Shown in pieces: positions 1 to 34,870 of a stretch of 34,870 nt of DNA. Origin of the DNA: Candidatus Gastranaerophilales bacterium (lineage in GTDB: Bacteria > Cyanobacteriota > Vampirovibrionia > Gastranaerophilales > Gastranaerophilaceae). A program made the translations under genes and the position numbers. A model generated the notes under the pieces. It saw only the letters and a program-made list of their open reading frames with translations. It ran no database searches and was not told the origin of the DNA. How positions within the stretch are numbered: the stretch's first letter is position 1; each line of letters opens with the position of its first letter. The DNA lies in the NCBI GenBank assembly GCA_944325025.1, contig CALUYN010000019.1:1-34870 (forward strand), given 5' to 3'.

Positions 1-458
1 ATGCTTAATTTATAGTTATTATCAAATTTACCGGCAGTTCCGTTTACAGAAGAAGTTGTAGATGTGAATAAATCATATCCGACTTGTTGTAGTGGAGTGC
101 CTGTAATTTCACTTTCTTTTCCGTTAAATAATTTTTCGATTGGACTTAATTCAAATCCTAAGTTGTTTGTTTGGATAGAAGTTTGATAATTGTTACTGAA
201 AGCATTTGGGTTTAATTTTATTTCTTCATAAGGTGTTTGTATATTTGTGTTTGGAATATTTTGATATTGATTTGAATTTATATTGTTAAAGTTTGGATTA
301 TACATCGTTTGACTATTTTGCATCATCATTGATTGATTTTGCTTTCCAGTTTTATTATTAGTCATTATTTGGTTACCAGAATTATTTATTGTTGAGGCAA
401 ATACTCCAGCTTCTGTGCAAAATGTTATTAGTAATAATAGTGCAATTATTTTTTTCAT
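1..458 (-). CDS. Secreted protein, probable polysaccharide export (SLBB/Wza-type), N-terminal part
   Basis: The frame is open from ATG at 458 to the window edge (152 codons), so the gene is cut off. An AAGGG Shine-Dalgarno lies 5 nt upstream of the ATG. Residues 1-22 form a Sec-type signal peptide (MKKIIALLLLITFC...). Then follows a low-complexity Asn/Gln-rich stretch of about 70 residues, and then a conserved-looking block, LSPIEKLFNGKE...PLQQVGYDLF, followed by DNNYKLS. In polysaccharide biosynthesis/export proteins with a SLBB domain, a similar 'QFGYDLF ... Y.LGPGD' block precedes the export domain. That is from memory of the family, and the diagnostic domain itself lies outside the window. 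It is last in the minus-strand series after the radical SAM gene, 55 nt away. It could instead be an unrelated secreted protein. Confidence 0.5.
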   Translation of the reverse strand, partial: MKKIIALLLLITFCTEAGVFASTINNSGNQIMTNNKTGKQNQSMMMQNSQTMYNPNFNNINSNQYQNIPNTNIQTPYEEIKLNPNAFSNNYQTSIQTNNLGFELSPIEKLFNGKESEITGTPLQQVGYDLFTSTTSSVNGTAGKFDNNYKLS

Positions 459-513
459 AATATCCCTTTTATATTTATTTTTAGTTTCCTTAAATTTTAA
501 TTTGTTTAAATTT

Positions 514-1572
514 TTATGTAATAGCGATTTCCATTAATGATTTAATCGCTGGCCATTCAAGTTTCCATAATCCTGATGCATCAAGTGCGTAATTACCTAC
601 ACAAGCAAGTTTGCAGTCTTTGCATTTATTTACTGTTTCAATAAATAAAGGATCTTTGATTACATCTTTTAAAGATCTGTTTCTTACACTAATAAACGGT
701 TTTCTGTCATAACAACGTAACATATCGCCATTAGAATAAATTACTGTTGCAATTCTTGGCCAATGACATTCATAGTATGTCTTTTTGTTGATTATGTAAT
801 CCATAAAGTAGTATGAATTTCTTATCGGATAACCGTTTTTCTTTAATTCTTTTATTTTTATGAACATATCTGCTAATTGTTCATTTTCCAGTTCAGTTTC
901 TACAACATTTTGAGCTTCATCAGGTCTTGATGCCGCTTTGTTAACTGTGAAATATAATAAAATATCAGCATCTTTACAATATTGTGCAACTTCTTTAATT
1001 TGTTCAAAATTAGTTTGAGTTGAAACTGTGCAGCATACATAAATTCTCATTTTTGGAGAATGAATTTTATGATATTCAATCCCTGACATTACTTTGTCAC
1101 AAATCCCAGGCATATGGCGGATATCATCATGAGCTTTACCGATAGCATCTAGGGATACAAACATTAAATCTGTATATTTTGCAAAATCCGGATTTGATTC
1201 TAAATACCAGCCATTAGTTGCGATTTTTGTATATAGACCGGCATCGTGAGATGCTTTACAAATTTCAGCAAAATCTTCTCTTAATAGAGGTTCTCCGCCC
1301 CATAAAATACTGTCCATATAACCTATTTGACCTGCTTCTGTTAATAATCTTACGATTTCATCAGTTGGCATGTCATCTGTACCTTTTTTAGATTTCCAAA
1401 AGCAAAAATCGCAATCACAATTACATCTGCTTGTAACCATTAATGAAAAACATAACGGTTTAGGTGTTTTTGAAAGTCTGCTTGCGATACATTCTAATGC
1501 ACCTCCTGCAAGGTGTCTGTAGTATTTTAAACGTTCAAATGTCATTTCGTTTCTGGATTTTGTAATCAACAT
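514..1572 (-). CDS. Radical SAM protein with C-terminal cysteine (SPASM-like) region
   Basis: The 352-aa protein has the radical SAM signature CxxxCxxC at C50, C54 and C57 (CNCDCDFC), which binds the [4Fe-4S] cluster that cleaves S-adenosylmethionine. A GGEP-like motif follows (WGGEPLLRE), as in the family. The C-terminal part has cysteines at about 287, 317, 320 and 324, the pattern of an auxiliary cluster (SPASM/twitch type). The WPRIATVIYSNGDMLRC segment resembles HpnH/MoaA-like enzymes. The substrate cannot be told. The start at 1572 is supported by a GAGAGGGG Shine-Dalgarno about 7 nt upstream. It lies downstream of the CoA-activase/PHP cluster on the same strand, but 89 nt away with a perfect 20-bp palindrome in the gap, so it may be separately controlled. 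Confident on the family, not on the reaction. Confidence 0.85.
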   Translation of the reverse strand: MLITKSRNEMTFERLKYYRHLAGGALECIASRLSKTPKPLCFSLMVTSRCNCDCDFCFWKSKKGTDDMPTDEIVRLLTEAGQIGYMDSILWGGEPLLREDFAEICKASHDAGLYTKIATNGWYLESNPDFAKYTDLMFVSLDAIGKAHDDIRHMPGICDKVMSGIEYHKIHSPKMRIYVCCTVSTQTNFEQIKEVAQYCKDADILLYFTVNKAASRPDEAQNVVETELENEQLADMFIKIKELKKNGYPIRNSYYFMDYIINKKTYYECHWPRIATVIYSNGDMLRCYDRKPFISVRNRSLKDVIKDPLFIETVNKCKDCKLACVGNYALDASGLWKLEWPAIKSLMEIAIT

Positions 1573-1633
1573 TATCCCCTCTCAGCTATTTATAAATTCA
1601 AGAGTATCATAAACAAGTAAAGGGGACAAATAA

Positions 1634-1653
1634 TATTACCCATATGGGTAATA
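1634..1653. promoter_or_regulatory. Perfect 20-bp palindrome, possible operator
   Basis: TATTACCCATATGGGTAATA is a perfect inverted repeat without a spacer. It lies 61 nt upstream of the radical SAM start and 8 nt beyond the stop of the gene at 1662-2819. A zero-loop palindrome with no U tract suits a dimeric repressor site better than a terminator. Which protein binds it is unknown. Confidence 0.45.
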
Positions 1654-1661
1654 AATTTACA

Positions 1662-2819
1662 TTAATTATTAATTTTTCTTAATTTTTTTCTTTTTACCAA
1701 ATCGATAAAAGCTTCTATTCTAGTAATATAACCTGCTTTCCCTGTTTGTTCATCTAGAACTAATGACATTACAGGAATGTCTTCTTCTTTGCTTACTTTT
1801 GGTAAAATATTTTGGGCAACAATTTCTGGCATGCAAGAGAATGGCGAAATATGGATTATGCCATCAACTCCGTTTCTTGCAGCATAAACTGTATCTCCGA
1901 CAGTTTCTATGCATTCTCCACCGATTGCCCTTTTCATATATTTTTCTGCATAACGAACAGATCTTTCTCTATGAGATTCCTTGTGATAAAAAATTGAAGG
2001 TTTTAAAACGTGCTCAAGCCAATCTCCAAACATTATCTGACGTTGTACTTCTACACCCATTTCTCCTAATTCTTTTTCTATATTTTGGTTTGTATATGGA
2101 TCAAGCAGTACAAAAAATTCGCCGATTAAATAAATTATTGGAACTTTTTTATTTTTATCTATTGGGATTTTTTTGAAATCATTTATTATTTGTTTTTTTA
2201 GTTTTTTAGCTTTCCATACAGAATTTGTTTCATCTGTAATTTTAAGCCATTTTTCATAGCATTTTTCAGCATCACCTTTGTGTAATTCTCTTGGACGTGT
2301 GTAGAATAGTAATCTTTCTGCTGTATCTATTGCGAAGAATTTATTAAAGCCTAAGCTAAAGCCTTTATAGTATCTCCAAGGATTTATGCAATGGGTTACG
2401 TGCCAGAATGCCTGCAGAGTTTGTTTCATTTTACTTTTGTACATATCGAAAATTACCATATCAAATTTATAGCCCATTGATTTTAAAGTCTTTTGTGCCA
2501 TTTTTGTGTAATTCCCAAGTCTGCATGATCCTGGTGCTTGGAACATCATCAGAGTATTTGCACCTTTTTCTAATGCCATTATGTAATTTGCCAGATTTAA
2601 TTTGTATGGTAGACAGATCCCTTCAATACTGTTTCTTACCCCAATTTCTAATGCTTCGTTGCTATTTGGGGGCGGGATTACAACTTTTGCTCCTAATGAT
2701 ACGAGTAATGCTTTTAGCGGAATATCTATTCTTCCCATTCTAGGCCAAGCTATTATACGGTCTTTTGTGGGAATTGTATTTTCCATTTTTGTTTTTTCTA
2801 ATTTTTCTGCAGTATTCAT
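1662..2819 (-). CDS. CoA-activase-like protein (DUF2229 / HgdB-type), paralogue A
   Basis: The 385-aa protein resembles the acyl-CoA dehydratase activase-related (DUF2229, COG3580/3581) family, related to the 2-hydroxyglutaryl-CoA dehydratase D component. Three cysteines stand in the conserved contexts: C69 (ICLPYK), C99 (GSCRLGNY) and C329 (FSCMPE). In HgdB-like proteins such cysteines hold a [4Fe-4S] cluster. The C-terminal block LDEQTGKAGYITRIEAF is shared almost word for word with the paralogue at 3828-4913. It is third in a minus-strand series, 21 nt after the PHP gene. No clear Shine-Dalgarno precedes ATG 2819; ATG at codon 12 is an alternative start. No BadF-type ATPase activator or second dehydratase subunit is in the window, so a classic dehydratase complex is not shown. 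Confidence 0.75.
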   Translation of the reverse strand: MNTAEKLEKTKMENTIPTKDRIIAWPRMGRIDIPLKALLVSLGAKVVIPPPNSNEALEIGVRNSIEGICLPYKLNLANYIMALEKGANTLMMFQAPGSCRLGNYTKMAQKTLKSMGYKFDMVIFDMYKSKMKQTLQAFWHVTHCINPWRYYKGFSLGFNKFFAIDTAERLLFYTRPRELHKGDAEKCYEKWLKITDETNSVWKAKKLKKQIINDFKKIPIDKNKKVPIIYLIGEFFVLLDPYTNQNIEKELGEMGVEVQRQIMFGDWLEHVLKPSIFYHKESHRERSVRYAEKYMKRAIGGECIETVGDTVYAARNGVDGIIHISPFSCMPEIVAQNILPKVSKEEDIPVMSLVLDEQTGKAGYITRIEAFIDLVKRKKLRKINN

Positions 2820-2840
2820 AAAAATTATACTAGCACAAAA

Positions 2841-3824
2841 TTATTTAAGAATAATTGGATTAGAGAAAATCCAAGGTTGATTTTTTAGATAAATTTCTAT
2901 TCGATATTTTGTTTTCTCTTGAATTGGAAATTTTAAATTGTCATTAATTTCTGTATGGATTGGAGTTTCGTTTTGAATAATTTTTATTTGTGCTTTGGTT
3001 GAAAGTTTTACGACAATTAATTTATTCTCAATATAAATTAATGGAATATCTTTTTTTATATGACGATTAATCATTATATTATTTCCGTTTTTTATAGATG
3101 AAAGGATTAAATTTTTTTGTTCTTCAAAATCTTCAGGAGGTTTATTTTTAAGCGGGATAATATTTGTCAATGTCTTAAAACAATCTTTGTATGGAAATAT
3201 TTTTATAGGGATAATGTATTTTGAAATTTTCAGGGCATGGGCATCGACTCCTGCAATTGCAGGGATTATATGCTCGGAATTTTTATTTAATTCATCCCAC
3301 CATTTTAGAGTTTCTTTTTGTGGACCTTGGATTAATTTATGCCTAAAAAAGTATGAATAAGCTATTTTGAAAATATTTGACTCGTCATAATCATCTGCCC
3401 AGTCAGAAAACCAATTCCAAATCTCAATTCCGTCAGGAATTACAGATTTATCTGTCCATTTGATTGGGTGTGCTTTATTTTTTCTATTCTCTGATTCATC
3501 AGGATGAGCTGCAAAGCCAAAACCTCCTTGAGCTCTTACTTCATCTACAAATTTTTGAGTATCATCACTTGGATTAATTAAATTTTTTATCCCCAAAGCA
3601 ATATAATGATTAGATGTACAAGGAGAAATTTCTTCCCCTTTTATTACGCATACCCCATTATAAAATCCTTCTTCTATATCAAAATTATTATGATCGGTAA
3701 TAACAATCCAATGCAGCCCAGCTTTTTTTGCAGCTTTGGAAATTGAATTTATATCTCCAGTACCGTCAGATAGTTTTGTATGAATATGGATTGCACCTAA
3801 GTAATTAAAAAATTGTTTTTCCAT
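2841..3824 (-). CDS. PHP-domain metal-dependent hydrolase
   Basis: The 327-aa protein opens with the PHP motif IHIHTKLSDG (H13, H15, D20), followed by ITDHNNFD (D44, H45), a glutamate around 64-65 in IKGEE, AAHPDE (H107) and GVDAH further on. These are the metal ligands of the polymerase-and-histidinol-phosphatase superfamily, which hydrolyses phosphate esters. The last 80 or so residues look like a separate beta-rich tail (KTKYRIEIYLKNQPWIFSNPIIL), as in CehA-type PHP proteins. It starts only 3 nt after the stop of the upstream CoA-activase paralogue and has no Shine-Dalgarno, so it is probably translationally coupled. Its position between two activase-like paralogues suggests a shared pathway; the substrate is unknown. 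Confidence 0.82.
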   Translation of the reverse strand: MEKQFFNYLGAIHIHTKLSDGTGDINSISKAAKKAGLHWIVITDHNNFDIEEGFYNGVCVIKGEEISPCTSNHYIALGIKNLINPSDDTQKFVDEVRAQGGFGFAAHPDESENRKNKAHPIKWTDKSVIPDGIEIWNWFSDWADDYDESNIFKIAYSYFFRHKLIQGPQKETLKWWDELNKNSEHIIPAIAGVDAHALKISKYIIPIKIFPYKDCFKTLTNIIPLKNKPPEDFEEQKNLILSSIKNGNNIMINRHIKKDIPLIYIENKLIVVKLSTKAQIKIIQNETPIHTEINDNLKFPIQEKTKYRIEIYLKNQPWIFSNPIILK

Positions 3825-3827
3825 TGA

Positions 3828-4913
3828 TTATTTAATAGAGCTTGTAAGAATTTTTTCTTTTTTTATTTCAACAATATTTTTATTTTGAATGTATTCTTTT
3901 GTTTTTTCTGATTTTTTAGTAAGAATACTTCTTTTCTTTCTCAAAAGCATATCTGTAAAAGCTTCTAAACGAGTAATAAAACCTGCTTCTCCTGTGTGCT
4001 CGTCAATTGTCAAATGAATTAGAGGCATTCCTGCTTCTTTGCAGTGATATGCGATTTCATCTACCATTAATGAATCAGGCCCGCATCCGAAAGCTGAAAG
4101 TGCAATAATACCGTCGACTTTTTCGTTTAATAAATAATAAGCTGCAGTTCCTGTCAATTCAAGTTCATTTGCCCAATATTGCACTTCTCCGATATTATCA
4201 ATTGCTTTTAATGAGTCTTCTCTTGAAACATTAACTGATGTATAGACTTTTACGTCCATTTTTTCTAATTTTTTTATTAAATTTAAAGAAATTCTGTCAT
4301 CAAAAAGATTATACCCATGGGCCATAATCGCAACGGATAGAGGTTTTACAATATCTACTGTTTTCTTGATAAATTTGCCATTTATTGCATTTTCAAGTGC
4401 TTCGGTATAACTTACACCTGATTTAGTCATTTCAATAAATGAATTATAAACTTTCCAACCGTTGTTGATTGCTTTTTTAATTTCTTGTTTATCTGTAATC
4501 CCAAGTGCATTTGCTGTTTGAGTACAAAAATCTTTGAAATTAATATTTTCTGTTTTGTCTAATGTAGGCTCAATCATTGTAAAAGGTTTATCAATTACAT
4601 TTCTGATAATTTCAGGTAAACCTCTTATCTTACTGCAATTATTAATTTTATAGCCTGTTGATTGAATTGAAGGTATAAATATAGCTTCACAACCTTTATT
4701 TATAAGATTTATAACATGTCCTGTAAATACTTTTATTGGCAGGCATGTATCGGATACTACATATTTAGTCCCTTCATTAATTGTCTTTGTTGTGGTTTTA
4801 TCAGATAGAATAATTTCAATCCCTAAAGATGTGAAAAAACCATAATAAAAAGGGTAATTATTATAATAAGAAATTGCTCTTGGAATACCGATTTTGGTAA
4901 ATTTTTTGTCCAT
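3828..4913 (-). CDS. CoA-activase-like protein (DUF2229 / HgdB-type), paralogue B
   Basis: The 361-aa protein is of the same family as the product of 1662-2819. It begins KIGIPRAISYYNNYPFYYGFF, the usual opening of DUF2229 proteins. The three cysteine contexts are C57 (DTCLPIK), C93 (NNCSKIRG) and C277 (FGCGPDS), suggesting a bound Fe-S cluster. The closing block IDEHTGEAGFITRLEAF matches paralogue A. A lysine-rich tail of about 30 residues follows. It is the first gene of the minus-strand series, with 239 nt upstream before the tRNA. The ATG at 4913 has only a weak GGA a few nt upstream. Its role could be electron transfer to, or activation of, a dehydratase or reductase; the actual partner is not visible. 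Confidence 0.78.
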   Translation of the reverse strand: MDKKFTKIGIPRAISYYNNYPFYYGFFTSLGIEIILSDKTTTKTINEGTKYVVSDTCLPIKVFTGHVINLINKGCEAIFIPSIQSTGYKINNCSKIRGLPEIIRNVIDKPFTMIEPTLDKTENINFKDFCTQTANALGITDKQEIKKAINNGWKVYNSFIEMTKSGVSYTEALENAINGKFIKKTVDIVKPLSVAIMAHGYNLFDDRISLNLIKKLEKMDVKVYTSVNVSREDSLKAIDNIGEVQYWANELELTGTAAYYLLNEKVDGIIALSAFGCGPDSLMVDEIAYHCKEAGMPLIHLTIDEHTGEAGFITRLEAFTDMLLRKKRSILTKKSEKTKEYIQNKNIVEIKKEKILTSSIK

Positions 4914-5152
4914 ATCCGTTCTTGTTAAGTTTGATTATTTCAAAAAGAGTATACAACAATTATGTTAAATAACGCAAATTTTTAAATTTATTTTGTTATT
5001 TTTATTAAAAATTTTAAATATAGCATATTAATTTGTATTTTTAATTAATGTCTATATTAATAGAAATCATATCTTAAAAATATAGTTAATTTCTAGTGGA
5101 GCAAATCCAAGACAGTCCGATGCAGCTCATATTAAAAAAAAATTAATTTTTT

Positions 5153-5225
5153 GGGGCGTTAGCGCAGTTGGTAGCGCACGACACTGGCAGTGTCGGGGTC
5201 AGGGGTTCGAATCCCCTACGCTCCA
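5153..5225 (+). tRNA. tRNA-Ala (GGC)
   Basis: A full 73-nt cloverleaf can be folded by hand. The acceptor stem GGGGCGU pairs with ACGCUCC and contains G3:U70, the alanine identity element. The D arm is GCGC/GCGC, the anticodon stem CGACA/UGUCG encloses loop CUGGCAG with anticodon GGC, and the T arm is AGGGG-UUCGAAU-CCCCU. The discriminator is A and CCA is not encoded. It lies only 18 nt from the 3' end of the convergent gene at 5244-6665. Confidence 0.96.
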
Positions 5226-5243
5226 TAAAAAAATATATATTGT

Positions 5244-6665
5244 TTATCTTTCCTGTGTAAGGCAGTCAATTCCCCCTCGTGAGGATAAAGCATGTTGTGT
5301 TGATACAAAATATACTTTATCAATACCTGCCTGATGTAAATATTGTTCTGCTACAGCTTGTAATTCTGGAAACTCTGATTTATTTGTTATATAAAAAGTT
5401 TGTCCTGTTTTAGCTGATGTTCCGCCTATGCCGTTCATAAAATTTGTTGTGTCATTTGCTTCTGTTGTAAAACAAGGTATTTTAACAACTTCATAGCCGC
5501 CATTACTCAAGCAGTCATAAGCTTCTTCTCGTATTGATTTTGTATCTTCTGAAAGTTGTTGCAATTTCTCAATTTTTCTGTTTAGTTTATATAATTTTCT
5601 TTTTAAAGTATTAATTTGTTGGGGATTTTCTTCTGTTTGTAATTGAATAGTTTCATTTGTTTGATCTCTGAGTTTTTCAAGTTCTGCTATTCCCTGCTCG
5701 TAATCTGGTACTGCAAATTTCCCGTTCTGCAAAGGTCTGTAAATCATATCTATATGAAATTCGTGCTGAGGAATAAAAGTAACTTGTTCAAGTTCTAAGC
5801 CAAGGTCTGAAGCAATTTGTTTTTTTACCAACTCAATATTTTCAGGAGTTTTTTCAAGTCCCATTATTTCCAAAGTCATTCCTATAGAACTTTCGCCGAC
5901 TACAGCAGCAGGAGTCCCATCTTTCAGTTTTGTGTTTAAAACATTACCGCCTTCTAAATAACTGGTGCCGTAATGTATTTTATCTTTGTCAGCTTTTACA
6001 TTAAAGGCGCCTCCATTTTCCAGAAGAGAACCCTGTCCTGTCACATTTTCATTGCCTCTAGCACTTGTGAACGTACCTTCCGGCATTATTTTAGTCTGGC
6101 CAGGATCAGAATGGTATGGAATATATATTTTTCCATCAGCCCTCCTTATGCTGTAATCTTCTATCCATATGTCGTCGCCGCTTTGAATTTCTTCTACTGT
6201 AAAACCCTGTTCTGCCCCGATGGCTTTAAGTTCATTTGCAATAGTATCCATTGAAGGCTGAGAATTTTTTGGTAATTGAATTGTTGTAATATTTCTGTCC
6301 AATCCTTCTGACCAACTTGTTTTAGGTGGTGGAGAGCTGCTGTTTTTAATTTTTTCAATACTAATTGTGCCGTTATCAAGCTGTTTTTGAAATTCTGCAA
6401 TTTCTTTTTCATCAATTATTTCATCTTTTTTAAACAGATTATCAATGTAATTAAGTATTTTATTTAAAACATTAAGTTCTTCTGCCTGAACAATGCCATC
6501 CCCATTATCAACAGCTTTAAAAATAGAATTTAGAGATTTGTTATCTGTCTTTATATTTTCCCATTTTTGTCCATAGTAAGTGTTTATATCACTTACCTTA
6601 CCGTCTTTATTTATAAATGAGAATAATTTAATTAAATTTCCGTTGATATTAGATATAGCACCCAT
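5244..6665 (-). CDS. EF-hand-like protein with C-terminal guanidino-modifying (agmatine/peptidylarginine deiminase-like) domain
   Basis: The 473-aa protein has two parts. Residues about 45-90 look like a degenerate EF-hand pair: VDNGDGIVQAEE at 52-63 and a second loop around D81-E88. Residues about 120-473 carry motifs of the agmatine deiminase / PAD_porph group: LEGGN at 237-241, EFHIDM at 302-307 (H304, D306) and GGIDCLTQE ending at 472, with C468 as the probable nucleophile. In that superfamily the cysteine attacks the guanidinium carbon of arginine or agmatine. A charged Glu/Gln/Lys-rich coil, about 325-380, is inserted between the His and Cys motifs. There is no signal peptide. An AAAGG Shine-Dalgarno precedes ATG 6665. 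The gene stands alone, convergent with tRNA-Ala. Substrate (free agmatine, peptidyl-arginine or other) and calcium dependence are inference. Confidence 0.68.
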   Translation of the reverse strand: MGAISNINGNLIKLFSFINKDGKVSDINTYYGQKWENIKTDNKSLNSIFKAVDNGDGIVQAEELNVLNKILNYIDNLFKKDEIIDEKEIAEFQKQLDNGTISIEKIKNSSSPPPKTSWSEGLDRNITTIQLPKNSQPSMDTIANELKAIGAEQGFTVEEIQSGDDIWIEDYSIRRADGKIYIPYHSDPGQTKIMPEGTFTSARGNENVTGQGSLLENGGAFNVKADKDKIHYGTSYLEGGNVLNTKLKDGTPAAVVGESSIGMTLEIMGLEKTPENIELVKKQIASDLGLELEQVTFIPQHEFHIDMIYRPLQNGKFAVPDYEQGIAELEKLRDQTNETIQLQTEENPQQINTLKRKLYKLNRKIEKLQQLSEDTKSIREEAYDCLSNGGYEVVKIPCFTTEANDTTNFMNGIGGTSAKTGQTFYITNKSEFPELQAVAEQYLHQAGIDKVYFVSTQHALSSRGGIDCLTQER

Positions 6666-6857
6666 AATATATAACCTTTATAAGTGTATCGGCAGAAAGT
6701 TAAGAAAAATTTAGTAAAAAAACATCAAGTTTAACATAATTTAACATTTTGGATTTATTTTTCAATTTTATAAAATTTTTATTAACAAACGTTACAATAT
6801 TTAAAGTTTTTGAAATTATGTGCCGTTAATACTTTTAGTATAAGTATCAGGAGTATT

Positions 6858-7769
6858 ATGAGTTTAGTCATTGATTCAAATGTTGAATATCTGCAAACGG
6901 CTTTGCATATTAGTGCTGTCAAATTTCAGGAAGAATATGCAAACATGTCTGTTGAAGAAATTATTGAGGCTGAAGCTGCTGCCGGTAATCAACTTGCGAT
7001 TGAACTTGCTCAGGAATTAACTTCTAATGTTAATTTGGTTATGGAGTTATTTGATCTTGCTGATACAAATAACAAGTTTATGATTTTACAAGAGATGACT
7101 GCATTGCAGCTGCGTCAGTTTTTACCTCAGATGGAAGAAAAAGATTTGCTTCAGGGATTATATTTCTTTACTGATGACAAGCTAATGAAGATGTTGGAAG
7201 AATTGCCGCCGGAACAATTGGTCAATACTGTTTTTGAAATGTTTTCTCAGGAGGAAATTGTTCAATTGATGCCTGATCAACAATTGGATAAATTTTTGAC
7301 AAGCAGTGACATTGATAAAAATAAAATTCTAAAACATATTCAATCAATTCCTGAAGAATATGTCGCTCAAGTGCTTGAGCAGATTTCCGGCGAACCGGTC
7401 GAGAGCATGAACAGTATTGATTTGAGTAAGCAGTTTGGCGAACTTAATCCGCTTGAATATAAAGATGCGCTTAAAGCTTTTCAGCCGACTCAAAAGCAGC
7501 AGCTTGTTCTATCTCTTGCAAAAGAACATAACGAATGGTTTCAGTTGTTTGATGCGCACGCTTATACAACTATAATTAACCGTGAAAAGCAGAAACCCGA
7601 AGTTATAAAAGCAATGTCAGTTATTGAACCTGAACATATTCAAAAGATGATGGAAGAGCTGCCGAATGACCTTTTATCAATTGTAATTACACAAATAGAT
7701 ACTGAAAAATTTGCTGAAATGTTGATGAACGAATTCCCTGATGTTATGGCTGATATTATTATGAAGTAG
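6858..7769 (+). CDS. Helical-repeat protein with MgtE-N-like repeats
   Basis: The ATG at 6858 has an AGGAG Shine-Dalgarno 5 nt upstream and is preferred over an in-frame ATG at 6810 that lacks one. The product is 303 aa, acidic, soluble and almost all helix. It has repeated short units of the type LPPEQLVNTVFEMFSQEEIVQLMPDQQLDKFL and ELPNDLLSIVITQIDTEKFAEML. This alternation resembles the superhelical N-terminal domain of MgtE magnesium transporters and FliG-like armadillo folds, but there is no CBS domain or membrane part. It may be a scaffold or regulator. It is divergent from the deiminase-like gene, with 192 nt between, and convergent with the XRE gene, 11 nt away. Confidence 0.6.
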   Translation: MSLVIDSNVEYLQTALHISAVKFQEEYANMSVEEIIEAEAAAGNQLAIELAQELTSNVNLVMELFDLADTNNKFMILQEMTALQLRQFLPQMEEKDLLQGLYFFTDDKLMKMLEELPPEQLVNTVFEMFSQEEIVQLMPDQQLDKFLTSSDIDKNKILKHIQSIPEEYVAQVLEQISGEPVESMNSIDLSKQFGELNPLEYKDALKAFQPTQKQQLVLSLAKEHNEWFQLFDAHAYTTIINREKQKPEVIKAMSVIEPEHIQKMMEELPNDLLSIVITQIDTEKFAEMLMNEFPDVMADIIMK

Positions 7770-7780
7770 TAAAAATTTTT

Positions 7781-7999
7781 TTAAAACCTTAACAGGTCAT
7801 TAATATTTGTTTCAAGAAAATTTGCAAGAGCCGTAATTTTTGCAAGTGACATATTTTGAATTCCTCTTTCAATGCGGCTTATATATTCTCTGTTTACGCT
7901 CATTTTTTCAGCAAGCATTTCTTGCGAGTAGCCGAGGCGTACTCTTTCTGCTTTTACATTTCTGCCAAATTGTTTTAGTATTTCCTTATCATTATACAT
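7781..7999 (-). CDS. XRE-family HTH regulator
   Basis: The 72-aa protein is a single Cro/cI-type helix-turn-helix domain: FGRNVKAERVRLGYSQEMLAEKMSVNREYISRIERG, then a helix ending LETNINDLL. It has no sensor or dimerisation extension. It is transcribed away from the LuxR-type gene at 8086. The shared 86-nt gap holds a perfect sigma70 promoter overlapped by an inverted repeat, so it may repress itself and/or that promoter. The gene is intact. Confidence 0.88.
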   Translation of the reverse strand: MYNDKEILKQFGRNVKAERVRLGYSQEMLAEKMSVNREYISRIERGIQNMSLAKITALANFLETNINDLLRF

Positions 8000-8010
8000 A
8001 TTTATCTATT

Positions 8011-8048
8011 TTACAAATGTTGACAAGATTTTACTTGTAACTTATAAT
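8011..8048 (+). promoter_or_regulatory. Consensus sigma70 promoter with overlapping inverted repeat
   Basis: TTGACA at 8020-8025 and TATAAT at 8043-8048 are separated by exactly 17 nt, a perfect consensus pointing to the LuxR-type gene. TTACAAAT (8011-8018) and ACTTGTAA (8033-8040) form a 7-of-8 inverted repeat around the -35 box. That suits an operator, plausibly for the neighbouring XRE protein, since a promoter this strong probably needs repression. Confidence 0.7.
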
Positions 8049-8085
8049 TACACATATAGGATACTTATAAATATCTATTTAGTTA

Positions 8086-8343
8086 ATGAGTACTATTAAA
8101 ATGTCAAATAAGTTAACACCCAGAGAAGTTGAGATTTTGTATTTAGTAGCTAACGGATATTCAAATTCGGAAATTGCATCTATTTTATTTTTGAGTCCTC
8201 ATACAATTAAAGTTATAGTTACAAGCATTCTGCGTAAATTAAGTGCCAGAAACAGAGCACAGGCTGTTTTTATTGCGGCTTATTCCGGGGTATTAAAGGG
8301 TGGTAAAACTTCACGAGTTCAAAGTGTCAAGCAAAAAATTTAA
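8086..8343 (+). CDS. Stand-alone LuxR/GerE-type HTH regulator
   Basis: The 85-aa protein consists of the GerE DNA-binding domain only: LTPREVEILYLVANGYSNSEIASILFLSPHTIKVIVTSILRKL, which covers all four helices. There is no receiver or autoinducer domain. Its promoter is the perfect consensus at 8020-8048, giving a 5' leader of about 31 nt. No good Shine-Dalgarno lies near ATG 8086 or the alternative ATG at 8101. The last 33 nt overlap the 3' end of the convergent cinA-type gene. Targets are unknown. Confidence 0.82.
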   Translation: MSTIKMSNKLTPREVEILYLVANGYSNSEIASILFLSPHTIKVIVTSILRKLSARNRAQAVFIAAYSGVLKGGKTSRVQSVKQKI

Positions 8344-8832
8344 GGCTGCTTCAGAAAACATAAATTTCATATTTTTACGGTTATAATCAGGGTTAAGCCT
8401 AAATTCTTTTATGCTTATATTATTATTATACCCGCATGCTGCAAACATTAATCCCACAGGTTTACTTTCGCTAGATGACGGGCCGGCTACTCCTGTTGTG
8501 CAAAGAACAATATCGTTTCCGGTCAGTTTTAAAAGACCTTCTGCCATTTCGCGGGCGCATTCGGCACTTACGGCGCCGTATTGATTTAGAGTTTCTTGAG
8601 ATACGTTAAGAAATCTAGTTTTTGCTTCATTGGAATAAGTTACAAAATTTGCGTGAATATATGCAGAACTTCCTGGGACATCTGTCAGTCTTGAGCTTAT
8701 TAGGCCTCCTGTGCAGGATTCGGCAGTAGATATTTTCAGGGCATTTCTTAAAAGGATTTTGCCTATTTTTTCATGTGTGTCTGATTTTATGCTCAATAAA
8801 AATGCTTTTAAGTTCAAAAAAGTTTTAATCAT
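8311..8832 (-). CDS. CinA C-terminal domain protein (NMN amidohydrolase-type, PncC)
   Basis: The 173-aa protein is a stand-alone CinA-C domain. Visible motifs are STAESCTGGLISSRLTDVPGSSAYI, VTYSNEAK, GAVSAECAREMAEG and CTTGVAGPSS...KPVGLMF. The family (PncC) deamidates nicotinamide mononucleotide to nicotinate mononucleotide in NAD recycling. The N-terminal molybdopterin-like half of full CinA is absent, as in many bacteria. The first 15 residues or so are a non-conserved extension. The 3' end overlaps the LuxR-type gene by 33 nt in convergent orientation. Family assignment is firm; the activity is by family. Confidence 0.87.
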   Translation of the reverse strand: MIKTFLNLKAFLLSIKSDTHEKIGKILLRNALKISTAESCTGGLISSRLTDVPGSSAYIHANFVTYSNEAKTRFLNVSQETLNQYGAVSAECAREMAEGLLKLTGNDIVLCTTGVAGPSSSESKPVGLMFAACGYNNNISIKEFRLNPDYNRKNMKFMFSEAALNFLLDTLNS

Positions 8833-8939
8833 ATATTAGATTTTTGTTTTATAAATTTTTTTTGTCAACAAAATTTTACATGCAAATTTATTTTTTACTT
8901 TTTATGTAATATCATGTAGCAACAGGAGAAAATAAAAGC

Positions 8940-10316
8940 ATGGCAGTAAAAGAAAAAGAAACGAATTTTGGAATGCTTCCGCAGAATATTGAAGCGGAGG
9001 AGGCTGTTCTGGGCGCAATTTTGGTTAACCCTAACGTAATTACAAAGGTTGTAGAGGTTTTGAAGCCTGAAAGTTTTTACAAACCGGCTCACAGATATAT
9101 TTATGATGCCATGCTTCAATTGTTTAACTCAAATGAAAGAATAGATATTGTATCAGTTTCTGACGTTTTAAGCTACAATTCAAAACTTGAAACAATTGGC
9201 GGCAGAGCTTTTGTAAACGATTTGTGCTACAAAACGATTACCACATCTAATATTGAGTATTATGCAAAAATAGTTCAGGAAAAAGCAATAAAACGCGCAT
9301 TGATTAATGCAGGGTCTGAAATTGTTTCATTCGGCTATGATGTTAACCCTATCGACCAATCGCTTGACAGCGCAGAAAAGCTCATATTTGATATTGCTTC
9401 AAAAAAAGCCACATCTGATCTTGTGCATGTTAAAGATCTGGTTTTGAATACGTATGAAAAAATTGAGTACCGCTACGAGCACAAAGACGAATTAACAGGT
9501 GTTCCAACAGGCTTTTATGAATTGGATGCAATATTAAACGGGCTTCAAAAATCGGATTTGATAATCTTGGCAGCCCGCCCTGCAATGGGAAAAACTGCAT
9601 TGGCTTTGAATATTGCGCAAAATGTTGCTTTAAAAGCCAAAACTCCGGTTGCAATATTTTCTCTTGAAATGTCAAAAGATCAATTGATGCAGCGTATGTT
9701 ATGTTCTGAAGCTGAAATTGATTCTCAGAGGGTAAAAACAGGTAATATGCAGAGCAAAGACTGGGAAAAACTTGCGACTGCAATGAATGCTTTTGCACAG
9801 GCGCCGATTTATATTGATGATACTTCAGGCTGTACAATCACTGATATTCGTGCGAAATGCAGAAGATTAAAAATGGAAGAAAAAAATCTCGGACTTGTTT
9901 TAATTGACTATTTGCAATTGATGGAAAGTGCGGGCAGGGAAGATCGTATGCAGCAGATATCTGCAATTTCAAGAGGGTTGAAAATTCTTGCCAAAGAATT
10001 GGATGTTCCTGTTATTGCTCTGTCGCAGCTTTCTCGTGCTGTAGAATCAAGAACCGATAAACGTCCGATGCTTTCTGATTTGAGAGAATCAGGATCAATC
10101 GAGCAGGATGCTGATATTGTAATGTTTATTTACCGTGATGAATACTACAGAAAAGCAGAGGACGGGGAAGAAGATATTGCGGCAAAGGCTGCTTCCAAAG
10201 GGGAGTCGGAAGTAATAATCGCAAAACACAGAAACGGTTCTGTCGGAACTGTTAAACTTCTGTTTCAGGGCAATATTACGAAATTTAAAAACCCTATTAA
10301 GACTGATGTGTTTTAA
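8940..10316 (+). CDS. dnaB: Replicative DNA helicase DnaB
   Basis: The 458-aa protein has the usual DnaB length and layout. The N-terminal helical domain is about 10-115 (LPQNIEAEEAVLGAIL) and the RecA-like C-terminal helicase domain about 180-455. Walker A is ARPAMGKTA (212-220, K218) and Walker B is LVLIDYLQL (319-327, D323). SRAVESRTDKRPMLSDLRESGSIEQDAD is the conserved DnaB block with the arginine-finger region. It unwinds DNA ahead of the replisome as a hexamer. An AGGAG Shine-Dalgarno lies upstream of ATG 8940. No inteins or insertions. The gene ends 4 nt before the convergent YkgJ-type gene, with no terminator visible. Confidence 0.97.
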   Translation: MAVKEKETNFGMLPQNIEAEEAVLGAILVNPNVITKVVEVLKPESFYKPAHRYIYDAMLQLFNSNERIDIVSVSDVLSYNSKLETIGGRAFVNDLCYKTITTSNIEYYAKIVQEKAIKRALINAGSEIVSFGYDVNPIDQSLDSAEKLIFDIASKKATSDLVHVKDLVLNTYEKIEYRYEHKDELTGVPTGFYELDAILNGLQKSDLIILAARPAMGKTALALNIAQNVALKAKTPVAIFSLEMSKDQLMQRMLCSEAEIDSQRVKTGNMQSKDWEKLATAMNAFAQAPIYIDDTSGCTITDIRAKCRRLKMEEKNLGLVLIDYLQLMESAGREDRMQQISAISRGLKILAKELDVPVIALSQLSRAVESRTDKRPMLSDLRESGSIEQDADIVMFIYRDEYYRKAEDGEEDIAAKAASKGESEVIIAKHRNGSVGTVKLLFQGNITKFKNPIKTDVF

Positions 10317-10320
10317 TTAT

Positions 10321-10710
10321 TTACTTTAAATAATCCTCAAAACTTTTTATATTAACCTTGTATCCGCAGCCATCATGTAATTTGCCGGGATAAAATATTC
10401 TTTTGGCGGGGTATTTTCTGCACATCGGGAGTCTGTGTTCGTAATCAGAGCATAAACCATCTTTTGTCACAAGTTTGCAGGCAAAAATTAGGTTTCCTTC
10501 TTCATCTTTGCCTTTTATGTAAAATCTTCTGTATGCCGGAAATATAAACTGCATAATTTTGAATTCTTTTTCTGTATATGTGTCGTAACTGTACATATAA
10601 TTACAGCATTTGCCGCATTTTTTACATTCGCCCGTAATCTCGTAAGTTACCTTTTCAGGTACAAAGTAAGAACGGATTTCGTTTATTATTACGAATAAGA
10701 AATCAAACAT
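10321..10710 (-). CDS. YkgJ-type zinc/iron-chelating cysteine-cluster protein
   Basis: The 129-aa protein carries ECKKCGKCCNY near residue 30, the CxxCGxCC signature of the YkgJ/UPF0153 family. Further cysteines lie in FACKLVTKDGLCSDY, LPMCRKYP and DGCGY. The protein probably binds metal or an Fe-S cluster; the biological role of the family is not established. It is divergent from the PBP1A gene, with 76 nt of AT-rich DNA between, and ends 4 nt from dnaB. Confidence 0.8.
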   Translation of the reverse strand: MFDFLFVIINEIRSYFVPEKVTYEITGECKKCGKCCNYMYSYDTYTEKEFKIMQFIFPAYRRFYIKGKDEEGNLIFACKLVTKDGLCSDYEHRLPMCRKYPAKRIFYPGKLHDGCGYKVNIKSFEDYLK

Positions 10711-10786
10711 AATTCTATAATATCACATTATATTTGCCAATAAAATTATTTTATAATAGAATTAGAAAGTTGATGAGGGAGTATTG

Positions 10787-12988
10787 ATGACAAAATACTA
10801 TGTAAATAGAAATATAAAAGCAAAAGAAATGGCTAAATCAAATATATCAAAAAAATCCAAGAAAAACGGAGGATTTTTTTCGACGCTGAAATTTATTTTT
10901 ATTATGGGATGTGCATGTCTGCTTGCGGGAGTGGCATCTTTGGAGCTTTATCTGTCATCGCTTCCGCCCATTAATAACCTTGAGCAGTTTAAGCCCAATA
11001 TAGTTACAAAAATTTATTCATCTGATGATGAGATAATAAAAACATTTACGGCTTATACTTATGAAAAAGTTGAGCTTAAAGATATTCCGGACAACCTGAA
11101 AAAAGCTTTGATAGCAACGGAAGATAAAAACTTTTACCGCCATCACGGATATGACCTGACAGGGTTGGCACGTTCAATGGTTCAAAATGTTCTTGCAGGA
11201 CGTGTTGTTCAGGGGGCAAGTACGATTACGCAGCAGCTTGCAAGAGTTTTGTTTTTGAATAATGAAAGAACTTTTGACAGAAAGTTGAAAGAACTGTTTA
11301 TTGCTGCAAGAATTGAAAAAACAATTTCCAAAGATCAGATTTTGGAAATGTATATGAATAATGTTTATCTGGGTGCAGGTGCTTACGGAGTTGAGGCCGC
11401 AGCACAGATATATTTTGACAAACATCTAAAAGACTGTAACCTTTCAGAACTTGCGCTGATTGCAGGTTTGCCGCAGGCGCCGTCTGTATACAACCCTTTT
11501 AATAATATGGATCTGGCTGTACAAAGACGTAATCAGGTGCTTTTGAGAATGTTTAAAATGCGTTATATTACAAAAGATGAGTATGAAAAAGCTAAAGAAG
11601 AAAAATTCCATCTTGCGAAAGTCCCGCAATTCTACACAACAAATAAAGCTCCGTATTTCTGCGATTATGTTTTGAAAGAATTGGAAAGTCTTGGTTTTGA
11701 TGAGGCTGAAATTTCTCAGGGCGGTTATAAAGTTGTAACAACATTAAACTACAAAGCGCAAAAGGCAGCTGATGAAGCTATAAGAAAAAATCTTATCAAC
11801 TGGGGGCTGCGCGGTGAGAAAAATCAGGCGGCAGTATTTGCCTACAGTCCGATTGACGGTAAAATACTTGTTTATTCCGGCGGAAAAGATTACACAAAAA
11901 GCCAGTACGACAGGGTTACACAGGCTGTCAGACCTCCGGGTTCGGCATTTAAACCTATAGTCTATGCTGCGGCAATGGAAAAAGGCATAAGCCCTAACGA
12001 TATGATTGAAGACAGACCTATTACAATCGGTCAGTGGTCGCCGCATAACTACGGAAACAAATACAGAGGGAATATCCCTGTATACACAGCGCTGATGGTT
12101 TCATCAAACGTTTGTGCTGCAAGACTAATAAAAGAAGTAGGTATCCGCTCGGTTATTCAAATAGCGCGGGTGCTCGGGATTGAAACACCTCTGGAATATG
12201 ACTATACAATTGCACTAGGCTCAAACGGCGTTAAACTCTTTGAATTTACAAGAGCTTACGGCGCGTTTGCAAACGGCGGATATGTTGTTCAGCCTTACTC
12301 TGTTGAAAGGGTTGAAACTTCTCGCGGTAAAGTCGTATACAGAGCTCCAAAAACAAAGATTTCCCATCAATTGAGTATGAATACCGCAGCTGAAATGACA
12401 GCTATGATGAGAACTGTTATAACAAACGGTACAGGAAGAGCCGCAAATATAGGCAAACCCGCAGCCGGCAAAACAGGAACAACTGATGATAATAAAGACG
12501 CATATTTTGTAGGCTATACACCGCATATAGCTGCAGGTGTATGGGTAGGCAATGACGATAACACAGTTATGACAAAAGGTGTTCAAGGCGGAACTGTTCC
12601 TGCTCTTATCTGGAAAGATATGATGAAGGTTGCGACAGAACCTTATGGAAAAGCTGAATTTAATTATCCGGAGGTTAAATTAATGCCTTTCGCCGCAGGT
12701 TCAAATGTGAAAATTATCGGCGAAGAAGAAGAACAGCAGCAAGAAAATGCTCCGCAAGAGGTTAATAATTCAACAAATACCCTTGATGAGCAAACCGCAC
12801 AGACCGCTCAAGAAGCCGTTCAAAATGTTGTTAAAACTATTAATAATCCGGATAAGAAACAGCAGGAACCGGTAAAAACTCAACAGACAAAGCCTCAAAC
12901 ATTGCCTTTGCCTGTTTCAAAGCCTGTAGTTCCTCAAAAACCCGCGTCAGCTCCGATACCTATGGCTGTACCGGAAACGCTTCATTAA
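10787..12988 (+). CDS. Penicillin-binding protein 1A (bifunctional transglycosylase/transpeptidase)
   Basis: ATG 10787 is preferred because the GAGGGAG Shine-Dalgarno sits 5 nt upstream; a TTG one codon earlier would be only 2 nt away. The product is 733 aa. A cytoplasmic Lys-rich tail is followed by one membrane helix (about 32-58). The GT51 domain shows ATEDKNFYRHHG (catalytic Glu 112), QGASTITQQLAR and ELFIAARIEKTISKDQILEMYMN. The transpeptidase domain shows SxxK at 386-389 (PGSAFKP), SSN at 439-441 and KTGTT at 562-566. The C-terminal 90 residues are a Gln/Pro-rich low-complexity tail, probably periplasmic. It polymerises and cross-links peptidoglycan. It is followed after 10 nt by the RNase HIII gene, so the two may be co-transcribed. 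Confidence 0.94.
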   Translation: MTKYYVNRNIKAKEMAKSNISKKSKKNGGFFSTLKFIFIMGCACLLAGVASLELYLSSLPPINNLEQFKPNIVTKIYSSDDEIIKTFTAYTYEKVELKDIPDNLKKALIATEDKNFYRHHGYDLTGLARSMVQNVLAGRVVQGASTITQQLARVLFLNNERTFDRKLKELFIAARIEKTISKDQILEMYMNNVYLGAGAYGVEAAAQIYFDKHLKDCNLSELALIAGLPQAPSVYNPFNNMDLAVQRRNQVLLRMFKMRYITKDEYEKAKEEKFHLAKVPQFYTTNKAPYFCDYVLKELESLGFDEAEISQGGYKVVTTLNYKAQKAADEAIRKNLINWGLRGEKNQAAVFAYSPIDGKILVYSGGKDYTKSQYDRVTQAVRPPGSAFKPIVYAAAMEKGISPNDMIEDRPITIGQWSPHNYGNKYRGNIPVYTALMVSSNVCAARLIKEVGIRSVIQIARVLGIETPLEYDYTIALGSNGVKLFEFTRAYGAFANGGYVVQPYSVERVETSRGKVVYRAPKTKISHQLSMNTAAEMTAMMRTVITNGTGRAANIGKPAAGKTGTTDDNKDAYFVGYTPHIAAGVWVGNDDNTVMTKGVQGGTVPALIWKDMMKVATEPYGKAEFNYPEVKLMPFAAGSNVKIIGEEEEQQQENAPQEVNNSTNTLDEQTAQTAQEAVQNVVKTINNPDKKQQEPVKTQQTKPQTLPLPVSKPVVPQKPASAPIPMAVPETLH

Positions 12989-12998
12989 AGAGGATATT

Positions 12999-13643
12999 AT
13001 GGCAGAATTTGTATCGCATATCGGGACAGATGAATCAGGTAAAGGAGATTTTTTCGGGCCGCTTGTAATTGCAGGTGTTCTTGTCGATGAAAAAAATGCT
13101 GAATTCTTTAAAAGTCTTGGAATTAAAGACAGCAAAAAGCTGACTGATAAAAGGATGCTTTCTCTGGCTGTTGAGATAAAACAGCATGCCCCGCATTCAA
13201 TTATAATGATAACGAATACAAAATATAACGAACTTTATACAAAGATTGGAAATCTAAATAGACTTCTGGCATGGGGGCATGCACGCGCAATAGAAAACAT
13301 TTTAGACAATAACGTTTGTGAGTACGCTCTGTCAGATAAATTTGGGGATGAGAGCTTAATTAAATCAGCGTTGATGAAAAACGGCAGAAGCATAAGGTTA
13401 GAGCAAATGTGCAAGGCCGAAAGCGATATTGCTGTTGCAGCAGCTTCTGTTCTTGCGCGCGCTGCATTTGTTCAAAAAATCCAGTCTATGGAAGATACTT
13501 ACAGGATAAAATTTCAAAAAGGCTGTTCAAACCTTGTAAAAGCTGATGCCGTAGAATTTGTAAAAAAATACGGAAAAGAAAAATTAAAAGAAGTTTGTAA
13601 AGCTCATTTTAAGACATATAATGAAATTTTATTAAACTGTTGA
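12999..13643 (+). CDS. RNase HIII-type ribonuclease H, lacking the N-terminal domain
   Basis: The 214-aa protein starts directly with the catalytic core: HIGTDESGKGDFFGPLVIAGV, the motif style of RNase HIII rather than HII. Likely metal-binding carboxylates are D11, E12, D113 (LSDKFGD) and D143 (AESDIAVAAAS). The core cleaves RNA in RNA/DNA hybrids. Classic RNase HIII (about 300 aa) has an extra N-terminal substrate-binding domain of about 80-90 residues, and that is absent. The preceding DNA encodes the PBP1A tail, so nothing was overlooked upstream. AGAGGA lies 5 nt before the ATG. It could equally be named a short RNase HII; function is the same by family. Confidence 0.85.
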   Translation: MAEFVSHIGTDESGKGDFFGPLVIAGVLVDEKNAEFFKSLGIKDSKKLTDKRMLSLAVEIKQHAPHSIIMITNTKYNELYTKIGNLNRLLAWGHARAIENILDNNVCEYALSDKFGDESLIKSALMKNGRSIRLEQMCKAESDIAVAAASVLARAAFVQKIQSMEDTYRIKFQKGCSNLVKADAVEFVKKYGKEKLKEVCKAHFKTYNEILLNC

Positions 13644-13708
13644 AAAATATCTGAACATAGTTTATAATTGTATTTGAGGAATGTAAGAATAAACAAAGGG
13701 GTAAATCA

Positions 13709-15799
13709 ATGAAAAATATTGATATGAGTACGTTTGCGCACCTTCGGGGGGGGGGCACTCTAGGCTCCGCCGGAGGCATTGGGACAACTAGAAGCAAAGA
13801 CGCTTTCACATTAGCTGAGATGATGGTTGTCATGCTGATATTGAGTATTGTGATGGCAGCAATGGCGCCTGTAATGACAACGAGAAATAAGCTTGACCAA
13901 TCATCTCCCTGGGTATGGGCAGAAAACGGATCAGATGCTTACTATGGTTTAGGCGATGCGCAGGTTGCCATGATAGGTCAGCAGGAAGCCCAAGATACTG
14001 ACACAAATTCTCGTTTAGTAATAAGTACAGGTCTTGAGAAACATCATATCTTGTTTAAAACAGACAATACAGTAAGCGGTCGGTTAGAATTAAGTAACCA
14101 TAGCGTGAAGCTAGGTGAAGCAGCTAACGGCGCACAGGCTGAGTCATCTAATTCTGTCATGATAGGTAATCAGGCTTTAGGTTATGGAGAGGATTCAGTT
14201 GCTATAGGTACAGCTAGCCGTGCCAACACTTATTCAACGGCAGTCGGTGACAGCAGCGAAGCCAGTAATTCTTCAACAGCTTATGGTTATGGAACAAAAG
14301 CAGCAGGAACAGGCAGTGTATCATTAGGATATAAATCAGAGGCAAATGGATCTAATTCAATAGCAATAGGTAATAATAATATAGTTGATAATCAAGGAGC
14401 AATTTCTATAGGTTCACCTTCAAAAGCAGGTGCAAATCATGCAATATCTTTGGGCATGAATTCTTCTGCGACAGGCGTAAACAGTATTGCAATAGGCGGG
14501 GGTAATGAGAGTATAGATGCAGCGAGAACAAATTCTTCATCCTCAGTAGCCATCGGTACAGGCACAACAGTTTCAAGCAACTACTCAATAGGTATTGGTG
14601 ATACAACGACAGTAGATGTAAATTCTTTAGCTGCAATTGCAATAGGTCATTTAGCAACTGTAAATGGTAATTATGGAATATCTATGGGATATAGAGCAAC
14701 CGGAACAGGAACAAATTCAATAACCATTGGAAATAACTCCTTTGCAGAACCAATTGGTTCTATTGCAATAGGTAATAATGCACAGGCCAGTATCGGTTAT
14801 CCCTCCAATAGTTATGCAGCTATTGCCATAGGGTTATCTTCTGTTGCTTCCGGTGCTCATTCGATTGCTATAGGAGGTTCAGACAGCTCAACCAATACTG
14901 TTAACAGTTCAGAAGCAACAGGCACACATTCAATCGCAATAGGTTATGGAGCAAAAGCTCCCGGAACTTACGGGATTGCTATTGGAGATGGTGCAAAAGC
15001 TTCAGGTTTAGATAATATTGCTATAGGTATGGATGCCTGCCGATTTGCAACCGGATCAAACAAAGTATGTATTGGCGCTAATTCAGGTCCAAGTTCCACT
15101 GATAAATTACGAAGTGGTTCAGCTGAAATAATTTATCTCGGGACTACAACTTCTACAGTTTATATTCCTGGTAATTTAATTGTAGGTAAAGACTCATTAT
15201 TTGGGGCTAGAATTGTAGATGATCAAAGAAACTATAAAGTGTATCTGAAAGGCGGCAATAAATGGGTAGGTGATCCTTGGGTATATCTAGGAACCGATGA
15301 TTATAAAGGTGGAGATGATAATTTTTATAGAGTTAATAACGTTACAGTAGGAGCTTTTGGTCCATTTAATGATGGAACTACTGTCAGTAGTTTGTCAGAC
15401 CGCCGATTAAAATACGTAGGCAAGGAAAGCACATCAGGTCTTGAAAAAATCAAACAATTGAAAGTCTTTAACTACACCTTTAAAAAAGACGAAAAGAAAA
15501 CGCCTCACGTTGGTGTAATCGCTCAGGATTTGCAAAAAGTCTTTCCTGACGCAGTTACAAAAGCCAAAGACGGTTTTTTGAGAATACGTTTTGAAGACAT
15601 GTTCTATGCGATGATAAATGCAATAAAAGAACTTGATTCACGTATCACAGCGCTAGAAAAAGAAAATCAGCAAATGTCTGAGATTCTGAAACAAGTTCAG
15701 AATGACAACAGAAAACTTCAGGATGACAACAGAAAGCTTCAGAATGACAATAAGAAATTTGAAGCTCGTTTAAATGCTCTTGAGGCAAGACTTAAATAG
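13709..15799 (+). CDS. Prepilin-type surface protein with YadA-like head repeats and S74 chaperone domain
   Basis: The 696-aa protein has four parts. (1) A leader ending SKDA|FTLAEMMVVMLILSIVMAAMAP: a type IV prepilin/pseudopilin signal with cleavage expected after A32 and E37 at +5. (2) About residues 140-460: at least a dozen degenerate repeats of the form 'S.AIG..A.A.G', the left-handed YadA head fold of trimeric autotransporters. (3) About 563-645: SDRRLKYVG...VGVIAQDLQKVFPDAV, an S74 intramolecular chaperone domain with the Ser563/Lys568 dyad. (4) About 645-696: a heptad-repeat coiled coil (QNDNRKL). A GGGG-containing Shine-Dalgarno precedes ATG 13709. S74 domains trimerise phage tail spikes and are usually cleaved off, so a trimeric adhesin exported or anchored through a pilin-type pathway is plausible. 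Codons 13-16 lie in a 10-G tract. A terminator follows at 15858. Confidence 0.85.
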   Translation: MKNIDMSTFAHLRGGGTLGSAGGIGTTRSKDAFTLAEMMVVMLILSIVMAAMAPVMTTRNKLDQSSPWVWAENGSDAYYGLGDAQVAMIGQQEAQDTDTNSRLVISTGLEKHHILFKTDNTVSGRLELSNHSVKLGEAANGAQAESSNSVMIGNQALGYGEDSVAIGTASRANTYSTAVGDSSEASNSSTAYGYGTKAAGTGSVSLGYKSEANGSNSIAIGNNNIVDNQGAISIGSPSKAGANHAISLGMNSSATGVNSIAIGGGNESIDAARTNSSSSVAIGTGTTVSSNYSIGIGDTTTVDVNSLAAIAIGHLATVNGNYGISMGYRATGTGTNSITIGNNSFAEPIGSIAIGNNAQASIGYPSNSYAAIAIGLSSVASGAHSIAIGGSDSSTNTVNSSEATGTHSIAIGYGAKAPGTYGIAIGDGAKASGLDNIAIGMDACRFATGSNKVCIGANSGPSSTDKLRSGSAEIIYLGTTTSTVYIPGNLIVGKDSLFGARIVDDQRNYKVYLKGGNKWVGDPWVYLGTDDYKGGDDNFYRVNNVTVGAFGPFNDGTTVSSLSDRRLKYVGKESTSGLEKIKQLKVFNYTFKKDEKKTPHVGVIAQDLQKVFPDAVTKAKDGFLRIRFEDMFYAMINAIKELDSRITALEKENQQMSEILKQVQNDNRKLQDDNRKLQNDNKKFEARLNALEARLK
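13746..13755 (+). repeat. Poly-G tract (10 G) in the leader of the prepilin-type gene
   Basis: Ten consecutive G lie in codons 13-16 of the 13709 gene, before the prepilin cleavage site. Gaining one G brings TAG into frame 16 codons on or less; losing one brings TAG within three codons. Both switch the gene off. Such tracts are classic slipped-strand phase-variation sites in surface genes. The surrounding leader DNA is clearly more GC-rich than its neighbours. Confidence 0.75.
15682..15706 (+). repeat. Family-B repeat copy inside the coiled-coil coding region
   Basis: TTCTGAAACAAGTTCAGAA plus TGAC within this stretch matches the intergenic copy at 30605-30627 in 21 of 23 positions. The two differences (T/C and A/G) are compensatory and keep the hairpin paired. 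It is translated as ILKQVQND, the start of the terminal heptads, and the following heptads repeat its CTTCAGgATGAC end. Confidence 0.6.
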
Positions 15800-15815
15800 A
15801 TTTTATTCAGAGAAA

Positions 15816-15844
15816 TAAGTATACCGTAAGTTACGGTATGCTTA
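15816..15844. repeat. 14-bp inverted repeat downstream of the prepilin-type gene
   Basis: TAAGTATACCGTAA and TTACGGTATGCTTA pair around a single G at 15830, with one G-U wobble. It lies 16 nt beyond the stop and just before the terminator. It may stabilise the mRNA 3' end or be a protein site; no U tract follows directly. Confidence 0.55.
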
Positions 15845-15857
15845 CTTTCATTCCTAT

Positions 15858-15885
15858 CCCGCATATTTTATGCGGGTTTTTCTTT
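15858..15885 (+). terminator. Intrinsic terminator of the prepilin-type gene
   Basis: CCCGCAT (15858-15864) pairs with ATGCGGG (15870-15876) across a short AT loop, followed by TTTTTCTTTT. This is a well-formed rho-independent terminator. Confidence 0.9.
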
Positions 15886-15894
15886 TGTTTATCA

Positions 15895-16125
15895 TTCCTC
15901 ACCCCTATCCTCTCTCACAGGAGAGGGAGTAGCTCAACCCTTCCTTCCCTTATTAGGGAAGGATAAGAGGATGGGTAACAATCAATACCCACCCCTGCCC
16001 CTCCCTAACCAGGGAGGGGAAGCTGCAATCTACAAACTTCCCTCTCTAGGGAGAGGGATTAAGGGAGAGGGTAAAAAAGAAACCTCACCCCTCCCCCTCT
16101 CCTTGTAAAGCAGAGGGGTGCTACG
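15895..16125. repeat. Array of CCCTCTCC/GGAGAGGG-type palindromic elements
   Basis: This gene-free stretch contains consecutive hairpins: CCTCTC/GAGAGG (15909-15926), CCTTCCCT/AGGGAAGG (15943-15962), CCCCTCCCT/AGGGAGGGG (15998-16019), CCCTCTC/GAGAGGG (16040-16057) and CCCCTCT/AGAGGGG near 16090-16118. The outer arms also pair (ACCCCTATCCTCT at 15901 with AGAGGATGGGT ending near 15976), giving a clover-like composite. Composition is far more C/G-rich than the genome around it. The same family recurs at 32116, 32164 and 34635. These look like short mobile palindromic elements rather than a gene. Confidence 0.75.
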
Positions 16126-16160
16126 CACGTAGACATGTTATACAATTTATGTCAGCATTT

Positions 16161-16310
16161 GTCATACATTCGTCAAGATGTTACGCTGCCTCGTAATGAC
16201 AGTTATAAAACGAAACGGACTTATCGTCCTAACGTCTTATCGCCTTATCGACTAAAAAATAAACTCTCTTCACTCTTCACTTAAAAAGACTTATCGTCTT
16301 ATCGACTAAA
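16161..16310. repeat. Further intergenic repeats (TCATTACGAGG-like and TTATCG direct repeats)
   Basis: 16161-16200 reads on the minus strand as GTCATTACGAGGCAGCG..., similar to a common bacterial intergenic repeat. GACTTATCGTC occurs at 16218 and 16288, and CTTATCGACTAAA at 16244 and 16298, as direct copies. No ORF or RNA gene is recognisable between here and the stator gene at 16432; the last 120 nt are AT-rich with no clear promoter consensus. Confidence 0.55.
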
Positions 16311-16431
16311 GAAGAATTGCATTTGCTTATCCCGCCCATCATTGCTGCGCCGAAGGACAAAATAAATTAAGTTTTTGCCTTATTTACAGAATTATGCTAT
16401 ACTTCCAATAAGAGAACTTGACGGAGAGATT

Positions 16432-17337
16432 ATGAACTTAGTACACATTTTTACAGATATTCCAATTCTGATTGTAATATTTACTTTCTTGTTTTCAATT
16501 ATTTACTGTATGAAAAATTATATTTTTGTCAGTAAAAATTTGAAAATATTTCTGGCGTTTATTTCAAGATTTAGAAAAACTGATTTAAATTTCAGGTTTA
16601 AAGAAATTGATGAATGGATGAGTGCAAATCCTTATGTTTCGGCTTTCTGGCTAGAATTTAAAAATACTCTTGTATTTTCTGAATCAGTTGCCTTGAAAGG
16701 TCGTAATAATGATTTAACATACAAAGAGGTTTCTTCTACAGTTCAAAATATTCAAACAACTGTTGACCCTTTATACTTTTTTAATGAAGAAACACTTATA
16801 ACATCCAAGTTTAATAACAAATTGCTGCAGACAGTTCCGACAATTCTGACTGGTTTCGGGCCTTTGTTTACGTTCTTGAACATTGCAATCGCTTTCGGTA
16901 AAATCGACTTTTCATCTCAAGAAAAAACTATTGCATCTGTTGCAGGGTTGATGTCAAGCATGCAGACTGCAGCGTTGGTATCAGTTATTGCGGTAGGTTC
17001 GTCGCTTGTATTTTTGATGTTTGAAAGAATTGCTTTTCAGCTTATGTGCAAAAGACCTCTGTCTGCCTGCGAAGATATAATGGGAAAATTGTTTGATAAC
17101 ATTTCTTCGGAAAAATTCCTGCTTGAACTGCTTAAAGAAACAAAAATTCAGAATAACTCAATTTCCAATTTGATTACTGCTATGCCTCAGCAATTTAAAG
17201 TTGCATTGAATTCCGGTATCGCAAGCAATCTTGTGCCGTATCTTGAAAATTTGATTTTTGGTATTAACCAGATGAACAAAAATGTTAAAGAGGTCGCCAG
17301 AAAAAGCGGAGGAGATGACGTCGATGATTTATTTTAA
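16432..17337 (+). CDS. MotA/TolQ/ExbB-family proton-channel protein (ZorA-like)
   Basis: ATG 16432 has GGAGAG 6 nt upstream and is preferred to an in-frame ATG at 16375. The 301-aa protein has membrane helices at about 9-33, 135-155 and 175-198. The segment VPTILTGFGPLFTFLNIAIAFG followed by SVAGLMSSMQTAALVSVIAVGSSLVF matches the MotA/ExbB/ZorA pattern, in which these helices line the proton path. The cytoplasmic segment between the first two helices is about 100 residues, and the tail after the third about 100. It partners the MotB/OmpA-like protein 18 nt downstream. ZorA in Zorya has a much longer C-terminal tail, and no zorC/D/E follow, so a housekeeping stator role is as likely as defence. 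Confidence 0.78.
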   Translation: MNLVHIFTDIPILIVIFTFLFSIIYCMKNYIFVSKNLKIFLAFISRFRKTDLNFRFKEIDEWMSANPYVSAFWLEFKNTLVFSESVALKGRNNDLTYKEVSSTVQNIQTTVDPLYFFNEETLITSKFNNKLLQTVPTILTGFGPLFTFLNIAIAFGKIDFSSQEKTIASVAGLMSSMQTAALVSVIAVGSSLVFLMFERIAFQLMCKRPLSACEDIMGKLFDNISSEKFLLELLKETKIQNNSISNLITAMPQQFKVALNSGIASNLVPYLENLIFGINQMNKNVKEVARKSGGDDVDDLF

Positions 17338-17355
17338 TATGCAAAGGGGTATACA

Positions 17356-18054
17356 ATGGCTCTGATGCTTAGAAAAACCGCTCAGGCTGAAGGCGACAAT
17401 AATATCTTCTGGACAACGATGGCAGACTTGCTTCTCGGTCTGGCAATTATTTTTATGACTCTGTTTGTCCTTGCTATGACAGGGTTCACACAACAGTCAC
17501 TGGAGCAGAAAAAGCATCAGATTGAAGTTAACAAAGAGCTAATTGAGAACCTCAAAAAAGAAAATATAGATGCGGAAGTTGATCCTATGACCGGGGATAT
17601 AAAAATTTCTGATCTTGAACTTTTTGAGGTTGGAAGTTACAATCTTTCGCCAAAAGGGAAAGCTTATCTGGATAAACTTGTCCCTATTTATATAAACACT
17701 ATTTTTTCTAAAACAGAACTTATTGATGAGATTGATAATATTATCATTCAGGGACATACAGACAGCCAGTCTTTTTCCGGGATTAAAGATCCTGATATGC
17801 AGTATATGAAAAATATGGAACTGAGTTTGCAGAGGGCAAATTCGGTTGCGGCTTATATGTTCAATACAAATATAGATAAGCAGTATAACCAAAAATTGAA
17901 AAAAATACTTGTTGTTGAAGGTAAAAGTTATTCTGAACCAATATTGACTGACGGTAAGGAAGATTACAATAAAAGCAGACGTGTAGAAATGCGTTTGAAA
18001 GTTAAAAAACTTGATATTACGGACATATTCTTTAATGAGATACAACATTTATGA
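17356..18054 (+). CDS. MotB/ZorB-like stator protein with OmpA-type peptidoglycan-binding domain
   Basis: The 232-aa protein has a single N-terminal membrane helix (about 17-44), [23 protein letters not shown], with the proton-accepting aspartate at D24 as in MotB. A short charged coil (45-70) leads to an OmpA-like domain: GHTD at 133-136, [13 protein letters not shown] from 156 and RRVEMRL from 208, the peptidoglycan-binding motifs. The pair with the preceding gene makes a complete ion-driven stator unit (5:2 in known systems). AAAGGGG lies upstream of ATG 17356. The stop overlaps the next start by 4 nt (ATGA), implying translational coupling with UPF0210. What the stator drives is unknown; no flagellar genes are here. 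Confidence 0.82.
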
Positions 18055-19412
18055 TTGATACAACAGGAATTCTAGAAACAATAAATATGATAAAGCTGTA
18101 TAACCTTGATATCAGAACGGTTACTATGGCGATAAGTTTGAGGGACTGCATTGATTCTGACATTGATGTGGTCTGCGAAAAAATTTATAAAAAAATTACT
18201 TCTTATGCAAAAAATCTTGTTGAATACGCAAATGAGTTTGAAAATGAATATTCTATTCCGATAGTAAATAAAAGAATTTCTGTTACACCTATATCTATAA
18301 TCGGTGAATCATGCAGCAATCCTGATTATGTAAAAATTGCAAAAACTCTTGACAGGGCTGCTAAAGATGTTGGCGTTAATTTTGTCGGCGGTTTTTCGGC
18401 ACTTGTTGAAAAAGGGATGACAAGAGGGGACAAACTCTTGATTGAAAGTATTCCCGAAGCTCTCTCGCAGACAGAATGTTTGTGTTCATCAATAAATGTG
18501 GCTTCATCAAAGGCCGGAATTAACATGGATGCTGTTTTAAAGATGGCGGAAATTATTAAAAAATCTGCAGAATTGACAAAAGATTCTGACGGCATCGGCG
18601 CTGCGAAACTCGTTGTATTTTGTAATTCACCGGGTGATAACCCTTTTATGGCAGGAGCTTTTTGCGGTTTTGGCGAACCTGAATGCGCCTTAAATGTCGG
18701 AGTATCAGGCCCCGGAGTGGTGAGAGCAGCAATTGAATCTCTTGACAAAGACGCTGATATGAGCGAACTGGCAAACAAAATTAAGCATATTGCATATAAA
18801 ATTACATCAACCGGAGAGCTTGTCGGCAGAAAACTTGCTGCAAAATTAGGTATTCCTTTCGGTGTAATTGATTTATCACTTGCCCCTACTCCTGCTGTAG
18901 GTGATAGTGTTGCAGGTATTTTTCAGGCAATGGGTTTGGAGCATGCAGGAGCACACGGGACAACTGCGGCACTTGCAATGCTGAATGATGCAGTTAAAAA
19001 AGGCGGAATTATGGCAAGTTCGCATGTCGGCGGACTTTCAGGGGCTTTTATCCCTGTTTCAGAAGATGCGGGAATGATTGAGGCTGCTTCAAACGGTTAT
19101 TTGACTTTTGATAAGTTAGAGGCTATGACATCTGTATGTTCTGTTGGTCTTGATATGATTGCAATTCCCGGAGATACTCCGGTTGAAACCGTTGCCGGAA
19201 TTATTGCCGATGAAATGGCTATAGGAATGATTAATAAAAAGACAACAGCTGTTAGAATTATTCCAGTTGCGGGAAAGAATATAGGAGATGAAGTTGTTTA
19301 CGGAGGATTATTGGGAAAAGCACCTATAATGGCTGTAAATAATTTATCTTCATCAAAGTTTGTCCGCAGAGGAGGAAGAATTCCGGCGCCGATACACAGT
19401 TTAAATAATTAA
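18051..19412 (+). CDS. UPF0210 / PFL-family (DUF711) protein
   Basis: The 453-aa protein has the usual length and blocks of the UPF0210 family: [11 protein letters not shown] near the start, [54 protein letters not shown] and [22 protein letters not shown] glycyl-radical-like (PFL) fold has been reported for the family, but its reaction is unknown to me. It usually travels with a small ACT-domain partner (UPF0237); none is present here. Instead it overlaps the stator gene by 4 nt, an unusual coupling. Confidence 0.9.
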
Positions 19413-19427
19413 ATGAAAGATGATTAA

Positions 19428-19754
19428 ATGGGAAGAAATTTAAAAGAACTAACAGATTCTTTAAAGGACTATGTTATTGATCAGCAGTCTGATGCTCACA
19501 ATAAAGGAAATCTGAAAAAAGAAAGATATAATAATTTAAAACTGACTATGGATATGGCTAAAAATTCCAGTCCGCATGTTGTTATTAGTATAGGAATGTC
19601 TGAAGCAGAATTTAATATAAGATCAGGCGATAAAAATAATGGCGGTCTTGGCCCTGATGAAAAGTATGTTTTCAGATGGATGGGTCGAGCAGATACCTTA
19701 CCTGACTTGAATGACTGTTGGAATGAATTGGCTAGAGAAAACGGTCGTGGGTAA
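19428..19754 (+). CDS. Hypothetical protein, 108 aa
   Basis: I do not recognise this protein. It is soluble and charged, with an N-terminal helical segment (LKELTDSLKDYVIDQQSDAHNKGNLKKERYN as a pattern) and a C-terminal part, HVVISIGMSEAEFNIRSGDKN...KYVFRWMGRADTLPDLNDCW. It follows UPF0210 by 15 nt on the same strand and may be its operon partner. The Shine-Dalgarno (GAAAGATGA) is weak. It ends 5 nt before the convergent uvrC. Confidence 0.6.
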   Translation: MGRNLKELTDSLKDYVIDQQSDAHNKGNLKKERYNNLKLTMDMAKNSSPHVVISIGMSEAEFNIRSGDKNNGGLGPDEKYVFRWMGRADTLPDLNDCWNELARENGRG

Positions 19755-19759
19755 TTTAA

Positions 19760-21421
19760 TTAATCTTTTTTTATCATACTTTTAGAACGTAACTTTCTGT
19801 GATATGTGATAGCAAATCTGTGTGCTTCATCTCTTATTCTCTGGAAAAGGAAGAGTGCACTGGAATTCCTCGGTAAAATGACAGGTTTTGACTGCTTTGG
19901 CAGGAAGACTTCTTCATGTTTTTTTGCAAGACTTACAACATCTATACCTTTTACACCTAAACCTTCTATTATTTCCATAACGCTTGAAAGCTGGCCTTTA
20001 CCACCGTCAATTATAATTAAATCAGGCTTTTCCCATTTTGCTTCCCCGAGATGCGACAGTCTGCGTGTTAAAACCTCTTTCATTGATAGAAAATCGTCAG
20101 GTTTACCTTCTGTCATACGGACTTTAAATTTTCTGTATTCTGATTTTTTAGGCAGGCCGTTTATGAAGGTTACCATTGAAGCAACAGTATTTGTACCCTG
20201 AATATGTGAGATATCGTAACATTCCATTCTGTGCGGAAAGTTTTTAAGCTGTAATTTTTCTGCAAGATAGGAGCCTATTTCATTAAAGTCATCTCTGATT
20301 TTGGACATTTTTGAAATTTTTGCGTTATCCAGAACAACTTTTGCATTTTTATCCGCAAGCATTTGGAGTTCTTTCCCTTGAGCTGATTTGCCGTAGCTGA
20401 TTTTAACTTTTTTCTGCGCAAGAATTTCAAGCCATTCTTCATATAAAGCTTTTTCGCCTATTGCTTCAAGTTCGTTTGAAACAATTTTATCAGGATACTC
20501 AAGTTTGAGGGTGCTGTAGTATTCTTTGAAGAAAGTTGCAAAAAATTCTGTTTTGTCTTCTTCTTCAACCTCATATACAAAATCTTTTTTATCAATAAGT
20601 CGTCCCTCGCGTATCATAAGGATTACAATAACAAATATACCCTCTTCTGACATAAATGAAATTATGTCTTCGTTTAATTTTGTGTTTTCGTAGACGACTT
20701 TTTGTTTTTCAAGGGTTTTTACAAGGTCGTTGTAGCTGTCGCGCAGTTTTGCAGCTTTTTCAAACTGGAGGCTGTCAGAATACTTTTGCATCTGTTCTTT
20801 TATTTGTTTTAAAAGTTCGGACTGTTTACCTGACAAAAATAATTCTGCCTGTTTGACTAAATTTTTGTATTCTTCTGACGTAACTTTATTTTGGCACGGA
20901 GCCATACAGCGTCCTATCTGGTAATACAGGCAGGGACGGTCTTTAAATTTCGGAGTTTTGCACTGTTTTAAAGGAAAAATCTTTTTTAAAAAATCAAGAG
21001 TTGCATGCATTGCTCGAATATCTGTATAAGGCCCGTAATATCTTCCCTTTTCAGGGTTCATGTTTTTTTTGCGTACGATGGTAATTCTCGGAAAATCTTC
21101 ATCAGTAATCAGAAAATATGGATACTTTTTATCATCTTTTAAAAGAATATTATATTTTGGCTTATATTTTTTTATTAAGTGGCTTTCAAGGATTAGAGCT
21201 TCAACCTCTGTATTTGTGATTATGTATTCAAGCCGTTCAATCTGCGAAACAAGCACATTAACTTTTACGCTGTCATGTTTTCTGTTAAAGTAACTCATAA
21301 CACGGCGTTTGAGGATTTTTGCTTTGCCTACATAAATTACTTCCCCGTCTTTGTTAAAATATATATAACATCCGGGAAGTGATGGTAGAAGTTTTAAAGT
21401 TTGTTTCAATTCATTATTCAT
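19760..21421 (-). CDS. uvrC: Excinuclease ABC subunit C (UvrC), lacking the C-terminal HhH domain
   Basis: The 553-aa protein has the GIY-YIG nuclease domain (LPGCYIYFNKDGEVIYVGKAKILKRRV), the cysteine motif with MAPCQNK, the UVR motif that binds UvrB (LQFEKAAKLRD, about 215-250) and the RNase H-like C-terminal nuclease (YDISHIQGTNTVASMVTF, LIIIDGGKGQLSSV, RDEAHRFAITYHRKLR). It makes the dual incisions in nucleotide excision repair. It stops 7 residues or so after RKLRSK, where family members continue with a (HhH)2 DNA-binding domain of about 55 residues. Downstream DNA holds no continuation; the next gene begins 5 nt away. A TATAAT box lies 7 nt from the ATG and there is no Shine-Dalgarno, suggesting a leaderless mRNA. 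Confidence 0.93.
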   Translation of the reverse strand: MNNELKQTLKLLPSLPGCYIYFNKDGEVIYVGKAKILKRRVMSYFNRKHDSVKVNVLVSQIERLEYIITNTEVEALILESHLIKKYKPKYNILLKDDKKYPYFLITDEDFPRITIVRKKNMNPEKGRYYGPYTDIRAMHATLDFLKKIFPLKQCKTPKFKDRPCLYYQIGRCMAPCQNKVTSEEYKNLVKQAELFLSGKQSELLKQIKEQMQKYSDSLQFEKAAKLRDSYNDLVKTLEKQKVVYENTKLNEDIISFMSEEGIFVIVILMIREGRLIDKKDFVYEVEEEDKTEFFATFFKEYYSTLKLEYPDKIVSNELEAIGEKALYEEWLEILAQKKVKISYGKSAQGKELQMLADKNAKVVLDNAKISKMSKIRDDFNEIGSYLAEKLQLKNFPHRMECYDISHIQGTNTVASMVTFINGLPKKSEYRKFKVRMTEGKPDDFLSMKEVLTRRLSHLGEAKWEKPDLIIIDGGKGQLSSVMEIIEGLGVKGIDVVSLAKKHEEVFLPKQSKPVILPRNSSALFLFQRIRDEAHRFAITYHRKLRSKSMIKKD

Positions 21422-21428
21422 TAATTTT

Positions 21429-21437
21429 ATTATATCA
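21429..21437 (-). promoter_or_regulatory. Extended -10 promoter of uvrC
   Basis: On the minus strand TGATATAAT is followed by 7 nt and then the uvrC ATG. The extended -10 (TGnTATAAT) needs no strong -35. Transcription should start at or within a few nt of the ATG. Confidence 0.6.
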
Positions 21438-21492
21438 TAGTATTGATACGCAGGATTGAAAAAAATAAATGTGTCAATTATAATGAAGAAAG

Positions 21493-21909
21493 ATGATATC
21501 GGAATTAAGAAAAGGATTTTTAATATTTTTGGCTATAGTCAATTTTCTGTGTATTCCTGTATTTGGGGCTCAGAAACCTCCTGTTTGGGAAGATTTTTGC
21601 CCGAAGGGGTTGGAAAATGCTGAATATAAAGAAATTCAATGGTTTTGGCCTGAAGGTACAAAGTCAACACAATCCATATATAATTACTGGGCAAAACGTC
21701 GTGAAGAATTCAAAGCCGGACTTGCTGAATGCAATGATATAGAAGGCGGTGTGAATTACAGCTGCTATGAAAATTTGAAAGAAAGACAGCTTTTTGTAAA
21801 TGAGCAGTATAATAAAGATATCAAACAAAAACAGATAACAAACCAGATATGGCTCGATGACCACGATAAAGGGTCAAAACCTATTATGATTAATATTTTT
21901 ATGAAGTAG
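21493..21909 (+). CDS. Small secreted protein of unknown function
   Basis: I do not recognise this 138-aa protein. Residues 1-25 are a Sec signal peptide (KGFLIFLAIVNFLCIPVFGAQ, cleavage likely after GA). The mature part has four cysteines or so (DFCPKG, AECND, YSCYEN), possibly disulphide-bonded, and many aromatic residues. It is divergent from uvrC, with 71 nt between. A GAAGAAAG stretch precedes the ATG closely, a weak ribosome site. No terminator is evident after it. Confidence 0.6.
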   Translation: MISELRKGFLIFLAIVNFLCIPVFGAQKPPVWEDFCPKGLENAEYKEIQWFWPEGTKSTQSIYNYWAKRREEFKAGLAECNDIEGGVNYSCYENLKERQLFVNEQYNKDIKQKQITNQIWLDDHDKGSKPIMINIFMK

Positions 21910-22002
21910 GATGCGAATTTTTATATTTCCATTGCAATGGCTGTAATGTTTGTATTAACATGTAACGAAATGTAAATATAAATTTTAATATGCCTGAAAC
22001 CC

Positions 22003-22038
22003 TGATATACTGCCCTATAGGATAGGATAGGATAGGAT
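22003..22038 (+). promoter_or_regulatory. Extended -10 promoter followed by four ATAGG tandem repeats
   Basis: TGATATACT at 22003-22011 is an extended -10 box. The expected start point falls at about 22018, inside four perfect ATAGG pentamers (22017-22036) followed by AT. The transcript of the 22126 gene would therefore begin within a copy-number-variable pentanucleotide repeat and have a 5' leader of about 110 nt. Confidence 0.45.
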
Positions 22039-22125
22039 GTATTGCGCTCTTGTCAATATTTTTACTCTAATTGTTTTTATAAAAAGGTAAGGGAAATCGT
22101 TTTTTAAAGAAAGGAAAGGTTTATT

Positions 22126-22488
22126 ATGTCAAAAGTTTCAATGTTACAATCGGGTGTTAGAGCATTTGCTAATGCCGTAAAAAAAACTGCAATTAAAGAT
22201 AAAAAATTTGCAGAAGAACTTGTATATATGCATGGTATAAAATCCGAAATTACACCGAAAGCTCTGCGTGGGATAACAAAAGATATGTTTGACAAAGGCG
22301 GAAAGTTAACTGAAAAAGGTAAAAATGAAGTTACAAGACTAATTAAAGAATTAAATCTGCCAGAAAATGCAACCTGGGAAGAAGCCCTTGGAGCATTAAG
22401 ACGTTACAAAGAAAATTTACCAAAAATTGAAATCCCCCAATTACCTAAATTCGATTTTAAAAAGATAACAGACAAGTTTAAAATGTAG
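22126..22488 (+). CDS. Hypothetical small basic helical protein
   Basis: I do not recognise this 120-aa protein. It is rich in lysine and helical (GVRAFANAVKKTAIKDKKFAEELVYM...), with a proline-rich hinge near the C terminus (LPKIEIPQLPKFDFKKITDKF). It has no signal peptide or membrane helix. A strong AAGGAAAGG ribosome site precedes ATG 22126, and a bidirectional terminator follows directly. It therefore stands as a single-gene transcript with its own promoter. Confidence 0.65.
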   Translation: MSKVSMLQSGVRAFANAVKKTAIKDKKFAEELVYMHGIKSEITPKALRGITKDMFDKGGKLTEKGKNEVTRLIKELNLPENATWEEALGALRRYKENLPKIEIPQLPKFDFKKITDKFKM

Positions 22489-22492
22489 ATAT

Positions 22493-22520
22493 AAAAAAGC
22501 GGGATAAAACCCGCTTTTTT
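22493..22520. terminator. Bidirectional terminator between the 22126 gene and gyrA
   Basis: AAAAAAGCGGG (22493-22503) pairs with CCCGCTTTTTT (22510-22520) over the loop ATAAAA. The A and T runs serve as U tracts on both strands. The gyrA stop codon overlaps its last two bases. Confidence 0.92.
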
Positions 22521-25080
22521 ATTTGTCTATATTTTCATCTAACAGACTTGTCTGAGAAATATTGCTTTGAGCTTCCTGTGCATCCATTGCCGCAACATCT
22601 TTTTTAACCTGTTCGTCTTCGTCAGGGTTGACTATTTTGTTTACTGACACAACAGTATCGTTGTCTGTCAGGTTCTGTGCTCTGACACCTGTTGCAGGAC
22701 GTCCCTGACGTGAGATTGAACCTGCATTCAATCTTGTGACAACACCGTTTGCGGTTACCATCATAATGTCATCGGATTCTTTAACAATTGTCAGCGCAAC
22801 AAGTTTTGATGAAGTTGATTTAAATTTCGTTGCGATAAGACCTATTCCGCCTCTGTTCTGGCTTCTGAATTCGGATAATTTTGTACGTTTGCCAAATCCG
22901 TCAGACGTTACAACAAGTAAATCAGCGTCATAATCTCTTGGTACAATGTCGCAGCCTACGATTTCATCGCCTGAACGTAATTTCATTGATGTAACCCCTC
23001 TTGCGCTTCTGCCCAGAGGTCTTAAATCTTCAATCGGGAAGCGGATTGCCATACCGCATGATGTTCCGATAATAATTTCATCTCTTGCGGTTGCAAGTTT
23101 TACCCAGTCGAGTTCGTCGTTTTCTTCCAGACCGATTGCGATAATTCCGTTTCTTCTGATATTTGAGAAGTTATCTAGCTCAATTCGTTTGATATAGCCT
23201 TTTTTAGTCAGCATAATCAAATTCAAATCATGCGAGAAGTTACTTACAGGTACGACTGCCGTAATTCTTTCATCCTGATCTATCGGAAGAACATTGACGA
23301 TTGGCAGACCTTTTGCCTGACGTCCGCCTTCAGGGAAGTCATAGACATTCAGGCTGTAAACAGTTCCTTTTGATGAGAAGAACAGAACTTTATCATGCAT
23401 CATTGCTGTGAAGAAGTGCTGAATATCGTCATCTTCTTTTGTTTTCATTCCTGATTTGCCGCGTGTTGCACGGTTTTGTCTTTCAAATGTATCAAGCGAG
23501 ATACGTTTGAGATATCCCTGATGGGTGATAAATACTGCCATTGGAGTATTCGGAGTTAAATCTTCAATTGTAACTTCGCCCTGCTCCGGCAGAATTTGAG
23601 TTTTTCTGTCATCGCCGTATTTTTCTTTGTCTTCAAGAAGTTCGCCTTTGATAATGTCAAGAATTTTTTGGCGGCTTGCTAAGATGTCTTCGTATTCTGC
23701 GATTTTCTTAACAAGTTCATCATATTCTGCTTTAACTTTATCCTGTTCCAATCCTGTCAATCTTCTTAATTGCATTTCAAGGATTGCGTTAGCCTGATCT
23801 GCGTCAAGCCCGAATCTGCTCATCAAGCCGTTTCTTGCATCATCTGTAGTTTTTGATTTTTTGATAAGTTCAATAACTTCATCAATTGAACCAAGTGCAA
23901 TAATCAAACCTGCTAAAATGTGTGCTCTGATTTTAGCTTTTTTCAGGAAGAAAATAGTTCTTCTTGTAACAATTTCAACTCTGTGTTCTACAAATTCTGA
24001 TAACACCTCATACAAATTCATCAATCTGGGTTGCTTACCGCACAATGCCAGCATGTTAACCCCGAAAGTTGTAGCAAGTTGGGTGTATTTGAATAAATTG
24101 TTTTTAACGACATCAGGTTTTGCGTCACGTTTAAGTTCAATAACAATACGCATACCCTCTCTGTCGGATTCATCCCTGATATCTGAAATACCTGTAATTC
24201 TTTGATCTTTAACAAGCTCTGCAATTTTTTCAATTAAAACGGATTTGTTTACCTGATAAGGGATTTCTGTAACAACTATTGCAGTACGTCCCTGACGGCC
24301 ACCTCCGCCTGCGATTTCTTCAAAACTTGCAACAGCCTGCATTTTGATAGAACCTCTACCTGTTTCGTAAGCTTGCTTGATATCATTTAGTCCGATGATA
24401 GTTGCAGCTGTAGGGAAATCAGGGCCTTTTACATATTCCATAAGTTCCGATACCGTGATATTGGGATTATCAATCAGGGCGATTGTTCCGTCAACGATTT
24501 CACAAAGGTTATGCGGCGGAATATTTGTAGCCATACCGACAGCAATACCTGAACATCCGTTAAGTAATAACATTGGAAGTCTTACAGGCAGAACTGAAGG
24601 TTCCTGTAATGAACCGTCGAAGTTCGGTTCAAATTCAACAGTTTCACAATCAATATCAGCAAGCATAGATTGGGTAATCTTGTGCATTCTAGCTTCTGTA
24701 TAACGCATTGCAGCTGCACCGTCACCATCTACGGAACCAAAGTTTCCGTGACCGTCTACGGTTAAGTAACGAGTAGAAAAATCTTGAGCCATACGAACTA
24801 ATGCTTCGTATACTGCTATATCACCGTGAGGGTGATATTTACCTAATACTTCACCGACAATACGGGCACATTTCTTAAAAGGTTTATCGGGAGTCATTCC
24901 AAGTTCGTTCATCGCATACAAAATACGTCTATGAACAGGTTTTAAACCGTCCCTGACATCCGGCAGTGCACGTCCTACGATTACACTCATAGCATAATCT
25001 ATATATGAACGTTTCATCTCTTCTCTTATATTTACAGGAACAATTTTCCCGTCAGCAAACATGTTTTGTTGATTGCTCAT
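22519..25080 (-). CDS. gyrA: DNA gyrase subunit A
   Basis: The 853-aa protein has the GyrA breakage-reunion domain: [40 protein letters not shown] and the DNA-attached tyrosine in [10 protein letters not shown]. The C-terminal beta-pinwheel follows from about 520. With GyrB it introduces negative supercoils. The GyrA box, normally QRRGGKG, reads QNRATRG at 535-541, missing both glycines; a QNRGGIG occurs in a later blade. A weak wrapping activity or a ParC-like role is therefore possible, but length and tail favour GyrA. A short acidic tail ends the protein. GyrB is not in the window. Confidence 0.92.
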
Positions 25081-25246
25081 GTTTTCCTACCCCTCTGTAT
25101 TCATTAATAATTGATTTTTTGTCATGTAAGGGTTTATTTCCCTTGATAACATTGTATCACAAACACATGTAATTGAGTAATTTTAAACTAATCTTTACAA
25201 TAATAAATTTTTACAAAGGAGTAATATAGATGTTGATGTATTGTTT

Positions 25247-25789
25247 TTATTCGATTGTGTATTTTGAAGCTTCTTTGTTTAACATTTCCATATATTTTTT
25301 GTTATTTTTTTCGGCAAAATTTATTGCTTTTTTACGTGCTTCTTGTTGTCCGCCAAGTTCTGATGAGTAAAACCTTCTTGCAAATGAAAATCTGTCAAGG
25401 CCGCCGGTTTTGGAAGGTTTGTATACGGCTGTGTTGTATTCGTAATATTCCTTTGTATCGGGGTATGTTAAAAAGCCGACTATTGCAGCGTCAGGATATA
25501 AAAGTACGGATGCCCCTTTTGTTTGTTCTTGAATTTCATGAGCATACTGAGCTGCAGCGTCTGTCGGATTGCTTAAATCAGGGAAATTGGTCAATGATAA
25601 TTTTGTATGCCAATTCTCTATATTTTCGTCTTTTAGGTAGTAATTGTAATTTTTGGTTTTGCTTTCAGGATTTGAAAGAAGGTAGGTTTCTTTATCAAAT
25701 TTTATTTTGTCGATTTGTGCAAAAGCCATACATTGACTTAGTGTTACTACGTTTATTAATACCAATAATAATTTAATAAATTTATTCAT
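25247..25789 (-). CDS. Secreted protein of unknown function
   Basis: ATG 25789 has an AAAGGA ribosome site 6-7 nt upstream and begins directly with a signal peptide; an ATG eight codons earlier has none. The 180-aa precursor begins MNKFIKLLLVLINVVTLSQC and is likely cleaved after MAFA (mature start QIDKIKFDKE). The mature part has WHTKLSLTNF, ASVLLYPDAAIVGFLTYPDTKEYYEYN and a helical C terminus. I do not recognise the family. It lies between gyrA and the rml operon with its own ribosome site. The 166 nt towards gyrA hold the gyrA upstream region. Confidence 0.62.
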   Translation of the reverse strand: MNKFIKLLLVLINVVTLSQCMAFAQIDKIKFDKETYLLSNPESKTKNYNYYLKDENIENWHTKLSLTNFPDLSNPTDAAAQYAHEIQEQTKGASVLLYPDAAIVGFLTYPDTKEYYEYNTAVYKPSKTGGLDRFSFARRFYSSELGGQQEARKKAINFAEKNNKKYMEMLNKEASKYTIE

Positions 25790-25882
25790 AAAAAATCCTT
25801 TCTTTGATTGCAAAAAAATTATTTACTTAATGTTTGTAAAAATCTATTACCCTTTTTGTTAGTTGAATTGAACTGTTTATTG

Positions 25883-25888
25883 TATAAT
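25883..25888 (+). promoter_or_regulatory. -10 box of the rml operon
   Basis: TATAAT lies 25 nt upstream of the rmlC start and just before the AAGGAG ribosome site. TTGAAT at 25863 is only 14 nt away, so the -35 is unclear. Confidence 0.4.
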
Positions 25889-25912
25889 ATTTATTAATAA
25901 GGAGATTATATT

Positions 25913-26470
25913 ATGCCGTTTGAATTTGAACCGCAAAAGATTAAAGATGTAATTTTAGTTAAGCCGAAAGTTTTTGGGGATAACAGAGGATTTTTTATGG
26001 AAAGCTATAAAAAATCTGATTTTTACGCAAATGGTATAGCTGTTGAATTTAACCAGGATAACCATTCAAAATCCACTGCTCATGTTTTACGTGGGCTTCA
26101 TTATCAGGCAAAGCCTTACGGGCAAGCAAAGCTTGTGAGATGCGGTCGTGGTAGAATTTACGATGTTGCAGTGGACATAAGACCTGAGTCTGAAACTTTT
26201 GGACAGTATGTAAAAGTTGAATTGTCAGAAGAAAACAAGCACATGTTGTTTATTCCTGAAGGATTTGCTCATGGTTTTGTTGTTTTATCTGAGGAGGCTG
26301 AATTACTGTACAAGGCTAGCGGAGAATATGCACCGCAAGCAGACAGAGGTGTTTTGTGGTGCGATAAAGATATAAATATTGATTGGGAAATAGACTTTGA
26401 ACCGATTTTGTCAGAAAAAGATAAGGTACAGCCATTTTTGAAGGATATAAACAAAGAGGAGTTATTATAA
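25913..26470 (+). CDS. rfbC: dTDP-4-dehydrorhamnose 3,5-epimerase RmlC
   Basis: The 185-aa cupin protein has the family's usual length. Motifs: VFGDNRGFFMESYKKSDF, FNQDNHSKSTAHVLRGLHYQ (catalytic His in LRGLHYQ), KLVRCGRGRIYDVAVDIR and FIPEGFAHGFVVLSEEAELLYK. It epimerises dTDP-4-keto-6-deoxyglucose at C3 and C5, the third step of dTDP-L-rhamnose synthesis. It is the first gene of the rmlC-rmlB-x-rmlD operon; rmlB starts 1 nt after its stop. The first enzyme, RmlA, is not in the window. Confidence 0.95.
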   Translation: MPFEFEPQKIKDVILVKPKVFGDNRGFFMESYKKSDFYANGIAVEFNQDNHSKSTAHVLRGLHYQAKPYGQAKLVRCGRGRIYDVAVDIRPESETFGQYVKVELSEENKHMLFIPEGFAHGFVVLSEEAELLYKASGEYAPQADRGVLWCDKDINIDWEIDFEPILSEKDKVQPFLKDINKEELL

Positions 26471-26471
26471 T

Positions 26472-27470
26472 ATGAGAATACTTGTGACCGGTGGTGCAGG
26501 ATTTATCGGAAGTTGTTTTGTCAGATATATGTTAAAAAATCATCCTGATTACAAAATAGTCAATCTGGATGCATTGACTTACGCGGGTAATATTGAAAAC
26601 CTTGATGATGTAAAAGATAACCCGAATTATAAATTTGTTCATGGAAACATCTGTGATAAAAAGCTTGTTCCGGAACTGGTAGAACAAGTGGATATGGTCG
26701 TGAATTTCGCAGCGGAATCACATGTTGACCGCTCAATTACAGGGCCTGAAATCTTTATAGAAACAAATGTTAAGGGAACTTTGAATTTATTGCAGGCTGC
26801 ACGTGAATTTAAGACGGAAAGATATTTACAGGTTTCAACCGATGAAGTTTACGGAACTTTAGGCAAGACAGGATATTTCACAGAAACTACTCCGCTTGCG
26901 CCGAACAGTCCTTATTCTGCGTCAAAAGCTTCCGCTGATATGCTTGTTAGAGCTTACCACGAAACCTATGGAATGCCTGTTTTAACAACAAGATGCTCAA
27001 ATAATTACGGCCCTTACCAGTATCCTGAAAAACTTATTCCTTTCTTTATTTCAAAACTTTTGAGAGGTGAAAAGGTGCCTGTTTACGGTGACGGTATGAA
27101 TGTGCGCGACTGGTTATATGTGTATGACCACTGTGCCGCAATTGATACAGTTTTACATAAAGGCAGAATAGGCGAGGTCTATAATATCGGCGGGCACAAC
27201 GAAAAAACTAACCTCGAAATTACACATCTTATTTTAGACGCTATGGGAAAAGATGAAAGCTCGATTGAATATGTTAAGGACAGACTCGGGCATGACAGAC
27301 GCTATGCAATCTGCAACGATAAAATTCAATCAGAACTCGGTTGGAAACCGTCTTTGACTTTTGAGGAAGGTATAAAGCTTACGATAGACTGGTATTTGAA
27401 CAATCAAGACTGGATGCATCATATAGATGCGAAGATGCAAAGATGCCAAGATGCAAAGTCTGTATCATAG
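26472..27470 (+). CDS. rfbB: dTDP-glucose 4,6-dehydratase RmlB (repeat-encoded C-terminal tail)
   Basis: The 332-aa short-chain dehydrogenase-fold enzyme has GGAGFIGS (NAD binding), NFAAESHVDRSI, STDEVYG (catalytic Thr-Asp-Glu), YSASKASAD (Tyr/Lys) and NNYGPYQYPEKLIP. It converts dTDP-glucose to dTDP-4-keto-6-deoxyglucose. The GAGGAG ribosome site lies inside the end of rmlC. The conserved protein ends near LTIDWYLNNQDWM; the last 15 residues or so (DAKMQRCQDAK...) are encoded by the GATGC octamer repeat that bounds the inserted four-helix-bundle cassette. So the native C terminus was probably replaced or extended by the insertion. Confidence 0.95.
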   Translation: MRILVTGGAGFIGSCFVRYMLKNHPDYKIVNLDALTYAGNIENLDDVKDNPNYKFVHGNICDKKLVPELVEQVDMVVNFAAESHVDRSITGPEIFIETNVKGTLNLLQAAREFKTERYLQVSTDEVYGTLGKTGYFTETTPLAPNSPYSASKASADMLVRAYHETYGMPVLTTRCSNNYGPYQYPEKLIPFFISKLLRGEKVPVYGDGMNVRDWLYVYDHCAAIDTVLHKGRIGEVYNIGGHNEKTNLEITHLILDAMGKDESSIEYVKDRLGHDRRYAICNDKIQSELGWKPSLTFEEGIKLTIDWYLNNQDWMHHIDAKMQRCQDAKSVS

Positions 27471-27859
27471 GAGTGATTATGTATAAGGAATTAAAAGTCT
27501 GGCAAAAAGCAATGGATTTGGTTCCGGAAATTTATAAAATTTGTAATTCTTTGCCTTCGTCAGAAGATTACAATTTAAAATCACAGCTAAAAAGAGCAAT
27601 TGTATCTGTGCCATTAAACATTGCAGAAGGAAAAAGTCGTTTTAGTTCAAATGAATTTGCTCATTTTTTAAATATCGCCTCAGCTTCATTAATTGAAGTT
27701 GAGGTCGCACTTGAAATTGCTGTGAAATTAAATTACATAAACGATTATGAGGCAGTAAAGTTAAGTATAAATGAATTATCAAGAATGTTGAATGCTTTAA
27801 GAACAAAGATTTTAACGTAATGGACTATGCATCTATGCCTCTTGGCATCTTTGCATCTT
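27432..27859. mobile_element. IVS-like cassette: four-helix-bundle gene between inverted repeats
   Basis: AAGATGCAAAGATGCCAAGA at 27432-27451 recurs as a perfect inverted copy at 27840-27859. Both arms are built of an 8-bp unit (AAGATGCN) and continue with related GATGC units on the outer or inner side. The 428-bp unit contains exactly one gene, of the 23S rRNA intervening-sequence protein family. It interrupts an otherwise tight rmlB-rmlD operon. No transposase is present, so mobility is inferred from the structure and the family. Confidence 0.65.
27479..27820 (+). CDS. Four-helix-bundle protein (23S rRNA intervening-sequence/IVP family)
   Basis: ATG 27479 has AGGAG 5 nt upstream, overlapping the rmlB stop. 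The 113-aa protein shows the family pattern: KELKVWQKAMDLVPEIYKICNSLPSSEDYNLKSQLKRA, SVPLNIAEGKSR, EFAHFLNIASASLIEVE and LSRMLNALRTKI. The family occurs in intervening sequences of 23S rRNA and in small insertion cassettes; the related Avd protein belongs to diversity-generating retroelements, but no reverse transcriptase is near. It has no known role in rhamnose synthesis. It is bounded by 20-bp inverted repeats. Confidence 0.9.
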   Translation: MYKELKVWQKAMDLVPEIYKICNSLPSSEDYNLKSQLKRAIVSVPLNIAEGKSRFSSNEFAHFLNIASASLIEVEVALEIAVKLNYINDYEAVKLSINELSRMLNALRTKILT

Positions 27860-27881
27860 TCAAAAAGAAAGGATTTAATGA

Positions 27882-28700
27882 ATGAAAATATTAGTAACTG
27901 GCGCCAATGGCATGCTCGGGCAGGATTTATGCCCGATTTTGGAAGATAACGGCTATGAAGTTATAGAAACTGACATTAATAACCTTGATATTACAAATGC
28001 TGAACAGGTTAAAAAGTGCCTAACAGACAGTAAACCTGATATAGTAATTCATTGTGCTGCTTATACAAACGTAGATAAAGCTGAGGAAGATTTGAAAACC
28101 GCTGAGCTTATTAATGTTACGGGAACGGAAAATATCGCAGAAGTTTGCGCAAAATCAGGAATTACTTTAGTGTATATTTCAACGGATTACGTTTTTGACG
28201 GAACAAAAAATTCTCCTTACAAGCCTGATGACAGAATAAATCCGATAAATAATTACGGCCTGACAAAATATGAGGGGGAAGAAGCTGTAAGAAGTTTGTG
28301 TGAAAAATATTATATCGCCCGTACAAGTTGGCTTTACGGACATCACGGCAAAAATTTTGTTGAAACTATGCTTTCTATGGCGGATAAACCAGAAATTAAG
28401 GTTGTTGATGATCAGACAGGCTGTCCGACGTGGACAGTCGAACTTGCAAACGGTATTGTAAAACTTCTGTCAAAACCATACGGAACATACCACGTCTGCG
28501 GCTCTGGTTCGACAAGTTGGTACGGTTTTGCAAGAGAAATTTTTGTTCGTTCGGGCTTGAACGTAAATTTAGTTCCTTGCACTACAGATGAATTTCCGCG
28601 TCCTGCAAAGCGCCCTAAATACAGCGTTATGGAAAACAACGGCATTTGCAGAAACTGGCAGGCGGCTTTGAAAGATTATCTTGAGTTGAGGAATATTTAA
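27882..28700 (+). CDS. rfbD: dTDP-4-dehydrorhamnose reductase RmlD
   Basis: The 272-aa protein begins MKILVTGANGMLGQDL, the NADPH-binding glycine motif. Other motifs: HCAAYTNVDKAEED, YISTDYVFDGTK, NNYGLTKYEGE (Tyr/Lys pair) and ARTSWLYGHHGKNFV. It carries out the last step of dTDP-L-rhamnose synthesis. It has its own AAAGGA ribosome site. It is separated from rmlB by the inserted cassette. Its last 4 nt overlap the convergent skp-type gene. Confidence 0.95.
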   Translation: MKILVTGANGMLGQDLCPILEDNGYEVIETDINNLDITNAEQVKKCLTDSKPDIVIHCAAYTNVDKAEEDLKTAELINVTGTENIAEVCAKSGITLVYISTDYVFDGTKNSPYKPDDRINPINNYGLTKYEGEEAVRSLCEKYYIARTSWLYGHHGKNFVETMLSMADKPEIKVVDDQTGCPTWTVELANGIVKLLSKPYGTYHVCGSGSTSWYGFAREIFVRSGLNVNLVPCTTDEFPRPAKRPKYSVMENNGICRNWQAALKDYLELRNI

Positions 28701-29164
28701 TTTATAATTGATGCAACTTGCTCTGTAATATCATCGCCGCCAAAAAGTACGGTGTTTTTGGGCAGTACTATATTGTAATTCATTGAACGTGCTTTTTCTA
28801 CAACTGCAGTTTTTATTTTGCTGTCAATTGCTTTGAGCTTGCTGTTGTATGATTCATCAAGTGCAAGTTTTTGATTGTTTATTTCATTTCTGTATTTTTC
28901 TTCAAGAGCTGCAATTTTTACAGGATCTTTTTCTTTGGAGATTTCTTCCCTTGCTTTGTTAATAGTTGACTGCATGCTTTGAACTTGTTTTTCCTGTTCT
29001 AGTTTTAGAGTTTTAATCTCATTAGAATTTGCTACAACCCTTTGAATATCAACTATTGCAACCCTGTAATCAGGGTTTGTATGAGAAACAGCAATGTTAT
29101 TAATTGAATATCCTGCAGCAAAAGCTCCTATAACAAGTATGGTTACCAGTATTTTTTTCTTCAT
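28697..29164 (-). CDS. Skp/OmpH-family periplasmic chaperone
   Basis: The 155-aa protein has an N-terminal signal or anchor (KKKILVTILVIGAFAAGYSI), then RVAIVDIQRVVANSNEIKTLKLEQEKQ, a long charged coiled coil (about 45-115) and the closing block ARSMNYNIVLPKNTVLFGGDDITEQV. This is the OmpH/Skp layout (compare 'VDMQKVL... YDLVLDKNAVLYG...DVT'). Skp trimers hold outer-membrane proteins in the periplasm, supporting a diderm cell. AAAGGA lies 8 nt before the ATG. It is divergent from pgk. Confidence 0.88.
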   Translation of the reverse strand: MKKKILVTILVIGAFAAGYSINNIAVSHTNPDYRVAIVDIQRVVANSNEIKTLKLEQEKQVQSMQSTINKAREEISKEKDPVKIAALEEKYRNEINNQKLALDESYNSKLKAIDSKIKTAVVEKARSMNYNIVLPKNTVLFGGDDITEQVASIIN

Positions 29165-29230
29165 TATGTAAAATCCTTTCTTATTTCCTTATAAAAATAA
29201 AATTTAATCAGAAAAATTTTAATTGGTTAC

Positions 29231-29259
29231 TTGGATTAATTTCATGTTTTTTGTATTAT
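29231..29259 (+). promoter_or_regulatory. sigma70 promoter of pgk
   Basis: TTGGAT (29231-29236), a 17-nt spacer and TATTAT (29254-29259). The start point is expected near 29266, about 66 nt upstream of the pgk ATG. Confidence 0.6.
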
Positions 29260-29281
29260 AAATTTGCGAGTACATGTAAAC

Positions 29282-29316
29282 TCGGTATTTACGGCAGCTG
29301 CCGTTTTATAAGCCGA
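29282..29316 (+). promoter_or_regulatory. Palindromic structure in the pgk leader
   Basis: ACGGCAGCTGCCGT (29291-29304) is a perfect 14-bp palindrome. Outer bases TCGG (29282) and CCGA (29313) can also pair, so the leader could fold into a two-level stem directly upstream of the GGAGAG ribosome site. It could equally be a dimer-binding operator just downstream of the promoter. Confidence 0.45.
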
Positions 29317-29331
29317 AAAGGAGAGAAAAAT

Positions 29332-30534
29332 ATGAAAAAATCAATTAATGATTTAGGTGACGTAAAAGGTAAACGCGCTCTTGTTAGAGTTGACGTTAAT
29401 GTGCCTTTAGACGAAAACAAAAATGTAACAGATGACACAAGAATTCAGGCAATTGTTCCGACCGTAAGAGCTTTGCAGGAAAAAGGAGCTAAAATTATTC
29501 TTATGGCTCACCTTGGCAGACCGAAAGGTGAATGGAATATGGAATTCAGCCTTGAACCTGTTGCAAAATATATGTCAAAAGTTTTGGGTGAAGATGTTTT
29601 ATTTGTTAAATCACCTGTAGGCGAAGGCGCTGATAAAGAATTGGAAGCTTTAAAAGACGGTCAGGTTGCATTGTTGGAAAACATCCGTTTCTACAAAGCA
29701 GAAGAAGCAAAAGATGATGATATGACTTTTGCAAACGAACTTGCAAAACTCGGTGATTTTTATGTAAACGATGCATTTGGCGCAGCTCACAGAAAACACA
29801 CTTCAACTGCAAAATTAGCTCACGTTTTAAAACCGGCTGTTGCAGGCTTGTTGATGGAAAAAGAAATCAGATGCTTGTCACAGGCTCTTGACAATCCGAC
29901 AAGACCTTTCACAGCAGTTGTCGGCGGTGCTAAAGTTTCTTCTAAAATCGGTGTTTTGGAAAACTTACTTGACAAAGTTGATAACATGATTATCGGCGGC
30001 GGTATGGCTTATACATTTGTAAAAGCTAACGGCGGTAAAATCGGTAATTCAATCTGCGAAGACGACCAGATGGAAGTTGCAAAAGCTATTGAAAAGAAAG
30101 CTGCTGAAAAGGGTGTAAAACTTGTTATGGCAACAGATGTTCTTGCTGCAGACGATTTTTCAGGCAACGGAACAAACAAAGTTGTTCCGATTAATGAAAT
30201 TCCTGACGGATTTGAAGGCGTAGACGCAGGCCCTGAAAGCCAGAAAGCGTTTGCTGAAGTAATCAAGAATTCTAAAACAATTTTGATGAACGGCCCTGTA
30301 GGCGCATTTGAAAACCCGAAATTTGCAGAAGGTACAAAAGCAGTATTGCAGGCAATTGTTGATGCGACTAAAAACGGCGCAGTATCCGTAATTGGCGGCG
30401 GCGACTCTGTATCTGCTGCTAAAAAATACTTCAAAGCTGAAGACTTCACTCACGTTTCAACAGGCGGCGGTGCTTCTCTTGAATTTATCGAAGGAAAAGT
30501 ATTGCCGGGTGTCGCAGCACTTGATGATAAGTAA
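29332..30534 (+). CDS. pgk: Phosphoglycerate kinase
   Basis: ATG 29332 follows a GGAGAG ribosome site; an in-frame ATG 27 codons upstream lies before the promoter start point and encodes nothing Pgk-like. The 400-aa protein shows [72 protein letters not shown] and [16 protein letters not shown]...[15 protein letters not shown]. It transfers phosphate from 1,3-bisphosphoglycerate to ADP in glycolysis. It is transcribed alone, with a promoter, a structured leader and a terminator that carries a repeat element in its loop. Confidence 0.98.
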
Positions 30535-30557
30535 GTTAAAAATTAAATAGATATGTA

Positions 30558-30653
30558 AAAACCGTAATTTTGTCATGCTGAATTTATTTCAGCATCTAAT
30601 CAGCTCCTGAAACAAGTTCAGGATGACTATAATATACAAAATTACGGTTTTTT
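30558..30653 (+). terminator. pgk terminator with a repeat element in its loop
   Basis: AAAACCGTAATTTTG (30558-30572) pairs perfectly with CAAAATTACGGTTTT (30637-30651), and two more T follow. The 64-nt loop is almost wholly a family-B palindromic repeat. Normal terminator loops are 3-8 nt, so the repeat looks inserted at the tip of an old terminator. Confidence 0.7.
30572..30627. repeat. Family-B palindromic repeat (GTCAT...ATGAC)
   Basis: Two hairpin arms lie in inverse orientation: GTCATGCTGAA..TTCAGCAT (30572-30595) and TCCTGAA..TTCAGGATGAC (30605-30627). The whole element begins GTCAT and ends ATGAC. The second arm matches the copy inside the prepilin-type gene at 15682-15706. Confidence 0.7.
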
Positions 30654-30693
30654 ATGCTTTTGTGTTAAAATTAAAAAAAATGTGAGGACTTTC

Positions 30694-31623
30694 ATGAAAA
30701 ATATTCTTGTAACAGGCGGTGCAGGTTTTATCGGTTCGCATTTATGCGAAAAACTGCTTGATGAGGGCAATCATGTTATCTGCCTTGACAACTTTTTCAC
30801 AGGATCAAGAAAAAATATTGATCACCTATTGGATAACAGAGAATTTGAACTTATCAGGCATGATATTATAGAACCGATAATTTTGGAAGTCGACCAAATT
30901 TATAATCTTGCGTGTCCTGCAAGTCCTGTTCATTACCAGTATAATGCGATAAAAACAATAAAGACAAATGTTATAGGTGTTACAAATATGCTTGATCTGG
31001 CTGATGAAACCAGAGCAAGAATTTTACAGGCATCGACAAGCGAAGTTTATGGCGATCCTTTTGTGCATCCGCAAAGAGAAGATTACTGGGGAAATGTTAA
31101 TCCTATAGGTTTGCGCAGCTGCTATGATGAAGGAAAGCGTGTGGCAGAAGCTTTAATGATGGATTATCACAGGCAGCACAATGTTGATATTAGAATTATC
31201 AGGATATTTAATACCTACGGCCCTCGAATGGCAGAAAATGACGGCCGGGTTGTATCTAATTTTATATTACAGGCGTTGAAAAACGAAGATATAACAATTA
31301 ACGGCGACGGTTCACAAACGCGTTCATTCTGCTATGTTGATGATCTGGTTCGCGGAATGATTACTCTGATGAATACAGAAAACTTTATGGGGCCTGTAAA
31401 TGTTGGCAACGACGGTGAATACACTATTAAAGAACTTGCGGAAATGATTATTGAGTTAACGTGTTCAAAATCAAAAATAATTTATAAGCCTTTACCGTCT
31501 GATGATCCTTGCAAGCGCCGCCCTGATTTAACCCTTGCAAAAGAGAAATTAGGCTATCAGCCGACTGTCCATGTGCGCGACGGCCTGTTGAAAACAATTG
31601 AATATTTCAAAACAGTTCTGTAA
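30694..31623 (+). CDS. UDP-glucuronate decarboxylase (UDP-xylose synthase type)
   Basis: ATG 30694 has GAGGA 6 nt upstream and starts [17 protein letters not shown]; an ATG four codons earlier has none. The 309-aa protein carries the motifs that set this group apart: [63 protein letters not shown] (Tyr/Lys) and FNTYGPRM. It forms UDP-xylose from UDP-glucuronate, via the NAD-bound 4-keto intermediate, for cell-surface glycans. It is downstream of pgk and separated by its terminator. The last 17 nt overlap a small convergent gene. Confidence 0.92.
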
Positions 31624-31783
31624 TCTTATCAATGGATTTGTATTGCAGTTCAAGCAGGGAAAGATAATCGCCGCAGGAGCTTATCTCGGTGTGGGTTATT
31701 GCGTCATAAAGAACTTTATTTATTGCTTCAATATAGAATGTTTCATCTTCAACAATTTTCAATTTTTCTTCTGCGGTGAGCAT
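31607..31783 (-). CDS. Small protein, 58 aa, unknown function
   Basis: An ORF of 58 codons begins at ATG 31783 with an AAAGGA ribosome site 5-6 nt upstream and ends TGA at 31607. The product is acidic and helical ([20 protein letters not shown]..., ending SIDKITELF), with a single cysteine. It overlaps the 3' end of the UDP-glucuronate decarboxylase gene by 17 nt in convergent orientation. It is divergent from the small HTH-like gene at 31903, and an inverted repeat lies between. I do not recognise it. Confidence 0.6.
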
Positions 31784-31801
31784 GGATATCCTTTCTTTAA
31801 T

Positions 31802-31845
31802 ATTAACGTATTTATATAAGTTTATACGATAAAATATACGTTAAT
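31802..31845. promoter_or_regulatory. Inverted repeat between two divergent small genes
   Basis: ATTAACGTAT (31802-31811) and ATACGTTAAT (31836-31845) are perfect inverted 10-bp arms with centres 34 nt apart (about three helical turns). They lie just upstream of the 58-aa gene and before the promoter of the 31903 gene, as expected for a shared operator. Confidence 0.5.
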
Positions 31846-31865
31846 AATAACAAATATAATCTTAT

Positions 31866-31895
31866 TTGTCAATAAATGATTATTACGTTTATAAT
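31866..31895 (+). promoter_or_regulatory. Promoter giving a leaderless transcript of the 31903 gene
   Basis: TTGTCA (31866-31871), an 18-nt spacer and TATAAT (31890-31895). Seven nt separate the -10 box from ATG 31903, so transcription should begin on or beside the start codon. Confidence 0.6.
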
Positions 31896-31902
31896 TGATA
31901 TA

Positions 31903-32115
31903 ATGGGTATAAATAAAGATTTAAGAATATTATTAGTAAATGAGGCTACGACTATTAAGAAATTAGCAGAAATGGCAAATAAAATTTCTGATAAGAAGTT
32001 TACTGCTGATGGAATTTCCCAAAAACTAAACAAAGGTACAATGAAGTATGATGAAGTTCAGTTTCTTGCGGGAGTTCTCGGGTATGAAATTGAGTTTAAA
32101 AAAATTAAAGCTTGA
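31903..32115 (+). CDS. Small HTH-like protein (LLM/DUF6471-type), 70 aa
   Basis: ATG 31903 is chosen because the promoter places the transcript start there; an ATG at 31876 lies upstream of the -10 box. The 70-aa protein reads LRILLVNEATTIKKLAEMANKISDKKFTADGISQKLNKGTMKYDEVQFLAGVLGYEIEF, a Cro-like helix-turn-helix layout with a long turn. I recall similar 'SQKL.RGT.KYDE' proteins in anaerobic bacteria, possibly DUF6471. It is a probable DNA-binding regulator, perhaps acting on the inverted repeat at 31802-31845. A palindromic repeat begins directly after its TGA. Confidence 0.6.
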   Translation: MGINKDLRILLVNEATTIKKLAEMANKISDKKFTADGISQKLNKGTMKYDEVQFLAGVLGYEIEFKKIKA

Positions 32116-32184
32116 CCCTCTCCCGAATTTCTAACTTTCACTTAAGCTCAAGTTGAAATTCAGCCCTCTCCCGTTTGGAGAGGG
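32116..32184. repeat. CCCTCTCC-family palindromic element abutting a stop codon
   Basis: CCCTCTCCCG starts at 32116, the base after the TGA of the 31903 gene. CCCTCTCC (32164-32171) pairs with GGAGAGGG (32177-32184). The family is the same as at 15895-16125 and 34635. Between here and 32202 there is no gene. Confidence 0.6.
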
Positions 32185-32201
32185 AAAAATCGTAACAGCA
32201 C

Positions 32202-32229
32202 TTGAAATTTTCAAAAAATAGGTTATAAT
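32202..32229 (+). promoter_or_regulatory. Strong promoter of the small RNA at 32236
   Basis: TTGAAA (32202-32207), a 16-nt spacer and TATAAT (32224-32229): near-consensus sigma70. No ORF of any length follows on this strand, only structured RNA and a terminator. Confidence 0.65.
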
Positions 32230-32232
32230 ATA

Positions 32233-32262
32233 AGAAAAGGGCGTGCGGATTGCCCTCCGCAC
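32233..32262 (-). terminator. Terminator of the micro-ORF transcript
   Basis: On the minus strand GTGCGGA-GGGCAA-TCCGCAC is followed by GCCCTTTTCTTA. The same DNA encodes the first hairpin of the opposing RNA. Confidence 0.55.
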
Positions 32263-32330
32263 ATTAAAAGCCCAGTTATTTGAGTTTAAGCGTTAGTATT
32301 ATCAGAAAGATAAGCACTAACGCTTTTTCA
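32236..32330 (+). ncRNA. Small structured RNA, possible antitoxin antisense RNA
   Basis: The promoter at 32202 predicts a start near 32236. The transcript would form a GC-rich hairpin GTGCGGA/TCCGCAC (32243-32262). Its 3' end is an intrinsic terminator: AAGCGTTAGT (32288-32297) pairs with ACTAACGCTT (32316-32325), continued inside by TTATC/GATAA, and a T run follows to 32328. The length is about 94 nt. It is exactly antisense to most of the hydrophobic micro-ORF on the other strand (32276-32347), the layout of type I antitoxins such as RatA or SR4. The RNA prediction is good; the antitoxin role is inference. Confidence 0.55.
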
Positions 32331-32347
32331 GTTATACTGAAATCCAC
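32276..32347 (-). CDS. Hydrophobic 23-aa peptide, candidate type I toxin
   Basis: On the minus strand GGGAGGTGATAGA precedes GTG 32347; GGAGGTGAT is a nine-base match to the 16S rRNA tail, the best Shine-Dalgarno in the window, 7 nt from the start. The frame runs 23 codons to TAA. The product is M-DFSITEK, then the membrane-spanning stretch ALVLIFLIILTL, then a basic KLK end. Small size, one membrane helix and a basic tail fit type I toxins. A terminator follows 14 nt later and an antisense RNA covers the 3' two-thirds. No homologue is recognised. The start is GTG rather than ATG, and a chance ORF is possible. Confidence 0.45.
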   Translation of the reverse strand: MDFSITEKALVLIFLIILTLKLK

Positions 32348-32495
32348 TCTATCACCTCCCTTCTTCTATCGGTTTTACAAATTTGAAGTTTGCGCCGTAG
32401 AAGTGTGGATATGATAATAGGGCTTACCCTTTTTATTTAATAATATATCGTTTTTATTTGAAAAGAAATCGTTTAAAAAAAGTATTTCTAAGCGC

Positions 32496-32524
32496 TTGCA
32501 AATGTCTTTTACATCTTTTATAAT
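32496..32524 (+). promoter_or_regulatory. sigma70 promoter of the iron-containing ADH gene
   Basis: TTGCAA (32496-32501), a 17-nt spacer and TATAAT (32519-32524). The start point is near 32531, about 23 nt before the ATG and just upstream of the AAGGAG ribosome site. The stretch 32348-32495 is AT-rich and would hold the micro-ORF's promoter on the other strand; no other feature is seen. Confidence 0.75.
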
Positions 32525-32553
32525 ATCATTGAATTAAGAAAGGAGAGTTTATT

Positions 32554-33762
32554 ATGTGGGAAAAGGATATTAACATTAACGAAGTTAAAGAAATCCGCAC
32601 AAGAACAACTGTTTATTTTGGCGTTGGAGCTATCAAAAAAATTGACGATATCGCGCGTGTTTTGAAAGATAAAGGCATTGATAAAGTTATAGTAATGTCA
32701 GGCAGAAATGCATATAAAGCAACAGGTGCTTGGGATTACGTTGAAAAAGCCTTGAATGAACACGGTATAGGATACGTAAATTATGCTGAAGTTACCCCGA
32801 ACCCGAATACGCACCATGTTAATGATGCTGCAAAACTTGCAAAGGATTTTGGAGCAAAAGCTGTTATTGCAATCGGCGGCGGTTCTCCGACAGATGCAGG
32901 AAAATCTGTTGCTATTCTTCTTGAATACCCAGAAAAAACTGCTGAAGAGCTGTATGATTTTACGTTTACTCCTGAAAAGGCTGCACCGATTGTGTCTATC
33001 AATTTGACACACGGCACAGGTACAGAAACAAACAGGTTTGCCGTTGTAACAAACCTTGAAAAGAACTTCAAACCTGCAATTGCTTATGACTGTATTTATC
33101 CGATGTTTGCAATTGATGATCCGCAGTTGATGACAAAATTGTCCCCGAAACAGACAAGATATGTATCAATTGATGCGGTTAACCACGTTGTAGAAGCTGC
33201 AACATCTGCTGTTGCGTCCCCTTATTCAATTTCGCTTGCAAAACAGGTAATTGAACTTGTTGCAAAATATCTTCCAAAAGCTATCTCAAATCCTGAGGAT
33301 TTGGAAGCAAGATATTATCTTGCTTATGCGGCGATGATGGGCGGTGTAAGCTTTGATAACGGATTATTGCACTATACACATGCGCTTGAACATCCGTTGA
33401 GTGCTGTAAAACCTGAATTGGCACACGGTTTGGGATTGGCAATTCTTTTGCCTGCTGTAATCAAAACTATTTACAAAGACAGACCGCATGTTCTGGCTGA
33501 AATTCTTGCACCGATTGCTCCGGGACTTAAACCTGAGGCGTCAGATGCTGACAAAGCTGCAAAACTCGTTCAGGATTGGTTATTCTCTGTAGATGTCAAA
33601 GAAAAGCTTGAAGATGAAGGTTTTACAGACGCTGATGTTGAAAAATTGACTGATCTTGTTTATACAACTCCGTCGCTTGGCGGTTTGATAGACATTGCTC
33701 CGTCAGGAAACGGCAGAGATGTTGTTGAAACAATTTACAGAAATTCAGTCAGACCTCTGTAG
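32554..33762 (+). CDS. Iron-containing alcohol dehydrogenase
   Basis: The 402-aa protein has the family's usual length. NAD(P)-binding motif GGGSPTDAGKS follows VIAIGG. The metal-site region shows SIDAVNHVVEA (Asp, His) and THALEHPLSAVKPELAHGLG (two His), the classic Fe-ADH ligands. The second half is helical, with the SLGGLIDIAPSGNGRDVVETIYRNS end. It interconverts alcohols and aldehydes or ketones with NAD(P)H, probably in fermentation; the substrate cannot be told. It has a consensus promoter, an AAGGAG ribosome site and its own terminator, so it is a single-gene, probably strong transcription unit. Confidence 0.93.
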   Translation: MWEKDININEVKEIRTRTTVYFGVGAIKKIDDIARVLKDKGIDKVIVMSGRNAYKATGAWDYVEKALNEHGIGYVNYAEVTPNPNTHHVNDAAKLAKDFGAKAVIAIGGGSPTDAGKSVAILLEYPEKTAEELYDFTFTPEKAAPIVSINLTHGTGTETNRFAVVTNLEKNFKPAIAYDCIYPMFAIDDPQLMTKLSPKQTRYVSIDAVNHVVEAATSAVASPYSISLAKQVIELVAKYLPKAISNPEDLEARYYLAYAAMMGGVSFDNGLLHYTHALEHPLSAVKPELAHGLGLAILLPAVIKTIYKDRPHVLAEILAPIAPGLKPEASDADKAAKLVQDWLFSVDVKEKLEDEGFTDADVEKLTDLVYTTPSLGGLIDIAPSGNGRDVVETIYRNSVRPL

Positions 33763-33784
33763 ATGTTTTAAAAATATATTATTA

Positions 33785-33818
33785 AAAGCCTCTGTAAAAT
33801 CAGAGGCTTTATTTTTTT
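33785..33818. terminator. Bidirectional terminator after the ADH gene
   Basis: AAAGCCTCTG (33785-33794) pairs with CAGAGGCTTT (33801-33810) over TAAAAT, followed by A and seven T. It also serves the minus-strand gene whose stop codon lies in it. Confidence 0.92.
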
Positions 33819-34102
33819 GATTTAGCTACAATGTATGTATATGCTCCTGCACCTGCAGCAATTACTCCGTTTGCGATAAAAGATGTTGCAAGCGGTTTGG
33901 TTTTCAAAAATTTTCCTGCAAAACTGACAACTCTATCAAGCACCACACCGAAGCCAAACCATGCGGCAGTCGTTTTTAACCCGGCATTTACGGGATTGAT
34001 TTTTACAGCAGGTTTAGCTTTCAGACCTTCCATAGAATTGTGGTCTTTTTTTGTATTGTAAGTATTCGGGATGTTTGCTTTAAATGTTATCGGGGATATC
34101 AT
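33809..34102 (-). CDS. Small membrane protein of unknown function
   Basis: I do not recognise this 97-aa protein. The N-terminal 40 residues are polar (MISPITFKANIPNTYNTKKDHN...). Then come two hydrophobic segments, about 43-62 (TTAAWFGFGVVLDRVVSFAG) and 71-91 (ATSFIANGVIAAGAGAYTYIV), and a basic KSKK end. ATG 34102 is preceded by a weak AGAAAG. A TATAAT on the minus strand at 34136-34141 may be its promoter. It is divergent from the U32 peptidase gene. Confidence 0.6.
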   Translation of the reverse strand: MISPITFKANIPNTYNTKKDHNSMEGLKAKPAVKINPVNAGLKTTAAWFGFGVVLDRVVSFAGKFLKTKPLATSFIANGVIAAGAGAYTYIVAKSKK

Positions 34103-34162
34103 TTTTTTCTTTCTAAAAAAATTTCTGCATTTTTGATTATACTACAAGAAAAAATTTTGGTT

Positions 34163-34168
34163 TATAAT
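34163..34168 (+). promoter_or_regulatory. -10 box of the U32 peptidase gene
   Basis: TATAAT is followed by 7 nt and the ATG, with no Shine-Dalgarno, the same spacing as at uvrC and the 31903 gene. The -35 is poor. Confidence 0.45.
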
Positions 34169-34175
34169 AATTTTT

Positions 34176-34870
34176 ATGAAAAAAGTAGAACTTTTAGCAC
34201 CGGCAAAGGATAAAAAAACTGCAATTGCAGCTATAAATTCAGGTTGTGATGCTGTTTATATCGGCGCACAAAATTTCGGCGCGCGCAAAAAAGTTCCGAA
34301 TTCTCTTGAAGATATAAAAGAAATTGTAGATTATGCGCACAAGTTTTATGTAAAAGTCCATGTTACGATAAATACTATTTTAACGGATGATGAACTTGTT
34401 GAGGCGCAAGAATTAATCCAAAAACTTTACGATATCGGAGTTGATGCCATAATTGTTCAGGATATGGGTATTTTTAAGCTTGCCATAGACGGTAAACTCC
34501 CTCCGATTGTTCTTCATGCGAGCACCCAGTGCGATAACAGAACTCTTGAAAAGGTAAAATTCTTTGAGCAAATGGGAATTTCCCGGGTAATTCTTGCAAG
34601 AGAATTGTCTGTTGAACAAATTAAAAATATTTGTAGTCCTCTCCAGGGAGAGGACGTCCGAAGGACAGGAGAGGGTGCAATTGAGATTGAAACATTTATA
34701 CATGGCGCGTTATGTGTTTGTTATAGCGGCCAGTGTTACATGAGTTACTATATCGGCGGTCGTTCGGCAAACAGAGGAGAATGCGCGCAGGCTTGCCGTA
34801 AAAAATATACACTTGTTGACGATAAAGGAAACATAATTGCTAAAGATAAATATCTTTTGAGTATGAAAGA
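34176..34870 (+). CDS. U32-family peptidase, 5' part, with in-frame repeat insertion
   Basis: The frame runs from ATG 34176 to the window edge (231 codons). MKKVELLAPAKDKKTAIAAINSGCDAVYIG is the usual opening of U32 proteins, and HGALCVCYSGQCYMSYYIGGRSANRGECAQACR is the family signature with its cysteines. U32 proteins include collagenase-like peptidases and the tRNA/rRNA hydroxylation factors TrhP and RlhA. Between IKNIC (residue 153) and IEIETFIHG, where relatives have only a few residues, lies SPLQGEDVRRTGEGA (154-168), the translation of a palindromic repeat. The gene stays open through it. The start lacks a Shine-Dalgarno and may be leaderless. Confidence 0.9.
   Translation, partial: MKKVELLAPAKDKKTAIAAINSGCDAVYIGAQNFGARKKVPNSLEDIKEIVDYAHKFYVKVHVTINTILTDDELVEAQELIQKLYDIGVDAIIVQDMGIFKLAIDGKLPPIVLHASTQCDNRTLEKVKFFEQMGISRVILARELSVEQIKNICSPLQGEDVRRTGEGAIEIETFIHGALCVCYSGQCYMSYYIGGRSANRGECAQACRKKYTLVDDKGNIIAKDKYLLSMK
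34635..34679. repeat. Palindromic element inserted in frame in the U32 gene (RPE-like)
   Basis: The 45-bp (15-codon) stretch contains GTCCTCTCC/GGAGAGGAC (34636-34655) and GTCC-GAA-GGAC (34656-34666), then AGGAGAGGG. It is the same CCTCTCC/GGAGAGG family as the intergenic copies. It adds exactly 15 codons without a stop, as Rickettsia palindromic elements do. Confidence 0.75.

Follow-up and report, generated by a model that had tools for sequence, protein, structure and literature searches.

According to a recent paper, type I toxin-antitoxin systems were known only in Proteobacteria, Firmicutes and Tenericutes before a cyanobacterial candidate was described (PMC12390103). That candidate, MsoT1/MsoA1 of Microcystis aeruginosa, was presented in 2025; its RNA is antisense to the 3′ end of the toxin ORF and the 3′ UTR, and the toxin has two predicted membrane helices (PMC12390103). 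Among the established systems, TxpA/RatA and BsrG/SR4 have convergent transcripts, and the antisense RNA overlaps the 3′ part of the mRNA of a small hydrophobic toxin, of 59 residues for TxpA and 38 for BsrG (PMC8309996, PMC4147584). RatA leaves the translation initiation region untouched (PMC4147584); its overlap of about 75 nt lies outside the ORF. In AapA/IsoA, which has several chromosomal copies, a toxin mRNA of 225 nt is closed by long-distance 5′-3′ pairing with its Shine-Dalgarno sequence masked, the 3′ end is truncated, the antisense RNA is 80 nt long and the AapA3 peptide has 30 residues (PMC6733600). IsoA3 masks the Shine-Dalgarno region of the truncated mRNA. Ibs/Sib combines a very short peptide (IbsC, 19 residues) with a cis-antisense RNA in a multi-copy repeat of 140 nt, present five times in MG1655 (PMC8309996, PMC4147584), and Sib extends over the ribosome site as well as the complete ORF (PMC4147584). 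A basic C-terminus is common among known type I toxins, and a 15-residue IbsC with no fewer than 10 hydrophobic residues is still toxic (PMC8309996).

Gastranaerophilales are placed in Candidatus Melainabacteria by NCBI. A type II HigB/HigA system is reported from a melainabacterial genome (PMC4914512). Among the open-licence papers listed for lineage terms and wider terms, none described a Gastranaerophilales or Melainabacteria type I system, and MsoT1/MsoA1 was the only cyanobacterial type I candidate found. The main text of PMC12390103 does not contain the words Melainabacteria or Gastranaerophil.

Here, we investigated a small locus in a 34,870-nt stretch of DNA from a Candidatus Gastranaerophilales bacterium, called the window below. 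Comparison of its sequence with relatives makes it likely that the locus is one copy of a new Gastranaerophilales family of type I toxin-antitoxin modules. A first-pass annotation of the window had reported a 23-codon ORF on the minus strand with a nine-base Shine-Dalgarno match, and TTGAAA-N16-TATAAT on the plus strand; on re-reading the sequence, all of these coordinates are correct. The ORF encodes the peptide VDFSITEKALVLIFLIILTLKLK. The nine-base match ends 3 bases before the GTG start codon, with a gap of 7 bases between GGAGG and GTG. Two other claims of that annotation hold as well: a terminator follows the ORF in the list of our terminator scan, and a plus-strand RNA of about 94 nt with its terminator hairpin inside the ORF is predicted from the promoter and hairpin positions. 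See Table 1 for all features of the window locus.

Table 1. Features of the window locus, with positions numbered along the window
Feature	Position	Strand	Remarks
Antisense RNA promoter, TTGAAA-N16-TATAAT	32202..32229	plus	11/12 consensus matches
Predicted antisense RNA, ~94 nt	32236..32329	plus	ends predicted from promoter and hairpin positions
Presumed antisense terminator, hairpin and T-run	32288..32328	plus	hairpin 32288-32325, inside the ORF; TTTTT run 32324-32328; the minus strand here is codons of the hydrophobic helix
Predicted toxin mRNA, ~200 nt	32235..32434	minus	from the fold; -10-like TATTAT/TATATT near 32440-32447, no good -35
Toxin mRNA terminator, GGGC-hairpin-GCCC-TTTT	32235..32273	minus	hairpin 32243-32262; scan lists 32263-32242
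Presumed toxin ORF, 23 codons, GTG start	32276..32347	minus	hydrophobic run ALVLIFLIILTL, basic C-terminus; frame under purifying selection
Shine-Dalgarno sequence AAGGGAGGTGAT	32351..32362	minus	core GGAGGTGAT at 32351-32359
Leader stem (helix 4)	32363..32403	minus	CTTCTACGG (32395-32403) with CCGATAGAAG (32363-32372)
Anti-Shine-Dalgarno segment ATCATATCC in leader	32407..32415	minus	pairs with the Shine-Dalgarno sequence in the MFE structure
Toxin mRNA 5′ end AAAAGGGTAAGCCC	32420..32433	minus	predicted pairing with both sides of the terminator base

The geometry of TxpA/RatA and BsrG/SR4, to which the locus had been likened, holds in part. The transcripts are convergent with a 3′ overlap, and the predicted antisense RNA stays outside the ribosome site as in TxpA/RatA. 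However, the overlap here covers most of the ORF (codons 7–23, with the antisense terminator within the ORF), unlike that of RatA, the peptide is shorter than TxpA or BsrG, and the mRNA fold resembles AapA/IsoA. The likeness to AapA/IsoA, compared by description, consists in a toxin mRNA of similar length, a small antisense RNA, several copies, and a 5′-3′ closure with a masked Shine-Dalgarno sequence, which for our locus is predicted only. Unlike IsoA3, the predicted antisense RNA leaves a gap of about 21 nt to the Shine-Dalgarno sequence, and the 3′-end truncation shown for AapA/IsoA is one that we infer here. Ibs/Sib shares with the module the very short peptide, the cis-antisense RNA and a multi-copy repeat of similar size, whereas the predicted antisense RNA here covers, of the ORF, codons 7–23 only. 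No Rfam or Pfam match links the module to Ibs/Sib or TxpA/RatA. MsoT1/MsoA1, again compared by description, is likewise a type I candidate, from the neighbouring phylum of the Cyanobacteriota/Melainabacteria group, and likewise has an antisense RNA to the 3′ part of ORF and mRNA; it differs in its predicted number of membrane helices. We therefore read the modules as a new family of putative type I systems that resembles TxpA/RatA in geometry and AapA/IsoA in mRNA folding.

A DNA search with a 301-base region around the locus found three further copies, of about 200 bases, in the window's 1.76-Mb genome, and a match in 24 of 40 genomes including its own, several of which consist of the ~30-base promoter only. 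We collected 40 copies from the genus, aligned 35 of them and built from this alignment a covariance model, R1, which spans the region from the Shine-Dalgarno sequence to the toxin terminator. R1 matches 25 of the 34 genus genomes at E up to 0.001, with five copies in the window's genome. Across the order, 131 of 287 genomes match at E up to 0.01, and these belong to 30 of 50 genera; the weakest matches, near E 0.001–0.005, could be chance. There are 1 to 10 matches per genome. The class sample gave matches in 55/194, one of them outside Gastranaerophilales (E 9e-4). In the phylum sample, which spans 108 genera against 50 in the order sample and whose share outside the order is not given, 57/244 match at E up to 1e-4, all within Gastranaerophilales. 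Among named genomes, 35 stretches fit an exact pattern; their titles are Candidatus Gastranaerophilales, Melainabacteria, uncultured bacterium, Cyanobacteria bacterium UBA947 and ‘Fusobacterium sp. CAG:439’. The last of these (L129, FR900457.1) carries the module, and its title is probably wrong. Phage or plasmid cargo was also considered; with the patterns and modes used, there was no match in phage or plasmid collections, nor in three pattern scans of viral contigs, and this candidate was rejected.

Distant versions were seen in other families of the order. One (L025 1395-1502, genome G032) has a 35-codon ORF within the common 5′/3′ RNA frame, and another (L197 433-555 and 1249-1371, genome G029) has tandem 40-codon ORFs containing TSEKELIIILIMLLTL. 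Short promoter matches recur in many relatives. For example, a strong 31-base promoter that is 97% identical lies at about 285-315 of L198 (G000:C9), where it precedes a gene that looks pilin-like by eye; R1 finds no module at that gene (L007). Within the window itself, the N-terminus of a 696-codon ORF (13709-15799, plus strand) looks, by eye, like that of a type IV pilin; the ORF also has repeats that resemble trimeric autotransporter heads (AIGxxS...), and its C-terminus resembles an intramolecular chaperone domain.

The 40 genus copies and 63 distinct further model matches, from 62 loci, make up 103 copies of the module. The ORF is kept in 97 of them, namely in 96/98 of a main set and in L074. 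Left out of the main set were L062, which has lost its start and has an internal deletion; L071, which diverges past its first codons; L072, which lies at a contig end; L074, in which the ORF is intact but the 3′ part is odd; and L075, which lacks its 5′ half. Within the main set, L139 is cut by the end of its stretch and L166:-876 lacks leader and start. The copies that are not intact are thus cut by ends (L072, L139) or degraded (L062, L071, L075, L166:-876). A few of the 98 members may be one locus counted twice; the two sets were deduplicated separately. The Shine-Dalgarno motif GG[AG]GGTG or GGTGGTG precedes 91/98 members. The best plus-strand promoter in the 66 bases past the toxin terminator scores at least 10/12 in 68/72 copies, a count that leaves out 27/99 copies in which the script did not recognise the toxin terminator; single-base shuffles of the genus regions reach this score in 4.4%. 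Peptide, Shine-Dalgarno sequence and antisense promoter, which the first-pass annotation had proposed to check for joint conservation, are therefore kept together. The pattern that it named as pointing to a mere small RNA, a broken ORF beside a kept plus-strand promoter, is clear in one copy only, L062. The same annotation had listed a GTG start and the lack of a recognised homologue as weak points. The start is no weakness, as the 96 homologous ORFs begin with GTG (44), ATG (36) or TTG (16), and homologues are many, yet the peptide has no Pfam, NCBIfam or PHROGs model. Neither module nor peptide had a usable match in Rfam, searched both at the gathering score and up to E 10, or in Pfam, NCBIfam or PHROGs, bearing in mind that short peptides limit such family-library searches; NCBIfam returned one irrelevant sub-threshold match, for one relative only.

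The 96 ORFs encode 80 distinct peptides of 19–26 residues. By eye, their consensus is xxFS[IV][TS]EKALxLILLIIxxLK, and a shorter subtype contains NTEELxIILxILLVLK; the subtypes differ by two codons, in frame. The hydrophobic run has a median of 12 residues, and in 77/80 distinct peptides at least one of the six C-terminal residues is K, R or H.

At one genomic site, some close relatives have the module and others lack it. The iron-alcohol-dehydrogenase gene that adjoins the window copy is present in 24/34 genus genomes, and R1 finds a module beside it in three, the window genome, G020 and G045. Among these 24 dehydrogenase loci, fewer than 100 upstream bases are covered in L174 and L188, and the upstream stretch of L194 was not included. 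A weak R1 match in L180 (E 0.005) is not at the upstream site but close to the gene's far end. The site is empty in L181, L182, L183 and L186, where a small upstream ORF is followed directly by the dehydrogenase promoter. At the occupied site, the window copy encodes an EKAL peptide, and G020 and G045 encode NTEEL peptides with other terminator hairpins. Elsewhere, we observed arrays of 2–4 copies, mostly at 290–340-base spacing, with different peptides. Beside the window copy, a ~70-codon ORF (31903-32115, plus strand) is helix-turn-helix-like by eye and has no Pfam match; its homologues precede the alcohol dehydrogenase gene in L181, L182, L183, L186 and L184, and this ORF therefore belongs to the site and not to the module. 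An interspersed repeat of about 70 bases (CCCTCTCC...GGAGAGGG) occupies 32114-32187. Contigs C37 and C2 of this genome carry copies of it that are 82% identical, and a relative of it adjoins the module in L176.

It could be that the module encodes a small regulatory membrane peptide which is not toxic, has a normal cellular role and has its level set by the antisense RNA. We regard this as unlikely. In its favour, peptide and antisense promoter are both conserved, and many small single-helix membrane proteins are not toxins. However, the patchy presence, the empty sites, the one to ten matches per genome and the tandem arrays with different peptides are unlike a housekeeping gene. Furthermore, double masking of translation, which is predicted for this module, is a habit of type I toxins such as hok and AapA (PMC6733600).

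The coding capacity of the family was analyzed by a frame test on core segments, for which 73/86 ORFs were long enough. Across 72 distinct 17-codon core segments, the reading frame has a pN/pS of 0.47 and no stops, against a pN/pS of 0.73–1.76 and 4–330 stops in the other five frames. The pN/pS pairs of related sequences are non-independent, which leaves the zero-stop result unaffected. The palindrome constrains the same bases. Second codon positions have the lowest mean entropy, 0.43 versus 0.79 and 0.91. This pattern of substitutions indicates that the peptide frame is under purifying selection, and the sequences point to a selected gene of 19–26 codons for a hydrophobic peptide, preceded by a strong Shine-Dalgarno sequence. 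The same data bear on the idea that the module is a non-coding repeat, either a small RNA gene or a short palindromic mobile repeat, with an ORF that is there by chance. The module is indeed palindromic, multi-copy and, bar one match at E 9e-4, confined to one order in the samples searched, and a non-autonomous mobile repeat could resemble it. However, selection is specific to one frame without stops, second codon positions are the least variable, the Shine-Dalgarno sequence and start are kept, and the peptide subtypes differ in frame. The frame test largely refutes this explanation, which we consider very improbable.

The predicted antisense RNA is complementary to codons 7–23 and the 3′ UTR of the toxin mRNA, and the start codon is outside its reach. 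It has a predicted fold of -35.9 kcal/mol (z -6.1 against dinucleotide shuffles). Its promoter converges on the peptide gene from a fixed place and, judging by the copies compared, is conserved. In the hairpin shared by the antisense terminator and the ORF, changes on both sides were found at 6/16 pairs among 35 members. The simple terminator scan does not list this plus-strand terminator, the stem of which is bulged. Read on one strand, the palindrome would be the terminator of the antisense RNA; on the other, it encodes the peptide helix. In copies of the NTEEL subtype (e.g., L043, L045, L176 and L184), the T-run past the antisense hairpin is interrupted (TTCTTCTG), with 5–6 T in 9 still; this interruption speaks against the type I reading. 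That the plus-strand RNA acts mainly in trans as a small RNA for other genes, with the peptide module as a local target only, would fit its strong conserved promoter, its stable two-hairpin structure and paralogous copies that could cross-regulate, but its complementarity to the mRNA of its own module is complete, and the module itself explains the covarying hairpins, so we hold this highly unlikely.

We then consider the toxin-strand RNA, whose predicted fold is -74.7 kcal/mol (z -8.5 against dinucleotide shuffles). Both RNAs thus fold far better than shuffled sequences, and the complement of the toxin terminator is the 5′ hairpin of the antisense RNA. In the MFE structure, the 5′ end pairs with the base of the terminator, AAGCCC with GGGCTT (32268-32273) and AAAAGGGT with GCCCTTTT (32235-32242). 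When this window structure of 60 pairs is mapped onto the 35-member alignment, 87.6% of cells are paired, against 33–48% when it is slid by 1–3 columns; helix 3, formed by the anti-Shine-Dalgarno segment and the Shine-Dalgarno sequence, is paired in 85% of cells. Changes on both sides occur at 24/60 pairs, including 6/7 pairs of the toxin terminator hairpin and 5/9 of the leader stem, and the covariation score is 0.257 versus 0.151 for shuffled alignments, in a test whose fold was taken from one member and which somewhat favours that structure. Of five covariation measures, one barely exceeds its shuffles, namely the number of pair types (61 versus 58, reached by 55/500). For the nine-base Shine-Dalgarno core, the mean probability of being unpaired is 0.14 in the window copy; it is below 0.5 in 35/35 members and below 0.3 in 32/35.

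The 5′-3′ lock was analyzed further in single members. Pairing of at least 5 bp is expected in 31/35 genus members and 12/15 diverged copies, and the lock is not predicted in the other 4/35 and 3/15. Shuffling the first 14 nt of the 35 members reduces the mean 5′-3′ pairing from 10.2 to 1.8 bp. By eye, the lock partners co-vary between subtypes: GGGTAAGCCC goes with GGGCTT..GCCC, GGGTAAGCTCC with GGGAGTT..CCC and AGGGTAAACCCT with AGGGTTTT..ACCCT. Inside the genus, the AAGCCC/GGGCTT helix is conserved without covariation. In a swap test of the 5′/3′ duplex, for which 82/98 members were usable, the member's own partner is better in 68/73 of type A, 1/8 of type B and 1/1 of type C; the test fails for type B, the second subtype, and is not counted as support there. 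Taken together, the models indicate that the fold of the toxin-strand RNA is conserved and covarying, with its 5′ end paired to its 3′ end and the ribosome site masked. The promoter of this strand is less clear. A promoter of at least 10/12 lies at a fitting distance in 14/35 genus copies and not in 21/35. At the window copy, the promoter scan lists none for this strand, and the best score is 8/12. Lacking a recognisable -35 here, the window copy may therefore be weakly expressed.

As a mechanism, we propose that the toxin-strand RNA would be made as a translationally closed mRNA of about 200 nt, in which the 5′ GGGTAAGCCC would pair with the terminator base and a leader segment would mask the Shine-Dalgarno sequence. 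This mRNA would become open to translation on losing its 3′ end or on refolding. The presumably abundant ~94-nt antisense RNA, from the stronger promoter, would pair with the 3′ half (codons 7–23 and the 3′ UTR), leading to cleavage of the duplex, probably by RNase III, or to a block of elongation. If the antisense RNA falls, the peptide would be made, insert into the cytoplasmic membrane and slow or kill the cell. Among the points against this, the hydrophobic run is, at 12 residues, short for spanning a membrane, and the predicted antisense RNA does not reach the ribosome site. The run is not too short for a toxicity like that of IbsC, because the minimum for IbsC is 10 hydrophobic residues.

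Tentatively, and with a little more doubt than confidence, we suggest a joint reading of these observations. One palindrome would serve as antitoxin terminator, as toxin mRNA hairpin and as coding sequence of the toxin helix, and the peptide, the closed fold and the antitoxin 3′ end would be forced to co-evolve. The cassette would spread as a unit of about 300 bp, and at fixed sites one peptide subtype would be exchanged for another. Paralogues may be told apart by the variable terminator hairpin as a specificity tag. The family would then be lineage-wide and the first type I system in Melainabacteria. If true, a family found in 131/287 sampled genomes of a melainabacterial order would widen the known range of type I systems. 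It would also offer many natural variants for the study of a single stretch of DNA that acts as terminator, RNA lock and membrane helix.
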